From an uncultured Poribacteria bacterium (GTDB lineage Bacteria > Poribacteria > WGA-4E > WGA-3G), in the NCBI GenBank assembly GCA_951828385.1, contig OX639973.1, forward strand, positions 2,471,200 through 2,535,199: a stretch of DNA of 64,000 nt, in the 5' to 3' direction. Of the stretch, positions 1 through 64,000 are shown piece by piece. The notes beneath the pieces were generated by a model, which made no database searches, was not told where the DNA came from, and saw only the letters and a program-made list of their open reading frames with translations. Within the stretch, counting starts at the first letter, position 1. The number at the start of each line of letters is the position of its first letter. The position numbers and the translations under genes are program-made.

Positions 1-196
1 CCGCAGAAACACCCAAGCAAATACCCCCAGCAAAAACCCTACCGGACCTGGGAACTGCGACGGTTGTTGTTTCTAAAATTGACACTTATGGTGCGGTTAG
101 GAAACCGAACCTACCGGGGGAACCGAAAGTGTATACTTATTTTTAGATTTACTATAACATATTTCTCTGGCGTTCGTCATCTTATGGAGGAAAGCG
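1..196. other. Left-edge non-coding stretch with a repeat-like GC-rich motif
   Basis: I see no convincing gene here. Positions 90-120 hold a GC-rich dyad-like stretch (GGTTAGG, then AAACC, then CCTACCGG) that looks like an interspersed repeat. The first 40 bases resemble a stretch near 62300-62330: both contain an AGAAAC-CCCAAGCAAA core followed by ACCC. The gene that follows has its own Shine-Dalgarno at 185-189. Confidence 0.35.
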
Positions 197-883
197 ATGT
201 CGAAAATCTCAAAGGACCAAACAAAAACCGAGGCACTTCACAATTATCCGCTCGACGTGGAAATATTCCGAAAAGTATTCAACGGATACGTTCAGCGATT
301 CAAGACCATTTTTTTTACTGTAGTCTTCTTGATTTGCGCGCCTTTCGTAGCATACGCGATTGCATGGTATTTAGGCGAGGCAAAAGTTGATACTACAGGT
401 TTCTTCGACCTTTGGCATGCCACTGGGACTCTACTGTTAGATTGGGGATTCCCATATATAAACTACAGACCGATTTCATTAGAAATGATCTCACACGGTT
501 TACTCTCCTTTGGTGTTATATCTATTGGTTTCCATGTTTCTTGCGGTGTGATCTCGGTCGGAGGTTTGGTTTCTTGCGGTGTGATTTCTATAGGCGGTCT
601 GTCCTCTTTTGGCGTTATTGCCCTCGGTGGTAACAACGTTTATGGACTTGTTGCGATCGCTACAGGGAACAAAAAACCTTTTGAAAAAGGCGTATACATG
701 AACGGAAAGGCTTTCGGGGTTATTGCGATCGGACGGCATGCTCGAGGGGTTTATTCGCTATCTTACGGCGAGGAAGGTGAAGGCATTTATCAATTTTCAC
801 CGAAACGCCAGGACCCAGAAGCCATCGCACTCTTTACGCGATGGTACAAGAAATTCAAAGGCGCGTTTGTCCCGCCTTCTTAG
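197..883 (+). CDS. Membrane protein with GVISIGG-type glycine repeats
   Basis: The 228-aa product is of unknown function. GGAGG at 185-189 supports the start. One clear hydrophobic segment lies at about residues 38-59. Residues about 100-150 then carry four near-identical units with the pattern FGVISIGG or CGVISVGG, and related units (GLVAIATG, GVIAIGR) follow. The regular alternation of small and aliphatic residues every 10-12 residues suggests a repetitive beta structure or packed hydrophobic strands. The C-terminus is charged. I do not recognise a named family. The gene stands alone, with about 150 bases to the next gene. Confidence 0.75.
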   Translation: MSKISKDQTKTEALHNYPLDVEIFRKVFNGYVQRFKTIFFTVVFLICAPFVAYAIAWYLGEAKVDTTGFFDLWHATGTLLLDWGFPYINYRPISLEMISHGLLSFGVISIGFHVSCGVISVGGLVSCGVISIGGLSSFGVIALGGNNVYGLVAIATGNKKPFEKGVYMNGKAFGVIAIGRHARGVYSLSYGEEGEGIYQFSPKRQDPEAIALFTRWYKKFKGAFVPPS

Positions 884-1035
884 CCTAACTCAACCTTTCT
901 GTAAAATGCGCCTTATACACGTCGCTTCAAGATGGAGCGTTTTTTCAATTGGTTAGATGAAGTATTTATGAGATACGCTGTAATTATCTCTTTTCAGGTA
1001 ATCTGTTTTGTGTGTAATTTAGGGAGGTATTTGCC

Positions 1036-1293
1036 ATGTTGCGTAAAAACATTCACTTCCTCTATGGAGTGGGAATAGGCATTCTATTGGTAGCTTTGGT
1101 AATTTTTAACCATTATCGAAATTCACAGCCCCAAGAACCTGTGATAATCTACAAAGAAACTTTGCCCGCTAAGCAAGTGTCTAAGACAGCAAAACCGCTT
1201 ACTTCGCCTGAGGCCACGACGCAACCTGTGTCCAAAATTACTGAAGATCATCGGGACATTGGTTCTCACACCACGGACGCTAAAATGATATGA
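1036..1293 (+). CDS. Small single-span membrane protein
   Basis: This is an 85-aa hypothetical protein. The start is supported by GGGAGG about 9 bases upstream. Residues about 8-26 (YGVGIGILLVALVIF) form one membrane span or an uncleaved signal anchor. The rest is a short polar tail rich in Pro, Thr and Lys, probably outside the membrane. No domain is recognised. It lies upstream of the M16 peptidase gene, but a 225-base gap with its own promoter-like site separates them, so co-transcription is not implied. Confidence 0.6.
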   Translation: MLRKNIHFLYGVGIGILLVALVIFNHYRNSQPQEPVIIYKETLPAKQVSKTAKPLTSPEATTQPVSKITEDHRDIGSHTTDAKMI

Positions 1294-1324
1294 AGCGTTA
1301 GGTTTTGTTACATTTGAAATTGTT

Positions 1325-1353
1325 TTGACAGTTTAAGGCATTTTGCCTATCAT
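1325..1353 (+). promoter_or_regulatory. Sigma-70-type promoter with a dyad in the spacer
   Basis: TTGACA at 1325-1330 is followed by a 17-base spacer and TATCAT at 1348-1353. The spacer end holds the short inverted repeat AGGCA-TTT-TGCCT, which touches the -10 box and could be an operator. The site sits about 165 bases upstream of the M16 peptidase gene. Confidence 0.5.
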
Positions 1354-1519
1354 GTTTATCGGACAGCAGTTAAAAAATAGATGGTTTTCATTTTTTTTCA
1401 GATTATGCACGTTTTCTGCACCCAAATTACGTCTTTAGATAATCAAAGGGTAAAACAATCGTTTCGTTTTATCAATTTTCATTCAATGTCTGAAACCTAA
1501 CACTTGGAGGTATCTAAAG

Positions 1520-3574
1520 ATGCTTAACAGAATTCAACACGCCATCGTGGTACTATTTCTACTTGGCAATTTTTCTCTGACTTTCGCTGCACCGCCCGAG
1601 GTGACACGCTTTACATTAAGCAACGGCATCCAAGTTGTCAATCTCTACGTTGAAGATTCCACAGATGTATGTATTTTCAGTTATCTGCCCCTTGGACTTG
1701 TGGCTGATGGAAAAGCAAAAACACAGTGGAGCCATCTAATTGAGCACTTGACAATCCGGACCACAGGACCGATTGATTTCAGAACAAGTAGTGCTGAAAC
1801 AATGGCTGATAACATGCGCTTGGAGTTTATTGGTAACACCGACAACTGGACGCAGGGTTTGGAAAAGCAGGCAAAGTGGCTTTCTGGATTACCGTTTTCA
1901 GAGAAAAGTTTAGCCGAAGAGTTGCCAAACGCCTTGTCCGAGATTGACACGACTGAAGCGAGATTAGCGACGCACAAATGGGCATCCGCTGCATGGAACC
2001 AAGTCTTTCGACATGGTGAAACCGCTGTATCAATGCGTGATGATGTTCGTTCAGCACAACTGAGCGAATTACAAGAATACCGAGATCTACACTTAGTCCA
2101 AGCGGATCGAGTGCTTTTGTGTGTCATCGGCGGTGTTAAGGCAGAAACACTGCAGCCAGTAATGGAAGAACAACTCGGAACTATCAACCTAACGGCAAAA
2201 ACACTTCCGCCAGCAACAGCAACATCGGAGACGGTGAAAGACCGAACTGCCACTTGGGATATCGATGTGACCCACTACATGGAAACTTACGCGATACCAC
2301 ACCCCGAAGATGAAGATTATCCGGCATTGTACATAGCGAACACACTCCTGAACTTAGTACTCATGCAGGATGCCGAACTGAAAGAATTGATAGGTTTTGT
2401 TCTCTGTAGCGTTGACCTCGTCACGCCTGAACAGACCTATCTACAGATCAGTGCTTCGCTCAAGCCAGATACAGATGTAGAAAAGGTTAAGCAGCGAATT
2501 AGACTGCTGATAAACCGGCTCAAGCAACCCGAGAACAATGCGCAGGTTGCCATGGCTGCCCCGTTACTCTCCATGCAATTTAGTTCACCCCTGGATATAG
2601 AGATGGTAAAGCACCAGATACCTGCAGGTACGTCAATGACCATGGCACTTGGTAACATTGGCGTGTGGTGGGGGATGCTTGAATATCAATATGGCGATAT
2701 TTTACCGCAGCTGGCAAGTGCGTTTGCCAAAGTCTCCGCGGGCGATGTTGCCGATGTTGTCAATCAGTATTTAACCGAAGATGCGCGGATGACGTTAGTT
2801 CTTACACCACGTGATACGTTTCTTGATGAATTCGGCGCGGTTAACGAAATTGAGATAAAGCAACCGGAACCGCCGCCTATGGAGTCGATGCCGGAAGCGA
2901 GTGAAGCAGACATGACGAAAGCCAAAAGGATACTCGCCGCAGCAGTTGACGCACACGGTGGGCTTGAGAAACTGCAAGCAGTCAAGAACATCGTCATGGA
3001 GGGGCATACATCCGCCAATTCACCAACAGGACCGCAAATAGAAGGCACATCATACTACGTCTACCCTGACAAATTTAGACAAGATTTGAAGATGCCGCGA
3101 GGCGAAACGACTTACGTCTTTGATGGCACTTCTGGATTCGTGTTGATGCCGATGGGGGTTCAACCAATACCACCACAGATGGCTAATACCTTCAAAGATG
3201 CGGTTTTCCGAGAGCCGTTGTGGCTACTGACGAACCTCTCACAAAACGACATCCGGATTCAGTATGCTGGCACAGAAGACGTACAAGGTAAGTCTACGTC
3301 TATTCTGCTGCTCCGGCAGCCATCTGGCGAGATGATGAAACTCTTTGTGAGCGAGGATACGCATTATATCGTGAAAATTGCCTATCCTGATTCCTCCCAA
3401 GGTATTACTGTTAATCGGGAAACGCTCTTGAATGATTACCGCGATGTTGATGGCGTTAAAGTCGCGTATCATGCTGTGCAGAACGTAGAGGGTCAACTCT
3501 TTAGTGAGAGCCGGGTAACACGTATCACGTTGAACGCTGAACTTGAGGAATCGCTATTTCAGGAACCGAAGTGA
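1520..3574 (+). CDS. Secreted M16 family zinc peptidase with C-terminal LolA-like domain
   Basis: The 684-aa protein begins with a signal peptide (cleavage probably after TFA, residue 23). An M16 (insulinase/pitrilysin-type) region spans about residues 28-440. The inverted zinc motif HxxEH is intact as HLIEH at residues 72-76, with candidate third-ligand glutamates at 141/146. A second M16 half follows. Residues about 455-684 look like a beta-rich LolA-like domain of the type often appended to bacterial M16 proteins. GGAGG lies 10 bases before the ATG. The M16 region is closely similar to the C-terminal part of the next gene's product, which has lost the zinc motif. It is probably an active periplasmic metallopeptidase; its substrate is unknown. 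Confidence 0.85.
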   Translation: MLNRIQHAIVVLFLLGNFSLTFAAPPEVTRFTLSNGIQVVNLYVEDSTDVCIFSYLPLGLVADGKAKTQWSHLIEHLTIRTTGPIDFRTSSAETMADNMRLEFIGNTDNWTQGLEKQAKWLSGLPFSEKSLAEELPNALSEIDTTEARLATHKWASAAWNQVFRHGETAVSMRDDVRSAQLSELQEYRDLHLVQADRVLLCVIGGVKAETLQPVMEEQLGTINLTAKTLPPATATSETVKDRTATWDIDVTHYMETYAIPHPEDEDYPALYIANTLLNLVLMQDAELKELIGFVLCSVDLVTPEQTYLQISASLKPDTDVEKVKQRIRLLINRLKQPENNAQVAMAAPLLSMQFSSPLDIEMVKHQIPAGTSMTMALGNIGVWWGMLEYQYGDILPQLASAFAKVSAGDVADVVNQYLTEDARMTLVLTPRDTFLDEFGAVNEIEIKQPEPPPMESMPEASEADMTKAKRILAAAVDAHGGLEKLQAVKNIVMEGHTSANSPTGPQIEGTSYYVYPDKFRQDLKMPRGETTYVFDGTSGFVLMPMGVQPIPPQMANTFKDAVFREPLWLLTNLSQNDIRIQYAGTEDVQGKSTSILLLRQPSGEMMKLFVSEDTHYIVKIAYPDSSQGITVNRETLLNDYRDVDGVKVAYHAVQNVEGQLFSESRVTRITLNAELEESLFQEPK

Positions 3575-3640
3575 ATCCGAATGATATGAAGTATTAGTAA
3601 CAATCCAGTCGTTTGTGTTGACGCAATATGGAGAGTTCCG

Positions 3641-5833
3641 ATGGATAAAGACGACGTTCAGTTGATTCAGAGTGTCTTATCTGGCGATGATGAGGCGTTC
3701 GGCATCTTGGTTCAAAAATACCAAAAGAGTGTTCACGCCTTGGCGTGGCGAAAGATCGGTGATTTTCACTATGCTGAGGAAATTACGCAAGACACCTTCC
3801 TGCAAGCTTATGAGAAACTCCCGACCCTCAAGAATCGCGATCAGTTTGCGGGGTGGCTGTATGTCATTACAAACAATCTATGCACCGATTGGCTCCGAAA
3901 GAAGAAACCTGTGATGCAATCGCTGGGGGACGCGTCTGTGAAAGCAATAGATAAGTTAACCTATGAGCGTTATATATTGGAACAGCGTGAGACAGCAGCA
4001 ACTGAACGTCGTCATGAAATCGTCAAGCAACTTCTGGAAAAATTACCAGAGAGCGAACGCACAGTCGTGACGCTCTACTATCTCGGTGAGATGACAACGA
4101 AGGAAATTGGTAAGTTCCTGGGTGTATCGGTGAACACAATTACGAGTCGGCTTCAACGCGCGCGGGAGCGTTTACAAACATCAGATGAACATTTGATTAA
4201 CGAGACGCTTGGCGGTTGGCAATTGTCTGGTAACCTACTTGAAAACATCATGCGGCAAGTCGCTGACATAAAACCCGTATCACCGCCAACTGGAAAACCG
4301 GTGTTACCATGGATGGCTCTCGGTACGGCTACGGTTTTGGTTCTATTGCTGCTCGGTGTGAGTCATCAATATCTTGCCAGATTTCAGCGACCGTATAGTT
4401 TCGAGGCACAGTCCGAGCCGACTATTGAAATTATTGAGACAGTTGTCGTTCTTGAAACCGATGCAAAACCGGATATGCGAAATCAAATCGGGCAGGCTGC
4501 CGTTCCCGGCAAAAACAGCAGCACCGGATCACAAGTTTCTGAGGAGGTCTTAGTACCTACTGCATCAGAGGATTTCCCTAACCTTCTTACTTCTAATACC
4601 GCTCCTAAAGTGACACGCTTTACGCTAAGCAACGGTATCCGGGTTGTCAATCTCCATGTCGAAAATTCCACGGATGTCGGTATCTTCAGTTATTTACCCC
4701 TTGGACTCGTCACAGATGGGAAAGCAAAGGCACAGTGGAGCCATCTCGTTAATTACCTGACACTCCAAACCGCAGGTCCCATTGACTACAAAACAAGTAA
4801 TGCAGAGACAATGGCTGACAATATGCGCTTGGATTTCATGGGTAATACGGATACATGGACGCAGGGTTTAGCGTTACACGCGAAATGGCTTGCCGGTCTA
4901 CCTTTTTCGGCAGAAAGTCTCGCTGATGCACGCCTGAACGTTTTGTCCCAGATTGACTATATTGAAGCAAACTTGGTAACGCATAAGTTGGCACAAATTG
5001 GGTGGAACCAAGTTTGTCGGCATGGTGAAACCGATATAGCGATGCGCAAGGGCATCCAATCGGCGCAACTCAGTGAACTCCAAGAATATCGCGATCAGCA
5101 TTTAGTCCAAGCAGATCGCGTCCTTCTGTGTGTCATTGGCGGCGTTGATCCCGAAACACTGAAAGAAACGATGGAGACACAACTTGGAACTATCAACTTA
5201 ACCGAGAAAACGCTTCCGCGATCAACAGTCCCTCCAAAGATAGCGAAAGATCAAAACGCCACTTGGGATATCAATGTAACGCATTATATGGAAACCTATC
5301 CGATCCCGAATCCTGAAAACGGAGACTATCCCGCACTCTATATCGCGAGTCTGCTTTGGCGGTTAGCTTGCACGCAGGACGCTCAATTGAAGGAATTGAT
5401 AGGTTACATTCACTGTGGGGTTGATCTTGTCACACCGGAACAGGTATATTTATATGTTAGTGCTTCGCTCAAGCCGGGTGCAGATATAGAAAAGGTTAAA
5501 CAGCGGATTGGACAACTGTTGAATCCGTTAAAACAACCGGCGAACAACACGCAGGTCCCTATGATTGCCCAGTCCCTTTCGATGGAACTCAGTGTCCTGC
5601 CTGATATGAAAACGTTCATGCAACAGAAACCTAAGAATGTGCCAGAGAACTTGATGTTCCTGCAGCTGGGTGTGAGTTGGGGGACAATAGAATACCAGTA
5701 TGGTGATAACTTATCGCAGCTTGCAAGTGCATTCGCCGATGTTTCCGCGGCTGATGTTGCCAGCGTCGCCAATCGATACCTCACTGAAGACCATCGGATG
5801 ACGTTACTTCTTACACCACGGGCATCGGAATGA
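3641..5833 (+). CDS. ECF sigma factor fused through a membrane span to a catalytically dead M16 domain
   Basis: The 730-aa protein has three parts. Residues 5-180 are a complete ECF sigma-70 factor: region 2 includes YAEEITQDTFLQAY and the RDQFAGWLYVI segment, and region 4 is a helix-turn-helix around TTKEIGKFLGVSVNTITSRL. Residues 222-242 are a single membrane span. After a polar linker, residues about 320-730 are an M16 peptidase-like domain very similar to the neighbouring secreted M16 protein. The zinc motif HLIEH of the neighbour is HLVNY here (368-372), so Glu and one His are lost and the domain should not be catalytic. The predicted topology is sigma domain in the cytoplasm and pseudo-peptidase in the periplasm. 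No separate anti-sigma gene is adjacent. Confidence 0.9.
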   Translation: MDKDDVQLIQSVLSGDDEAFGILVQKYQKSVHALAWRKIGDFHYAEEITQDTFLQAYEKLPTLKNRDQFAGWLYVITNNLCTDWLRKKKPVMQSLGDASVKAIDKLTYERYILEQRETAATERRHEIVKQLLEKLPESERTVVTLYYLGEMTTKEIGKFLGVSVNTITSRLQRARERLQTSDEHLINETLGGWQLSGNLLENIMRQVADIKPVSPPTGKPVLPWMALGTATVLVLLLLGVSHQYLARFQRPYSFEAQSEPTIEIIETVVVLETDAKPDMRNQIGQAAVPGKNSSTGSQVSEEVLVPTASEDFPNLLTSNTAPKVTRFTLSNGIRVVNLHVENSTDVGIFSYLPLGLVTDGKAKAQWSHLVNYLTLQTAGPIDYKTSNAETMADNMRLDFMGNTDTWTQGLALHAKWLAGLPFSAESLADARLNVLSQIDYIEANLVTHKLAQIGWNQVCRHGETDIAMRKGIQSAQLSELQEYRDQHLVQADRVLLCVIGGVDPETLKETMETQLGTINLTEKTLPRSTVPPKIAKDQNATWDINVTHYMETYPIPNPENGDYPALYIASLLWRLACTQDAQLKELIGYIHCGVDLVTPEQVYLYVSASLKPGADIEKVKQRIGQLLNPLKQPANNTQVPMIAQSLSMELSVLPDMKTFMQQKPKNVPENLMFLQLGVSWGTIEYQYGDNLSQLASAFADVSAADVASVANRYLTEDHRMTLLLTPRASE

Positions 5834-5858
5834 TAGAAAGCGTTGGTAGAAATATAGT

Positions 5859-7100
5859 TTATGAGTCTTTCAACTTTCCCAATAGATCCGTTATTTCCGC
5901 TTGAATCTGTGCTTCAACCGCTGGCAACAACGCTAACCGATACGGACCACTAAGCGCATGGTTCCGCGGTCCCGCTTCATAACCTGCCCGCAGCCCCAAT
6001 TCGTAAGCCTTCTGGGTCGCAATATAGACTTCGCTACCGTTCGTATATCCAAAGACGAAGGTGTGTGAGAACGAGGAGGTTTCGTCGGCGAAGCGTTGAT
6101 ACTCCGAAAAGAGTTCGTGTGATACAGACAGGAAACAGAGCGCGTCGCCCACTGCGAACGCGCTTATTGGGAAAGGTAAGGCGCGTTTCTCACCGCTTTT
6201 AGCGATTTCCAATAGGGCAACATAGCGTTCATCGTTAGGGAATTGTTTTATTAACTGCTCACATTCCGCAACTGATGGCGGGTCTCGAAACGGCAAATTG
6301 ACAAGTTTAGAACACGCTTTAAGGGGTGCTGCGGGGATTTCTTCGGCAGTCTTTAGGGCTTGGTGCGTCGCAAACGCGAGCGCAAATCCGGCGACATCGC
6401 ATGCACTAAAACCGCCTCGTAACGGATACCCGTTAATATCCGCTGCGCAGCCTTGCGCGAACAGCAAAACGCTTTCTGGCTTCAGTTCTAAGAAATTGCG
6501 TAGGTGTTCAACGGCATAGCCCGGGTAATCGGCACCGATTTCTTCACTCGACCAGTGGACAATCACCGGATGCGCGGCATGTGAGAACAACACGGCGATG
6601 ATCTCTCCATTCTCGTCGTAAGCCCCCAACACATCCACCCACGGCACAACAGAGCCTTCCGGGTTCGGTGCCATTGTAATATAACCTTCGTCATTCAGCA
6701 GACGACGGTTATAGCCGATTTGGACAGGCGCGCGTCCAACCCGCAATGTTGCCGGTTCAAGCGCAGCTACCGCATCTTTCACCAACTCTGCAAGACAGGT
6801 CGCTAACCACGCCTCGGATGCCTCAGTTATCCAGCGTCCATCAACACCGGGAGCGTTGTGCGTATGGCTACAGTTAATGACAATATGCTCTGGTGGTATG
6901 CCTGTGGCTTGGTGGATTGCATCGAGCAGCACTTTGTTGTATTGAAGCGGAAACTGCCCGTAGTCGGCTGTTACAATAGCGAGTTGTTTTTCGCCATCGG
7001 CAAGCACCAACGCGCGTGCATACAACTCCGCATAGACTTCGGGTCTGTCCTTTATGGAGGTAATCACAGTCTCTGCTGCACCTGCCATAAGGGGATTCAT
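5859..7100 (-). CDS. Neutral/alkaline non-lysosomal ceramidase-like hydrolase (N-terminal domain only)
   Basis: The 413-aa protein matches the catalytic domain of neutral ceramidases. Zinc-ligand-type motifs are visible: CSHTHNAPG near residues 83-91, FSHAAHPVIV in the middle, and the conserved QGCAADINGYP segment. Full ceramidases are about 650-700 aa with a C-terminal Ig-like domain and are secreted. This protein is shorter and shows no signal peptide, so it is probably a cytoplasmic member of unknown substrate, as is common in environmental bacteria. GAGGAG precedes the start. The next minus-strand gene upstream is a luciferase-like monooxygenase 52 bases away, so the two may be co-transcribed. 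Confidence 0.8.
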   Translation of the reverse strand: MNPLMAGAAETVITSIKDRPEVYAELYARALVLADGEKQLAIVTADYGQFPLQYNKVLLDAIHQATGIPPEHIVINCSHTHNAPGVDGRWITEASEAWLATCLAELVKDAVAALEPATLRVGRAPVQIGYNRRLLNDEGYITMAPNPEGSVVPWVDVLGAYDENGEIIAVLFSHAAHPVIVHWSSEEIGADYPGYAVEHLRNFLELKPESVLLFAQGCAADINGYPLRGGFSACDVAGFALAFATHQALKTAEEIPAAPLKACSKLVNLPFRDPPSVAECEQLIKQFPNDERYVALLEIAKSGEKRALPFPISAFAVGDALCFLSVSHELFSEYQRFADETSSFSHTFVFGYTNGSEVYIATQKAYELGLRAGYEAGPRNHALSGPYRLALLPAVEAQIQAEITDLLGKLKDS

Positions 7101-7152
7101 AAGATTACTCCTCGTTCTCTGTGTTACGGCACACGGCGCGTGCCTACTACCT

Positions 7153-8211
7153 TTAAGTCAAATCTGTGAGTTGTGGCATCACTTCATTTTTGAGGAGTGT
7201 CATTGAGTTCAACCACTGCTCTTTGGGATCCCATTCGTGTCCCATGGCGAGTAAGACACCAAAACCACCGACTTCGTCATAAAGTTCGCGCAAACGGTTT
7301 GCGACGTGATCCGGACTTCCAACGATCCATAAGGTATCTAACAGATGTTCGAGGCTCATGTCTGCGTCTGCTATATCTTGATTCGGTTTGAAGTGCGCCG
7401 GGCTAAATAGCTTAAACCAATAGTCCCTAAAATCGCGTCCGAGTGTGCCTTCGAGTGCTTCTTTGCGCGCCTGTTCGGTGGTATCCGCAACGTAAACCTC
7501 ACGGGCAATGCGCCACGTTGACCGAGATGGCGATAAGCCGGTCTTTTCGGCACCTTCTTCCACCGCGTCCCAGTGTGTTTTAATAATAGGCACATGCGCT
7601 AAATTAATACTCATCGGAATCCAGCCGCGCTCACCCGCGAAAATTAGCGTGTCCGACCTTGGGGAAGACCCTGCCAACGCAATTGGCGGATGCGGTTTCT
7701 GATAAGGTTTCATGTGGACACTCACAATGTTGGGACGGTACTCAGGGATCTTAAATTCCCAAAAATCGGTCTTGTAATGTCCGGGTTCCGGGTCCGTCCA
7801 GATTTTGAGGACGGCATCAATCCCCTCTCGTGTGGATCTACGCCTGTCTTCGCCAGCCATGAACATCTCCGCATCGCTGGGTGTGGAGCTCGAACCGACA
7901 CCCCAATGGAAACGTCCGTGCGTTTGATGGTCCAGTTGTGCGATACGATGCGCGATAACGGCAGGATTGTGGATCGGCATACACGTAATCCCCGTGCCGA
8001 AAATAATGTCCTTTGTCATCGCAGCTGCTTTAGCAATAAAAAGATCGGGAGACGGAATATTCTCCCACGTAAACGTGAAATGCTCACCGACATAAGCTTC
8101 TTTGTAGCCGAGTTCATCAAGGACTATCATCTGCTCAAGATCGTCGTCTAATGTCTTCGTCGTGTCGCTACCGGGTGGATGCAAAGGCATTGTGAAAAAA
8201 CCGAGTTCCAT
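7153..8211 (-). CDS. LLM class flavin-dependent oxidoreductase
   Basis: This is a 352-aa bacterial luciferase-like monooxygenase. It has the family hallmarks: an N-terminal strand followed by a stretch for F420/FMN binding, VGEHFTFTW near residue 41, the GTGITCMPIHNPAVIAHRIA segment, GRFHWGVGSSS, and the C-terminal WIVGSPDHVANRLREL segment. Such enzymes oxidise small organic substrates with reduced flavin or F420. The substrate cannot be read from sequence. It is divergent from the substrate-binding protein gene on the other strand. Confidence 0.85.
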   Translation of the reverse strand: MELGFFTMPLHPPGSDTTKTLDDDLEQMIVLDELGYKEAYVGEHFTFTWENIPSPDLFIAKAAAMTKDIIFGTGITCMPIHNPAVIAHRIAQLDHQTHGRFHWGVGSSSTPSDAEMFMAGEDRRRSTREGIDAVLKIWTDPEPGHYKTDFWEFKIPEYRPNIVSVHMKPYQKPHPPIALAGSSPRSDTLIFAGERGWIPMSINLAHVPIIKTHWDAVEEGAEKTGLSPSRSTWRIAREVYVADTTEQARKEALEGTLGRDFRDYWFKLFSPAHFKPNQDIADADMSLEHLLDTLWIVGSPDHVANRLRELYDEVGGFGVLLAMGHEWDPKEQWLNSMTLLKNEVMPQLTDLT

Positions 8212-8374
8212 TTTTTTATTTTTCCTTGCGGAGCAGTAACGGCAATTTGGACTTTGACGGTTTTCGCGTTAGAGTCGCCTGCGCCGTTGTTGCAGGCTGC
8301 GCGCTTTTGTTTAAGCTTTCAAAACGAATTTTTTAATTTCTCCTCAACAGATATGTTTCGGTATGTTTCTAAAC

Positions 8375-8403
8375 TTGACAAAATCGGTCAGATGTGTTAC
8401 TGT
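8375..8403 (+). promoter_or_regulatory. Candidate promoter for the substrate-binding lipoprotein
   Basis: TTGACA at 8375-8380, a 17-base spacer and TACTGT at 8398-8403 lie about 85 bases upstream of the ATG at 8488. The -35 box is perfect and the -10 box is weak. Confidence 0.4.
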
Positions 8404-8487
8404 TTTTACGAAGCTTGGGTATTAGGTAAAAGTTACCACAAACCCGAATATTTTTCAAGCATTTTGTCAAAAGGAGAAAAGTTAGTT

Positions 8488-9669
8488 ATGTCTATGAGGA
8501 TTTTTATTGTAATTTCAGTTATTCTGCTTACCGCCTTGACTGGATGTGAACGAATAAGTGAGATGGTTCAACCCGATAGTCCCACGACCCCGACCGAAAC
8601 GACATTAAAAATTGGTGTGATTCAACCATCTCACAGTTATACTACTTTTAGTCAAGGCACTGAAACCGCGCGGGCCCAAATTAATGAAAAGGGTGGTGTA
8701 CTTGGTATGCAGATAGCGTTTATCAGTCGAGATAACCAACCTGTGATGGGTGAACTCCCAACACCGGAAGCCAGCATTAGTGCCGCAAAAGAACTCATTG
8801 AGATGGAAAACGTTTTTGCGCTACTCGGTCCTGTTCGTTCTACTATGGCTGTTGAAGTCGGGCCAATTGCGCAACAAGCGCAACGACTCATGCTTCCTGG
8901 CTCCAGTGGTTCAGATGTCCCTGAAGCCGGAGATTATGTCTTTCTCATTACAGTGCCGAACCCATTTCAAGGGAAGGTGATGGCAAATTTTGCAATGAAC
9001 CCTGACGAACTCGGTGCCACAACGGCTGCGACAATTTATGAGGAAGGCGACCCCTACTCCACTGATCTCGTCCAAGCGTTTGAAGCAGCTTTTCAGGAAA
9101 TTGGTGGTCAAATCGTTCACAGCGGTGCCTATACTGCAGGCGATAACACCTTCACCACACTGCTCACGGAAATTCACGAGGCAACGCCTGATGTTATCTT
9201 CTGTCCCAGTCCTCAGCCAGAAGTGCCATCGTTGATAAAGGAAGCACGGCAAATCGGTATCACAGCGACCTTCCTCGGTGGTAGCGCATGGGACGACCGA
9301 GAACGGTTTCTCAGCATCTTAGATGATAATACTATCTTGGATGGCAGTTATTATCCGACTAATTTCTCGGTTGCGACACAAGACGCGGATGTTCAAGAAT
9401 TTGTAACAGGCTACACAGCACTGTTCGGAAGTCCACCCGATGGCATCGCCGCGTCGGGCTACGATGCAATGCGACTCTTGGCACGCGCAATAGAGACCGC
9501 CGGTTCGCTGGATCCGGTTGCCGTTCGCGATGCATTCGCTGCAGTCACTGATTACAAAGGAGCGACAACTATTTCGCATTACGATGCGAACCGACACCCC
9601 GTCAAAAGCCTCACAATCCAGACAATTAGTGGCGGGCAAGTTGAACACTACAAAGTTGTGGAACCGTAG
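8488..9669 (+). CDS. Substrate-binding lipoprotein of a branched-chain-type ABC transporter
   Basis: The 393-aa product is a type I periplasmic binding protein of the Leu/Ile/Val (LivJ) family. I chose the ATG at 8488 because AAGGAGAAAA lies just upstream and the product then begins with a lipoprotein signal ending in LTGC (Cys about 16). An open frame extends 103 codons further upstream but lacks a start signal. The binding domain starts at LKIGVIQPSHSYTTFSQG and includes the AKELIEMENVFALLGPV and GYDAMRLLARAIE segments typical of the family. No permease or ATPase genes are adjacent, so its transporter partners are elsewhere, or it works as a sensor. Confidence 0.85.
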   Translation: MSMRIFIVISVILLTALTGCERISEMVQPDSPTTPTETTLKIGVIQPSHSYTTFSQGTETARAQINEKGGVLGMQIAFISRDNQPVMGELPTPEASISAAKELIEMENVFALLGPVRSTMAVEVGPIAQQAQRLMLPGSSGSDVPEAGDYVFLITVPNPFQGKVMANFAMNPDELGATTAATIYEEGDPYSTDLVQAFEAAFQEIGGQIVHSGAYTAGDNTFTTLLTEIHEATPDVIFCPSPQPEVPSLIKEARQIGITATFLGGSAWDDRERFLSILDDNTILDGSYYPTNFSVATQDADVQEFVTGYTALFGSPPDGIAASGYDAMRLLARAIETAGSLDPVAVRDAFAAVTDYKGATTISHYDANRHPVKSLTIQTISGGQVEHYKVVEP

Positions 9670-9692
9670 CGCACCGAGGATAATAGCGAAAA

Positions 9693-10463
9693 ATGAGACC
9701 AACACCCCCTAAGGCTTTCTTAATTGATATGGATGGAACGCTCTATTTTAAAGGCGAACCTTGCCCCTGCGCAATTGAAACTGTCAACTACTTGCGTCGG
9801 GAGAAATATCAACTCCGGTTTTTAACGAATACGACTGCCAAAACGCCAAAGATGCTCCACGCGCAGATGCAAACACTCGGCTTTGATATCTACGAAGATG
9901 AGATTTTCAATGCGACTTACGCCTGTCTCCAATACCTACGCTCGCAGCCTGGCGCGAGTTGTCACTTCATGGTCGACGACGCCGTCAAAGCATTTTTCAA
10001 GGAGATACCCGTAGATGACGAAACTCCGGATTTTGTCGTTGTTGGAGACTACGGCGAGGGTTTTGATTTTAACGCTTTGAATCATGCGTTTCGTCTGTTG
10101 ATGAACGGTGCTGAATTGATAGCGTTGCAGAAAAATCTCTATTGGTTCTCTTCTGAAGGCATGTTCTTGGATTGTGGTGCATTCGTGACACTTCTGGAGG
10201 CAGCCGCAGGCACAACCGCTAAAGTCATGGGCAAGCCGAGTGAAACGTTCTTCAAAATCGCGCTTGAAAGTCTTCAACGCTCTCCAAGTGAAGCGATTGT
10301 GGTGGGCGACGACATCACTTCCGACATCGTTGGTGCGGAAAGAATGGAGATGCGGAGTATTCTTGTCAGGACCGGAAAGTTTAAGCCAGCTCAGCTGGAG
10401 ACCCCTGTAGCGAAACCGACATGGGTGCTTAATAGCATTGCAGAATTACCGAATATGTTCTAA
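9693..10463 (+). CDS. HAD superfamily subfamily IIA hydrolase (NagD/LHPP-like)
   Basis: The 256-aa protein carries the HAD phosphatase motifs: motif I LIDMDGTLY (nucleophile and acid Asp at 11 and 13), motif II with FLTNTT, motif III Lys in GKPSETFF, and motif IV VVGDDITSDIVGA. The IIA cap type fits the CIETVNYLRR and Asn/Thr pattern after motif I. Homologues dephosphorylate small phosphate esters or phospho-amino acids. It starts 23 bases after the binding-protein gene and is probably in the same operon. Confidence 0.88.
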   Translation: MRPTPPKAFLIDMDGTLYFKGEPCPCAIETVNYLRREKYQLRFLTNTTAKTPKMLHAQMQTLGFDIYEDEIFNATYACLQYLRSQPGASCHFMVDDAVKAFFKEIPVDDETPDFVVVGDYGEGFDFNALNHAFRLLMNGAELIALQKNLYWFSSEGMFLDCGAFVTLLEAAAGTTAKVMGKPSETFFKIALESLQRSPSEAIVVGDDITSDIVGAERMEMRSILVRTGKFKPAQLETPVAKPTWVLNSIAELPNMF

Positions 10464-10510
10464 ATAATATTTCTTTACACTTTTCCACAGAAACGTCGGA
10501 GGCAATACTG

Positions 10511-11551
10511 ATGACGAATCAAATTACGCAACTCGGTGTCGTTGGGTGTGGATGGGCAGGTCGTCAAGCTATCCAAGCTGCCAACGCCACCTCTCGCCTA
10601 AACGTCATTGCGATTGCGGAGCGTGATCCTGCTCGTCGCGCGGAAGCAGGAGATGAGAGCGCAGTCCCGCATCGCTACGCCGACTATCACGAACTCCTTG
10701 ACGATCCGGCTGTTGAAGCTGTTTACCTCGCGACTTCTCCGGATGGTAGATTGCAGCAAGTCTTGGACGCGCTCAGTGCCAATAAGCATGTCTTGGTGCA
10801 AAAACCGCACGCCATCCGCGCGCCTGAAATTTTAGAGATGGAGGCGGCGGCGCAGCAATCTGGCAAGACCCTTCAATTCTGCTATTTTATGCGGCATTTC
10901 CCCAATAACCGAAAGATTCGGCGCGCCGTTCTAAACGGTGCAATTGGGGACCTATATCACGCCCGCGTCTTCGGGAAATACAACTTCATCCCAGATCTTG
11001 ATGCTAACACTCGCTGGCTGCATGTCTATGGACAGAAAGGCGGTTCGTTAGGGCAGCACTACTCGCACGAACTCAATCTGACGTGGTGGTGGATGGGGTG
11101 TCCGAAACCGGAGTGGGCGTTTGCTGCGAAGCATGTGCTTTACCCGCAATATGACGGACCCGAAGGCGCAGCGGAGGACTACTTCACTGGTCTCCTCGGC
11201 TGCGAAGGTGGGAAAACGATCCAGATTGACTGTTCTCGGATGAGCCATTCGGATTCCGCGAGTGTCGTGGAACTTTACGGTACGACTGGCGCAATCACAA
11301 ACGGCGGGATCGCCCGATTTAAAGATGGCGAGTTCGTCCGAGAATCTATTGATGAACCACTTGAGATCGACCACGGCGAACTCCCTGAAGAGGTGCATGT
11401 CTTCTACTATGAACTCAACCACTTCGGCATGGCGATAGCAGGCGAGGTGGCACCGGATGTCTCTGCACCAGATGCCTATACCTTCATGCAAATCTTAGAT
11501 GCACTTTACGACAGTGCGAAAAGTGACGAAAAAGTCTACATCTCCTCGTAG
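10511..11551 (+). CDS. Gfo/Idh/MocA family oxidoreductase
   Basis: The 346-aa protein has an N-terminal Rossmann fold with VGCGWAGRQAI and an acidic strand end (AIAERDP), then the EKP-type catalytic lysine motif as VQKPHAIR near residue 97. The C-terminal alpha/beta domain follows, with YSHELNLTWWW. Family members oxidise or reduce sugars, inositols or related cyclitols with NAD(P). It has a strong GGAGG ribosome site and lies 47 bases after the HAD hydrolase gene. It is only distantly similar to the four tandem members at 19-24 kb. Confidence 0.87.
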   Translation: MTNQITQLGVVGCGWAGRQAIQAANATSRLNVIAIAERDPARRAEAGDESAVPHRYADYHELLDDPAVEAVYLATSPDGRLQQVLDALSANKHVLVQKPHAIRAPEILEMEAAAQQSGKTLQFCYFMRHFPNNRKIRRAVLNGAIGDLYHARVFGKYNFIPDLDANTRWLHVYGQKGGSLGQHYSHELNLTWWWMGCPKPEWAFAAKHVLYPQYDGPEGAAEDYFTGLLGCEGGKTIQIDCSRMSHSDSASVVELYGTTGAITNGGIARFKDGEFVRESIDEPLEIDHGELPEEVHVFYYELNHFGMAIAGEVAPDVSAPDAYTFMQILDALYDSAKSDEKVYISS

Positions 11552-11577
11552 CAAAGGTAGTAACAAAGACTTTGGAT

Positions 11578-11610
11578 GGAGGATTTTAGAGATTTTTCTC
11601 TATTTCCTCC
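11578..11610. terminator. Hairpin between convergent genes
   Basis: GGAGGA and TAGAGA pair with TCTCTA and TCCTCC around a short T-rich loop. The element sits between the plus-strand dehydrogenase and the minus-strand WD40-protease gene and includes the stop codon of the latter. It may end transcription from both sides, but there is no strong U tract. Confidence 0.4.
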
Positions 11611-14089
11611 CTCTCGCTTTGTTTAGTAATTCACTGAGATAGTTTGAAGGGATGGCGAAATTCAAATTCTGCCCCGCTGTTATGGTTGACACGGTAACAC
11701 CTATTACTTCTCCTTTGCTGTTTAATACAGGACCACCACTACTGCCTTTGGAAATCGGTGCTGTAATCTGGATGCGCTTTCTACCAACTCGGAGATCGCG
11801 TACACCGCTTACAATACCATTTGAAAATGTTCCTTCCAAAAGTCCTATTGGATTACCTGTTACGTAAACAGACTGACCCACCTGGACTCCATCACTTTTG
11901 CCGAGAGGCAGAACTGGCGCGCCAATATCCGGAACCTTGATGAGAGCTAAATCCTGTCGCGAATCCATGGCAAAGATACCTTGTATGCGATACGTTGTAT
12001 TCATACCGACCAACTTGATATATCCTCTCAGAACCCCTTTAACGACGTGCAGGTTGGTAGCAACCATCCCCGGCTCAACAAAAAAGCCACTCCCGGTAAC
12101 CAGTGGATGCCCATTGGCATCTTCCATAACAATGAGCACGGTAGCAGCTAGTGCGTTTCGAGCAATTTCCCGGGGTGTTTTCTGTTTTGGTATAGCACCC
12201 CGTTCTAGGCTCGGCTGCGGGCGGTGTAATACTATTCCGGGTATATCCCATAGGAGTATAGTGCCATCCTCACTACCACTTGCGATAGTTTTGCCATCAG
12301 GCGAATAACACAAGCTATTGACAATATCTGTATGCCCTGTGAAGGTTTTCAGGTGCCGTCCCGTGTTAGCATCCCATAACTGCACCGTTTTGTCCGCACT
12401 CCCACTTGTAATAGTTTTGCCATCAAGTGAATAGCACACGCTATTGACAAAGCTCTTATGCCCTATGCGGATTTTCAGCAGGCGTCCCGTGTTAGCATCC
12501 CATAAACGCAATGTTTTGTCCCTACCCCCACTTGCAATAGCCTTGCTATCAGGCGAATAGCACACGCCATTGACACCTGCCGTATGCCCTGTGAAGGTTT
12601 TCAGGTGTCGTCCCGTATCAACATCCCACAATCTTACTGTGCTATCCGAACTACCACTTGCTAGGGTGCCACCATCAGGTGAATAGCGCACGCTGTTAAC
12701 AAGGAACGTATGTCCTTTGAGGATTCGCAGCAGATGTCCCGTGTTGGCATCCCATAAACGCAATGTTTTGTCCGCACTCCCACTTGCGATAGTTTTGCCA
12801 TCAGGCGAATAACATACACTAAAGACAGATCCCGTATGCCCTGTGAGGGTCTTTAGCAAATGTCCTGTGTTAGCATCCCATAAACGCAATGTTTTGTCCG
12901 CACTCCCACTTGCGATAGTTTTGCCATCAGGCGAATAGCACACACTAAAGACAGATCCTGTATGCCCTGTGAGAGTCTTCAGGTGCTGCCCCGTGTCAAC
13001 ATCCCATAAACGCAATGTTTTGTCCGCACTTCCACTTGTGATTATCTTCCCAATGGGTGAATAGCACACACTAAAGACAGATCCCGTATGCCCTGTGAGG
13101 GTATTCAGGTGCTGCCCCGTGTCAGCATCCCACAACCGCACTGTATTATCCCAACTACCAGTAGCGAGCGTTTTGCCACCCGGTGAATAGCACACGCCAT
13201 TGACACCGCTCTCATGTCCTATGAAGGTATTCAAGTGCTGCCCCGTGTCAGCATCCCACAACCGCACCGTTTTGTCCTCACTACCACTTGCGAGAGTGCC
13301 GCCGTTTGGTGAATAGCACACGCTGAGGACTTGACTCTCATGCCCTGTGAAGGTATTCAAGTGCTGCCCCGTGTCAGCATCCCACAACCGCACTGTGTTA
13401 TCCCAGCTGCCACTTGCGAGGGTGTTGCTATTTGGCGAATAACACACGCTATAGACCTCCATCGTGTGCCCTGTGAGAATTTTCAAATGTTGTCCGATGA
13501 TGGCATCCCACAACCGCACCGTTTTGTCCTCACTACCACTTGCGAGAGTGCCGCCATCCGGTGAGTAGCACACACTCAAGACCCTGTCCTTGTGTCCCAT
13601 GAAAATTTTCAGCAGCTGCCCCGTGTCAGCATCCCACAACCGCACCGTTTTGTCCGCACTACCACTTGCGAGAGTGCCGCCATCCGGTGAGTAGCACACA
13701 CTATTGACAGCCCCTGCATGCCCTATGAAGGTTTTCAGGTGCTGTCCCGTGTCAGCATCCCACAACCGCACCGTTTTGTCCGCACCACTACTTGCGAGAG
13801 TGCTGCCATCCGGTGAATAGCACACACTGAGGACACCCCCCACATGTCCCACCAGCAGCTTCAGTTCTTGCCCTGTACGCACATCATATATCCAGATACC
13901 GACGGAACTCGCAACTGCAAGCCGAGTGCCATCCGACGAAAACGTAATTTCACTTATACTGCCTTTGCCGAGACGGGCCTTAGCACCTTCCGGTAAACTC
14001 CATTGGCTGTAATTTTGGGCGGGCACGTTTGGTGGAAATAGGACAAAGGTGAAAAATAAGCAACTGAGAAATAGGTACTTCGTTTTCAT
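11600..14089 (-). CDS. Secreted 14-blade WD40 protein with C-terminal trypsin-like serine protease
   Basis: The 829-aa protein has a signal peptide (cleavage near VPAQ, residue 25). Residues about 45-640 hold 14 WD40 blades: the first is degenerate and the other 13 each start with a GH and carry YSP.G...SGS.D.T.RLWD. Fourteen blades suit two seven-bladed propellers. Residues about 655-829 are a Do/trypsin-like protease with an apparently complete triad: His681 (NLHVV), Asp713 (QDLAL) and Ser784 (GSSGG). The blade DNA is a strong 126-base tandem repeat. The N-terminal segment (LPEGAKARLGKGSI) is shared with the WD40 protein at 36 kb. It is probably a periplasmic or extracellular protease with a large binding scaffold. 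Confidence 0.9.
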   Translation of the reverse strand: MKTKYLFLSCLFFTFVLFPPNVPAQNYSQWSLPEGAKARLGKGSISEITFSSDGTRLAVASSVGIWIYDVRTGQELKLLVGHVGGVLSVCYSPDGSTLASSGADKTVRLWDADTGQHLKTFIGHAGAVNSVCYSPDGGTLASGSADKTVRLWDADTGQLLKIFMGHKDRVLSVCYSPDGGTLASGSEDKTVRLWDAIIGQHLKILTGHTMEVYSVCYSPNSNTLASGSWDNTVRLWDADTGQHLNTFTGHESQVLSVCYSPNGGTLASGSEDKTVRLWDADTGQHLNTFIGHESGVNGVCYSPGGKTLATGSWDNTVRLWDADTGQHLNTLTGHTGSVFSVCYSPIGKIITSGSADKTLRLWDVDTGQHLKTLTGHTGSVFSVCYSPDGKTIASGSADKTLRLWDANTGHLLKTLTGHTGSVFSVCYSPDGKTIASGSADKTLRLWDANTGHLLRILKGHTFLVNSVRYSPDGGTLASGSSDSTVRLWDVDTGRHLKTFTGHTAGVNGVCYSPDSKAIASGGRDKTLRLWDANTGRLLKIRIGHKSFVNSVCYSLDGKTITSGSADKTVQLWDANTGRHLKTFTGHTDIVNSLCYSPDGKTIASGSEDGTILLWDIPGIVLHRPQPSLERGAIPKQKTPREIARNALAATVLIVMEDANGHPLVTGSGFFVEPGMVATNLHVVKGVLRGYIKLVGMNTTYRIQGIFAMDSRQDLALIKVPDIGAPVLPLGKSDGVQVGQSVYVTGNPIGLLEGTFSNGIVSGVRDLRVGRKRIQITAPISKGSSGGPVLNSKGEVIGVTVSTITAGQNLNFAIPSNYLSELLNKARGRK
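12270..13870. repeat. 126-base tandem repeats encoding WD40 blades
   Basis: About 13 successive units of 42 codons are strongly conserved at DNA level. The best-conserved are the three consecutive units around 12720-13100, which share long identical stretches. The pattern points to recent unit duplication or gene conversion. It is coding, not CRISPR. Confidence 0.85.
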
Positions 14090-14159
14090 TAGGTCAATCT
14101 CTTGTTGGATAACAGGTTAGGTGCATGTCTATTCGTTGGGAGCAGAAATCAAAAAACTA

Positions 14160-14987
14160 TTAAACTGGAAGAATACCATTGTGTTGAAGGTCGTCATGAA
14201 TTAACTCATAACACTCATCTACAAAGTTGACTGTGCCTTCATAAGCCTCCTTGCAGAAAGCAATCATTTCAGTATCTGCATGCTTGGAAACAGTACCAGC
14301 CGGAAAGAATGAGTTGTTGAAATACAAATCGATATCTGAAGGAAAACCAAGGAGGGACCAAGATGGAAAAAACACTATTTCCGCTATATCACCATGTATT
14401 AACTGATGCCTAATTTCGCTTGCGATATTGAACGAAGAACCTGTTGGATTTGGTTTTCCGCTCTGATCTATAGCGTGAAAAGCGCGTAAATTTAGAGTCA
14501 ACTTTCCATTCGGCATTTTACTATTTAATGCTTTGCGTATGTATCCAGATCTATCGTCCAAGGGTAAGTCATAAAATACACCGATCATCTTTGCCACACA
14601 GTCCTCCAAACTAACCAAATTGGAAAAAAAGCCGTTCAAAACAATGAAAACAACCAACGGAAAGGTGTCGGAGTTCGACACATTGATTTGAACTTGGAGA
14701 TCGCTATCTGAAAAGTCAATAAACGGTTTTTGATCTTCAAACATAGAAGGTTGACCTCCCAAATAGGAAGCATAGTTCATGTTTTCCATTGCAGCCAGAT
14801 AAAACTTTGCAGCACTAAGTCGTTGTCGGATCGTTGGAATCAACTTCCGAATTTTAATTACAACCTCTTGTGCTGTTAAACCTGATCCAACCGCTTGTGT
14901 AGTTAATGCTACGGAATCTTGGATTTTTCCACTGTCAAAAAGGTTGCTAATTTCCTGAAGCAGGCTGTTTTCGTGCGTTAAGTTCAC
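14160..14987 (-). CDS. Partner protein with HEPN-like RxxxxH motif
   Basis: This 275-aa protein starts with GTG at 14987-14985. The stop codon of the upstream gene and this start overlap by one base (TAGTG), a strong sign of translational coupling with the nuclease-STAND gene. I recognise no full-length family. Residues 193-198 read RHQLIH within EIRHQLIHGDI, which fits the RxxxxH motif of HEPN ribonuclease domains and sits after a predicted helix, as in that fold. The N-terminus is helical. HEPN activity is inference from one motif plus a defence-like neighbour. Confidence 0.6.
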   Translation of the reverse strand: MNLTHENSLLQEISNLFDSGKIQDSVALTTQAVGSGLTAQEVVIKIRKLIPTIRQRLSAAKFYLAAMENMNYASYLGGQPSMFEDQKPFIDFSDSDLQVQINVSNSDTFPLVVFIVLNGFFSNLVSLEDCVAKMIGVFYDLPLDDRSGYIRKALNSKMPNGKLTLNLRAFHAIDQSGKPNPTGSSFNIASEIRHQLIHGDIAEIVFFPSWSLLGFPSDIDLYFNNSFFPAGTVSKHADTEMIAFCKEAYEGTVNFVDECYELIHDDLQHNGILPV

Positions 14988-17900
14988 TATCCTTCCTCTT
15001 CAAGAAATTCTTCATCTTCTTGTAATTGTTGCTGGATTTCTCGTTCCGTGCTCTCTATGAGGTGATGGGCATACTCTGAAACAACCGAAGACTGTGTTCT
15101 CTGGTGCAGTGCCTTGAGATCCGCAATTCGTTTCTCAAGTTGAGGAGAAGGTTCCCCGTGAGTCCTTGAATGCACCCCAGCACAAATCGCTATAGTGATA
15201 TTATCTTGAACATGTGGGTTACCTTCACTTTTTATGAGAATTGACTCTGCAAGGTGATAAAAGACATCATCTGTAGCAAACCCTCTCATCAGATAAGCCG
15301 CTTCTCTCATCAGTTCCAAATCTCCTGAGTCTATCCATTCCTCAAGTAGTTTCTGCATTGAGTCATTAATTTTAATCCCATCACTGTGCAGGTCGTTTCC
15401 ACCGGCCATAGATGTGAGCAGTGTAGGTGCCTCAAATCTTAAGAGGTGTGAGGACTTCCGAACCCAATTTCTCACACGTTTCAAGGCTGCCAGTGCGTTT
15501 TGATCATTCCAATCCACATTCTCAAACAGATAGTGTGGTCGATGCGGAATTGCGTCAAACTTAAACCACTCAGATGGACGATCCGAAATTGACTCGTAGC
15601 GTTTAGATTCATTCTCTTTGTAAGCAATGCGCTTCTCAAAAAATTTGATAACCCAGATCGGCTCATGCCTAAAGATAACGCCAAGGGCCTGTTCAGCATC
15701 ATAATCAAGGCGTTCTAAACGAACGCAATTAAGCATCACTTGCTTGTATTTTTCCAAGTGGTTTTGTGGAGTAAGTTCTTTGCTTGTGAGTGCACGGATG
15801 ACTTGCCTCGTAACTGTAAGTGATTCATCACTCGATAGTTTAACCAAAATCTCAAGGACAGTGTTCGCATCTACAGCATAGAAATTCGGAAGACTTTCGG
15901 TTATATACAACCGTAATTCCGGGTCTGGTGTTTTAGACAATTGATCTAAAATGGACAGGTCTTCTTTTTCTATGCATTGGTCTGTTTTACTTCTCCAAAA
16001 ATAACTCCCGGCAACGATGCGTTTAGCAAAGATGGTGTTCTGATCCAAGAGACGGTGAGTTGCTTCGTTCCCTTTATCTTTGTTGACATAGCGAATACCA
16101 CTAAGCAATCCAGAGGCACAGTGCGATTCCTTTGTCTGCCAAGCGACAATGTGATTCAATAAATCAGAACCGTAGGTGGGGTCAAGTTCACCGATAGACA
16201 GAAGTAGCGATGTCGCGCTTCCAGGATTCCATCCTTTTTCTGCCCAGATGCCATCTCTAGTACTTCGATACTCTTTATCTTCTTCAGCAATCTCTATACA
16301 TTTCCGCATTAGTCTTGAGAGTTGTAGGGGTGTGTATTTCTCAATATATTTTCCTAAGAATGCTTGGGTTTGTTCAGGGCTTTCACTCAGGTCCCAATCA
16401 CGGAATTTCCCGGTAAATTGACGGTAGAAAAGGTATCTCTCATAATTTTTATGTTCGTGGAATTTCGCAAATAATTCCGCTGCCCTTTCTTTCGGAAAAC
16501 CTTCTAAATACGTGTTTTCTGCGTATCCACGGAGGTACGCATCTATTGCATTGAGAACAGTAAAATTGGACTCTTCTGAGATATGATCGGCTAATATGTT
16601 AAAGAGTCTCGCCTGCTCCTCTTGTAGTAGAGTCTGATCATCTTTTGAGATTCCCTGCCGAAATGGGCTTTCCAAAGGATTTATTGCTCGACTGATAGAG
16701 CCTACTGCCTCTGCTCTGACTGTACCATGTTGAGACGTTCTTAGGCAATGCTCAATTAAGTCAATCGCCTTCGCTCTGAGGCGGGTTAGTTCAGGTGTAT
16801 ATTTTAGATGGTGCCAACCGAACTTCAAACCACCACCTTCACTGACAGTTTCACTGAAATCCAGCACGAGAAGCGAATCAAGCGCGTTAAGTAGAGCTAA
16901 ACTTAGTTCCGGTTTATCTTCCGTTTGCCATGTATCAAACACTTCAAGTGCTTTCATTTGAAATGCGCTCGGTTTGCTCGTTTGGAAACTTGTCATCCTT
17001 TTCAATAACTCTTGCGGCGAGTCGTGATTAGGAAGTTCCAAACCATCCATCAGAAGAAGTTCTCGGACTATTTCCAGCGTTTTCATAAATCCAGAGAGCG
17101 TATGGACTGTTTTCTGTACTTCTTTGGCAATTTTCTTCACCACGTCCTGATGGGTCCGTGTGGATGTCCACGCTGTATAGTGCTCGATAGAGTCTTCTTT
17201 AGAATCATCTAAAATAATATTGAAAATATCAATTGCATCATCTGGGCGGAAATAACTGATACCTTCCATCTGTTCCAAAACATCCATCCGAACAAAGTTA
17301 TCACCTTCCCGTACCCGGGTTTTCAGAGAATTAACGTATTCATCAAGAAGGCTTTTTTCACCAGCGATGTTCTCCACACGAGCAAGATTGATGACCACTT
17401 TGACAGGAAAAAGTGGCAAAAATTCTGTCAATAAATGTTCGTGAAAAGAAGAGAGATGTCCTTCGGCGAGAAAACACGCCTTCCGTAAAACGTAATCACT
17501 GAGTTGGTGCGGGAAGACTCGCTGTTTCGCCCCGTACTGAAAAAGTAAACCATCGGTTTTCAGATTATCGCGGTACTGCTCTACCTCATAGGACTCCACT
17601 TGCAGAATCTCTGCTAATTTATCGCGTATTTGGCTATTTTCCATATCAATCGGGGCAATCCCGCTAAGCCAGTTAAGCAATTTTCGTCGCTGCTCGCTGG
17701 ATTCTGGGTACTTTTGAAAACTATCGTTTAGATAGGATTCAAAGGCGAGTTCAACCAGTTTATCTTGTGTCAATCCTCCCAAAGCCTCTCCCTTCTCGAA
17801 CAAATGTATCACCATAACAGCAAGCAGCGGAGTATCTCGTCCGATCTGTGTTAACCCTGACAAAAGAGATCCATCGGATATCTGTGTATACTTACGGATA

Positions 17901-18895
17901 AATTCCTTCGTTTTCTCCGGATGGAGTTTCAGAATTTCAAGTTCCTTAGCCGCGCCATCTGGTAAAGCAGTTAGGAAATTACTCTCTAAAAATGCTTTGA
18001 ACGGTTTTCGGGTTATGAGAACTGCTTTGGATTTGCTGTATTCGGGGCTATTCAACAGTATTTTGATGCCCCCAAGATGGTCAATAAAGTCATGTGCATC
18101 ATCAATAAAAAAGAGATAGTTCCGATTGGACGGAATGTCTGCTAAAGCACTTTCAAAACTGTCTCCTGCCATCTGAACAAAGAGAGGTTCATAATCTGTG
18201 TGCTCTTGTTCAACTATCTTGGCAAACTCAATAGCGAGCTTGGTTTTTCCCATGCCGCCGCTACCATATACCATGAGTAGTCTTTTTTCTCGGTCTTGAA
18301 CAAAAGTGTGAAATTGGCTAATCTCATCCTCGCGTCCGAAGGTCTCATAGCCGTATCTTAAAAGTCTATTCTGTCCTGCGATTTGATTTCGGAACATATC
18401 CTGCCAAGAAAGGAACACAGGTAGATGAGGGTCTCGGAATGAATTTAAGAGGTATGGAAACGCATCAGTCATTGTGATGAGGTTTTCTGCATCCCAACAG
18501 GTTAACGAAAAAGTGTACCCTCTTTCTTCTTTCTCCGCCGCAATTTTGTTTGTGTTATCTGAGGTAAGCAAGACGTTGGTCATCAAGACATAATGATCGC
18601 ATTGCAGCTTGTGAGCTTTTTCTAAATCACGTTTTGCAGCTTCAATAAAACTGTCGCGCGCATATTTTATACCTTTTCCCATATCGCGAAATTTATATTG
18701 GAAAACCCAATATCCACTTCTATCCTTCCCATTCCTGTCCGTATAATTTCCATTGTATTGTGCATCAATTCCTTTATCGCGACCTTCAGCACCATAAACT
18801 GTCACGAAGGAGGATACTTCCTTTTTCAGGAATAGATTGCAGAATCGATCGAAGTCTTCTTTTGTTTTTATGTAATCCGATAATACTTTTTTCAT
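14987..18895 (-). CDS. PD-(D/E)xK nuclease-STAND NTPase, Avs-like defence protein
   Basis: This is a 1302-aa protein. I start it at the ATG at 18895, preceded by AAGGGGAAA; a frame extending to 19000 lacks that support. Residues 10-150 look like a Mrr/Cap4-type restriction nuclease: GID at 42-44, then QYK at 66-68, the D...QxK variant. A STAND/AAA-type NTPase follows, with Walker A GSGGMGKT (211-218) and Walker B YLFFIDDAHD (260-269). About 800 residues of helical repeats form the C-terminus. This nuclease-NTPase-helical-sensor order matches Avs anti-phage proteins, in which the C-terminal part senses a phage protein and the NTPase oligomerises to activate the nuclease. The assignment to Avs is by architecture only. 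Confidence 0.8.
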   Translation of the reverse strand: MKKVLSDYIKTKEDFDRFCNLFLKKEVSSFVTVYGAEGRDKGIDAQYNGNYTDRNGKDRSGYWVFQYKFRDMGKGIKYARDSFIEAAKRDLEKAHKLQCDHYVLMTNVLLTSDNTNKIAAEKEERGYTFSLTCWDAENLITMTDAFPYLLNSFRDPHLPVFLSWQDMFRNQIAGQNRLLRYGYETFGREDEISQFHTFVQDREKRLLMVYGSGGMGKTKLAIEFAKIVEQEHTDYEPLFVQMAGDSFESALADIPSNRNYLFFIDDAHDFIDHLGGIKILLNSPEYSKSKAVLITRKPFKAFLESNFLTALPDGAAKELEILKLHPEKTKEFIRKYTQISDGSLLSGLTQIGRDTPLLAVMVIHLFEKGEALGGLTQDKLVELAFESYLNDSFQKYPESSEQRRKLLNWLSGIAPIDMENSQIRDKLAEILQVESYEVEQYRDNLKTDGLLFQYGAKQRVFPHQLSDYVLRKACFLAEGHLSSFHEHLLTEFLPLFPVKVVINLARVENIAGEKSLLDEYVNSLKTRVREGDNFVRMDVLEQMEGISYFRPDDAIDIFNIILDDSKEDSIEHYTAWTSTRTHQDVVKKIAKEVQKTVHTLSGFMKTLEIVRELLLMDGLELPNHDSPQELLKRMTSFQTSKPSAFQMKALEVFDTWQTEDKPELSLALLNALDSLLVLDFSETVSEGGGLKFGWHHLKYTPELTRLRAKAIDLIEHCLRTSQHGTVRAEAVGSISRAINPLESPFRQGISKDDQTLLQEEQARLFNILADHISEESNFTVLNAIDAYLRGYAENTYLEGFPKERAAELFAKFHEHKNYERYLFYRQFTGKFRDWDLSESPEQTQAFLGKYIEKYTPLQLSRLMRKCIEIAEEDKEYRSTRDGIWAEKGWNPGSATSLLLSIGELDPTYGSDLLNHIVAWQTKESHCASGLLSGIRYVNKDKGNEATHRLLDQNTIFAKRIVAGSYFWRSKTDQCIEKEDLSILDQLSKTPDPELRLYITESLPNFYAVDANTVLEILVKLSSDESLTVTRQVIRALTSKELTPQNHLEKYKQVMLNCVRLERLDYDAEQALGVIFRHEPIWVIKFFEKRIAYKENESKRYESISDRPSEWFKFDAIPHRPHYLFENVDWNDQNALAALKRVRNWVRKSSHLLRFEAPTLLTSMAGGNDLHSDGIKINDSMQKLLEEWIDSGDLELMREAAYLMRGFATDDVFYHLAESILIKSEGNPHVQDNITIAICAGVHSRTHGEPSPQLEKRIADLKALHQRTQSSVVSEYAHHLIESTEREIQQQLQEDEEFLEEEG

Positions 18896-19056
18896 TGGTA
18901 TTTCCCCTTGGTGCTGGTAGAAAGTTGAACCGTGGGCTAAATATATCTTCTCAAAGTCAATTGCGTACACCAACAATACTCCATGACAATATGTTAACAT
19001 ATTTTACGATAAAGGTCAATTTGTATTTCTGATACACTTTAAGGATTTAATAACGT

Positions 19057-19085
19057 TTGACAAAAACATGCCCTTCTGATAATCT
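19057..19085 (+). promoter_or_regulatory. Candidate promoter for the tandem dehydrogenase cluster
   Basis: TTGACA at 19057-19062, a 17-base spacer and TAATCT at 19080-19085 lie about 45 bases before the first dehydrogenase start. The region also separates the divergent defence operon. Confidence 0.45.
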
Positions 19086-19128
19086 AATGGCAAATCAGTG
19101 ATAGATGCCACTAACAGGAGCTGGTTCT

Positions 19129-20172
19129 ATGTATAAAACTGCGATGTTGGGGTGTGGGGGTCGCGCTCGTGGTCATGCAGATGCGTATCGTTTCGTCAAA
19201 CGCGGTAAACTCGCCGCGATCTGCGATATGAACGAAGAACGCCTCAACACATTCGGGGATAATTTCGGTATCTCATCACGCTATGCTGACCTTGATGAGA
19301 TGCTTGAAAAAGAGAGACCTGATGTCCTCCACATTGTCACAAGCCCGGTGGTTCCGAATAGCAGCGAACGTATTCGGTATCCATTGATGAAACAGGCATC
19401 CGACCACGGTGTACCCGCTGCGATTATTGAAAAACCAGTCGCGATTGAAGGCGAGGATTGGAAACAGATTGCGGGGTTAGCGGAAGAGACGCAAACGAAA
19501 TTTGTCGTCAATACACAACTCGACTTCCATCCGAAGAATTTGGAATTAAAAAGAGATGTCGCAGAAGGGCGCATCGGTGAGATTAGATTTATTGATGCCA
19601 GTGCGCGTAGTAGAGCCGCCGAGCAGGGCGGACATGTGCTACAGTTGGTGTCCTCCTACATTGATAACGCACGTCCCGTGCGAATTCTTGGACAAGTCGC
19701 TGGCAGCGAGGATTTAGATTCTACTGCTGGGCATCCGTCTCCGACGCATACAGTCGGACATGTTTTGTATGAGAACGGTGTCCATGTCTCTGTCGCGTTT
19801 GGTACAGAAATGGCACAAATGGCATCCGATGACCCGGGCATCTATGGGCACAAACGTGTTTTTGTCGCTGGGACGAAGGGCTTCGTTCATTGGCGATTCA
19901 GCAGTTGGGAACGTTCAACACTGGACGATGGCTATGAGAGCGGTCCACTGAACTATGGAGAGCAAGATGTCGTTGCGCAGGCGAACCTCACTGAAGCCGT
20001 TTTTGATTGGTTGGACGATGAAAATAACGTGCATCCGACGCATCTCAAGCAGTCGCTCGCGGAGTTCAACCTCCTCTTAGGACTGTACCATAGTGGCATA
20101 ACGAACCAGATTATTGACCTTCCATTTGAACCACCTGACGGGTTAATGGACGTACTCCGAGAGAAGTTGTAA
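19129..20172 (+). CDS. Gfo/Idh/MocA family oxidoreductase, tandem copy 1
   Basis: The 347-aa product begins MYKTAMLGCGGRARG; I chose 19129 because AGGAG lies just upstream and all four paralogues begin at the same MYKT. The Rossmann glycine motif is LGCGGRARGHADAYR, and the catalytic EKP is in IIEKPVAIEG near residue 97. The C-terminal domain carries the DLPFEPPDGLMD ending shared by all four copies. The product is a probable NAD(P)-dependent sugar or cyclitol dehydrogenase. It differs most from the other copies in the stretch around residues 125-200. Confidence 0.87.
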   Translation: MYKTAMLGCGGRARGHADAYRFVKRGKLAAICDMNEERLNTFGDNFGISSRYADLDEMLEKERPDVLHIVTSPVVPNSSERIRYPLMKQASDHGVPAAIIEKPVAIEGEDWKQIAGLAEETQTKFVVNTQLDFHPKNLELKRDVAEGRIGEIRFIDASARSRAAEQGGHVLQLVSSYIDNARPVRILGQVAGSEDLDSTAGHPSPTHTVGHVLYENGVHVSVAFGTEMAQMASDDPGIYGHKRVFVAGTKGFVHWRFSSWERSTLDDGYESGPLNYGEQDVVAQANLTEAVFDWLDDENNVHPTHLKQSLAEFNLLLGLYHSGITNQIIDLPFEPPDGLMDVLREKL

Positions 20173-20265
20173 TTTTATTGTGAGGCGAGGCTCCTGTGCC
20201 TTTGCCCGCTTAGGTTCTGGTGTGCCATTGGCGCACTATTGTTAATATTAAAGGAGACAAGTTTC

Positions 20266-21309
20266 ATGTATAAAACTGCGTTCTTAGGGTGCGGGGGTCG
20301 CGCCCGTGCGCACGCTGATGCCTACCGCTTCGTCAAACGCGGCAAAATCGGTGCAATCTGCGATATGAATGAAGAACTACTCAACAGTTTCGGAGACGAC
20401 TTTGGGGTTTCATCACGATATACTGACCTTGATGAGATGCTTGAAAAAGAGAAACCCGATGTTCTTCACATTGTCACCGCACCGGTGTTACGCGGTACCA
20501 ACCAACGTATCCGTTACTCGCTGATGAAACAGGCATCCGATGCGGGTGTGCCAGCAGCGATTGTCGAAAAACCGATTGCCGTTGAAAGCGAGGACTGGAA
20601 ACAACTTGCCGGATTAGCCGAAGAGACACAAACGAAGTTTGTTGTTAACACACAACTCAACTTCCACCCGAAAAACTTAGAATTGAAGCGAGATGTCGCG
20701 GAAGGCAGAATCGGCGACATCAAGTTTATCGATGCCAGCGCACGGAGCACGCCTGTAGACCAGGCACCCCATGTGCTGCAACTTGTCTCTTCCTACATTG
20801 ACAACTCGCGTCCGGTGCGGGTGCTCGGACAGGTGTCTGGGGCTCAGGATTTGGACTCCACGCAGCCGTCCCCGATGCATGCCGCGGCTCAGGCTTTATA
20901 TGCAAACGGTCTTCACGTCTCTCTCGCATTCGGGACAGGCTTAGGACAGAAAGTGCCTAAAGAACCGGATGCCGGGAATCATACCCACAAACGTGTCTTT
21001 GTCGTCGGGACGAAAGGGTTTGTGCACTGGCGGTTTAGCAGTTGGGAGCGCGCAACGCCAGATGGGGGTTACGAAAGCGGTCCGCTGGACTACGGAGCGC
21101 AGGATGTCGTTGCACAGGGTAACCTCACCGAAGCCGTTTTCGATTGGCTTGACGATGAGAGCAATGTGCATCCGACGCATCTCAAGCAATCCCTTGCGGA
21201 GTTCAACCTACTTTTAGGGATCTACTACAGTGGTGTAACAAATGAGATTATAGATCTTCCGTTTGAACCGCCCGATGGGCTGATTGATTTACTCCGAGAG
21301 AATCTGTAA
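20266..21309 (+). CDS. Gfo/Idh/MocA family oxidoreductase, tandem copy 2
   Basis: The 347-aa protein starts at ATG 20266, with AAAGGAGACA upstream. It is nearly collinear with copies 3 and 4, sharing for example the VLRGTNQRIRYSLMKQAS segment with copy 3. The glycine motif LGCGGRARAHADAYR and VEKPIAVES are intact. The long shared stretches, including silent positions, indicate recent duplication. The variable patch near residues 210-240 (GLGQKVPKEPDAGNHT) differs in each copy and may shape substrate choice. Confidence 0.87.
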   Translation: MYKTAFLGCGGRARAHADAYRFVKRGKIGAICDMNEELLNSFGDDFGVSSRYTDLDEMLEKEKPDVLHIVTAPVLRGTNQRIRYSLMKQASDAGVPAAIVEKPIAVESEDWKQLAGLAEETQTKFVVNTQLNFHPKNLELKRDVAEGRIGDIKFIDASARSTPVDQAPHVLQLVSSYIDNSRPVRVLGQVSGAQDLDSTQPSPMHAAAQALYANGLHVSLAFGTGLGQKVPKEPDAGNHTHKRVFVVGTKGFVHWRFSSWERATPDGGYESGPLDYGAQDVVAQGNLTEAVFDWLDDESNVHPTHLKQSLAEFNLLLGIYYSGVTNEIIDLPFEPPDGLIDLLRENL

Positions 21310-21388
21310 AAAGTTAACTTGTATTTTTCCTGTTAACATCTAACCCATTTCGGCTTGATACTGGAAATAGTATTGAAGGAGACATTTT

Positions 21389-22426
21389 ATGTATAAAACA
21401 GCGTTCTTAGGATGTGGGGGCCGTGCCCGTGCACACGCAAGCGCCTACCGTTTTGTCAAACGTGGCAAAATCGGCGCAATCTGTGACATGAACGAGGAGT
21501 TACTCAATAAATTTGGAGACGACTTCGACGTTTCCTCACGCTACACCGACCTTGATGAGATGCTTGAGAAGGAAAAACCGGATGTCCTTCACATCGTCAC
21601 GGCACCGGTGCTGCGGGGGACCAACCAACGTATTCGGTATTCACTGATGAAACAGGCATCCGATGCGGGTGTGCCAGCGGCGATTGTCGAAAAACCGATT
21701 GCCGTTGAGAGCGAGGATTGGAGACAGATCGCAGGGTTAGCGGAAGAGACGCAAACGAAGTTTGTCGTCAATACGCAACTTAACTTCCACCCCCAAAACT
21801 TGGAATTGAAAGCAGATGTCGCGGCAGGCCGTATCGGTGAGATTAAGTTCATTGATGCCAGCGCACGCAGCACGCCGGTGGATCAGGCACCGCATGTGCT
21901 GCAGTTAGTATCGTCCTATATTGACAACTCGCGTCCGGTGCGTGTGTTGGGTCAAATCTCGGGGAGAGAACAGTTAGACTCCGCGCAGCCGTCTCCAATG
22001 CATGCCGCGGGACAAGCCATATATGAGAACGGTCTCCACGTCTCTCTTGCGTTTGGTACCGGCATGGGAACGCTGGCATCGGACAGTGGGAGTACTGTTG
22101 CGCATAAACGTGTCTTTGTCGTCGGGACGAAAGGTTTCGTGCATTGGCGGTTCAGTAGTTGGGAACGCGCGACACCTGAAGGTGGTTATGAGGGCGGTCC
22201 GCTAAATTATGGTGAACAAGACATTGCTGCACAAGGCAACCTCACTGAGGCTGTCTTTGACTGGCTCGACGATGAGAATAAAGTGCATCCGACGCATCTC
22301 AAACAATCGCTCGCGGAGTTCAATCTGCTTTTAGGGCTTTACTACAGCGGGATAACGAACCAAATCATTGACCTCCCGTTTGAACCGCCCGATGGCTTGA
22401 TGGATTCGCTTCGAGAGCAGTTATAA
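21389..22426 (+). CDS. Gfo/Idh/MocA family oxidoreductase, tandem copy 3
   Basis: The 345-aa protein has GAAGGAGACA upstream of its ATG. It keeps the LGCGGRARAHASAYR motif and VEKPIAVES. It is closest to copies 2 and 4; the QNLELKADVAAGRIGEI segment is shared exactly with copy 4. A hairpin follows at 22441, which may end or attenuate the transcript of the first three copies. Confidence 0.87.
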   Translation: MYKTAFLGCGGRARAHASAYRFVKRGKIGAICDMNEELLNKFGDDFDVSSRYTDLDEMLEKEKPDVLHIVTAPVLRGTNQRIRYSLMKQASDAGVPAAIVEKPIAVESEDWRQIAGLAEETQTKFVVNTQLNFHPQNLELKADVAAGRIGEIKFIDASARSTPVDQAPHVLQLVSSYIDNSRPVRVLGQISGREQLDSAQPSPMHAAGQAIYENGLHVSLAFGTGMGTLASDSGSTVAHKRVFVVGTKGFVHWRFSSWERATPEGGYEGGPLNYGEQDIAAQGNLTEAVFDWLDDENKVHPTHLKQSLAEFNLLLGLYYSGITNQIIDLPFEPPDGLMDSLREQL

Positions 22427-22440
22427 ACCGACAAATGTAG

Positions 22441-22465
22441 CGGCAGGCGAGATATTCGCTTGCCG
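22441..22465 (+). terminator. Hairpin after tandem copy 3
   Basis: CGGCAGGCGA pairs with TCGCTTGCCG around GATAT, a 10-base stem with one G-T pair. No U tract follows, so it may be a factor-dependent terminator or a processing signal. Confidence 0.4.
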
Positions 22466-22481
22466 TAAACTACGCTAAAAA

Positions 22482-22511
22482 TTGACACGCCTCCCAAACG
22501 CGTGCTATAAT
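22482..22511 (+). promoter_or_regulatory. Promoter for the small coiled-coil gene
   Basis: A perfect TTGACA (22482-22487) and a perfect TATAAT (22506-22511) are separated by 18 bases, 42 bases before the ATG at 22554. It is one of the best promoter matches in the window. Confidence 0.55.
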
Positions 22512-22553
22512 TTGGAAAAAGAGGCGACTTTGAAGATCATTTCGGAGGAAACC

Positions 22554-22823
22554 ATGCAACAATCTTCTATCGCCGAATACTTGGCACCAGAAGCACACGA
22601 ACAAGGGATCCAACAAGGGATCCAACAGGGTGCTCAAGAAACCATCCGTGAGAATATCCTTGAGACACTTGCCTTCCAATTACAAACTGAAGTAGCGAAA
22701 ACTTTTAAATCTGATTTGGAGTCGATTGATGATTTGCAACGCCTCAAGCAGCTATTTCGCGCCGCAATGCGGGTGGAAACGCCGGAAGATTTCACTCAGG
22801 CGTTGAACGAAAGTGCCAACTAA
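22554..22823 (+). CDS. Small protein resembling the C-terminal tail of Rpn/PD-(D/E)xK transposase-like proteins
   Basis: The 89-aa product starts at ATG 22554, with GGAGG 5 bases upstream. It has two GIQQ repeats followed by a charged, helical C-terminus (ETLAFQLQTEVAKTF). That layout is typical of the tails of Rpn-family or DUF4351-type proteins, whose nuclease domain is absent here. It may be a remnant or a free-standing tail gene. It sits between dehydrogenase copies 3 and 4 and has its own promoter, so it could be an inserted cassette. Confidence 0.6.
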   Translation: MQQSSIAEYLAPEAHEQGIQQGIQQGAQETIRENILETLAFQLQTEVAKTFKSDLESIDDLQRLKQLFRAAMRVETPEDFTQALNESAN

Positions 22824-22851
22824 ACCGTAAAATATTAAAGGAGACATTTTT

Positions 22852-23889
22852 GTGTATAAAACCGCAATGTTAGGGTGCGGGGGCCGCGCCCGCGCACATG
22901 CAGATGCCTATCGCTTCGTCAAAGGTGGTAAACTCGCAGCAGTCTGCGATATGAATGAAGAACTACTCAACAAATTCGGAGACGACTTCGGTATCTCTTC
23001 CCGATACACTGACTTGGACGAGATGCTTGAAAAAGAGAAACCCGATGTCCTCCATATCGTTACCGCACCCGTGCTGCGGGGCAGCAACGAGCGCATCCGT
23101 TACCCGTTGATGAAACAGGCATCCGATGCAGGTGTGCCAGCAGCAATTGTGGAAAAACCGATTGCCGTTGAAAGTGAAGACTGGAAGCAGATCGCAGGGT
23201 TGGCAGAAGAGACGAAAACGAAGTTCGTCGTCAATACGCAGCTCAACTTCCACCCACAAAATTTGGAATTGAAAGCAGATGTCGCGGCAGGCCGTATCGG
23301 CGAGATTAAGTTCATTGATGCCAGCGCACGCAGCACACCGGTTGACCAAGGTCCTCACGTGCTGCAGTTGGTGTCCTCTTATATTGATAACTCGCGTCCG
23401 GTACGGGTGCTGGGTCAGATTTCTGGTGCGGAACACTTGGATTCAGCGCAACCGTCGCCCCAATATGCCAGCGCACGCGTGCAGTACGAGAATGGACTTC
23501 ACGTCTCTGTCGCATTCGGGACAGCCATCGCGCCGACTGCGTCCGATGATCCGGTCGTCTTCTTCCACAAACGCGTTTTTGTCGTAGGCACAACAGGTTT
23601 TGTGCATTGGCGATTCAGCAGTTGGGAACGCTCAACCCATGAAGGCGGTTATGAAGGCGGTCCGCTGAGCTATGGTGAACAAGATGTCATTGCGCAAGGC
23701 AACCTCACCGAGGCTGTCTTTGATTGGCTCGACGACGAGAGTAAAGTTCATCCGACACATCTCAAACAATCGCTCGCGGAGTTCAACTTACTCTTGGGAA
23801 TTTACTATAGCGGCATCACCAATGAAGTAATTGATCTGCCCTTTGATCCACCCGATGGATTGATGGATCAATTGAGAGCCAAGTTGTAG
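22852..23889 (+). CDS. Gfo/Idh/MocA family oxidoreductase, tandem copy 4
   Basis: This 345-aa protein starts with GTG at 22852, preceded by AAAGGAGACA, the same leader seen before copies 2 and 3. The glycine motif LGCGGRARAHADAYR and VEKPIAVES are conserved. The C-terminus is VIDLPFDPPDGLMD. The start codon is GTG rather than the ATG of the other copies. It lies 28 bases after the small coiled-coil gene and may be read from that gene's promoter. Confidence 0.87.
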   Translation: MYKTAMLGCGGRARAHADAYRFVKGGKLAAVCDMNEELLNKFGDDFGISSRYTDLDEMLEKEKPDVLHIVTAPVLRGSNERIRYPLMKQASDAGVPAAIVEKPIAVESEDWKQIAGLAEETKTKFVVNTQLNFHPQNLELKADVAAGRIGEIKFIDASARSTPVDQGPHVLQLVSSYIDNSRPVRVLGQISGAEHLDSAQPSPQYASARVQYENGLHVSVAFGTAIAPTASDDPVVFFHKRVFVVGTTGFVHWRFSSWERSTHEGGYEGGPLSYGEQDVIAQGNLTEAVFDWLDDESKVHPTHLKQSLAEFNLLLGIYYSGITNEVIDLPFDPPDGLMDQLRAKL

Positions 23890-23915
23890 TATAGATTTTT
23901 GTTCTCCTTTTACCC

Positions 23916-23943
23916 TATGGTGAGGTTTCGATGCCTCGCCATA
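23916..23943 (+). terminator. Hairpin after tandem copy 4
   Basis: TATGGTGAGG pairs with CCTCGCCATA around TTTCGATG, with one G-T pair. There is no U tract. It separates the dehydrogenase cluster from the LamG gene. Confidence 0.4.
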
Positions 23944-23968
23944 TACGTGTGTGAATGGAGGTATGCTT

Positions 23969-24697
23969 GTGTCCCTTTCAAAAATTACGTGTCTAATCTT
24001 TCTGCTGTTAGTGGCAGCCTGTCTCGCAGCAGATGCTGAATTGGTTGGTTATTGGTCATTTGATGAAGTAGATGGCGTGGATGACCTCAGCCGGAACGGG
24101 AACGACGGTATTATCCGCGGAACTCCGAAGGTCGTAGATGGCAAGTTAGGTGAGGCGTTGGAATTCAACGGCAGCACCGATTATGTCGAAATTCCGGATG
24201 CACCTACCCTCTCTGAACTGGAGGCGTTGTCTATCGCAGCATGGATTAAGCCGACAAAACTCGGCGCGTGGGTAGCGGTTGCTGAAAAAGGTATCCATCT
24301 CAACTGGAGTTACGGATTTTTCATTGAGCCTGACGGGACACTCTCTTTCGAGGTTTCTACAGGTCCCGGAAACAATCTTGTCTGTTGTGTTGGCGATGTT
24401 GCACTTGAAATTGGGGAGTGGTACCACATTTTCGGCTCTTATGACGGCGAGTCTGTGAAGGCTTACGTTAACGGAAAACTTGAGGGTGAGATGGCGGGTA
24501 ACGATGCCGTTCACATCACCGAAGGACTGCCCTTCACTATCGGGAGTCGCAATGGTCAGAACCATTACGGCGGTGCTGTTGACGAGGTCGCATTCTGGGA
24601 CAAAGCCATTTCTGTTGAGGATTCGATGGAGCCGCTTCCTGTGAGACCCAAGGGTAAGTTAACAACTCTTTGGGGAGCCATAAAAGCAGAAAAATAA
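23969..24697 (+). CDS. Secreted LamG-domain protein with C-terminal GKLxxxWG tail
   Basis: I start this 242-aa protein at GTG 23969, with GGAGG spaced 7 bases upstream; an in-frame ATG at 23963 is too close to that site. The N-terminus is a signal sequence, either a lipobox (LVAAC) or a signal peptidase I site after ADA. Residues about 25-220 form a LamG/concanavalin-like jelly roll: GYWSFDE, then GNDGIIRG, ALEFNGSTDYVEIP, LSIAAWIKP, GEWYHIFGSYDG and VDEVAFWDKAIS. Such domains bind carbohydrates or proteins outside the cell. The last 20 residues contain GKLTTLWGAIK, a tail shared with two other secreted proteins nearby. Confidence 0.85.
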   Translation: MSLSKITCLIFLLLVAACLAADAELVGYWSFDEVDGVDDLSRNGNDGIIRGTPKVVDGKLGEALEFNGSTDYVEIPDAPTLSELEALSIAAWIKPTKLGAWVAVAEKGIHLNWSYGFFIEPDGTLSFEVSTGPGNNLVCCVGDVALEIGEWYHIFGSYDGESVKAYVNGKLEGEMAGNDAVHITEGLPFTIGSRNGQNHYGGAVDEVAFWDKAISVEDSMEPLPVRPKGKLTTLWGAIKAEK

Positions 24698-24701
24698 AAC
24701 G

Positions 24702-25553
24702 ATGGGAACACATTCTGAAAAATTTGCGAAACAGGGTTATCTTGTCGTGAAATCGGCACTACTTGCAGCGGATCTCGCCCCGTTAATTGCTGTTGTCTCT
24801 GAAGTCGTTGATAGACGTGCCACCGAACTCTATAACGAAGGGGTCATCTCGGATACCTACAAAGAGATGCCTTTTGAACACCGTTGGCATGCGATCCTAA
24901 AGGCGTGTGGCAGGGAGAACGAGGTCTTTGGCTGGCATACGCTTGTCTTTAGCGAGGCACTTTTTGACCTGATAACCCATCCGAAGGTGTTGGATGTATT
25001 AGAACTTCTTATCGGAAGTGATATTCAATTCAACGGCGACTTTTGGGTGCGCCCGAAACGCCCGAACGAAAAACTGACGACGCTCCCTTGGCACCAAGAC
25101 AGTGCGTATATGCCGGACACCGAAAACGATACGCATCTGACTGTGTGGCTCCCATTAGTCGATGTCAAAACAGGGAACGGTGCTTTGCAATTCCTACCCG
25201 GTAGCCACAAGGCGGGTTTACAAACGTATCACCGCGTTCCGGGTGAAGCGTTTGCTGTCCCCGTGCTTCCACCAACTGCATCCAATACCGATATTGATAC
25301 TTTAGAGATGCAAAAAGGCGATCTGCTCGTTTTTAACAATCTGGTTTTTCACCGGTCACTATTCAACCGCAGCGATATGATCCGTTGGTCGGTAGATTTT
25401 CGGTTCAGCCCAACGGGTACTTCATTAGACGGGCTTTGGCACGAAGTGATTGCGTGTCCTGCTCGTGAAAGTGGAACTCGGCAGTGTCCAACATCTTGGC
25501 AGACGTGGTCCGCTCAGTGGGAAGCCAGTCCACACAAAGGTAGATTTGTTTAG
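24702..25553 (+). CDS. Phytanoyl-CoA dioxygenase family protein
   Basis: The 283-aa protein is a PhyH-type Fe(II)/2-oxoglutarate dioxygenase. Iron ligands are visible as H131 and D133 (WHQDSAYM) and H217 (VFHRSL), with a 2-oxoglutarate-binding Arg near 228-234. The GALQFLPGSHK segment is typical. It starts 4 bases after the LamG gene and is probably co-transcribed. The substrate is unknown; bacterial PhyH proteins hydroxylate small molecules as well as lipids. Confidence 0.87.
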   Translation: MGTHSEKFAKQGYLVVKSALLAADLAPLIAVVSEVVDRRATELYNEGVISDTYKEMPFEHRWHAILKACGRENEVFGWHTLVFSEALFDLITHPKVLDVLELLIGSDIQFNGDFWVRPKRPNEKLTTLPWHQDSAYMPDTENDTHLTVWLPLVDVKTGNGALQFLPGSHKAGLQTYHRVPGEAFAVPVLPPTASNTDIDTLEMQKGDLLVFNNLVFHRSLFNRSDMIRWSVDFRFSPTGTSLDGLWHEVIACPARESGTRQCPTSWQTWSAQWEASPHKGRFV

Positions 25554-25706
25554 TCTGTATGAATGCACTTATGTTGAAAAAGTGTTGCTTTTTCATATTT
25601 TTTCTGTTATTATTTTTTTAAATATAGTACGAAGCAGATGTGTTGTACAGAAGTCGGAGACCGTACAGAGTTTACCGATCCTTCTAACTGCACATAGGAG
25701 GTTACT

Positions 25707-26471
25707 TTGTTGAAAGCGAAACTTATTACGATTACCCTCGGTCTGATACTTATGTTGAGTATGAGTTTAACCGGCACTGCTGAGATCACCGAGGATATAA
25801 TTGCAGCAGCATGGCTGTTTGATGGCGATGCCGAAGATGTTTCTGGAAACGGGTTTGACGGTGAGGCAAAAGGCGGTAAATTTGTCGCTGGCAAAATCGG
25901 TGATGCGATTGAACTCAACGGTACAACCGAATGGGTCGAAATTCCGAAGCGGATCGGTGAATTTGAAGAAATTACCTTCGCACATTGGGTTAAGTCTACT
26001 GGACGCGAATCAGCTTGGCGTGTTTTCTTCAACGTCAACGGCTGGAAAGCAGGCGACATCCACTACCAGCTCGCTCCGAACAATAAAGTCGAATTTTCCA
26101 TTAACGGTAACCCAGGTGGCAACGACTCCTTCGCGAACTATATGGTCGCAGGTGATGAAATGGATAAATGGGTCCACATCGCGACTGCATATAGTGCGAA
26201 GGAGAAGAAAATTCGTTTTTACGCTAACGGCGAACTCGATATCGAACATGATTGGGGCGGAAATCCCGGTATCCTCGACCCTGCCCGAATTGGGGACTGG
26301 GGACAATCCAGACAGTGGGAAGGGTTGATAGACGAATTTATCATCTTCAACACTGTTCTCAGTGAAGACGACATCCAAGCCGTTATGAATGACGGTTTGG
26401 AAACAACGCTTGCTGTAGACGCTAAAGGGAAATTGGCTGTGACGTGGGGAAGTCTAAAAAAAATAAAATAG
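25707..26471 (+). CDS. Secreted LamG-domain protein 2 with C-terminal GKLxxxWG tail
   Basis: The 254-aa protein probably starts at TTG 25707 or the in-frame TTG 25710; AGGAGG at 25696-25701 serves both. A signal peptide ends near GTAE (residue 26). The LamG fold runs from AAAWLFDGDAEDVSGNGFDG through IELNGTTEWVEIP to LIDEFIIFNTVLSEDDI. The C-terminus contains GKLAVTWGSLK, the same tail as the LamG protein at 24 kb and the CBM9-like protein at 29 kb. It stands alone, with 150 bases before and 196 after. Confidence 0.82.
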   Translation: MLKAKLITITLGLILMLSMSLTGTAEITEDIIAAAWLFDGDAEDVSGNGFDGEAKGGKFVAGKIGDAIELNGTTEWVEIPKRIGEFEEITFAHWVKSTGRESAWRVFFNVNGWKAGDIHYQLAPNNKVEFSINGNPGGNDSFANYMVAGDEMDKWVHIATAYSAKEKKIRFYANGELDIEHDWGGNPGILDPARIGDWGQSRQWEGLIDEFIIFNTVLSEDDIQAVMNDGLETTLAVDAKGKLAVTWGSLKKIK

Positions 26472-26550
26472 ACGAAACCTCTGATCGCTACGACGCAGAC
26501 ACGCTGCTTGTAGTTAGTAGGCAGGGCATCGTGGGCTCTATAAATGATTT

Positions 26551-26581
26551 GAGATGTCCATCAAACCTTGGTGGACATCTC
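26551..26581. other. Perfect-looking hairpin, not a clear terminator
   Basis: GAGATGTCCATCAA pairs with TTGGTGGACATCTC around ACC, a 14-base stem with one G-T pair. No U tract follows. It may be an intergenic repeat or an RNA processing hairpin after the LamG gene. Confidence 0.4.
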
Positions 26582-26667
26582 CTGCGTGAAAGGCTAATGT
26601 GCAGCATGTTGAAATCAGTTCAATAGACTTCTCTAACCAATCGTAGCGTGTAAAGGACACGCAATAC

Positions 26668-27456
26668 ATGGATTTAGGACTCAACGGCAAACGCGCAATT
26701 ATTACCGGCGGCAGCCGAGGCATCGGTAAACAGTGCGCACTTGCGCTCGCACGCGAAGGAGTTCACGTCTGTATCGCTGCCCGAACGCAAGAAACCCTCA
26801 ATCAAGCCCTCACGGAAATCAATCAAACTGGACCTAAAGGGCACGCCGTTGCCGCAGACTTAACCACACAAGCCAATTGTGAAAGGGTCGTGCAAGCGGC
26901 AATTGATCGCTTCGGCGGTGTTGATATCCTCGTCAACAATGTCGGTGCTGCTCGGAATGCCGATATTCTGGAACTTTCGCCGGAACTCATTGAGGATGCC
27001 CTCGCATTGAAAACTTACAGTTATCTACGAATGTCCCAGTTGGTTATTCCGTCCATGAAAGAAAATCGGTGGGGCAGGATTATCAATATCGCAGGTTCAG
27101 CAGGCACGAGTCCCACCCGCGGGAACATACCGACCGGAGCTGCTAATATCACTATTCTGAATATAACGCGCGCACTCTCCGATGCCGTCGCCGCGGATGG
27201 CATCTTGGTAAATACCGTTTGTCCGGGATTGACCAATACCGGTCGAGCCCGGACGCAACAAGGTGCCAGAGCCGAGCGTGAAGGCCGCGATGTTGAAGAA
27301 TTGTTGCAGGCACTTGGACAAGAACTGCCCGCGGGGCGCATCGCGGAACCGGAGGAGGTTGCCAATGTTGTGACCTTCTTAGCCTCTGAAGCCTGCTCCT
27401 ATATGTTTGGGACCGCACTTTATATGGATGGCGGTAAGCGACGCGCGACACCGTAA
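26668..27456 (+). CDS. SDR-family protein lacking the YxxxK catalytic pair
   Basis: This is a 262-aa short-chain dehydrogenase fold protein. The cofactor motif TGGSRGIG (13-20) and the NNVG segment (90-93) are intact, and Ser144 fits the catalytic serine (IAGSAG). Where Tyr and Lys are expected, the sequence reads TGAAN (156-160), so Thr and Asn replace the YxxxK pair. It is similar to FabG-type 3-oxoacyl reductases overall. Activity may be lost or altered. AAGGA lies upstream of the start. Known SDR families do include such non-canonical members, so the change is probably real rather than an error. Confidence 0.8.
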   Translation: MDLGLNGKRAIITGGSRGIGKQCALALAREGVHVCIAARTQETLNQALTEINQTGPKGHAVAADLTTQANCERVVQAAIDRFGGVDILVNNVGAARNADILELSPELIEDALALKTYSYLRMSQLVIPSMKENRWGRIINIAGSAGTSPTRGNIPTGAANITILNITRALSDAVAADGILVNTVCPGLTNTGRARTQQGARAEREGRDVEELLQALGQELPAGRIAEPEEVANVVTFLASEACSYMFGTALYMDGGKRRATP

Positions 27457-27545
27457 ACTGAATGTATTGCCATTCAACCAAAATTTGGAACCAACACAAA
27501 GCGGGCTATCAAAGCACGGCGGTAGGGCCGATAGACTTCCCTGAA

Positions 27546-27604
27546 GCGCGTTCCTGCCAGCGCGCTTTTCTCTTCATGTAGGCGCGTTTTAAAGGCGCGC
27601 CTAC
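27546..27604. repeat. Two adjacent GC-rich hairpins
   Basis: GCGCG-TTCCTGCCA-GCGCGC at 27546-27565 and GTAGGCGCG-TTTTAAAG-GCGCGCCTAC at 27578-27604 lie back to back before the methyltransferase gene. They look like interspersed palindromic repeats. Confidence 0.5.
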
Positions 27605-27625
27605 ACCATATTGGTAGGAAATAGA

Positions 27626-29017
27626 ATGGATGTCAAGAACCGGACCATCTTTGAAAACGATAATCTTCATGTACTTCGTGGACTTGACACAGATTCTATT
27701 GACTTGATTTATCTGGATCCGCCTTTCAATTCCAATCGGACGTTTGAAGCATCCGTCGGCACCGAAGCTGCAGGCGCAAGCTTCAAAGATTTTTGGACAT
27801 TGGAGGATCTGGATAATACATCCCACGGTGAACTCGCTGAGAGCGAACCCGAACTCTATCATGCCATCAGTGCGGCTGAGTTCAGTCATGGAAAGTCCAT
27901 GAAAGCCTATCTTATCATGATGAGCATCCGGATGCTGGAGCTGTTCCGAATCCTCAAACCGACGGGAACACTCTATCTCCATTGCGATGATAACGCCAGC
28001 CACTACCTTAAAATCATGATGGATAGCGTCTTTGGAAAGGATAATTTTAGAAATGAGATTATCTGGCAGCGCGCGATAACCACTAAAGGAAACCTCAAAA
28101 AGGGGTTAGCCCGAGATGCCGACATCATCTTCCGATATTCAAAAAGTGATACCTATGTCTGGAACGTTGAAGCCGTCACAATTCCGTACGATATGGCGAA
28201 TCTGGGCGAAAAGACAAAACGCCAATATTATTGTGTTGAACCAGAAACCGGACGCCGTTTTTCGCACACCTCTATAACCGCACAGACCCACGATCCCGAT
28301 TCTCATCTGACGTATGAGGTGATGGGTGTCATCAGAACGTGGCGTTGGGCGGAAGCGCGTATGCGCAGAGAAATTGCAGCGGGGCGTATCGTGCAAACGC
28401 GACCCGGAAATGTACCACGCTATAAACGGTATCTTGATGAACAGAAGGGTAAAAGACTGAACAATATCTGGGTAGATATTCCAAATTTAACCGCCAGAAG
28501 TAAAGAACGTATTGGATATCCTACGCAGAAACCGCTTGCCCTGTTAGAGCGCATTATTGGCGCAAGTAGTACCCCCGGCGATATAGTGCTTGATCCGTTC
28601 TGTGGGTGCGCGACGACGTGCGTCGCTGCTGAACGGTTACAACGCCAGTGGATCGGTATTGATTTAAGCCCAAAATCTTTTGAATTGGTGAAGTCGCGTC
28701 TTGAACAGAGGCGGATTATCAAGCAGATTATCCATCGGACAGATAGTCCTAAACTGGACAAGCAAAATCAAACTTATAAACACACATTGTTTGGGATTCA
28801 AGAAGGTAAATGTAATGGCTGTCAAACGTTAGTTCCGTTCCGCAATATGACAATTGATTGTGTTGTGGCGAAATCCAAAGAGGGCACCGATGCCCCTGAT
28901 AACCTTCAGTTGTTATGCAGTGCTTGCAGCTCAATGAAGGGAAATCGCACGCAGGAACAACTGATTCAAACGTTGAAAGACGAAGGAAGTTCCAATGAAG
29001 AAGTATACGAAGTTTAA
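27626..29017 (+). CDS. Beta-class DNA methyltransferase with C-terminal HNH-like zinc domain
   Basis: The 463-aa protein (ATG at 27626; a TTG frame starts 15 bases earlier) has motif IV LDPPF at 30-34 first and motif I DPFCGCATT later, near residue 320. That order defines beta-class N6-adenine or N4-cytosine methyltransferases, like type III Mod subunits. Residues 394-445 form an HNH-like domain with CxxC pairs at 396/399 and 431/434. The catalytic DH of active HNH nucleases is DC here (411-412), so nuclease activity is doubtful; the domain may only bind DNA. No restriction gene is adjacent. The end overlaps the next gene by 23 bases. Confidence 0.85.
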   Translation: MDVKNRTIFENDNLHVLRGLDTDSIDLIYLDPPFNSNRTFEASVGTEAAGASFKDFWTLEDLDNTSHGELAESEPELYHAISAAEFSHGKSMKAYLIMMSIRMLELFRILKPTGTLYLHCDDNASHYLKIMMDSVFGKDNFRNEIIWQRAITTKGNLKKGLARDADIIFRYSKSDTYVWNVEAVTIPYDMANLGEKTKRQYYCVEPETGRRFSHTSITAQTHDPDSHLTYEVMGVIRTWRWAEARMRREIAAGRIVQTRPGNVPRYKRYLDEQKGKRLNNIWVDIPNLTARSKERIGYPTQKPLALLERIIGASSTPGDIVLDPFCGCATTCVAAERLQRQWIGIDLSPKSFELVKSRLEQRRIIKQIIHRTDSPKLDKQNQTYKHTLFGIQEGKCNGCQTLVPFRNMTIDCVVAKSKEGTDAPDNLQLLCSACSSMKGNRTQEQLIQTLKDEGSSNEEVYEV

Positions 29018-29774
29018 AATCGCGACCGCTGTGATCACAGCCCTCGCGTTGTTGTTCTGTACGACGAATTTACCTGTTGAGGCAAAGCGCGATAAGGAAT
29101 ACGTTGCGAAACAGATTAGGAACATTAAGATAGACGGAAAACTCGACGAATGGGAACGCGCCGAAATTGTTGCCTTTGATGAGTTGAAAGATGTCGGTGA
29201 AGGCATCCCCAAAGCGAATGATTTTACGGGGCAAGGCAGGGTTGCGTGGAGTTCCCAAGATGCGACCCGTATCTATTTTGCTGTTGAAATCACCGATGAC
29301 GAACTTCAAGATGTCAATCCTCCTGATGCGAGATGGTGGGAGGACGATAGCGTCGAATTTATGTTTGATTTCAAAAATGGCATGGTGCGGGACACCCTCG
29401 TTCAGTGGACACTCGGCGCGAATGGCAAGGATTTATCCGCTGCCGCGTCGAAGGAGAACACTGAATGGGTGCTAATCAAGAACGGGAACGATTATATCTA
29501 TGAAGTCGCCATTGACCCGACGAAGCCGCGCGGCAACCCTCAGTTCGCAAATCCTGGGGAAGGCAAGAACTTCAAAGCGAAAGCTGGATTGACAATCGGG
29601 CTCAGTTTCCACATGAACGATTGTGAGAACGGGAAACGTGAACACCAGATTGGGTGGATACCCGGCGGCGCATGGGATGGGCTTGCTTACGGTGATCTCA
29701 CTTTTGACGATGAGATTTTACCGGTTGAGCCTTCGGGCAAACTCACAGTGGTCTGGGGTTCCCTTAAACAGTAG
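28995..29774 (+). CDS. Secreted CBM9-like carbohydrate-binding protein with C-terminal GKLxxxWG tail
   Basis: The 259-aa protein has a signal peptide, probably cleaved after PVEA (residue 30). Residues 40-235 resemble family 9 carbohydrate-binding modules: IDGKLDEWERAEI near the start, RIYFAVEITDDELQ, and WWEDDSVEFMFDF. The C-terminus reads SGKLTVVWGSLK and matches the tails of the two LamG proteins, though the fold is different. The gene overlaps the end of the methyltransferase gene; GAAGGAAG supports the start. A sugar-binding role is inference from the family. Confidence 0.8.
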   Translation: MKKYTKFKIATAVITALALLFCTTNLPVEAKRDKEYVAKQIRNIKIDGKLDEWERAEIVAFDELKDVGEGIPKANDFTGQGRVAWSSQDATRIYFAVEITDDELQDVNPPDARWWEDDSVEFMFDFKNGMVRDTLVQWTLGANGKDLSAAASKENTEWVLIKNGNDYIYEVAIDPTKPRGNPQFANPGEGKNFKAKAGLTIGLSFHMNDCENGKREHQIGWIPGGAWDGLAYGDLTFDDEILPVEPSGKLTVVWGSLKQ

Positions 29775-29977
29775 AGAGGTTATCAGTTGTCAGTCGTCAG
29801 TTAAAGAAGTTCGTAAAGTCCAGTAAAGTCTCGTAAAGTGTAGCTAAAGTTGAGAAATCTGTAAAGTTGATAACTTCACAACTTTAGAACACTTTAGCAC
29901 ACTTTGAAACTTTCATAATTTTAGCACACTTTCTAACATTGATAACCGATAACTGATAACTGACAACTATTCAACAC
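29775..29977. repeat. Intergenic element of TAAAGT repeats flanked by AGTTGTCAGT inverted repeats
   Basis: About 200 non-coding bases. The left part has five TAAAGT copies and the right part has ACTTTA or ACTTT copies in inverse orientation, so the element can fold into a long imperfect hairpin. AGTTGTCAGT at 29785-29794 is repeated in inverse orientation at 29959-29968, marking the outer ends. The same ACTGACAACT word recurs at 55581-55590. The layout is that of a small non-autonomous element or repeat array. Confidence 0.6.
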
Positions 29978-31906
29978 ATGCGAGAACCGCGGGCCTCCTT
30001 TACATCTGGAATCACGATCCGTGCACTCCTGATTGGTACACTCCTTGTTATCGGGAACGCCTATTGGCTTGCCTACGCTGCGGAGATGATTCAACCGCAG
30101 TTTCTCCTGAACTTCGTCTCGCTTTTCTTCAATGCTATTTTCACCCTTTTTGTTGTCATCGGACTCAACTTCGCTTGGAAAAAGATAGCACCGCGTAATG
30201 CGTTAACGACGCAGGAACTTCTCGTTATCTATATCATGGTCGTCATGGTGTCAACGATCGGCGGTCATTCGATGATGACCTTTCTGATCGGTACACTGGC
30301 GCATCCGTTCCGGTTCGCTACGCCCGAAAACGAATGGGCATCTCTCTTCTGGCGTTACATCCCGACGTGGTTTGTGCCTGAGGATTACGCGCTCGATGCC
30401 TACTTTAAGGGCGGTTCGACCTTCTATCTCCCGAAACATCTTCGCGGATGGCTGGTGCCAATCTTGGTGTGGACAGGGTTTGTTGCGCTCCTCTGGTTTA
30501 CGCTGATATGTCTCATCACCATCATCCGTGTCCAGTGGACTGAGCGTGAAAAGTTGGCGTATCCGATCATTCAGTTGCCGCTCCAGATGGCGCGGGGACG
30601 GAAAAGTTTTTTCAGAAGCGGCACGATGTGGATAGGCTTTTCGGTTGCTGGGTTTATTGAACTACTGGCAGGATTGAGCCACCTATTCCCGCAGGTCCCC
30701 TCTATCCAACTCAACTACTATTCGATCACGCATCTGTTCACAGATAAACCGTGGAATGCTGTCGGATGGATTTCGCTATCTGCCTACCCGTTTATTATTG
30801 GGTTGACCTTCTTCGTGCCGTTGGACATCTCAATGTCGGCATGGTTTTTCTATCTGTTTGGCAAAGCGGAACGGGTCGTTCGTATGGGGATGTTAGGCGA
30901 AGGTGAACTCTATTTTGCGGAGCGTGCCGGTGGCGCGTGGCTCGCTGTCGGCGCGCTGGCATTGTGGGGGACGCGTAGACATCTCCGGGATGTCATCCAA
31001 AATTGTTTGACAGCTAAAAAGGCGTTTGATGATTCAAATGAACCGATGCCTTACCGTTTTGCCATCGCTGGGTTGATCTTCGGAGGTCTCGGGCTCACAC
31101 TGTTTTCGGTGAAGGCGGGTATGTCCTTAGGCGGTGTGCTCGGCTTTATTGTTATTTTCGTTGTGATGGCACTCGGTGTGACGCGCGTGCGTGCCGAGTT
31201 CGGGCCACCGTCGCATGAGATTCTCGCGCTGGATCCAGCGCGACTCATGTCCGTCACCTTCGGGCCCCGGTTCGTCGGGACCGAGAATCTCACAATTATT
31301 TCATTCTACTATTGGCTGAATCGGCTTAACGTCTCGCATCCGATGCCGAACCAATTGGAGGGTTTCAAACTCGCTGAACGCGCGGGCATCAACAGCCGAA
31401 AACTCGTCTGGGTGATGATGTTCGCTATTGTCATCGGTACGCTCGCCTCGTTTTGGGCGTTCCTCTACCTTCTTTATGAGACAGGAGCACTCGCTGTACA
31501 CGGCTACATCATCGGTATCGGTGAGGAGGTTTTCGGTAGACGCTTAGAACGGTGGATTAACAACCCTACGGGGCCGAATTGGGATGGCACACAATCTATG
31601 GGCATCGGGGCAGGGATGACATGGATTCTCTATTTCCTACGCCATAAATTTATGTGGTGGCCCTTCCATCCAATCGGGTATGTGATGACCGCCGCGGCAT
31701 GGGGTGGACTCGCAGATTTCTGGTTCTCTGTTTTCCTCGGTTGGCTGGTAAAGTTCATCATCATCGCGGTTTTCGGTTTACGGGCACATCAACGCGCAAT
31801 CCCGTTCTTTCTCGGTTTGGTCATGGGCGATTATGTGTTCGTGGGGATGTGGGCACTGCTCGGCACGCTATTTAATATCCCGACATACGTCCTGTGGTCT
31901 CCCTAA
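29978..31906 (+). CDS. Polytopic membrane protein, DUF6785/OPT-like
   Basis: The 642-aa protein has at least 12 hydrophobic segments along its whole length and no extracytoplasmic domain. The order of segments and motifs such as PLDISMSAWFFYLFGKAERV and RAEFGPPSHEI fit the DUF6785/DUF6784 membrane protein family, which I know mainly from Planctomycetes, Poribacteria and related bacteria and which resembles oligopeptide (OPT) transporters. Transport is therefore plausible but unproven. The final four bases overlap the convergent small gene. I see no good ribosome site before the ATG. Confidence 0.75.
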   Translation: MREPRASFTSGITIRALLIGTLLVIGNAYWLAYAAEMIQPQFLLNFVSLFFNAIFTLFVVIGLNFAWKKIAPRNALTTQELLVIYIMVVMVSTIGGHSMMTFLIGTLAHPFRFATPENEWASLFWRYIPTWFVPEDYALDAYFKGGSTFYLPKHLRGWLVPILVWTGFVALLWFTLICLITIIRVQWTEREKLAYPIIQLPLQMARGRKSFFRSGTMWIGFSVAGFIELLAGLSHLFPQVPSIQLNYYSITHLFTDKPWNAVGWISLSAYPFIIGLTFFVPLDISMSAWFFYLFGKAERVVRMGMLGEGELYFAERAGGAWLAVGALALWGTRRHLRDVIQNCLTAKKAFDDSNEPMPYRFAIAGLIFGGLGLTLFSVKAGMSLGGVLGFIVIFVVMALGVTRVRAEFGPPSHEILALDPARLMSVTFGPRFVGTENLTIISFYYWLNRLNVSHPMPNQLEGFKLAERAGINSRKLVWVMMFAIVIGTLASFWAFLYLLYETGALAVHGYIIGIGEEVFGRRLERWINNPTGPNWDGTQSMGIGAGMTWILYFLRHKFMWWPFHPIGYVMTAAAWGGLADFWFSVFLGWLVKFIIIAVFGLRAHQRAIPFFLGLVMGDYVFVGMWALLGTLFNIPTYVLWSP

Positions 31907-32091
31907 GACGGCTCGTCACCTGCGTTATTATCGTTTTTGGGATCGTATATTTTCAGCAAATCTTCCAGCGTTATACCTTTTCTTTGCGCTTGCAGCAACT
32001 CACGATACACTTCTGCTTTACCTTCTGCTTTACCTTCTGCTCTGCCTTGCGCAAGGATTTTGTCCTTGAATAGTTTCGCATATCCTAACAT
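31903..32091 (-). CDS. Small coiled-coil protein, truncated duplicate of the next gene
   Basis: The 62-aa product (MLGYAKLFKDKILAQGRAEG...) is a near copy of the C-terminal half of the 159-aa protein encoded just upstream on the same strand. GGGAGG lies directly before the ATG. In the parent gene the matching bases encode Trp-Glu, so a coding stretch here doubles as a ribosome site. The charged AEGK repeats predict a coiled coil. It may be a functional short form or a duplication remnant. Confidence 0.5.
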   Translation of the reverse strand: MLGYAKLFKDKILAQGRAEGKAEGKAEVYRELLQAQRKGITLEDLLKIYDPKNDNNAGDEPS

Positions 32092-32127
32092 GATAGCCTC
32101 CCATATATGTCCTAAAGGATTAAAGAG

Positions 32128-32607
32128 TTACCCGTTCTTTGAAGAAGAAGGTTCGTCGCCTTCGTTTTTACCATTTTCGGCATCTTGTGCTTTCAGCAAC
32201 TCTTCCAGCGTTATACCCTCTTTTTGCGCTTGCAGCAACTCACGATACACTTCTGCTCTGCCTTCCGCTTTACCTTCCGCTTTACCTTCTGCTCTACCTT
32301 CTGCTTTACCTTCTGCTCTGCCTTGTGCAAGGATTTTGTCTTTGAATAGTTTTGCATATCCTAACATGATAACCTCCCATATATGCGCTAATATGAAGAA
32401 CCAACCGACTATTAGCGTCATGAGAACCGCAGTTCGTGTTAATACCGTTTCACCTAAATCTTTCCAAGCCCAACTGGTGAAAAATTCAATTAAAACATTG
32501 GCAATCACTAAACTGGAAAAAGTCCAGACAAATACATTAAACCACTTACGCGGGATTCTCACCAACGATACATAATCATTTTCGTTTTGATTCATAGGTG
32601 AACTCAT
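32128..32607 (-). CDS. Membrane protein with two spans and a charged AEGK-repeat tail
   Basis: The 159-aa protein has hydrophobic segments at about residues 25-45 and 58-80, then a cytoplasmic-type helical tail with repeats of GKAEGRAEGKAEGKAEGRAE, then KEGITLEELLKAQ. The repeat DNA is a 12-base tandem array near 32250-32330. An internal ATG with GGGAGG upstream (HIWEVIM region) could give a 79-aa short form. No function recognised. The neighbouring 62-aa gene is a partial copy of this one. Confidence 0.6.
   Translation of the reverse strand: MSSPMNQNENDYVSLVRIPRKWFNVFVWTFSSLVIANVLIEFFTSWAWKDLGETVLTRTAVLMTLIVGWFFILAHIWEVIMLGYAKLFKDKILAQGRAEGKAEGRAEGKAEGKAEGRAEVYRELLQAQKEGITLEELLKAQDAENGKNEGDEPSSSKNG
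32250..32330. repeat. 12-base tandem repeat encoding AEGK/AEGR
   Basis: About six units of a 12-base sequence (TACCTTCTGCTT-like on the plus strand) encode alternating AEGK and AEGR. The same repeat appears in fewer units in the duplicate at 32010-32050, so unit number differs between the copies. Confidence 0.7.
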
Positions 32608-32709
32608 GTCTAAAATTGACTAACGTTGAAACAATCTTTTTTCAATTATACGTTAAAAGTCGAATAAAATCAAATGAAATTGGACCGTCAAGAGCCTTAA
32701 CAAAAACGC

Positions 32710-35700
32710 CTACAATTCAGGCAAACTTTTAACAATCTCCACCGTCTTTAGACTCACATGGATAACACGCGCTATCAAATCCACAATATATTGTGGCTCC
32801 TCGGCGCGATTCGGGTCGTTTTTGATACCGCTTCGTCTATCTACCTTGACACGATACTGATCCACGATCCACTCTAACGCAGAACGTGTGCCTAACTTAT
32901 AGTCATAAACCTCTGCAGGAATGCCATCCAGCGTCAAGAAGTCGTTATATGTCAACTGCGTCTTGTCTTTAGAGAGTTTCATCTTCTCGACATCCCAATT
33001 GACCTGCATGCCGGGGGTTTCAATGTTTCGGAGTTTATCGTATTTCGGAACGGATTCATAGTTGACGTGGAGATCTGCTAACGCCGCACCCGCTTTGGAA
33101 AAACCCCAAAAATCTTCGGCAAATGGGATATGCGGGAGATCGCGCTTGAGGTTCATTTCGTATTTCTCACGGTAGACGGGATGGTGCAAGAGGGCATAGG
33201 TATAGTGGAAGATGTCCCACTTGGTAATAGTGTCATCGCTATAGTGCGTCCCGAATTCGGACAATGCCCAATCGGTGATGTTCTCTTGTCGGTTCGTGCC
33301 GTCTTCGTCGTAGGTATAGAAAGGGAAGCATTGGGAATCGCCAGTAAGATGGACATCTGCCAACTGCTGTGTCATCAAGCAATGAAATGACTGCTTACTT
33401 CCAGGAGCCTTGACACAAATTACTCTATTTTCTGCCTCTGTCTCAGCACTGGGGAAAATAGATGGAAAAACATAAACACGTTCTATCATCATTCGGTCAA
33501 AGTAGAGGTGCAATTTCGTAAACGGGCGATAGATTGCTATCTTCGTCCTTCCTTCCGAAAAATCAATGGTTTTTCCACTTTGCAAGTTTCGCTTTAGCGT
33601 TTCACTCCAACTGACTTTCGCCGTATCAGAAACCACAAAACTATCAACGTTAATTTCTCTCTGGTTTTCCTGCCGTTTCCATCTATCCACTTCTGTGTTG
33701 TAGGTCTCGCTCATTTGCTGAACATTCGCAGTGAGGGTATTTCGGCTAAAGTTGTAAGTCCACGCATCGCGACTTGTGTTGACCCCGCGACTATAAGTCT
33801 TAAAAACTACATCTGTCACAGTCCCCTTTTTCGCCTTCGCCTCTTTTGTGCCCATCGGGATAAAGGTGTCAAATTCGGCGTGGAGACCTTCCGTGAGCCA
33901 TGTATGCTTAGCGTCAATGTCCACCTGTTTCATCGGAACGTTTGTATAGTCTCCGAAGTCGGTTAAAAGTTTTTGTTTCTCGCGTGCTTTGAGATAATCG
34001 TCAACAGCATAGAGCCAAACTTCCGCTATCTCCGAAGTCGTTTCTGCTTTTTTGATGAAGAAACTGATTCCAACGCCAACCCGTATCTGGTCATCAAAAA
34101 CATTACCACCCTCTTTTCGGCGGCGTTCACCGGAGGTCCGCGCATTCCCTTTGAGGTCAACATGATAAATCTTGCTGAAATCCTGTGCGAGATGTTTCCG
34201 CATACCGTCAAACGCGATGCCGTCGAGAAAACCGTTGTTTGTCACGAATGCGACAACGCCTTCTTTACCAATCCGTTTTGATGCCCACAGAATCGCTTTC
34301 ACATACGGATCCGAGAGGGCATTTTTATTCGTTGCTTTTGAGGCTTGTGAATATGTTTCTCGTAGGAGAGTATCCATCGTCTCATATTTACGATTTTTAT
34401 TGTTGTCGTTTTCATTAATCTGCCCCATGTTATAGGGTGGATTGCCGATAACGACGAACATATCCGCTGCCTTCTGCTGCTTCACCCGATCTGTGTTTTC
34501 ACGTGTGAAGAGTTCCCCCTGCTCCGGCTCAAGCATCTCAAATGTGTCCGCAAGCGTAATTCCTTCAAAGGGTAGATACGTCCCCGTCCGTTGAAAGTAT
34601 TCCTGCTCAATGTTCAAACTCGCAATATAGTAGGGCAGGAGCATCACCTCGTTGCAGTGCAACGCATGACGGTATTTCTCCTCCAACGCTGTGCCTTGGA
34701 TGTCCTGCATGAGACGGACAATAAAATTCCCCGTGCCAACAAATGGATCGATGATATGCACGCCGGTATCCGATAACGATCGGTCGAACTCGGTCTTCAA
34801 GATGTGTTCAACGCTCTTCACCATGAAATCGACGATCGGCTGCGGCGTGTAGACGATGCCGTGTGTATCTGCCACATCCTCAGAGAATCCCTGAAAAAAT
34901 TTCTCGTAGAATGTATTGAGGAAGTGCTGTTTTTGAGAGAAGTCTTTACAGAGCGTTGCTGCCTGCTCGATCGCAACGTAAAACCGGTCTAACGGTTCAA
35001 GAAACACGTCTCGACTCACTTCATGCCGCATGAGTATGTAACTGACGTTTTCAATCTCGCGGGCGATAATGTTTCGGAGCGTAAAATCTGACCGATTGAA
35101 AACGGTACGGAAAATCCGTTCAGTGAGGATGTGTTGGATGAGCATCTCTTCGACAGCATCGCGTGAGAGTTCTGGGTTAATAGAGGTGCGGCAGATCTCA
35201 TAAAAATCGGTGAACGCCGCCTTGAACGTGGGATCCGTTTCGTGGCGTTGATCGATGAGTGCCTTCAAGGCCCTCGCGAGATCGGGTACATACGCTCTGA
35301 AGTCGGAGACAGCCGTTTGCCAATTGTCAAGCGCGGGCGGCACGTAAGCGAACAGATATTGAAGTGCAGCAATCAGACGCGCTGGTTCGGTGATGTCCAC
35401 GTCTAATACTACCTGTCCATTTTGATATAGGATGGCGCGCTGCGGTGTTTGGAAGAGGATATTGTCAAGTGGATAGCCAGCATCGCGTTTGGCTTGAACG
35501 GCTTTGACGAGGTCATCGTCAATATCTTTCGCTTCCCAATACGCGAAAGGGAGTCCGTATTCGTCAAGGACTACGCCATCAATGACGATCCGGTTTCCCT
35601 TTGGCGTGTGCATCCCATATTGCGGGATAAGCGTAGCGTTGAGTTGTTTTGCACAGGTATCCAATAAGAAAGCGAAGGGATTGCTAACCGCACCTTCGTG

Positions 35701-35787
35701 TGTAGCGTTGTGCCGGTCATATTGCTGGAGCGTGGCATAGTAGTTTCGGATCACTTTGTGGGTAGGTTTTAGGTTCAACTTTGGCAT
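32710..35787 (-). CDS. Single-chain restriction-modification enzyme, type ISP/IIG-like
   Basis: The 1025-aa protein joins nuclease and methyltransferase in one chain. Residues 70-87 hold a PD-(D/E)xK site (D70 or D75, then EAK at 85-87). The N6-adenine methyltransferase core has motif I DPFVGTGNF (347-355) and motif IV NPPYN (449-453). A helical spacer links the two and a target-recognition region follows to the C-terminus, including QYRVKVDRRSGIKNDP. Type ISP enzymes are usually longer (about 1500 aa) with an added helicase; I see no helicase motifs here, so type IIG is the safer name. No separate specificity subunit is adjacent. Confidence 0.85.
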   Translation of the reverse strand: MPKLNLKPTHKVIRNYYATLQQYDRHNATHEGAVSNPFAFLLDTCAKQLNATLIPQYGMHTPKGNRIVIDGVVLDEYGLPFAYWEAKDIDDDLVKAVQAKRDAGYPLDNILFQTPQRAILYQNGQVVLDVDITEPARLIAALQYLFAYVPPALDNWQTAVSDFRAYVPDLARALKALIDQRHETDPTFKAAFTDFYEICRTSINPELSRDAVEEMLIQHILTERIFRTVFNRSDFTLRNIIAREIENVSYILMRHEVSRDVFLEPLDRFYVAIEQAATLCKDFSQKQHFLNTFYEKFFQGFSEDVADTHGIVYTPQPIVDFMVKSVEHILKTEFDRSLSDTGVHIIDPFVGTGNFIVRLMQDIQGTALEEKYRHALHCNEVMLLPYYIASLNIEQEYFQRTGTYLPFEGITLADTFEMLEPEQGELFTRENTDRVKQQKAADMFVVIGNPPYNMGQINENDNNKNRKYETMDTLLRETYSQASKATNKNALSDPYVKAILWASKRIGKEGVVAFVTNNGFLDGIAFDGMRKHLAQDFSKIYHVDLKGNARTSGERRRKEGGNVFDDQIRVGVGISFFIKKAETTSEIAEVWLYAVDDYLKAREKQKLLTDFGDYTNVPMKQVDIDAKHTWLTEGLHAEFDTFIPMGTKEAKAKKGTVTDVVFKTYSRGVNTSRDAWTYNFSRNTLTANVQQMSETYNTEVDRWKRQENQREINVDSFVVSDTAKVSWSETLKRNLQSGKTIDFSEGRTKIAIYRPFTKLHLYFDRMMIERVYVFPSIFPSAETEAENRVICVKAPGSKQSFHCLMTQQLADVHLTGDSQCFPFYTYDEDGTNRQENITDWALSEFGTHYSDDTITKWDIFHYTYALLHHPVYREKYEMNLKRDLPHIPFAEDFWGFSKAGAALADLHVNYESVPKYDKLRNIETPGMQVNWDVEKMKLSKDKTQLTYNDFLTLDGIPAEVYDYKLGTRSALEWIVDQYRVKVDRRSGIKNDPNRAEEPQYIVDLIARVIHVSLKTVEIVKSLPEL

Positions 35788-36005
35788 GAGGATATGATAG
35801 CATGTTTGGAATTAGAAGGCAAGGGGGTAAATGAACCCTGGAGAAAAAAGTCGTCAATCGCGCAGTAAAGTGATATAATAAGCATTAAGGCCTCCTTTCG
35901 GTTAAAGTTTAGTTTGTCCATTATGCAATAGCGATTCTTTGTATAAAACACACGCCTATTTTTCTCAAACTCACGTTGATAAATGTGAAAAAAGGAGACA
36001 TCTTC

Positions 36006-37952
36006 ATGAAACGGGGAATTTTTTTTCTGTTAATCCTGTTAATCGTTCTATCCGTAAATTTAACGAATACCTTTGCCCAATACCAACCGCACACACAATT
36101 GCGTTTACCAAAAGGTGCCAAAGCCCGATTTGGTAAGGGTTCAATACAAGCAATCGCGTATTCCCCGGACGGGACGCGTCTGGCAGCAGCAACCGACATC
36201 GGAATTTGGATTTATGATGCCCAGAGCGGAGAAGAACTAAATCTGTTCGATGGACACACGAGCACAATCTTTTCAGTGGTATATTCACCGGATGGCAGAA
36301 CAATTGCCAGTGGAGGCTTGGGATGGGAAGCCAACTTACGGAACGCAACTACAGGACAATACAAAACTATTCTGAAAGGGCATAAAGAGAGAGTCTTTTC
36401 CGTAGTATATTCTCCAGATGGTAACACTGTCGTGAGTGCAAGTAGGGATAAGACGGTCCGGCTGTGGGATGTTGTCACAGGAAAAAATAAAGCAACCCTC
36501 AGAGGACACACGGATTATGTCTATGCCGTTGCGTGTTCACCAGATGGAAAAACTATCGCAAGTGGGAGTAAAGACGAAACCGTCCGATTGTGGGATGCCA
36601 CTACAGGAAAACACAAAGCCACACTCAAAGGACACACAGATTTTGTCTTCTCCGTTGCGTATTCTCCGGATGGAAAAACTATCGCAAGTGGGAGTGAAGA
36701 CAAAACCATCCGATTGTGGGATGTTGCCACAAGTCAACAGAAAGCCATGTTTACGGGGCATAGAGGGCGTGTTTCTTCGGTAGCGTATTCTCCCGATGGT
36801 AGCACCCTCGCAAGTGCTTGTTACGACAGTCAGGTACGGTTGTGGGATGCAGCCACGGGGCAACACAAAACAACGCTCAAAGGACATACCGGATGGGTTG
36901 AGTCTTTAACCTATGCGCCGGACGGAAAAACCCTCGCGACAGGTTCAAACTGGGACGGGACAGTCCGTTTATGGGACGCGACGACCGGAGAACACAAAGC
37001 AACATTCGCGGGACATACCAGTGCTTTTTACACTGTGGCGTACTCACCAGACGGCAAGACTCTCGCAACTGGGGATTATAGCCACACAGTGCGATTGTGG
37101 GACGCGATGACCGGAGAACACAAAGCAACACTCAGAGGACACACAGATAATGTCACATCTGTAGCATATTCCCCAGATGGAAAAACTATCGCCAGCGGAA
37201 GTGGGGATAAAACCGTTCGGTTGTGGAATGCTACCATAGGACATCAGTTGGGAATGCTCAGAGTGCCTACGGGATATATTAGTAGTATATGCTATTCCCC
37301 AGATGGTAGGACAATTGCAAGCGCGAGTGGAGATAAAACGGTTAGGATATGGGAGCCTGCGACAAGCACTGTATCCATATTCAATGGGCATACAGATGTC
37401 GTCAATTCAGTAGTATATTCACCAGATGGAAAAACTATCGCAAGTGCAAGTCGTGATAAGACGATACGTTTATGGGATGTCAACACCGGATTGGAGATAG
37501 GCACACGTATGGGACCTAAGCACAGTTTTCAGTCACTGGTGTATTCCCCGGATGGAAAAACTATCGCAAGCGGAAATGGACTTGAAGGATTGCAGTTATT
37601 GGGTGTTGCCACAGGAGTCGCCAGAACTACAACATCAAGATTCGACCAAATAGCTGCTATATCTTCTCTCGTATATTCCCCGGATGGAAAAACTATCGCA
37701 AGCGGAAGCGGGGCGGTAATACACTTGTGGGATAGCACGACAGGAGAACATAAAACTATACTTGAGGGGCATACATCAGATGTCACATCTGTTGTATATT
37801 CTCCAGATGGAAAAACTATCGCTAGCGTGAGTTACGACGGGACAATTCTACTCTGGTATATTCCTTCCCCTACATCTGTATTGAGGTCGATCATATTGAA
37901 GTCAATAGAGGTTATTATCTACTTATGGGCACTTTCGCCATTCCTCCGGTAG
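36006..37952 (+). CDS. Secreted 14-blade WD40 protein without protease domain
   Basis: The 648-aa protein starts at ATG 36006, after AAAAGGAGACA. A signal peptide ends near FAQ (residue 23). The N-terminal segment LPKGAKARFGKGSI closely matches the WD40-protease at 12-14 kb. I count 14 YSPDG-type blades, again two propellers' worth. Where the paralogue continues into a linker and trypsin-like domain, this one diverges after LLWYIP and ends in a short hydrophobic stretch (VIIYLWALSPFLR). It is either a protease-less relative or a product truncated by rearrangement. Confidence 0.85.
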   Translation: MKRGIFFLLILLIVLSVNLTNTFAQYQPHTQLRLPKGAKARFGKGSIQAIAYSPDGTRLAAATDIGIWIYDAQSGEELNLFDGHTSTIFSVVYSPDGRTIASGGLGWEANLRNATTGQYKTILKGHKERVFSVVYSPDGNTVVSASRDKTVRLWDVVTGKNKATLRGHTDYVYAVACSPDGKTIASGSKDETVRLWDATTGKHKATLKGHTDFVFSVAYSPDGKTIASGSEDKTIRLWDVATSQQKAMFTGHRGRVSSVAYSPDGSTLASACYDSQVRLWDAATGQHKTTLKGHTGWVESLTYAPDGKTLATGSNWDGTVRLWDATTGEHKATFAGHTSAFYTVAYSPDGKTLATGDYSHTVRLWDAMTGEHKATLRGHTDNVTSVAYSPDGKTIASGSGDKTVRLWNATIGHQLGMLRVPTGYISSICYSPDGRTIASASGDKTVRIWEPATSTVSIFNGHTDVVNSVVYSPDGKTIASASRDKTIRLWDVNTGLEIGTRMGPKHSFQSLVYSPDGKTIASGNGLEGLQLLGVATGVARTTTSRFDQIAAISSLVYSPDGKTIASGSGAVIHLWDSTTGEHKTILEGHTSDVTSVVYSPDGKTIASVSYDGTILLWYIPSPTSVLRSIILKSIEVIIYLWALSPFLR

Positions 37953-38039
37953 TTTTCGTCCCCTAACCTCGCCAACTATAGTGTCTAAATAATTCTAAAA
38001 TCTACCCTAAATAATACAATTCATAGGAGCTATATCCCA

Positions 38040-38876
38040 ATGTACAACTTAACTGGAAAGGTCGCCTTAGTGACGGGTGCGGGAGGCAAAAACGGCATCG
38101 GGCGTGCCATTGCGACGCGATTGGCGAAGGAAGGTGCCGATGTTGCTGTTAATGATATTACCGAGCATCCCTATGCTGCAGATCAGACGGAGTGGCAGGG
38201 ATTACCTGATGTCGTGCGTGAAATTGAAGCGATGGGACGGCGCGCTATCAGCGTCGTTGCTGATGTTTCGGATGCGAAACAGGTCGGCGAGATGGTTGAC
38301 AAGACCGTTGCGCATTTCGGGAAAATTGACATTCTCGTCAACAATGCCGGAACGATCGCTGGTAAAGATCGTGTGCCTGTCGTAGATCTGGCTGAAGAAG
38401 ATTGGGACAGAGTCCAGCGCGTCAATGTGAAAGGCGTATTCCTCTGTTCACAAGCGGTGGCACGTCATCTCATCGCGCAGGGAACCGGGGGCAAAATTAT
38501 CAATATGTCGTCGGTAACAGGTAAACAGGGATCCGCGCGCTACGCGGCGTACAGTGCCTCGAAATTCGCTGTCATCGGTCTCACGCAGTCGCTTGCACAT
38601 GAACTTGCACCGTATCAGGTGAATGTGAACGCTATCTGTCCGAGCCTTGTCGATACAGAACGCGTCGGGCATCTCGCATCTGCCTTGATGCCAGAGGATC
38701 TTCCTGCTGACGAACAACGCGCAGAATTCGCACGCCGCAACGTGGCAGCAGTGCCGTTAGGACGGCTTGCTGAAGGGACAGATGTAGCGAAAATGGCGGC
38801 ATTTCTCGCTTCAGACGAAGCCGTATATCTAACAGGACTCTCTGTCACCGTCTCTGGCGGTTCGATGATGTATTAG
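38040..38876 (+). CDS. Short-chain dehydrogenase/reductase
   Basis: This is a 278-aa classical SDR. The cofactor motif TGAGGKNGIG, the NNAG motif and the catalytic YSASK are all present, with Ser in INMSSVTG. AGGAG supports the start. The last four bases overlap the convergent acetoacetate-decarboxylase-like gene. The VNDI after the second strand (acidic end) favours NAD over NADP. The substrate is unknown. Confidence 0.88.
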   Translation: MYNLTGKVALVTGAGGKNGIGRAIATRLAKEGADVAVNDITEHPYAADQTEWQGLPDVVREIEAMGRRAISVVADVSDAKQVGEMVDKTVAHFGKIDILVNNAGTIAGKDRVPVVDLAEEDWDRVQRVNVKGVFLCSQAVARHLIAQGTGGKIINMSSVTGKQGSARYAAYSASKFAVIGLTQSLAHELAPYQVNVNAICPSLVDTERVGHLASALMPEDLPADEQRAEFARRNVAAVPLGRLAEGTDVAKMAAFLASDEAVYLTGLSVTVSGGSMMY

Positions 38877-39721
38877 CGTAGAATCCGCTGGTCGCTCAGG
38901 TCCTTCCCACCGACGGTTTTGACGATAGATGCACCCCGCCACTCTTTAATCTCCAGTTCGTGGAAGGCGTTGACGATGTTGTACTGCGTCGGCAGGTCTT
39001 CCCAACGCGCTTTGTGGAATTGCACTGTGCCTTCACCACGCCAATGCTCCTTCACAACGCGGTTCGGTGTCCTCGCAGGCGTTAGCACGGCGTAAGTAAC
39101 GTCGGCAGTCCCCCATTCCCCGGTTCTCGGCATGTATTTATAGTGGAGTGTGCCGGTAAGCGGTTGTTCGGCACTCGGTTGTTTGGGTGGAGAGGACGGC
39201 GGTTGTATCGGCACTTGCTCTGTCGCGCGCACGTGCATGTCCATAAACTTAAATCCGAGCCAACTCGCGGTGCAGTGTGTTTCGCCGTTGAAAGTTAACG
39301 GTTCTGGCAGTTCGCAATAGATTTTGGAGAAACCTAATTCCTCGCGGCCCGTCAAAATCGGGTCTGTTAGATTTTCCCAGAGAACTGTTAAAAACGATCC
39401 TGTCGCTCGGTCGACTTCACCGTTGAAAACGACGGGGAAACTCACCCCAAGGGTATTATAGCCGCGTCCTGCCAACCATTCGATTTCTTTCATATAACCT
39501 CCAGACACGGACACCACGGGTTCGCCGTTAAGCGAGAAGCCTGGGGGTAGAAAAGCCTCTAATTGTTCGCTGTTCGTCAGGAAACTGACTGTAATTGATG
39601 TCGATTTCGGGTTATCTTTACATTCAAATTTTCTGCCATCGGGTCCGTATCTCGGTCCTGTTCTCGGTCCAAAATGGGTCGGCATTCGGTACATTGCATT
39701 CGGATCGAACTCATATCCCAT
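38873..39721 (-). CDS. Acetoacetate decarboxylase family protein
   Basis: The 282-aa protein belongs to the acetoacetate decarboxylase superfamily. The GREELGFSK segment (125-133) matches the family's GRE..G.PK motif, with K133 in the place of the Schiff-base lysine. The usual adjacent second lysine is Ile here, so pKa tuning of the active site may differ. It has a strong GGAGGG site. Members include decarboxylases and aldolase-dehydratases, so the reaction is not certain. Confidence 0.75.
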   Translation of the reverse strand: MGYEFDPNAMYRMPTHFGPRTGPRYGPDGRKFECKDNPKSTSITVSFLTNSEQLEAFLPPGFSLNGEPVVSVSGGYMKEIEWLAGRGYNTLGVSFPVVFNGEVDRATGSFLTVLWENLTDPILTGREELGFSKIYCELPEPLTFNGETHCTASWLGFKFMDMHVRATEQVPIQPPSSPPKQPSAEQPLTGTLHYKYMPRTGEWGTADVTYAVLTPARTPNRVVKEHWRGEGTVQFHKARWEDLPTQYNIVNAFHELEIKEWRGASIVKTVGGKDLSDQRILR

Positions 39722-39878
39722 CTCATTCCCTCCATACCTGTAATATATTTCTATTCTATCAATATAGCGTGGAATGTCAAGCCTTAAGTATAGCCTGAGC
39801 GGATATGGATTTTGTGCCAGAAATATGATATAATACCTTTCAATACAACTATGTATCTAAAACAGAATAGGGCATTTC

Positions 39879-41225
39879 ATGAAAACACATAAAAACGGGG
39901 GCATTGTTCTCCTCATTCTTTTCCTCTGTGGGAACATCGTAAATGTATTTGCGAATGGCACTCACGCCGCATCAGAAAAAGAATCGACTGAGCAGATAGC
40001 CTCCGCTCGTCCTGATAACTATGCACCACTCGGCGTTATGGAAGCCTCTGTTCACAGGGCAGGAGAGATAATGTTCTCATACCGTTCCATCGAGATGGCG
40101 ATGGACGGACTTCAAGACGGGAACGCCATCTCCATCGAAGAAACACTCGACGACTACCTGATGGTACCCGTCAGGATGCGGATGCGGGTGCGCATGTTCG
40201 GAGCGACGTTTGCTCCGCACGACAGGATTACGCTCATGGCAATGATGAGTTATCGGAACACCTTCATGCAAGTGCAAGGTGCACACCTCCACAGTCCCGG
40301 AGGAGACGGGCCCGTAGGACACCATCACCTAATAGGAAATCCGTCAGGGACGATCGCCGGACTCGGGGATATTAAACTTGCCGCGCTCATGCCACTGCTC
40401 AATGCAGCAAACGCCGATTTCCGCCTCAACGTCGGTGTCTCTATACCGACAGGATCTATTGTTTCCCGAAGAGGCGCGTACAGCGGCAGCAGCGGATTAA
40501 CCGGTCTTCACTACCCGATGCAGGTGGGGTCTGGCTCTTTTGAACTAAGGCCGGGACTCACCTTTGCAGCAACACACGGTGCCTGGTCTTATGGTGCCCA
40601 AGCACGCGGTGCAATCCGGCTCAACAAAAACAAGCGAGATTACAGATTAGCACCCACTATCGGTTCCACGCTTTGGAGCGCACGCAGGCTTAACGACTCT
40701 CTTAGCATTTCTCTCCGCGGTGCATTTGAAAATTGGGGTAACATTACCACGTTCACCTCGGAAGCAGAGATGGCATCCAACGACAGGTACGCCGCACTCA
40801 TTGGAACGACACGATCTGAGTATATATCTCCGACGATGGATCCAAATCTTCAAGGAGGGAGGCGCGGAAGTGTGTCCGCAGGTGTGAACTTCACCTTCCC
40901 CGACAAACCCGGCGGAATTTTGGCAGGCCAACGGTTCACTTTTGAACTTCAGATGCCGGTCTATCAAAATCTTGACGGACCGCAGATGGCACTCGACTCG
41001 ACAACCCTTCCCGATTGGCGAAATTTCATGCTACTTCACTATATCAACTGGACAATCGTTGCCGGTTGGCAATATCCTTTTGATCAGCATCCTGACGGAC
41101 CGCAGATGAAACTCGACTGGACAATCGTTGTGGGTTCGCGCAATTTCATGCTACTTACCGATGTCGAGGTATCCGAATTCGACTGGATAATCGTTGCCGG
41201 TTGGCAATACGCTTTTGGGTTATAG
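39879..41225 (+). CDS. Outer-membrane beta-barrel protein with duplicated C-terminal segment
   Basis: The 448-aa protein has a signal peptide (cleavage near VFA, residue 25) and then alternating hydrophobic strands. The start APLGVMEASVHRAGEIMFSYRS fits a family of barrel proteins often found beside copper-handling genes. The family typically ends once with DGPQ...WT..AGWQYAF. Here that end is present twice: residues 366-405 and 406-448 both carry DGPQM, RNFMLL and an AGWQY end. The DNA repeat has a 120-base period (40974 and 41094). The terminal aromatic residue pattern fits barrel insertion. A His-rich loop (GHHHLIG) lies near residue 147. Confidence 0.75.
   Translation: MKTHKNGGIVLLILFLCGNIVNVFANGTHAASEKESTEQIASARPDNYAPLGVMEASVHRAGEIMFSYRSIEMAMDGLQDGNAISIEETLDDYLMVPVRMRMRVRMFGATFAPHDRITLMAMMSYRNTFMQVQGAHLHSPGGDGPVGHHHLIGNPSGTIAGLGDIKLAALMPLLNAANADFRLNVGVSIPTGSIVSRRGAYSGSSGLTGLHYPMQVGSGSFELRPGLTFAATHGAWSYGAQARGAIRLNKNKRDYRLAPTIGSTLWSARRLNDSLSISLRGAFENWGNITTFTSEAEMASNDRYAALIGTTRSEYISPTMDPNLQGGRRGSVSAGVNFTFPDKPGGILAGQRFTFELQMPVYQNLDGPQMALDSTTLPDWRNFMLLHYINWTIVAGWQYPFDQHPDGPQMKLDWTIVVGSRNFMLLTDVEVSEFDWIIVAGWQYAFGL
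40974..41222. repeat. 120-base direct repeat at the end of the barrel gene
   Basis: Both copies begin GACGGACCGCAGATG (40974 and 41094) and end with a GTTGCCGGTTGGCAATA stretch. The repeat adds two predicted strands or one extra hairpin to the barrel end. Confidence 0.75.
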
Positions 41226-41276
41226 TAAATGTTTTTACGGGCGCGCCATAAAACTGAAGGAACAATTTGGCTATCT

Positions 41277-42458
41277 ATGGAAATAAAATACAACACGCAT
41301 GCAGCATTAATAACGCTCATTATCACGGCATGTCTTGTAAGCAGTTGTGAGCGAATTCCGACACAGGTTATTACCACGGCACCTGTCGAAAAAATCGCAA
41401 TTGCCGTTATCTCAGAAAAAGATGGAAGCGGTCTGACCGGTAAAGCCACGTTCGCGGAAGTGAATGGAACGGTTCATGTCCGGATTGAAATTCAGAATGC
41501 ATCCCCAGGTTTGCACGCGACGCACCTCCATGAAGGCACCTGTGCCGACATCGGAGTGCACTGGCATCCTATGGAGGTTCCTACAGGCATGGTTGGTGTC
41601 CCCGTCGCCGAGGCGACACCTGAAATACCGCCTATCGGTGTCGGTGAAATCGGTAATATCCCAGTCGGTGAAGATGGGATAGGTGTCTTAGAATTTACAA
41701 CGCCGCTCTGGTCCCTTGGTGGCGAGCCGAGTACCGACATTCTCGGTAAACTGTTACTGATCCATGAAACAGGCGACACGTTCCAGACCCATCCGCATGC
41801 AGGCACAGATGCACATACCCACAATACTGCACAGATGCAAATGGAAACGGAAATGGCGATGGCAGAAGCCGCGCACGTTTGTACGCTGACAGTGCTCGGT
41901 CAACAGATCGACTTGGAATTGGAACACCACCTTCCCGGTCAAACGATAAGTCCGCATAGCCATGAGCCGGTGGAGCTGGTGCTTCGCTGCTTCTTTACGC
42001 CTGAGCAACTGCTGGACCTGGCATTTTTGCCTGTGATTCAGATGACGGAATCGCCAGCGTACCAAGCGTTTTTGGAAACCGAACCGACCCGTTTGGCTGC
42101 CTACCATGAATTCTTTCTGTCTAAGGGTGCGCCCATAGACCCGGATTTTTTCACGAATCAATATCGGCAGACTTTCCTCACTGGAACCCCTGAAGAATTT
42201 GAGCAGGAGATGCGGATGCGGTTAACACACCTCTACATTTCATCCGGCATCGATTTTGAGAACCCCGCAGACTTAGTGGGTTACAACCAACTCCTCATCA
42301 CATTTCTGGATGCGCGGACGACTGCGTGGATGTTGGGCTATTTCCAAGGGGACGATGTGGCGTTTGGTGAGTGGATTGTCTCGGTGCTTAAAGAGGTGCA
42401 AGTTAGAACAGGCGGTGGTGCGCGCATCGCTTGTGGTGTGATTGCGTTGATGGAATAA
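41277..42458 (+). CDS. Copper SOD-like lipoprotein split by a large insertion
   Basis: This is a 393-aa protein from ATG 41277 (an upstream frame begins at 41229). The lipobox is VSSC (Cys 24). Residues 45-175 match the first part of Cu/Zn superoxide dismutase: copper ligands H83 and H85 (THLHEGTC), H95 (GVHWHP) and H163 (LLIHETGD). The expected end GGGARIACGVI, with the active-site Arg and disulfide Cys, appears only at residues 379-390. About 200 residues are inserted between. The zinc-ligand positions near GEIGNIP carry Glu and Asn instead of His and Asp, as in copper-only SODs. The insertion starts His-rich (THPHAGTDAHTHN) and is unrecognised. It follows the barrel gene closely. Confidence 0.8.
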   Translation: MEIKYNTHAALITLIITACLVSSCERIPTQVITTAPVEKIAIAVISEKDGSGLTGKATFAEVNGTVHVRIEIQNASPGLHATHLHEGTCADIGVHWHPMEVPTGMVGVPVAEATPEIPPIGVGEIGNIPVGEDGIGVLEFTTPLWSLGGEPSTDILGKLLLIHETGDTFQTHPHAGTDAHTHNTAQMQMETEMAMAEAAHVCTLTVLGQQIDLELEHHLPGQTISPHSHEPVELVLRCFFTPEQLLDLAFLPVIQMTESPAYQAFLETEPTRLAAYHEFFLSKGAPIDPDFFTNQYRQTFLTGTPEEFEQEMRMRLTHLYISSGIDFENPADLVGYNQLLITFLDARTTAWMLGYFQGDDVAFGEWIVSVLKEVQVRTGGGARIACGVIALME

Positions 42459-42546
42459 CAAAATAATCCAGATTGCTCTCATCAAATCCCTTGAATTAAA
42501 CGCCACGTTATGGTATCATGCTGGAAACCTTCAACGGAGTGAGTGC

Positions 42547-43716
42547 ATGAAAATCAAAGATATACAGACCGTCCGAATCAACGTACCGGCGCGGGACATC
42601 AAACGCACGGCACCGCGCCGTGAACCGTGGAATGCTCATGCCGAAGTCGCAAACCCGATGTCGCGCTACCCAGAATATAAACGCCACCGTTCGAGTTGGA
42701 TGCCGAAATGGGATCAGGTTTATGTCAAAGTTACTGCCGAAGATGGGACCTGGGGGATAGGCGAAACCTCGTTTGGCACCCCCGTTGCAGCGATCATTGA
42801 TGAACACTTCGGACCAATGCTGATCGGTGAAAACTGCTTCGCCGTTGAGAAGATTTGGGATATGATGTTCCGTATGTCCAAACCTTATGGTTCACAAGGT
42901 TTAACAAGTTGTGCGATCAGCGGTATTGACATCGCTTTGTGGGATCTGAACGGAAAAATTAAAAACCAACCCGTCTATGAGCTGCTGGGGGGCCCCTTGC
43001 GTGAGAAAATGTTCGCTTACGCCACGGGCAACGATACCGATTGGCAGTTGGAGCTCGGATTCAAAGCGGTGAAGTTAGCGTGTCCTTATGGACCTGTGGA
43101 TGGCGAATGGGGTTTGAAAGAGAACGAAAAACTGGTCGAGAAAACCAGAGAGACGGTCGGTGATGATGTTGAAATTATGCTCGATTGCTACATGGCTTTT
43201 GACGTTGATTACACCATCCGTTTGGCGCACCGACTCCGTCCGTATCGGCTCAAATGGATAGAAGAGTTTCTCATTCCAGAAGACATTGACGGTCTGGTGA
43301 AGGTCAGAGAGGCTGTCGATTGGGTGAGTCTGGCGAGCGGTGAGCATCATTATACGCGCTTCCCATTTCAACAGATTATCGAAAGGCGATGCTTGGACAT
43401 CTTACAACCGGATACCTTCTGGGTAGGTGGCATCACCGAATGCGTCAAAATCTGCCATCTCGCGGACGCTGCAGGACTCACTGTTATCTTCCACGGTGGT
43501 GGACTCCGCCAATCCGGTCTGCATCTGTCCGCTGCGATGCCGAATACGCCTTGGGTAGAATACTACCTCGGTGTCCCACCCGGTGTGCCGTTGGCGGAGA
43601 CGAAGTTATTTGAAGGTGAATCTCTGCCAACGGAGAGTTATATCGCTCCAAATGACGGCCCTGGACTCGGTTTGCACATTGAAGAGGAGTGGCTGACACC
43701 CAGAAGTCCGAGATAA
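42547..43716 (+). CDS. Enolase-superfamily dehydratase (rhamnonate dehydratase-like)
   Basis: The 389-aa protein is a mandelate racemase/muconate lactonizing-type enzyme. Metal ligands are visible at D213 (MLDCY), E239 (WIEEF) and E266 (SGEHHYTR). The GEHHYTR and FHGGGL segments resemble L-rhamnonate dehydratase and related acid-sugar dehydratases. The general acid-base residues fit that subgroup, but the exact sugar is inference. GGAG precedes the start. The next gene starts one base after its stop. Confidence 0.82.
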   Translation: MKIKDIQTVRINVPARDIKRTAPRREPWNAHAEVANPMSRYPEYKRHRSSWMPKWDQVYVKVTAEDGTWGIGETSFGTPVAAIIDEHFGPMLIGENCFAVEKIWDMMFRMSKPYGSQGLTSCAISGIDIALWDLNGKIKNQPVYELLGGPLREKMFAYATGNDTDWQLELGFKAVKLACPYGPVDGEWGLKENEKLVEKTRETVGDDVEIMLDCYMAFDVDYTIRLAHRLRPYRLKWIEEFLIPEDIDGLVKVREAVDWVSLASGEHHYTRFPFQQIIERRCLDILQPDTFWVGGITECVKICHLADAAGLTVIFHGGGLRQSGLHLSAAMPNTPWVEYYLGVPPGVPLAETKLFEGESLPTESYIAPNDGPGLGLHIEEEWLTPRSPR

Positions 43717-43717
43717 T

Positions 43718-44695
43718 ATGCTGCGTTACATCACTTTTTTGTTCTTGTTCTGTTTCTGTATCAACGGCAACGCGTACACGCAAGTGCTTATTGATACTGT
43801 CATTGCGGTTGTCAATACGGATGCTATCACGCGCAGCGAACTCGAAAATGAGTTTCGTATTGCTGCGATTATGGGAAAGCCTCTTGTTGAGACACCGACT
43901 GCTGTTGAGAAACGCGCTGCCCTTGAGAGAATCATCAACCGTAAATTCGTCTTACAGGAATCAGAGCGGAGAGGTATTGTGATTGCCGAGCGCGATGTGC
44001 ATATTGAAGGAAAGATCGCAGAGATTCGTGCCGGATATGATGCTGCGGCAGATTTCCAAAACGTTTTACAGCACTACCAGTTAGAAACTGAAGCCTTGAA
44101 GATGTGGATCTATGAGCAGCTCATTTACGATGAATTCTTCCGACGTATCTTTTTCAATGCCGTCAACAGTGCCGAAGTCGAAAAGTTAGCCAAATCATAC
44201 TATAATACGCATAGTACCGAATTTGTTGTGCCACCGACGCTCACTTTCAACTCGCTACTTATCGTTATTCCGGAGGGTATATCAGAAACGGAAAAGCAAA
44301 ATGTGGTGGACCTGGTACAAGAACTCAATGGGCATTTACAGCAAGGGAAAACATTTGAGGCAGTCCGTAAAGCGTATGAGACGCTGTTGACACTTAAATT
44401 TGCGATTTCGACAGTCGAGGCAGACACACCGTTAGGGAGCATTATAACCGAATTGAAAACTTCTGAGCGAAGTCAACCGATCCTTGTTGCGGAAGGATAC
44501 CGCATTGTCGAACGCGTTCGGATTAATCCCGCATACCAAAAGGAGTATTCAGAGGTCAGTGAAGAGATCACCGAGCGGATCAGACAAGAGGAAGCAGCGC
44601 AACGGTTTGAAGCATGGTTGACTGGAGAGAAAGAGGAGAAGACTTGGCATATTTTAGACGATGAACTCACGCGAACAGAAAACAAGGCAAAATAA
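43718..44695 (+). CDS. SurA-like periplasmic foldase
   Basis: The 325-aa protein has a signal peptide (about 20 residues) and a SurA N-terminal type domain: DTVIAVVNTDAITRSELE, followed by helices with INRKFVLQESERRGI. A parvulin-like peptidyl-prolyl isomerase region lies at about residues 155-270 (FNSLLIVIPEG through AEGYRIVERV). It probably helps fold outer-membrane or periplasmic proteins. It is coupled to the dehydratase gene by a one-base gap, although the functions are unrelated. Confidence 0.75.
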   Translation: MLRYITFLFLFCFCINGNAYTQVLIDTVIAVVNTDAITRSELENEFRIAAIMGKPLVETPTAVEKRAALERIINRKFVLQESERRGIVIAERDVHIEGKIAEIRAGYDAAADFQNVLQHYQLETEALKMWIYEQLIYDEFFRRIFFNAVNSAEVEKLAKSYYNTHSTEFVVPPTLTFNSLLIVIPEGISETEKQNVVDLVQELNGHLQQGKTFEAVRKAYETLLTLKFAISTVEADTPLGSIITELKTSERSQPILVAEGYRIVERVRINPAYQKEYSEVSEEITERIRQEEAAQRFEAWLTGEKEEKTWHILDDELTRTENKAK

Positions 44696-44699
44696 ACAG

Positions 44700-46373
44700 A
44701 TGCGAGATTATCAGGGCTTAATGCATCGCGAAAACAGACGATCAGGCAGGCGCACGCCTCAGGTAAAATGGGAGCATTGTGTCATCGGCGTACTTCTATT
44801 TATGTTCGCCACATGGGCATCTGGCGATGATATATTGCGACGGAATATCACAGACACTCCTAAAACGTTTCAGAAACAGTTGAAAGATGCCCAACAAGCA
44901 TTTCAAGCCGAACAGTGGCAGGAGGCACTCCGTTTATACCGATCCCTTGCTGAGGCAGCACCAGATGTGCCGATTGTCCATATCGGCGAAGGAGATGCCG
45001 CCGCGAAACTGAAAGACTATCCCACCGCGATTAACGCCTTCCAACGCGCCTTGCAACACCTCTCAACGGAACAACAAGCTGATAGCTCAGTCACTCGCCT
45101 ACAATTCATTGTACAAGCCAAACTGGGGGCGGCGTATCATCGCAACAAGCAGCTGGAGGCAGCCGATATGTGGCTCCAAAAAGCCGTCAAAGGTGCGGGT
45201 GAGGACGCACCGGTGGCGTGGTATGTCGCTTTGGGACAGATCGAAACCGAGCGTGGAAACTTAGAGCAGGCGCGTAGATACTATAGTGTCGCCGTGCAAT
45301 TGCACCCAGAGACGACTGCCGCATACAACAATCTTGGGCATGTCCTTCTCAAACTCAACCGTATTGACGAAGCCGATGCCGTTTTTAGGGAGGCACTCAC
45401 CCAAGACGAGACACTTGCCAGCGCAGCGTTCGGACGCGGCGAAGTGGGAATAAGGCGTGGACAATTCGATGTCGCCCGTCGTTTTTACGAACATGCTGTC
45501 CAACACGCACCGCATGAGCCGACATTTCACAAATCGCTTGCAGAGGCTCTCCGCGGTATGGGGAATAGTGAAGCAGCCGAAATCGCCGAAGCGCGTTACC
45601 GCCGAACACTTGCGGAACGCTATCTCCGTCAAGCACACTGGTTTATTGAAAAAAAGCAGCTACGGCAGGCGTTGGGACCGCTGCAAAAGGCACTTGAAAC
45701 GGATGATATGTTTATACCGGCACTGAAAGATTATGCCTATCTTCAGATGCAACTCGGCGAATTAGCAGCCGCGAAGCAGACGTATCAGCGTGTCCTAACT
45801 GTGGAACCCGCCTCCCGTCAGGCACTTTTACATCTTGGTATGATAGCAGCCAAACTCGGAAACCGACAGAATGCCGCAGCGCACTATCTCACGCTCATCA
45901 AACACGATCCAGACTTTATGGATACCTACGTGCAACTCGCCAATCTGCACGAGAGGTCAGGAGACTTGGCAGCTGCCGAGCAAGCACTCACAATGGGAAT
46001 AGAACACGAACCGACATGGGCACCCGGGTATTTATGGCGTGGAAAGATTTTCCAAAAGCAGGGCGCGTCTGACCTTGCAGAAACCGATTTCCGTCGTGCG
46101 ATCCAACTCGCGCCGGGTGTGCCGTTCCCGAAAGAAGCATTGGCATCCCTGCTCGCGACGGAAAACAGGAAACTTGCCGAAGCACGGACGCTTGCTGAAA
46201 CTGTCGTTAAAAAGGATAGCCGCCCGGTACACCATGCCACGCTTGCCTTCGTCTATTACCGTCTCAACCGTATCCCTGACGCACGACGTGAAATTGAAAC
46301 TGCTTTTACACAGGCTCCTAAGCACCCCTACATTCTAAAAATTCGCTCACAAATCTTAAAAAATGATAAGTAG
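44700..46373 (+). CDS. TPR-repeat protein
   Basis: I place the start at ATG 44700, which gives 557 aa; an earlier in-frame ATG at 44661 overlaps the foldase gene by 35 bases. A membrane segment or signal lies at about residues 27-45 (CVIGVLLFMFATWASG). The rest is tetratricopeptide repeats of 34 residues, at least 12 units, with patterns such as AAYNNLGHVLLKLNRIDEA. It probably acts as a scaffold. It sits in the same run as the dehydratase and foldase genes. Confidence 0.8.
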   Translation: MRDYQGLMHRENRRSGRRTPQVKWEHCVIGVLLFMFATWASGDDILRRNITDTPKTFQKQLKDAQQAFQAEQWQEALRLYRSLAEAAPDVPIVHIGEGDAAAKLKDYPTAINAFQRALQHLSTEQQADSSVTRLQFIVQAKLGAAYHRNKQLEAADMWLQKAVKGAGEDAPVAWYVALGQIETERGNLEQARRYYSVAVQLHPETTAAYNNLGHVLLKLNRIDEADAVFREALTQDETLASAAFGRGEVGIRRGQFDVARRFYEHAVQHAPHEPTFHKSLAEALRGMGNSEAAEIAEARYRRTLAERYLRQAHWFIEKKQLRQALGPLQKALETDDMFIPALKDYAYLQMQLGELAAAKQTYQRVLTVEPASRQALLHLGMIAAKLGNRQNAAAHYLTLIKHDPDFMDTYVQLANLHERSGDLAAAEQALTMGIEHEPTWAPGYLWRGKIFQKQGASDLAETDFRRAIQLAPGVPFPKEALASLLATENRKLAEARTLAETVVKKDSRPVHHATLAFVYYRLNRIPDARREIETAFTQAPKHPYILKIRSQILKNDK

Positions 46374-46475
46374 TGACCGCCTCACATACCATCGTAAGCA
46401 ATAACAAACGATATGTCATTTCATTTTGCGTAAGTCCTATAATTTATAGTTAGCTATAGCCTTATAATTTTTTAT

Positions 46476-46503
46476 TTGACAAATAAAAAAATTGGCGTAT
46501 TAT
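46476..46503 (+). promoter_or_regulatory. Promoter-like site inside the repeat element
   Basis: TTGACA at 46476-46481, a 16-base spacer and TATTAT at 46498-46503. It lies within the AT-rich repeat element, 265 bases before the P460 gene. Confidence 0.4.
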
Positions 46504-46616
46504 AACCAATGACTTACGAATTTCCCCTTACAGTCTCCCTGATAACGGGGATTTAGGGGGTTAAAAATACTGAAATTGCTGCTTTTTGCGTAAGTTCTAT
46601 TTAATATTATTTTTTC

Positions 46617-46645
46617 TTGAGTATTAAAACGAAGTATAGTATAAT
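46617..46645 (+). promoter_or_regulatory. Promoter for the cytochrome P460-like gene
   Basis: TTGAGT at 46617-46622, a 17-base spacer and a perfect TATAAT at 46640-46645, about 120 bases before the ATG. Confidence 0.5.
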
Positions 46646-46767
46646 TAAACAAGGTTGTGTATACATAAACCCGAAGGGTTAAATTCTGAAATGAATGAGC
46701 TGAGTCGCATTAAGCTCGCAACTCTTCGTCAATTCCTATTTCAAAAACAGAAGAAGGAGCATTCGTA

Positions 46768-47631
46768 ATGCTTAGATTTCAAATAGCCTTGGCTATTATT
46801 TTAGTTGGTTGTGTCGCCTTCGTAGCTTGTGAACGCGGACAACAGATGTTAGACCCCGCCGATATGACGGATCCCGGCACTGACAAGCCCATGACCATGG
46901 ATATGATGGACATGACGATGTACACGTCCAGTGTTACGCTTGACGCACCGACGATGACCGTCGATGAAGCTAAGGCGGCTATGGATCCGCCGGCAACCGG
47001 CGCAGCACACGGCACGGGCAGTCGTACTGTCTATTTCAACGAAGCTGGTGCCATGGCGAATATGGCTGGGACAGTACCGTACCCCGCAGGAACGATGATT
47101 CTCAAGAAAGTCATGGACCCTACTGAGACATTTATCATGCAAGTCGTAACGATGACTAAAACCGACGACATGATGTATGCAGCGCATAATGGTTGGATAT
47201 ATGGCGCGACCCAGCGTGCTTCGGAAACCGAAGAGTTAATGATGCCACAATCCATTCCTGTAGCTATGGCTCAAGGATGTCACGACTGCCACATGGCAGC
47301 GGGCGAAGGCCGCGACAGCGTCTTTGTGTCACTTCCCATGAAAGATGATTCGACTGGTGATGGCACTGGTGATGGCACTGGTGATGGCACGGGCGATGGC
47401 ACGGGCGATGGCACTGGTGACGGCACGGGCGATGGCACGGGCGATGGCACGGGCGTCGGCACTGGTGATGGCACGGGCGATGGCACTGGTGACGGCACGG
47501 GCGATGGCACTGGTGATGGCACGGGCGATGGCACGGGCGATGGCACTGGTGACGGCACGAACGGTGCTAATGGTGCCGGTAACGGTGCTGGTAATGGCAA
47601 TGGTGCTGGTAATGGCAACGGTGCCCAATAG
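46768..47631 (+). CDS. Cytochrome P460-like lipoprotein with (GDGT)n tail
   Basis: The 287-aa protein has a lipobox ending at Cys21 (FVAC). Residues about 60-190 resemble cytochrome P460: [12 protein letters not shown] with candidate cross-linked lysines (113-114), and the heme motif CHDCH at 171-175, then GRDSVFVSL. Residues 196-263 are 17 near-perfect four-residue units (TGDG, one TGVG), then an Asn/Gly/Ala-rich end (GAGNGNGAGNG). P460 enzymes oxidise hydroxylamine or related compounds; activity here is unproven. AAGGAG supports the start. The Gly/Asp-rich tail may bind calcium or act as a spacer. Confidence 0.72.
47353..47556. repeat. 12-base minisatellite, 17 units
   Basis: Exactly 204 bases made of 17 units of ACNGGNGANGGC encode Thr-Gly-Asp-Gly. 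Synonymous variation (ACT GGT versus ACG GGC) occurs in blocks. Unit number is likely to vary between strains. Confidence 0.9.
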
Positions 47632-47654
47632 TTTTATCTTACAACCCCTATAAA

Positions 47655-47707
47655 GAAGGGGACCGGTAACAACATTCTATAGTTGCCGATCCCCTTCTTC
47701 TTTTTTG
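47655..47707. terminator. Bidirectional intrinsic terminator
   Basis: GAAGGGGACCGGTAAC pairs with GTTGCCGATCCCCTTC around an 11-base loop, followed by TTCTTTTTT. It lies between convergent genes and can serve the P460 gene and, with a weaker T tract, the GH13 gene. Confidence 0.8.
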
Positions 47708-47719
47708 TATATCTTAATC

Positions 47720-49480
47720 TTAGGCGATGAACGCACCACTCTGCGCTGCAAGCGAAACCTTTACGGAATCTTCTGATACTGTCACTTGATTTCCATTGAG
47801 CAGGTCTTTCACAGGCGTTTGGAATGTCGCGACTGGAACATCAATCGTTTGAGCGCGCTGGCTCGTATTTAAAACAATCAAGACAGGACTGGTTTCGGAA
47901 GTACGCAGATAGGCATAAGTTCCGTTTTGAACATCCAAATGAACAACTTTTCGCTTTCCCGAAGTAAGCACCGGTAACTGTTTCCGCAGTGCCCCCAACC
48001 GCCGGAAATAGGTCAATAAATCTTTATCCTGTTCATCTCCCCATAGCATCGGTAAACGTGCCTCCTCAAAACGTCCAAGCGGGTCCCGTTGTGAAACGCC
48101 GACTTCGGTGCCGTTGTAAATCACAGGCGGTGCGGAGAGTGTGAATAGGACGAGTGCTGCCAATCGTACCTTCGCCTTATCTTCACCTGCCAAGTAGAGG
48201 ATGCGTGTCATATCGTGGTTATCCAAAAACGCAGGGAGTGAGAAGTCCTTCGGAAAATATGTCTCATGTGCTGCTAAAAATGCTTCAAACTCCAGCAGCG
48301 TCGAAGTTTCGAGAACAAAGGTTCGTCGGAGTGCATCCGCCAGCAAAAAATCGAGGCAGCCATCAAAATGCGGCATGTAAGCGGCTATCCCTTCCGAATG
48401 ACGGACCACCTCCCCGAAAAGAAAGGCATCAGGATTCACTGCTTTACACGCTTGACGAAAGTCTGCCCAGAACGTGTGCGGCGGTCCCGGGGCATAATCG
48501 AGTCGGTAACCGTCAACACCGTTTTCTAACCAATACTGTACACACGCCAAAAGATAGTCGCTTGCCGGTTTGTGTTTGAGGTTCAGTTGCGGCATCCCCT
48601 TCACACCGAAAAAACTGGTGTATTCATCGGGCCACCGCTGCCATGTATACCATGCGCGATACTCGCTGTTTGCATCACGTTGTGCCGCCTGAAATGTCGG
48701 ATGCTGATTGGACCAGTGATTCGCGACAAAATCCAAAATAACTCGGATGTCACGCTGATGCGCTTTTTCGATCAGTTCTTTGAGATCCGCGTTCGTGCCG
48801 AACCGAGGTTCAACAGTGTAGTAGTCTGTTGCATCGTAGCCGTGATGTGTCGGACTCGCGAAGAGAGGTGAGAGCCAGATCGCATTGCATCCGAGCGATT
48901 GAATATAGTCCAACTTCTGAATCGCGCCGCGGAGTGTGCCGCCGAAAAATCCGGAGAGATTCGTCGGTTTTTTCCACGGCACGCCGTCTCCCGGATAGAA
49001 CCGATCTAAGAAGATATGGTAGATAACGGCATCGTATACCCACATTGGCACATCGTAATCGTCAATCGAGAAAGCGAATTCAGTTGCGTCCAATAATACT
49101 CGCGCTTGGTTATCCGCAAAAATCCAGTTGTCTGAGTCCACAACGCGTCCGCCAATTTTGTAGCGTACGATTGCCCCGACTGCTTGTGGTGGGATTTGTC
49201 CGTGCCAGTGGCGAACATATCTCCATTCAAGTGTACTCCATACGGGTTCCCCCGGCACGAGTTCAAATGTGGTTTCTTGGCCATTTGCCTTCATCCAGCA
49301 GCGCACTGCGTCATAAGCAATACCGCCAGATGTTGTCACGTGGAGCGTGATAGGTTGATTGGGTTGAGGGCGCGGCGGCGATTCAGACTGCGTACCTAAT
49401 CGGTGCAGATGCTTAATACCGACTAAATTGCTTCGGTATTCAGCGGTCCGATTATCAAAATCTCTTTGGGAGCCAAACAT
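47720..49480 (-). CDS. Glycoside hydrolase family 13 alpha-amylase/neopullulanase-like
   Basis: The 586-aa protein has an N-terminal beta domain (about 1-145) typical of cyclomaltodextrinase/neopullulanase types and a GH13 barrel. Conserved regions: DFVANH (250-255), GYRLDYA with nucleophile D328, FGEV with acid/base E357, and FLDNHD with D423. A C-terminal beta domain follows from about 510. No signal peptide is visible, so it is probably cytoplasmic and acts on maltodextrins taken up by the cell. AGAGGA precedes the start. Confidence 0.88.
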   Translation of the reverse strand: MFGSQRDFDNRTAEYRSNLVGIKHLHRLGTQSESPPRPQPNQPITLHVTTSGGIAYDAVRCWMKANGQETTFELVPGEPVWSTLEWRYVRHWHGQIPPQAVGAIVRYKIGGRVVDSDNWIFADNQARVLLDATEFAFSIDDYDVPMWVYDAVIYHIFLDRFYPGDGVPWKKPTNLSGFFGGTLRGAIQKLDYIQSLGCNAIWLSPLFASPTHHGYDATDYYTVEPRFGTNADLKELIEKAHQRDIRVILDFVANHWSNQHPTFQAAQRDANSEYRAWYTWQRWPDEYTSFFGVKGMPQLNLKHKPASDYLLACVQYWLENGVDGYRLDYAPGPPHTFWADFRQACKAVNPDAFLFGEVVRHSEGIAAYMPHFDGCLDFLLADALRRTFVLETSTLLEFEAFLAAHETYFPKDFSLPAFLDNHDMTRILYLAGEDKAKVRLAALVLFTLSAPPVIYNGTEVGVSQRDPLGRFEEARLPMLWGDEQDKDLLTYFRRLGALRKQLPVLTSGKRKVVHLDVQNGTYAYLRTSETSPVLIVLNTSQRAQTIDVPVATFQTPVKDLLNGNQVTVSEDSVKVSLAAQSGAFIA

Positions 49481-49531
49481 AATGTCCTCTGCCTGTTCAT
49501 AGTCATGCGATCCTTGTGGGTTCAGGGCAAT

Positions 49532-49566
49532 AAAAAAAGCCGTGTCGCGAGTACACGGCTTTTTTC
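49532..49566 (-). terminator. Intrinsic terminator for the TIG/LysM lipoprotein gene
   Basis: AAAAAAAGCCGTGT, a CGCGAGT loop and ACACGGCTTTTTT form a strong hairpin with a U tract on either strand. It lies directly downstream of the minus-strand lipoprotein gene. Confidence 0.8.
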
Positions 49567-49585
49567 ATTTTTGTTACGAATTGAC

Positions 49586-50512
49586 TTACTTATCGCCCCA
49601 AGCAGCCCCGCGCCGAATCCATAAGCGTTGTCCGACACTCAGTTTCGTCCGGTCAAAGATATAATCATCTTGGTTCCCTGCGACTAACCGTTCCCACAGC
49701 TCTGGGTTATCGAAAATCTCAGGACGCGCAGCGATGCGCTTGAGTGCAGCCTCACCGTTTTCTTCCTGAATATCCTCTTCTTGGACACGGTATCTGTCAA
49801 GTTTCTCCGGACTGGTAATGCTGAAGCTGAAGCTATGTGGACTTACGAGGGTATTGCCCGCCATATCGGCAGCACCGGTGACAGTGACGGTGTACATCCG
49901 TCCTGCCCGCATCGGCATATCGGATGTAAATGTCACAGAATCGCCGGTTCCACTCACTGTGCCTGATAATGTTGCGTCCATCGGTTCGCTCAGTGAATCT
50001 TCCGTTTTCGTAACTGCTACATTGACTGAGACGCTGCCGCTATCCACCGCTTCACTAAATGAGACCATCACGCTGTTCATCACATTTAGGGAATCTTCGT
50101 ACTCAGAGATGACTGTGCCATCAGTGGGTTCGTTCATCGTTACGGTTGGTGGCGTTGCATCGGTGTATGTAAATTGCTGTGAAAGCGTGACCGGTACTTC
50201 GGGTTTGCCCTTGTTGGTAACGACGACAGAAACGGATTCGCCTGCCATGCCACCGGGGGTCATTGCGGTAATTTGTGATTCACTTGGGACTGTCACGCTT
50301 GTGGCGTTTTTCCCGCCGAACGTCACGGTTACACCGTTTTTCATATCAAATTTTTCGCCAGTAATCTGGACAGTTGTCCCGCCGCTCTCGGGGCCTTCTG
50401 TGGGGCTCATCCCGCTCGGTACCGGTTCTGGATTACAGCCGCCGCAGCCTAGCATCCACGCGCAGACAATCGTGAGGATAGCCAACACGGCTATGTTTCT
50501 GGGTTTTTGCAT
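49586..50512 (-). CDS. Lipoprotein with IPT/TIG, Ig-like and LysM-like domains
   Basis: The 308-aa protein starts at ATG 50512, with AAGGAG upstream. The lipobox is MLGC (Cys 23). An IPT/TIG domain (GMSPTEGPESGGTTVQITG through VTNKG) is followed by a bacterial Ig-like domain with PPTVTMNEPTDG and the AVDSGSVSVNV pattern. The last 55 residues (IAARPEIFDNPELWERLV...LSVGQRLWI) resemble a LysM peptidoglycan-binding domain. It is probably anchored in the outer membrane and touches the cell wall. The order TIG-Ig-LysM is unusual to me. Confidence 0.78.
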   Translation of the reverse strand: MQKPRNIAVLAILTIVCAWMLGCGGCNPEPVPSGMSPTEGPESGGTTVQITGEKFDMKNGVTVTFGGKNATSVTVPSESQITAMTPGGMAGESVSVVVTNKGKPEVPVTLSQQFTYTDATPPTVTMNEPTDGTVISEYEDSLNVMNSVMVSFSEAVDSGSVSVNVAVTKTEDSLSEPMDATLSGTVSGTGDSVTFTSDMPMRAGRMYTVTVTGAADMAGNTLVSPHSFSFSITSPEKLDRYRVQEEDIQEENGEAALKRIAARPEIFDNPELWERLVAGNQDDYIFDRTKLSVGQRLWIRRGAAWGDK

Positions 50513-50753
50513 TAATTCGGTCTCCTTATCGTCAGAAAAAGTCTCATTCCGTACCGCGATTTTGGTGCAGCTTGCTGGTCTGCAAAACTTGCTATGAAGC
50601 ACGGACGCAGCTCGCTGGTTTCCAAAACTTGTTACTACAAAGTAGAATCTCGTGGATTAGAAGGAAGCCTCTAAATTACACCTTAAATTATTATACACAT
50701 TAATGGGTACAGTTGTCAACACTTTTTTCTGCAGCTGGTACACAACAAAGATC
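50513..50753. other. Intergenic region with a 25-base direct repeat
   Basis: GCAGCTTGCTGGTCTGCAAAACTTG (with four mismatches in the second copy) occurs at 50567-50591 and 50607-50631. I see no gene in this stretch. Confidence 0.5.
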
Positions 50754-51602
50754 TTAACCACGCCAACTCGTCCGTTTTAAGGGATCTTGGACTGAAACAG
50801 TCAATTCTGGTCCGAAACCATCTATTCCCAATCTCACGGTATCTCCGTCGTCAACTGCCGTGAGTGCTTCATGGTGTGTCCCAGTGGATACAACATCGCC
50901 CGGTTCCAACGTTACGACGTTGGTTACCTCTGCGAGTAATTCTGGAATGAAGCGTGCCATAGAGTTCGTGGAAAAGTCGTGTTGTAAGCCGTCATTAATC
51001 CAGAGTTGCACGCCAAGTGCGTTTCCGTCAGCCACTTCATCGGCGGTAACGAGTGCCGGTCCCATGGGTGCGAATGTGTGCCAACTTTTTCCTAAGAAGA
51101 AACCGCCGGGCAATCCCCGTGCGGATACGTCAATGAATTGTGTGTAACCGAATACGTGGTCCAAGGCGTTTTCTTCGGAGAGATGCTTTGCCGTTTTGCC
51201 GATAACGATCGCCAATTCGGGTTCAAAATGGAACACAGTCACATCTGCTTCCGGTAGTTGGACTGTCCCTTTTGTGGCGATGATGCCGGTCGGCGACTTC
51301 AGAAATGCGTTGAACTCACCGCGAGACGGACTATCCGGCTCAATGTAATTACCCGCGAGGCACACGAGTTGCCCGGGACGCGGTAAGGGTGCTTTGAGGC
51401 TAACACTATCTAAAGCGGTAGTTGTCCCATTTTCAGCAGCCGCCGCTATCGCTGGACGTAGGTTATCAAAGTCCTCAATCACCATTCGTATCAATTCCTG
51501 CGGTGTGTGATACGAAATGCCGCTCAGTGCGTCGCTGATGTCAACAACCCCGTCTTCTGTGATTACACCGAGTTGATAGTCGTTAAAGAATGTAAGTTTC
51601 AT
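50754..51602 (-). CDS. Fumarylacetoacetate hydrolase family protein
   Basis: The 282-aa protein has the FAH core: FHFEPELAIVIGKTAKHL (metal-binding Glu), the GYTQFIDVSARG segment and the GDVVSTGTHHEAL segment. Members cleave C-C bonds or decarboxylate keto acids, often at the end of sugar-acid or aromatic pathways. It is the last gene of a minus-strand operon and starts directly at the stop of the Gfo/Idh/MocA gene. Confidence 0.85.
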   Translation of the reverse strand: MKLTFFNDYQLGVITEDGVVDISDALSGISYHTPQELIRMVIEDFDNLRPAIAAAAENGTTTALDSVSLKAPLPRPGQLVCLAGNYIEPDSPSRGEFNAFLKSPTGIIATKGTVQLPEADVTVFHFEPELAIVIGKTAKHLSEENALDHVFGYTQFIDVSARGLPGGFFLGKSWHTFAPMGPALVTADEVADGNALGVQLWINDGLQHDFSTNSMARFIPELLAEVTNVVTLEPGDVVSTGTHHEALTAVDDGDTVRLGIDGFGPELTVSVQDPLKRTSWRG

Positions 51603-52730
51603 TCAGTTGTTTACTCCTCTGTTAAGACGTTTTGCAAGCGGATGGCTCCGCTCTTCCAACGGCAGTTGTACCTTTTGCCCACTAAAATGGGAAACGTAGG
51701 TTGCGCTTACACACTCAAGTGACGTAAGTGCGTTGTGTCCGCCGAGTTCGGGTTGATTTCCGTTAAGAATTGCGTCCCGCATATTTTTTGCACTCCAGAT
51801 AGTGTGGCGAGACTGCCACGCTTTTCCAGAGATGAGAAACGCTGATGCGTCAAGTGCTATCTGTTCCCATTTAGGCGTGTGTGCTGCAAACGAGACATCG
51901 AAGGGACAGTACCACATCTCATCTATACCTGTGTCCGGGTTCGGTTTTATCATCAGTTGCCCTTCCGAACCGAGGAGATGGGGTCCCATCATCCATCCGT
52001 GCCTGGGTTCGCGGCAATAAAGTTCCATAATGCCGTAGGCACCGTTCGCACCGCCGATATGCACGAGCATCGTATCGCCTGCGACGATACCGTTATCGCG
52101 CCGGTCGGTGCTGCACAACTCACTGCTGTGCATAATGTCCGCCGCTGTCACGTCATGTCCTTGATAGGTAATATGTGCCTGAATCCAAGAGATGCCGTCC
52201 AAGAAGAAATCCATCTCGTCAAAATAGTGGACCCCCATTTCCATCAGTTCAAACCCGGCTTCGCGGCCTTTGCCGACTTCTCGGATTGAACGGAGTTCAC
52301 CGATTTTGCCTGCATCAATCAAGGTTTTCGCGTGCCGAAAGAGCGGTGTAAACCGGAATTGATGGCTGACCGCTAAGTGGACACCTGCTGCATGACACGT
52401 TGCGAGCATCTCATCTGCTGTCTCTAAATCGACAGACAACGGCTTTTCAGATAAGACATGAACCCCCGATTTCGCGGCGGCGATCGCTATCGGTGCGTGT
52501 AAGGGTGCATGTGTACACACACTCACAAGATCCAGTGCCTCGTGCGCAAACATCTCCTCATAGTCGGTATATCGTTTTGAAACACTGTATTCATCGGCAC
52601 GGTTATTGAGGGCATCGCGATTGATGTCGCACATTGCGACGAGGTCAATACCTTCAAGATTCGCGTGCGCGGCTGCATGGCTCCGGCTAATCCCGCCACA
52701 ACCGACAATCCCTACTTTTAACGTCATCAA
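51603..52730 (-). CDS. Gfo/Idh/MocA family oxidoreductase
   Basis: The 375-aa protein has the Rossmann motif VGCGGISRSHAAAHA, an acidic strand end (MCDIN) and the EKP motif in LSEKPLSVD. The C-terminal half includes GKGREAGFELMEMGVHYFDEM. Stop and start abut with the next gene (TGA then ATG). It lies 12 bases after the Ldh2 gene and is clearly part of the operon. Confidence 0.87.
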   Translation of the reverse strand: MMTLKVGIVGCGGISRSHAAAHANLEGIDLVAMCDINRDALNNRADEYSVSKRYTDYEEMFAHEALDLVSVCTHAPLHAPIAIAAAKSGVHVLSEKPLSVDLETADEMLATCHAAGVHLAVSHQFRFTPLFRHAKTLIDAGKIGELRSIREVGKGREAGFELMEMGVHYFDEMDFFLDGISWIQAHITYQGHDVTAADIMHSSELCSTDRRDNGIVAGDTMLVHIGGANGAYGIMELYCREPRHGWMMGPHLLGSEGQLMIKPNPDTGIDEMWYCPFDVSFAAHTPKWEQIALDASAFLISGKAWQSRHTIWSAKNMRDAILNGNQPELGGHNALTSLECVSATYVSHFSGQKVQLPLEERSHPLAKRLNRGVNN

Positions 52731-52742
52731 TTGCCCCCAAAT

Positions 52743-53762
52743 TTAGTTTGCGCCTGTTTTATTGATTTCAAGCAATGCCCGCCATTGTGTTTCGTCTACG
52801 AGCACACCTTTTTCGAGACTCTCCTGCCGTGTCCGTAGCATACCTTCTCCGGGATACCGGACCTTTTCATTTGCATCTAAAGGCGTGGCGGTATGGAAAT
52901 CGTTGATGATCGCTGCCACTGTCTCATCCAACACCGCTTGTCCCATCAACCCGGTGACATTGATCGCGATGTACACCTGGGAAACCGCGTATTCTGATCC
53001 CTGTTTCCCGATTTCGTGCGTGGCTTGCCCACCTGAAATAACGGATGCCATCGTGTCAAGGACAAGTGCTAATCCGGAGCCTTTCCAATAGCCGATAGGC
53101 AGTGCTCTTTTAGAATCAAGGATCTCACCGGGATCAACCGTTAGCTCTCCATTAGTGTCGTAACCACCCGGTAGCGGTAATTCTTTTCCCTGCAGCTGCA
53201 GTACTTCTAATTTTCCATTTGAGTACTGGCTCATCGCCATATCCAGCAGGATGTGTCCTTCTGCTCTCGGCACGGCAATCGCCATTGGATTGTTTCCAAT
53301 TTTCTTTTCCGCGGAACCCCACGGTGGCATGAGTCGGGTCGTGTTCGTCCAGCAGATACCGATATATCCGGCTTCCGCGGCTTGTAGTGCATAAGCACCG
53401 CCGCGCATCCAGTGGTTCGTGTTTGAAAGTCCAATGCATCCGATGCCGTGTGTTTCGGCGAGTGCTGTTGCCCGCTGCATACAGAGATATGCGTTGACAA
53501 GACCTACCCCCATCTTGCCATCCCATCGTTCTAATGCACCGAAACTCTCGTTTTTTTCTGGGTGCGCGCTGAAGTTAATCTGTTTACTTTCCAATCCAGT
53601 GACGAATCCGGGGAAACGGTTAAGTCCGTGTGAATACACACCATCGCGCTGGTTTTCGGCGAAGAGTCGCGCACATAGCATGCCTCGCTCGTCGGCAAAA
53701 CCGACTGAAGCGAGCACGCGATAAAATTCGTCTCGTAAAGTTTCAAAAGGGACACGTTTCAT
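52743..53762 (-). CDS. Malate/L-lactate dehydrogenase 2 family oxidoreductase
   Basis: The 339-aa protein belongs to the Ldh2/MDH2/YlbC family of NAD(P)-dependent alpha-hydroxyacid dehydrogenases: SHGLNRFPGFV, IGLSNTNHWMRGGAYALQAA, and GNNPMAIAVPRAEG are characteristic. The conserved His in SHG and TNHW fits the catalytic site. Together with the FAH and dehydrogenase genes it suggests a route for oxidising sugar acids or ureido compounds. Confidence 0.87.
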   Translation of the reverse strand: MKRVPFETLRDEFYRVLASVGFADERGMLCARLFAENQRDGVYSHGLNRFPGFVTGLESKQINFSAHPEKNESFGALERWDGKMGVGLVNAYLCMQRATALAETHGIGCIGLSNTNHWMRGGAYALQAAEAGYIGICWTNTTRLMPPWGSAEKKIGNNPMAIAVPRAEGHILLDMAMSQYSNGKLEVLQLQGKELPLPGGYDTNGELTVDPGEILDSKRALPIGYWKGSGLALVLDTMASVISGGQATHEIGKQGSEYAVSQVYIAINVTGLMGQAVLDETVAAIINDFHTATPLDANEKVRYPGEGMLRTRQESLEKGVLVDETQWRALLEINKTGAN

Positions 53763-53769
53763 AGGTTCA

Positions 53770-54627
53770 CTACCACATTTCGACCCATTGTGAGAAGGTT
53801 GTCACAGGTTGCGTTTCACTACGGATGACCCACTTGAAATCAGGGTCTCCCCAATAGATTGTGCCGGGATGGTCGCCATCACGAAGATAGCGAATGTCAA
53901 TCGCCCAACGGACGATCTCACTTGTGGTGTGTGGTAGCGATCGGTGGAATGTGAGGTTGTGGAACACTAAGGCATCCCCTAACGCCATTGGGCATGTCAC
54001 GATACGGGCATCTTCAATAAGTTCGTCCATCACCTCAAGAAACTTGCCTTCCCGTGCCTCTGTCCGATGGTCAACCACACCTAACCGATGGGAGCCTGCA
54101 ACCACTTGTAGACAACCGTTGGTTTCATCTACCGGCACCAGCGGTATCCATGCCGTTGGGATGAGCGAAGTTTCACTCACTGTGCCGAAATAGCCGCTGT
54201 CTTGGTGCCACGGGACAACAGTCAATTGCTGACCCGGAAGTTTTGGACGCGCATTGAAAACAGGGTGTCCGATGACATCTGTACCTGTGAGTTGCCCGAT
54301 TGCATCCACGAGTGATGGCGCGTGATGTATCTCGAAAATTTCAGATGTCGCCACTTGGTTCCGCCAAGAACGACCGAAGCGATTAGCGTGCTCACCAGCG
54401 ACTTGCGCGAATCGCGTTTCAAACGGGAGTTCTGACCCTTCATCTTCGATAATTCCGTCCGCTTTCAACTCGCGAATGATGCCATCTACGACACGGGCGA
54501 AACTGTTCCGCACACCGTTGATGGCAGATTCCGGGATAACACCTTTTAGGAGCAGGTATCCATCGTTCTCCCACTGGTGCATCTGTTCAGGCGATAATGG
54601 AACTATCTGTTTTTCATTGGTGCTCAT
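53770..54627 (-). CDS. Phytanoyl-CoA dioxygenase family protein
   Basis: The 285-aa protein has the Fe(II)/2-oxoglutarate dioxygenase ligands H141 and D143 (WHQDSGY) and H228 (TFHRS), with Arg near 240. GCLQVVAGSHRLG is the family signature stretch. It starts 3 bases after the end of the Uma2 gene and ends 7 bases before the Ldh2 gene. It is not a close copy of the PhyH protein at 24.7 kb. Confidence 0.86.
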   Translation of the reverse strand: MSTNEKQIVPLSPEQMHQWENDGYLLLKGVIPESAINGVRNSFARVVDGIIRELKADGIIEDEGSELPFETRFAQVAGEHANRFGRSWRNQVATSEIFEIHHAPSLVDAIGQLTGTDVIGHPVFNARPKLPGQQLTVVPWHQDSGYFGTVSETSLIPTAWIPLVPVDETNGCLQVVAGSHRLGVVDHRTEAREGKFLEVMDELIEDARIVTCPMALGDALVFHNLTFHRSLPHTTSEIVRWAIDIRYLRDGDHPGTIYWGDPDFKWVIRSETQPVTTFSQWVEMW

Positions 54628-54630
54628 CTG

Positions 54631-55413
54631 TTAATTACTCCGTGCTTGCAAACGTTCGAGTTCCGATCGGAGTCGTGCGACTTCTGCTTCGGCGTTCTCT
54701 GCGCGTGCTTCGGCGTTCTCTGCGCGTGCTGATGCCAATTCCGCTTGCGCTAATGCTGACTCGGCAGGTGTCTGAAGCCAAGCATCACGAACTGGATCGT
54801 AAATACCTAAACCCATAACATCGGCAGGGAAATCTAAATTCCGGACAGGGGTGTGCAGCCAACGCCCGACATCATCAATATGGAAATCTAAATTCAGGGC
54901 AGGCGAGTGCAGCCCACCATTCACATTGGCAGAAATCGGGACATACCGCCCATCAACCAAAGTGAAACCCATCAGCGGTGCCGGCAAATATAACCCCTCT
55001 ATATCACATAAGAAGTAGTCTCGGATGCCTAACGAAGCATAGAGCTCCATCTTGCGCCCTAAGTCGTTTTGATATGTGTTTTTGCTGGAAAACTCCATCG
55101 CGAAATCGGGCACCTTGCCTTCTACCCAGACGAGATAGTTCCGTCGGGGTTTCTTGCCTAAACCGAAAGCGACCAGGACATCGGGTGAAACCGATTTACG
55201 CGGGTCACCCTCCACATAATACATCAGTATATCGCCGGAGACATAGACTTCTGGATTTTGTTTGAAATGTTCGTCAAAGACTTGTAAAGTCCGCATGAGG
55301 ATGCGTCTGTGAAGATCACTCACTGCCATCGGTTCTCCATCTTCTTCAGGATAAAATATTGACGCGTCTGTAGGAGCGGAAGGGATGTGCTCCTCTTTTT
55401 CATGGATTGCCAT
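54631..55413 (-). CDS. Uma2 family (DUF820) restriction-nuclease-fold protein
   Basis: The 260-aa protein has a PD-(D/E)xK fold of the Uma2 type: SPDVLVAFG (Asp) and FAMEFSSKNT (Glu and Lys-like site), plus the KMELYASLGIRDYFL segment. The C-terminus is a charged coiled coil with AENAEAR repeats. Uma2 proteins are very common in cyanobacteria and other bacteria, and their function is unclear. It is the first gene of the five-gene minus-strand operon. AAAAGGAG supports the start. Confidence 0.82.
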   Translation of the reverse strand: MAIHEKEEHIPSAPTDASIFYPEEDGEPMAVSDLHRRILMRTLQVFDEHFKQNPEVYVSGDILMYYVEGDPRKSVSPDVLVAFGLGKKPRRNYLVWVEGKVPDFAMEFSSKNTYQNDLGRKMELYASLGIRDYFLCDIEGLYLPAPLMGFTLVDGRYVPISANVNGGLHSPALNLDFHIDDVGRWLHTPVRNLDFPADVMGLGIYDPVRDAWLQTPAESALAQAELASARAENAEARAENAEAEVARLRSELERLQARSN

Positions 55414-55654
55414 CAGTGTTCTCCTTTTCCATCCGATGCAAAAAAATAGGTGTTAAGCGTTTGAAATGTGGTTCTCTTATAGGAACAATTTCCAAATCTC
55501 AATACATCATTGTAGGAATAATAACATATTTGACAAAAAAAGTCAAAAAAGTAGTGCTATAGTTAGTGGCTTAACAGATAACTGACAACTGATAACTAAA
55601 AAATTGACATTTCGTCCGAAAAGTGATACCCTACACACCAAAGGAGGAGACCTG
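55414..55654. other. Divergent intergenic region with ACTGACAACT repeat
   Basis: About 240 bases between divergent genes. It contains ATAACTGACAACTGATAACT at 55578-55597, related to the ends of the element at 29.8 kb, and a TTGAC-A7-GTCAA dyad near 55529. A TTGACA is visible but without a good -10 partner. Confidence 0.45.
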
Positions 55655-57028
55655 ATGGCAACTTTAACGCAGACTGAAAACCAGATCAGACCGCTCTATA
55701 TTGACGGATATACACATCAACTCAGTTACACACCCGGCGAAGAAATTGCATTCCATATCTCAACAAGCGCAGGCAGCTACTCACTTGAGATTGCACGTAT
55801 CGGTGCGACGCGTGAAGTCGTCTGGAGCCAGGCGGAGCTGCCCGGTGCAGCACAACCCATTCCCGCAGATGCGTCATCGCAGGGATGTGGATGGTCACCC
55901 GTTTTTACGCTTGAAGTGCCGGAATCGTGGCAGAGCGGTTATTATGAAGGCACACTCCGCGCAACAGATGGTGGCGGTGATGTTGTCTATCGGAACCATC
56001 GTACTGCCGAAAGCACGCTTTTCTTTATTGTCCGTCCTGCGAAACCGGGGGCAAATACGCCTATTTTGCTACAACTCTCCACCAACACCTATAACGCTTA
56101 CAACAACTGGGGCGGCTTCAGCCTCTACGGGTATCACGGGGCAAGCAAGATACAGGGGAACCGCGTCTCGTTTGACCGCCCTACTCGCGGCATCTTCAGT
56201 AATTGGGAGTCGGCGTTTATCGTCTGGGCGGAACAAAACGGGTATACGCTTGATTATGCTGCGAACTCCGATTTGGAATTTCACCCTGAAATGTTGGAAC
56301 ATTACAAACTCGTGTTGAGTGTTGGACATGATGAATACTGGTCTGCCCCGATGCGCGATAATCTTGAAGCGTTTATCGCCAATGGTGGGAACGCCGCCTT
56401 CTTCAGCGGGAATTCGGTCTGTTGGCAGGTCCGTTCTGAAGATAACGGCAGAGCTCTCGTCTGCTGGAAACAGACCTACAACCAAGATCCAATCTACAAG
56501 ACTGATGATCACAGTACCCTCAGCACTCTCTGGAGCCATTATCTGGTAGATCGTCCCGAAAATAAGTTGACGGGTGTAGGTTTTCTGCAGGGTGGATATC
56601 ATTTGAGTCACGGGCAGTTTATGGACGGTGCCGGCGAATACACAGTCCATCGTCCAGAACATTGGGTCTTTGAAGGGACGAACCTTGCGCGAGATGCCAC
56701 TTTCGGTGGTGCAAATACGATTGTCGGCTACGAATGCGATGGATGTGAGTGGACCCTTGAAAACGGTTTGCCGGTGCCGACCTATCGCGACGGCACGCCT
56801 GAAAGCTTCACGATCCTCGCGACGGCTCCTGTCCGGTGGCATCCTGATGATTGTGAATGGTACGAGCGTTGGGAAAGAGGCAGAACCGGTGCCGCAACGA
56901 TGGGTATCTATACACAAGGCGGAACGGTCTTCACTGCTGCTACGACCGACTGGTCGCACGGATTAGCGGGTGGCGATGCTGCCGTTGAACGCATCACGCA
57001 CAATGTGCTACGTCGGCTGGCAGAATAA
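55655..57028 (+). CDS. N,N-dimethylformamidase large-subunit-like protein
   Basis: The 457-aa protein starts at ATG 55655, after AAAGGAGGAGA. The C-terminal two thirds match the DMFase large-subunit domain: NTYNAYNNWGG, SVGHDEYWSAPMRD, and the GNAAFFSGNSVCWQVR segment. The first 130 residues form a beta domain. True DMFase needs a small subunit, which is not adjacent, and many homologues have unknown substrates. No signal peptide is visible. Confidence 0.8.
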   Translation: MATLTQTENQIRPLYIDGYTHQLSYTPGEEIAFHISTSAGSYSLEIARIGATREVVWSQAELPGAAQPIPADASSQGCGWSPVFTLEVPESWQSGYYEGTLRATDGGGDVVYRNHRTAESTLFFIVRPAKPGANTPILLQLSTNTYNAYNNWGGFSLYGYHGASKIQGNRVSFDRPTRGIFSNWESAFIVWAEQNGYTLDYAANSDLEFHPEMLEHYKLVLSVGHDEYWSAPMRDNLEAFIANGGNAAFFSGNSVCWQVRSEDNGRALVCWKQTYNQDPIYKTDDHSTLSTLWSHYLVDRPENKLTGVGFLQGGYHLSHGQFMDGAGEYTVHRPEHWVFEGTNLARDATFGGANTIVGYECDGCEWTLENGLPVPTYRDGTPESFTILATAPVRWHPDDCEWYERWERGRTGAATMGIYTQGGTVFTAATTDWSHGLAGGDAAVERITHNVLRRLAE

Positions 57029-57038
57029 GCACGCGTGG

Positions 57039-58466
57039 TTATATTTCTTTCCGTTGAAATGAAACGTGCGCTGTCGCGAATAGCACAACGAAGAAGAGCA
57101 ACAACAGCATCACGTCTAACATTGCGCCTTTGAATGCATCTCCTAAACGCACCCGATCCTGAAATTTGGGAATGCTTTCAAAGGAGACGGGTTTATCGGA
57201 CATGCCTTCCCTAACAAATGGAACGTGTGGACTGTCCGGATCCGCGCGGTCGGCAGAAATAAGAAAATCGTTGAATGCATCGGCATAACGTTCGGCGTTT
57301 TTCAAGAAATTCAGATGTCTTTGGAACCCGGTTCCAGCAAGGGATTCAACGGCGTACTGCACAATTGCTGTCGGTGAGATACGATTGAACTCTCTGGCAA
57401 TCTGAATCTGGTTTATTTGTGCGTTTAAGTAGGCTTTCTGCAATCTCGCGCCCTCTCGCGCCTCCTCATTTAGGAACTCAGCCCAGAGCAGTGTTGCGGG
57501 TGTCGGTGGACGCTCACGGGTAGGTGCTTCATCTTCTAATCCGCGGGCTACATAGCGTTCTTGGAGTCCACTACGTCTGAAATATACTGGACTCGGCCCC
57601 CGACGGATTGATGGCTGGTTCAACCCACTCATAATTGTCCCAAGCATTGATGGCACGAGGATAACCCAAATTACCCATATCAGCAGCAGAATGACAAGGC
57701 TTGTTGAGGCGTTGTTAACAAGCACGGATATGAGAAACCCTAAGGCGATAAAGACAGCGATATATAGCAAACCCACAACGAAAATACCACCGATTCTGCT
57801 CCATTCTTCGGCATTGAGTTGGAGCGTTCCAGAGAGGTAAAGTAACAGGAGGTTAACCAACACACCGCTCATAAAAACAGCACCGAGACTGATAAGGCAG
57901 CTTAAGAATTTACCAGTGAGTACTGTCCGACGCGCAACAGCATTGGATAACGTCAATCGGAGGGTGCCATGTTCCACTTCACCAGAAATCGCGTCAAAAG
58001 TAAAGACGATCGCAAGAAAACTGAGGACATTGGAGATGATGAGGATCCAATCAATTTTTAAGAATACCGGGAAAATATCTTTCGCCTTTATGGATGGAAA
58101 TCCACTATATTTTAATCGCCAGATGCCGGAGACGTTATAGTGTGTTCCCCATCCCGCCCGCTTTCCTGATGCAAATTTCGGCAGATTATTTTCACTGCCG
58201 TGTGCACAGAAAGAGAGGGGTGAAGGTTTCTTGTAAAGTTCGCCGGGACCGTCTAAAACGTGTTTGTAGAGATTATTACTATTCTGTTCGAGTCTCGCTG
58301 AGTACGCTGAAACCTGCTGTCTATATTCTGCTTGTCGTGTTTTATATTCGTCAATGTGCCCGACGGCGTTGACGAGCATTAAAAAAACAATCAGCAGCAT
58401 CGCGAGTGCGAAACGGAGGCTATTGACTTGCTCAAACAATTCTCGTTTTACAATATGCCAAAGCAT
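57039..58466 (-). CDS. ABC-2 type permease, paralogue 2
   Basis: The 475-aa protein has an N-terminal span (about 18-38), a soluble extracytoplasmic domain, then a set of five or more spans starting near residue 140 (DWILIISNVLSFLAIVFTFDAISGE), and a final C-terminal span. The ISGEVEHGTLRL segment fits ABC-2 permeases. GGAGG lies in the spacer just upstream. It is paralogous to the next gene and the two probably form a heterodimer. No ATPase gene lies in the window. Confidence 0.82.
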   Translation of the reverse strand: MLWHIVKRELFEQVNSLRFALAMLLIVFLMLVNAVGHIDEYKTRQAEYRQQVSAYSARLEQNSNNLYKHVLDGPGELYKKPSPLSFCAHGSENNLPKFASGKRAGWGTHYNVSGIWRLKYSGFPSIKAKDIFPVFLKIDWILIISNVLSFLAIVFTFDAISGEVEHGTLRLTLSNAVARRTVLTGKFLSCLISLGAVFMSGVLVNLLLLYLSGTLQLNAEEWSRIGGIFVVGLLYIAVFIALGFLISVLVNNASTSLVILLLIWVIWVILVPSMLGTIMSGLNQPSIRRGPSPVYFRRSGLQERYVARGLEDEAPTRERPPTPATLLWAEFLNEEAREGARLQKAYLNAQINQIQIAREFNRISPTAIVQYAVESLAGTGFQRHLNFLKNAERYADAFNDFLISADRADPDSPHVPFVREGMSDKPVSFESIPKFQDRVRLGDAFKGAMLDVMLLLLFFVVLFATAHVSFQRKEI

Positions 58467-58467
58467 A

Positions 58468-59943
58468 TCAGACCTCCTGCCGACTGAAAACCGCGAAGAT
58501 AATCATAAGCAGCATCGGATTCAGAATGAAAAGTAGAAGTAGATCGCGGAGGGCGCGGTTACTGGCATCTTCAAGGACACTCGGCGGTTGATAAGAGAAT
58601 CGTGGGGCATCGTCCCATCGGACGGGTCCTTTATCACTCGCGAACCATTGGCGTGAACTGAACGCCTTTTTATCGTAGAAATAGTCCAATACCGTTTCCC
58701 TATACTGTCGCCCTGCTTTAAAAAAGTCTTGCATCCTCGCGAGACCTGTACCTGCCAATGCTTCTGTTGAGAGGTGATATAAACCTGCGGGCGAGAATCG
58801 GAGCGCGTTTCGGGCGATACTTGATTTACGAATATAGGTTTCGGAAAAGGTTGTCTCTCGTATTTGCCAGACTTTGTTAGCGGTCCGAATCCGTCCAGCT
58901 GTTAGTTCTTGGAAATAGGCTTTAACCGTTGGGACATGGATTTCCGATTCATCTGGAATGAACGTAATATTTTTCTTTAGATGCGTGTAACTCGAACTTC
59001 CACCCCCTGATTTGCTGCCCTTTAGTAGTGGCGAGTCCTCAAACGGATCCCCAGGTGCTTCTTCAGTCCGATAGAATTGTTCCAAGATTTGGTCAATTGC
59101 TTGATCCGCTTGTTTGACTCTCTCCTCTGTCTGAATGAAGCGGTTGACGAGGAATAGACTCACGTTCGGATAGAGCAGTGTCAACACCACCCAAATAAAC
59201 ATTGAGACGATTAATGATGTTGCCGGGCGGTGAATCATGCTGGAGATAAACAACCCGATGAGATAGAACGTAGAGGTATAGATGACTGTTGTGAGAAAGA
59301 TACCGCCAATCCGGAGGAAATCGTCGGCACCATAGTGGATGGCATTAGATTGAAGTTGGAGCAGCAGTGCCAACAGAAAACTCATTAGCAGCGGTAGTGT
59401 AAGGCATAGCATAGCACCTAAATACTTTGACATTACAACCAAGCCGCGTCCAACGGGATTGACAAGAATTAGACGTAACGTACCGTTCTCGCGGTCGCCA
59501 GCGATTGCATCGTACGCAAAAACCAGAGCAAGGAGACTGAAAAGGATTTGGAAAATAGATACCAGATCTATATCGGCGAGCAGGTATCGGAAAGGATTGC
59601 TGAAACCTGTATTACGGCTGACATCACCCCATAAAAAGGGGATTTCTCCAATCTTGATTTGGAGGGAGTTCTTCGCGCGCTTGTCAAGTCCTTGATTAAA
59701 GAGACTTAATGGGTTAGGTGCTCTGTCAAGGGACGGCATGAAAGATGAATACGTTTTTCCACTAAAGTTTCCTTCTTGGTGTCTCTGGAAATCCTCATTG
59801 TAACTCGCGAGTCTCCGCTCATAATTGTCCGTTAAGACGATGCTCCCCGCAAGCACAAGTGACATGGACGCAATCACCGCAACCAAAAAGCGAAACGTCA
59901 TTAGATTCATTAAGAGTTCATGTCGAATCAGTGTCCAAAGCAT
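58468..59943 (-). CDS. ABC-2 type permease, paralogue 1
   Basis: The 491-aa protein shares architecture with its neighbour: N-terminal span, large loop, then a set of spans with VFAYDAIAGDRENGTLRLIL, which is the same motif as in the paralogue. A C-terminal span ends the protein. It is one base from the next gene, so the two are co-translated. Such pairs often move lipids, peptides or signals and need an ATPase that is not seen here. Confidence 0.82.
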   Translation of the reverse strand: MLWTLIRHELLMNLMTFRFLVAVIASMSLVLAGSIVLTDNYERRLASYNEDFQRHQEGNFSGKTYSSFMPSLDRAPNPLSLFNQGLDKRAKNSLQIKIGEIPFLWGDVSRNTGFSNPFRYLLADIDLVSIFQILFSLLALVFAYDAIAGDRENGTLRLILVNPVGRGLVVMSKYLGAMLCLTLPLLMSFLLALLLQLQSNAIHYGADDFLRIGGIFLTTVIYTSTFYLIGLFISSMIHRPATSLIVSMFIWVVLTLLYPNVSLFLVNRFIQTEERVKQADQAIDQILEQFYRTEEAPGDPFEDSPLLKGSKSGGGSSSYTHLKKNITFIPDESEIHVPTVKAYFQELTAGRIRTANKVWQIRETTFSETYIRKSSIARNALRFSPAGLYHLSTEALAGTGLARMQDFFKAGRQYRETVLDYFYDKKAFSSRQWFASDKGPVRWDDAPRFSYQPPSVLEDASNRALRDLLLLFILNPMLLMIIFAVFSRQEV

Positions 59944-60094
59944 TGTGAATCAGTATCTCCAGTGCTACAACCTTTACTTATATACCCATTTGGATGCACT
60001 TTTCAAGTGTTTAGCAGCATTATCGGGTTTTACTACAGTGTATTTCAATTGAATTCTGTTGCTAATTGTTATGATGACGTGCTATCCTATTTAC

Positions 60095-61504
60095 ATGGAA
60101 ACGGAAACGCGGACCTCCTCAGCGATGCACGCTCCTGGTGCAATACTCCTGATCTCCTGCTACGAGCTTGGACACCGACCTGCCGGGGTTACGCGCCCAC
60201 TCCGCGCGCTTGAAACGGCAGGATTCGCACCGGATGCAATTGATATTGCAGTCGAACCGTTGGATGCTGAAAAGGTTGGTCGCGCACAGTTTATTGGTAT
60301 CTCTGTCCCGATGCATACGGCATTGCGGCTCGGTGTTTATCTCTTGCCCCGCATTCGAGAAATCAATCCGAGTGTCTCTATATGTATGTACGGACTTTAT
60401 GCGACACTCAACGCCGACTATCTGCTATCACACGGTGTCGATTTTTGTATCGCTAATACAGCATCAACAGTACTCGTTGAGTTGGTGCAATCTCTTACGA
60501 AGGGAGAACCGCTTCGGAAACAGGACATTGGCTTTCATACTGTGAAACTGCCACCGTTAGAGGTGTATGCCCAGTTTGAGGATAATGGCGAAACCCGAAC
60601 CGTCGGGTATACGGAGACAACGCACGGATGCAAACACCTCTGCACGCACTGTCCTATACCGCCGGTTTATAACGGCAAATTTTTTGTTGTCCAACCCGAT
60701 ACCGTACTTGCTGAAATACAGGAGCAGGTGGCGCAAGGTGCAACGCATATTACGTTCGGAGATCCCGATTTCCTCAACGGACCGATGCACGGGCTTCGCA
60801 TCCTCCGTGAAATGCATGCAGCGTATCCGAACCTGACCTTCGATTTTACGACAAAGATTGAGCATATTCTGAAGCATAGAAAACATTTCCCGGAATTCGC
60901 GCAACTCGGATGTCGGTTTATTATCTCCGCTGTGGAATCGTTGAGTGCGACGGTATTAACGATTTTGGAGAAACATCACACACGCGCCGATGTCGAAACT
61001 GCAATTGACATCGTTCACAGTGGTGGCATCGCGCTACGCCCGACATGGGTGCCGTTTACACCGTGGACAACCTTAGATAACTATCTTGAAATCTTCCAGT
61101 TTGTTGATACGCATCGTCTTGTGTATCACGTGGATCCCGTGCAGTATGCGGTTCGGTTGTTAATTCCGCCGGGTTCATATCTGCTCAACCGCCCTGAGAC
61201 GAAAGCACTTTCACTTACGCTTGATGAAGCCGCTTTCAGTTATACATGGACACACCCGGACGCACGAATGGATGAACTTTATAAAACGATCAACGCACTT
61301 GTTGAAAATGATGCGCGTGCCGGTGTGGATACCTTAGAGACCTTTTATCGGATATGGTCACTCGCTGCGGATATGCAGGGTAGCAGGCACACTCCGTTGG
61401 GTTTCCGTAGCAAAGAGGGACATTTACCTGCCCCTCGAATCACCGAAGCGTGGTTCTGCTGAGCGGAACCCACCGAAGGGCAGTTTGCCCCCATATATGT
61501 TTAA
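60095..61504 (+). CDS. Radical SAM protein with CUAEP tail, probable selenoprotein
   Basis: A conventional reading ends at TGA 61460-61462, after WFC. The next codons are GCG GAA CCC, so reading TGA as selenocysteine gives the tail CUAEP and then about ten residues to TAA at 61502. That tail defines a known radical SAM family (CUAEP/CCAEP-tail), to which the rest fits: LLISCYELG, AYGLYATLN-type, the cluster motif CKHLCTHC (Cys 179, 183, 186 from the chosen start) and ITFGDPDFLNGP. The product is about 469 aa. ATG 60095 is used; ATG 60125 is possible too. A stem-loop fitting a bacterial SECIS lies just after the TGA. Confidence 0.85.
61463..61500 (+). promoter_or_regulatory. Candidate bacterial SECIS element
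   Basis: GGGC-AGTTT-GCCC at 61478-61490 forms a small stem-loop. The apical loop starts 19 bases after the UGA, has five bases and holds a G at its second position; these three points match the published bacterial SECIS rules as I know them. Confidence 0.6.
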
Positions 61505-61556
61505 AATGATCTTCATACTGAACTCCATCTAACCGAACCACAAGGAAAATTAAAAT

Positions 61557-62243
61557 ATGTCAGAACAAATTCAACAATTGCTTGATTTAGAAACCGCTCC
61601 CATTGCTGTAACTTTTCACGACGCACAACCGGACGGTGTTTCCCGTGTAGAAAAGGTTGAAGCCTCCGGGTGTACCTATTGGCGACGCGCTGCGGAAGGC
61701 AAAACTTTTTATACTGAAGCCTCTGACCATTACAACTGTCCGATCGGGTGTTATACGCATAACGTTGAACTACCGGATGCACAGATGAAGGAACTCGAAA
61801 GCACCCTCGGACTGATGGGCGAACTCGGCTATATCGCTATGGAGGAGGTCCCCGGCATTCCACGACAGGAAAACGCTTTCAACAATGCAGTCTATTCGCC
61901 TTTGGTGGATGCATCTGAAACACCTGATGTCGTTATCATCTCCGGCACGCCGAGGCAGATGATGCTTTTAGCAGAAGCCGCGACCGCTGCTGGCATCGGT
62001 ACCGAGAACGGGGTTATGGGGCGACCGACGTGCGCGGTTGTTCCCGCTGTCATACAAGGCGGACGGAGCGTGAGCAGTTTGGGATGTATCGGTAACCGCG
62101 TCTATACCGCGCTCTCCGATGATGATTTCTACTTCGCTTTCCCCGGTGAACACATTGACGTACTTGTCGAAAAGTTGGAAACGATTGTAAATGCGAATCG
62201 TGCGTTAGAGGAATATCACCAACAACGCCAAGCGGATTTTTAA
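61557..62243 (+). CDS. DUF169 family protein
   Basis: The 228-aa protein fits the DUF169 family: PIAVTF near the start, a Cys-rich stretch (CTYWRRAAEG, CPIGCYTHN), the PDVVIISGTPRQMM segment and the SLGCIGNRVYT segment. The function is unknown; the conserved cysteines suggest metal or thiol chemistry. It lies 52 bases after the radical SAM gene and is a candidate partner. Confidence 0.8.
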   Translation: MSEQIQQLLDLETAPIAVTFHDAQPDGVSRVEKVEASGCTYWRRAAEGKTFYTEASDHYNCPIGCYTHNVELPDAQMKELESTLGLMGELGYIAMEEVPGIPRQENAFNNAVYSPLVDASETPDVVIISGTPRQMMLLAEAATAAGIGTENGVMGRPTCAVVPAVIQGGRSVSSLGCIGNRVYTALSDDDFYFAFPGEHIDVLVEKLETIVNANRALEEYHQQRQADF

Positions 62244-62383
62244 ACTTACCTTGCGGGGAAACGACGTGGACTGGGCATCGAATAGTTTCTGCTAAAGAGT
62301 TGAAGAAACGCCCAAGCAAAAACCCTTCCACTTCGTTTCAGGCTTAGGTTTCGTTGCTAATTTAATGTGGAGATCTGAATTTC

Positions 62384-63193
62384 ATGCAAAAGGTTGCTGT
62401 GATTACGGGTGCAGCGAGCGGCATCGGGAGAGGATTGGCAGAACGGTTCGCAGCGGAGAGTATGAAAGTCGTTCTCGCTGACGTTGAAGTGGAAGCATTA
62501 GCCGAACTTGAGACGGACTTAAAATCTAAGGGCGCGGACGTTCTTACTGTCAAGACGGATGTCTCAAATGCTGCCGAGGTCGAAAACCTTGCAGTGCAGA
62601 CACTGGACACTTTTGGTGCGGTACATATTCTTTGTAATAATGCCGGTGTTGTCTGTAGTCGTCCGATCTGGGAACACACGCTCGCCGATTGGGAGTGGGT
62701 TTTAGGTGTCAACCTGTGGGGTGTCATCCACGGCATCCGAGCGTTTGTGCCGCGTATGCTCACACAAGGGGACGCGTGTCATATTGTGAATACGGCTTCT
62801 ATCTTGGGTTTGGTGGGAGGTAGTGGCGAAGGTATCTATAAAGTGAGCAAACACGGGGTCGTGGTGCTTTCCGAGACGCTCGCTGATGAATTGGCGCAAA
62901 AAGAGGCGAATATTCAGGTACATGTGCTGTGTCCCGGTTGGGTGCGCACAGGGATTCTGGAATCCTCCCGAAATCGTCCGGACACATTGCAAAATCCAAA
63001 AATGGAAACACCGCCACGTCAGGAAACTATCGGTGGTTCCCGGAATACCCGCGCCGAGATGGAAGCGGGGATGTCGCCTGCCGAGGTTGCGGAGCATGTC
63101 TATAACGCGATCCAGACGGGGACCTTCTATATTCACACACATCCTGAACACAAGGCGTGGGTTCGTGAACGTATGAAGCGGATTCTTGAGTAA
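62384..63193 (+). CDS. Short-chain dehydrogenase/reductase
   Basis: This is a 269-aa SDR with TGAASGIG, NNAG, catalytic Ser in NTASILG and YKVSK. The LADVEVEAL segment gives an acidic residue at the end of the second strand, favouring NAD. GGAGA supports the start. The HTHPEHKAWVRERM end is common in this SDR subgroup. The substrate is unknown. Confidence 0.87.
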   Translation: MQKVAVITGAASGIGRGLAERFAAESMKVVLADVEVEALAELETDLKSKGADVLTVKTDVSNAAEVENLAVQTLDTFGAVHILCNNAGVVCSRPIWEHTLADWEWVLGVNLWGVIHGIRAFVPRMLTQGDACHIVNTASILGLVGGSGEGIYKVSKHGVVVLSETLADELAQKEANIQVHVLCPGWVRTGILESSRNRPDTLQNPKMETPPRQETIGGSRNTRAEMEAGMSPAEVAEHVYNAIQTGTFYIHTHPEHKAWVRERMKRILE

Positions 63194-63318
63194 CCCGTTT
63201 AGATTGAATACGAAAATGTAGTAACTAGTTAGATTTGGAGTTTGAACGAAGTTTCAGCGTATGAGCGTAAAATTCGAGAGACAATATACTATAATGACAG
63301 CGAGGTTAAAATAATCAA

Positions 63319-63465
63319 ATGAGACGTAGATTGGAAGTGGAATTAGACTTTATCACAGATTTATCGCCATTGGAACTCGCGTCAAAAGTTGCCCCACTCG
63401 TTCGCGAGGCAATTGACACGGTGAAAGAATCTTTAGGGGCTGAATTAGAGTTTGATATTTTCTGA
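63319..63465 (+). CDS. Small acidic hypothetical protein
   Basis: This 48-aa ORF (MRRRLEVELDFITDLSP...) is below the length of most gene calls. It has GAGG about 14 bases upstream, which is rather far. The composition (leucine, glutamate and valine rich, with an amphipathic C-terminal helix) is protein-like. No family is recognised. Confidence 0.4.
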   Translation: MRRRLEVELDFITDLSPLELASKVAPLVREAIDTVKESLGAELEFDIF

Positions 63466-63526
63466 TATTGGATGGGCAAGAAGTTCGTTTTGTGATGGAA
63501 TCAGTGTGATATGCACTTGGATTTAA

Positions 63527-63925
63527 CTAATTGATAAAAAAAGACATAAGAGTTCCCTTGAGCCATTTTATAGCACGATCAAGGATAGAAATATTATCCC
63601 TAAAATTTCCAAGCCCCGTGTTGCACCTGTTACAAATATAGCCTCTTATGTCCCCCGTAGTATGATCATGATCTAAATTCACATCCCTTTTACTCTGAAT
63701 CGTTATAGTTCTATCACAGACTTTACAATAAAATCCCTCACCTATTTTAGGTCTCGGATGCTTTTGCTCATACTCCCGCCTTATTTTAGTTGGTATTGCT
63801 TTCTTGCCTGCCCGGGATTCTTTACATTCACTACGCCAAACACTGGGGCGGTTTCGCTCAAATGCTTCTATAGGCAAAAGCCTTTTACATCCCTTATAAA
63901 TACGAGGTTTCGCTTCTTGAGCCAC
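63527..63925 (-). CDS. Recombination endonuclease VII-like HNH protein
   Basis: The 132-aa protein starts with GTG at 63925, with GGAGG 6 bases upstream. The C-terminal half has CKVC, then LDHDHTTGDIRGYICNRCN, the zinc and catalytic motif of the endonuclease VII family. The N-terminal half has only a GC and an EC in place of a full zinc knuckle. These nucleases cut branched DNA in phages; bacterial copies occur in mobile or defence contexts. Confidence 0.82.
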   Translation of the reverse strand: MAQEAKPRIYKGCKRLLPIEAFERNRPSVWRSECKESRAGKKAIPTKIRREYEQKHPRPKIGEGFYCKVCDRTITIQSKRDVNLDHDHTTGDIRGYICNRCNTGLGNFRDNISILDRAIKWLKGTLMSFFIN

Positions 63926-64000
63926 ATTCAGCCTCCAGCAATTTTAGTTGTTCCGGGGTGTAAGATTTCTCGGGAGGCTGCGATTCCTTTGATCGACAAA
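63894..64000 (-). CDS. Partial gene at the right edge
   Basis: One minus-strand frame stays open from the window end to TAA at 63896-63894 and reads like protein (SYTPEQLKLLEAECGSRS). It overlaps the endonuclease gene by about 30 bases, which suggests translational coupling. Too short to identify. Confidence 0.3.
   Translation of the reverse strand, partial: CRSKESQPPEKSYTPEQLKLLEAECGSRSETSYL

What the first reader, a model, noticed from the sequence alone, without database searches (positions are those of the whole stretch)
61451..61504. In-frame UGA makes a CUAEP tail: a probable selenoprotein
The annotated end of the radical SAM protein is WFC followed by TGA, but the next three codons spell Ala-Glu-Pro and the frame stays open to a TAA 42 bases after the TGA. 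CUAEP is the tail that gives the CUAEP/CCAEP-tail radical SAM family its name. A stem-loop with a G in the loop sits at the right distance for a bacterial SECIS. Standard gene finders will truncate this protein by 14 residues and miss the selenocysteine.
Basis: partly seen in the sequence, partly recalled or inferred. Interest (0 to 1): 0.85.

Follow-up and report, generated by a model that had tools for sequence, protein, structure and literature searches.

The report
Selenocysteine-tailed radical SAM enzyme in Poribacteria
A gene in a Poribacteria genome reads an apparent stop codon as the rare amino acid selenocysteine, giving a radical-chemistry enzyme a Cys-selenocysteine tail; the family was already named, but its RNA signal, its wide spread and a likely partner enzyme are documented here.

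Summary
The UGA at 61460-61462 is almost certainly read as selenocysteine. The extended protein (WFC-U-AEPTEGQFAPIYV) matches NCBIfam NF040546 "CUAEP/CCAEP-tail radical SAM (seleno)protein" at 615 bits (cut-off 500). The genome has selA, selB, selC (anticodon UCA) and selD. Every poribacterial homologue that reaches the tail has UGA there; many in Acidobacteriota and Chloroflexota have UGA, others TGC/TGT, always before AEP. RefSeq truncates the Thermomicrobium roseum protein at the same UGA. The stem-loop at 61478-61490 is a bSECIS: its four core pairs form in 38 of 40 distinct poribacterial UGA genes (about 6 expected with random synonymous codons), 33 of 42 UGA genes elsewhere, but 7 of 61 Cys-codon genes, with compensatory changes and an invariant loop G. 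The Sec/Cys codon switched at least 8 times. The nearest characterised relative is ArsL (arsinothricin biosynthesis), which also has a C-terminal Cys-Cys pair and often lies beside an ATP-grasp ligase. Arsenic genes are absent near CUAEP genes, bar one weak hit. I infer that the Cys-Sec tail serves an ArsL-like group transfer to another acceptor. New member of a known, uncharacterised family.

The parts
60125..61504 (+). CUAEP-tail radical SAM selenoprotein gene, read through the in-frame UGA (459 residues incl. Sec446). Start inferred: ATG 60125, or ATG 60095 upstream in frame; the table-11 ORF opens with TTG 60059.
   Evidence: NF040546 614.8 bits, E 9e-185, residues 7-455 to model positions 1-467 of 468; translation; tblastn relatives in Poribacteria cover residues 1-459
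60629..60652 (+). radical SAM CxxxCxxC motif (Cys169, Cys173, Cys176), [4Fe-4S]/SAM site
   Evidence: Pfam Radical_SAM 43.1 bits; invariant in 58-sequence alignment and in ArsL
61451..61471 (+). C-terminal W-F-C-U-A-E-P motif (W443 to P449)
   Evidence: invariant in alignment (U read as C)
61460..61462 (+). UGA codon read as selenocysteine (Sec446)
   Evidence: sel genes
61478..61490 (+). bacterial SECIS hairpin GGGCA-GUU-UGCCC; loop G at 61483; core pairs 61478-61490, 61479-61489, 61480-61488, 61481-61487, plus 61482-61486 closing the loop
   Evidence: fold; conservation and compensatory changes
61502..61504 (+). true stop codon TAA
61557..62243 (+). DUF169 (COG2043) protein; downstream co-directional neighbour, conserved in Poribacteria; functional link unproven
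   Evidence: Pfam PF02596 102 bits; downstream, same strand, in 41 UGA loci
62384..63193 (+). short-chain dehydrogenase, second co-directional downstream neighbour in Poribacteria; functional link unproven
   Evidence: Pfam adh_short; 41 UGA loci

Best explanation
SHOWN: the gene encodes a B12-binding-fold/radical SAM protein of family NF040546 whose penultimate-motif UGA is, on comparative evidence, decoded as selenocysteine by SelB, tRNA-Sec(UCA) and the SECIS hairpin 15 nt downstream of it, giving a C-terminal Cys445-Sec446 pair. INFERRED: the flexible tail carries the Cys-Sec (Cys-Cys in other lineages) pair into the active site, where it binds or reduces the acceptor, while the [4Fe-4S]/SAM centre delivers a SAM-derived radical group, most likely 3-amino-3-carboxypropyl as in ArsL, to make a non-canonical amino acid that is then ligated by an ATP-grasp L-amino-acid ligase. 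Sec would speed a step that Cys also performs. My probabilities: Sec decoding 0.97; Cys-Sec pair functions as a redox or acceptor-binding pair in catalysis 0.7; ArsL-like 3-amino-3-carboxypropyl transfer 0.35; arsenic as acceptor 0.12.
For: Sec: NF040546 match through the UGA; complete sel set; 48 of 85 genomes of the phylum have a hit over cut-off, each listed one with one in-frame TGA; tails all WFC-U-AEP in Poribacteria; codons after the UGA vary synonymously, e.g. GCG/GCA, GAA/GAG, CCN, ACN; stem kept in 38/40 versus 6.35 expected with random synonymous codons; covariation score 0.372 and 0.487, 0 of 500 shuffles as high in either set; 7/61 Cys-codon genes keep the stem; UGA/TGY switches at least 8 times; selA in 70 of 71 family-bearing genomes tested. 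Mechanism: the only invariant Cys in family plus ArsL are CxxxCxxC and the C-terminal pair; ArsL chemistry from PMC8552651; ATP-grasp/LAL_C2 ligase beside 57 of 172 loci, 47 within 300 nt, homologous to the ATP-grasp genes of ArsL clusters; a full-length homologue in this genome, unlinked.
Against: No protein-level proof of Sec. Hairpin energy alone is unremarkable. 7 of 42 non-poribacterial UGA genes form only 2 of the 4 core pairs in this register. No arsenic genes beside CUAEP genes except one weak arsM-like hit. ATP-grasp gene is not adjacent in Poribacteria. The tail beyond residue 450 is low-confidence in the model, and its distance to the cluster could not be measured.
Confidence: 0.9

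Rival explanations
1. UGA is a genuine stop and the AEP codons are an untranslated relic or chance continuation.
For: UGA is used as a stop elsewhere in the window (6 of 45 long frames end in TGA); the table-11 ORF ends here.
Against: AEPT.GQ coding is conserved across Poribacteria, Acidobacteriota, Chloroflexota with synonymous variation; relatives replace UGA by TGC/TGT and keep AEP; complete sel genes.
Confidence: 0.02
2. UGA is read through by ordinary suppression or a reassigned code (e.g. UGA = Trp), not as Sec.
For: Read-through as such would also preserve the downstream codons.
Against: The replacement in relatives is always Cys, never Trp or Gly; tRNA-Sec(UCA), SelA and SelB present; stem conserved in UGA genes but not in Cys-codon genes.
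Confidence: 0.01
3. The Cys-Sec tail is not catalytic chemistry on a substrate but an internal reductant or metal-loading/repair device for the enzyme (like the C-terminal redox tail of thioredoxin reductase).
For: Vicinal Cys-Sec at a flexible C-terminus; NifU-domain (Fe-S scaffold) genes beside 56 loci.
Against: ArsL, a relative with known chemistry, has a vicinal Cys-Cys pair at the same alignment position, which fits an acceptor-handling role at least as well.
Confidence: 0.25
4. The protein is an ArsL orthologue that makes arsinothricin or another organoarsenical.
For: NF040542 match 320 bits; shared tail pair and ATP-grasp neighbour.
Against: Below the ArsL cut-off of 450 bits; lacks RCCLKC; ArsL and this family separate with 100% support; no arsQ, arsN, arsR or arsenic transporter hits and one weak arsM hit beside CUAEP/CCAEP genes.
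Confidence: 0.1

Closest known systems
NCBIfam NF040546, CUAEP/CCAEP-tail radical SAM (seleno)protein
   Same: Full-length match over the curated cut-off, model runs through the Sec position; tail CUAEP
   Different: Nothing essential; one more poribacterial member. The family's function is not known; no paper in the library names it and the 2026 review of prokaryotic selenoproteins does not mention CUAEP
ArsL, arsinothricin biosynthesis radical SAM protein (NF040542; Burkholderia gladioli ArsL, PMC8552651)
   Same: 35-37% identity over about 380 residues; CxxxCxxC; vicinal Cys-Cys near the C-terminus aligned with Cys-Sec; ATP-grasp genes nearby in several clusters
   Different: Tail RCCLKC not CUAEP and no 50-residue extension before it; ArsL lies in ars clusters, CUAEP genes do not; score below the ArsL cut-off
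B12-binding-fold radical SAM enzymes AprD4, TsrM, OxsB (PDB 6fd2, 6wte, 5ul3)
   Same: Closest solved folds, Foldseek E 1e-15 to 1e-14, TM about 0.63
   Different: Only 13-15% identity; none is a selenoprotein with this tail
Other Cys-Sec or C-terminal Sec selenoproteins of prokaryotes (TrsS radical SAM, SaoC, MbdU; PMC13188914)
   Same: Bacterial Sec decoded by bSECIS; several proposed to bind metals or metalloids
   Different: Different families by name and model; not compared by sequence here

Membership tests
NF040546 CUAEP/CCAEP-tail radical SAM (seleno)protein | score above curated cut-off of 500 bits over the whole protein | tested here: met
   614.8 bits, model 1-467 of 468
NF040546 CUAEP/CCAEP-tail radical SAM (seleno)protein | C-terminal C-[UC]-A-E-P motif | tested here: met
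   CUAEP at 61457-61471
Bacterial selenoprotein | in-frame UGA aligned with Cys in homologues | tested here: met
   TGC/TGT in Actinomycetota, part of Acidobacteriota and Chloroflexota
Bacterial selenoprotein | selA, selB, selC, selD in the genome | tested here: met
Bacterial selenoprotein | bSECIS hairpin, loop G in first two positions, 16-37 nt from UGA, MFE at or below -7.5 | tested here: met
   spacing 20 nt, loop GUU, -9.9 kcal/mol for the 42 nt; covariation
Bacterial selenoprotein | Sec detected in the protein | not testable with these tools
   needs mass spectrometry or 75Se
ArsL (NF040542) | score above curated cut-off of 450 bits | tested here: not met
   320 bits
ArsL (NF040542) | RCCLKC C-terminal tail | tested here: not met
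   tail is WFCUAEP; only the vicinal pair is shared
ArsL (NF040542) | arsenic gene cluster (arsQ, arsM, ars operon) | tested here: not met
   no ars genes around the window gene; one weak arsM hit among all CUAEP/CCAEP loci held
ArsL (NF040542) | transfer of 3-amino-3-carboxypropyl from SAM to As(III) | not testable with these tools
   needs enzyme assay
Radical SAM superfamily | CxxxCxxC cluster motif and fold | tested here: met
   PF04055 43.1 bits; Cys169/173/176; AF2 model pLDDT 90.8 matching radical SAM structures

The most novel reading that the evidence does not exclude
CUAEP/CCAEP radical SAM enzymes and a neighbouring ATP-grasp L-amino-acid ligase form an uncharacterised pathway, parallel to but distinct from arsinothricin biosynthesis, in which a C-terminal Cys-Sec pair presents a non-arsenic acceptor to a SAM-derived 3-amino-3-carboxypropyl radical and the resulting amino acid is then peptide-bonded.
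Probability: 0.25. Interest if true: 0.75.

Novelty: new member of a known kind. Interest (0 to 1): 0.4.

Why it matters
It confirms a selenoprotein that standard annotation truncates (a named isolate, Thermomicrobium roseum, is truncated this way in RefSeq), gives its SECIS element cross-phylum covariation support, and shows repeated Sec/Cys exchange at one catalytic-looking position, mostly inside Sec-using organisms. The shared tail pair and ATP-grasp neighbour connect an uncharacterised, widespread family to the ArsL reaction, which makes a concrete biochemical test possible.

Tried and rejected
Hairpin folding energy as evidence: not significant by itself (z -0.95), so not relied on. Solved relative by sequence: only MiaB at E about 1e-3. 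Conserved operon in Poribacteria: DUF169 and SDR follow in one group of Poribacteria but not in its deeper branches, so treated as weak. Arsenic function by neighbourhood: ars-cluster proteins searched against all held loci, essentially absent. selA absence explaining Cys forms: only in part; 4 of 9 sampled Cys-type genomes of mixed phyla lack selA, but Cys-type Chloroflexota and Acidobacteriota tested have it. Literature on the family: no paper with CUAEP or, as far as ranked results show, NF040546, none joining Poribacteria and selenoproteins. T. roseum tRNA-Sec: not on the plasmid record; chromosome not held. The model's coordinates were not exposed, so the distance from the tail to the cluster was not measured.

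Full report
OBSERVATION. The sequence is as described. In the frame of the radical SAM gene W-F-C (61451-61459) is followed by TGA (61460-61462), then GCG GAA CCC and an open frame to TAA at 61502-61504. With TGA read as U the protein ends ...RITEAWFCUAEPTEGQFAPIYV, 459 residues from ATG 60125. The table-11 ORF ends at the TGA, so a standard gene finder loses 14 residues.

FAMILY. The read-through protein matches NCBIfam NF040546, 'CUAEP/CCAEP-tail radical SAM (seleno)protein', with 614.8 bits against a cut-off of 500, aligned to model position 467 of 468. The second family is ArsL (NF040542), 320 bits, below its cut-off of 450. Pfam gives Radical_SAM and a sub-threshold B12-binding domain. 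The AlphaFold2 model has mean pLDDT 90.8 and its closest solved folds are the B12-binding-fold radical SAM enzymes AprD4, TsrM and OxsB.

SELENOCYSTEINE MACHINERY. The window lies in a 6.66 Mb single-contig genome whose relatives are Poribacteria. It has selA (603.5 bits), selB (355 bits), selC (76.4 bits, next to selB, anticodon UCA) and selD (362.6 bits), all over their cut-offs. SelD itself appears to be a selenoprotein (VKCAGUASKL), so Sec decoding is in use in this genome.

HOMOLOGUES. In 85 genomes of the phylum, 48 have a match over the cut-off and every listed one contains exactly one TGA. All poribacterial loci that reach the tail read WFC-U-AEP. Actinomycetota and several others read WFC-C-AEP with TGC or TGT. 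In Chloroflexota 98 of 400 genomes and in Acidobacteriota 65 of 396 carry the family, with TGA in many; of 59 tails read from the best of these loci plus Thermomicrobium, 42 are U and 17 are C, and all have AEP. RefSeq's T. roseum protein WP_012643191.1 ends at the TGA after WFC, though the frame continues UAEPLEDPSG with a GGACCC-GUC-GGGUCC hairpin whose loop G is again nucleotide 21 after the UGA. selA is over cut-off in 70 of 71 family-bearing genomes tested from Poribacteria, Chloroflexota and Acidobacteriota, Cys-type genomes included; the one without is a fragmented assembly (730 contigs). In a separate mixed sample of nine Cys-type genomes, four have no selA.

PROTEIN-LEVEL SELECTION BEYOND THE UGA. 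Across 63 poribacterial UGA rows (duplicates included) the codons after UGA vary synonymously: GCG 45/GCA 18, GAA 42/GAG 21, all four CCN, all four ACN. This is the mark of translated sequence.

SECIS. The hairpin 61478-61490 meets the published bSECIS limits: 5 bp, loop GUU, 20 nt from UGA; the 42 nt fold to -9.9 kcal/mol. The energy is ordinary for such composition (z -0.95). Comparison decides. The four core pairs all form in 38 of 40 distinct poribacterial sequences, against 6.35 expected if the same amino acids used random synonymous codons weighted by this gene's usage; in 33 of 42 UGA genes of other phyla; and in 7 of 61 Cys-codon genes. The loop G is present in all 82 UGA genes. Covariation scores are 0.372 for Poribacteria and 0.487 for a 32-sequence mixed set I picked from the UGA tails, with 0 of 500 shuffles as high in either and slid registers much lower. 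Pair 18-26 occurs as G-C, U-A and C-G, and pair 17-27 as G-C and A-U. The encoded residues change with the stem (GQFA, GQLD, DQLD, DP.G), so the stem is kept while the protein varies. In L164 a TAG ends the protein four residues after Sec, yet the core stem beyond it is kept. Caveat: these controls do not remove relatedness, but the Cys-codon relatives act as a matched negative set.

EVOLUTION. On a 136-row maximum-likelihood tree built without the tail the Sec/Cys state needs 11 changes, at least 8 forced by strongly supported branches (quick method, some long branches). Sec and Cys are thus repeatedly exchanged at this position.

FUNCTION. In the family and ArsL together the only invariant cysteines are CxxxCxxC (169, 173, 176) and the C-terminal pair 445-446, which the alignment places with the Cys-Cys of ArsL's RCCLKC tail. 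[quoted passage not shown] Beside 57 of 172 CUAEP/CCAEP loci, 47 of them within 300 nt, lies an ATP-grasp protein with the L-amino-acid ligase C-terminal domain; it is homologous to the ATP-grasp genes of ArsL plasmid clusters. A full-length homologue exists, unlinked, in this genome. NifU-domain genes lie near 56 loci. The locus counts include some near-duplicate loci fetched by two tools. Ars-cluster proteins (arsQ, arsR, arsenic transporter, arsN1) have no hits beside the family and arsM one weak hit. The best reading is therefore an ArsL-like radical group transfer in which the Cys-Sec tail handles the acceptor, arsenic being unlikely, followed by ligation of the amino acid product. Sec decoding is strongly supported (0.97); the chemistry is inference (0.35).

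NOVELTY. The family and its Sec form are already named by NCBI; this is a new member. No paper in the library names CUAEP, and the 2026 review of prokaryotic selenoproteins does not mention it. The SECIS covariation, the count of Sec/Cys switches, the ATP-grasp link and the T. roseum truncation are additions made here; I cannot exclude that they appear in literature not held.

Noticed in passing
L012 (own genome, contig 1, 1330118-1331041): selD has its own in-frame TGA near the start (VKCAGUASKL), so SelD is itself an apparent selenoprotein.
   Followed up: partly
L134 4944-6380 (NC_011961.1, Thermomicrobium roseum): RefSeq protein WP_012643191.1 ends at the Sec UGA; the tail UAEP and a SECIS-like hairpin follow.
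   Followed up: yes
L164 (a Chloroflexota genome): WFC-UGA-AEPA-TAG: the stop comes before the hairpin, whose core pairs are nevertheless kept, so this SECIS lies mostly outside the coding sequence.
   Followed up: partly
57 of 172 family loci, e.g. L101 3578-4849; own genome 1285866-1287125 (L200): ATP-grasp L-amino-acid ligase gene beside CUAEP/CCAEP genes of both Sec and Cys type; unlinked in this genome.
   Followed up: partly
56 family loci, e.g. L091: NifU-domain gene near CUAEP/CCAEP genes, usually divergent in Cys-type loci and co-directional in Sec-type loci.
   Followed up: partly
L187, L188, L198: L187 has an internal TAG within an otherwise full-length frame; L188 and L198 lack the tail motif because the held contig ends there.
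   Followed up: no
window 57039-59943, minus strand: Two tandem, related multi-spanning membrane proteins (475 and 491 aa; they fall in one sequence cluster) that look like ABC-2-type permeases; present beside the gene in many Poribacteria.
   Followed up: no
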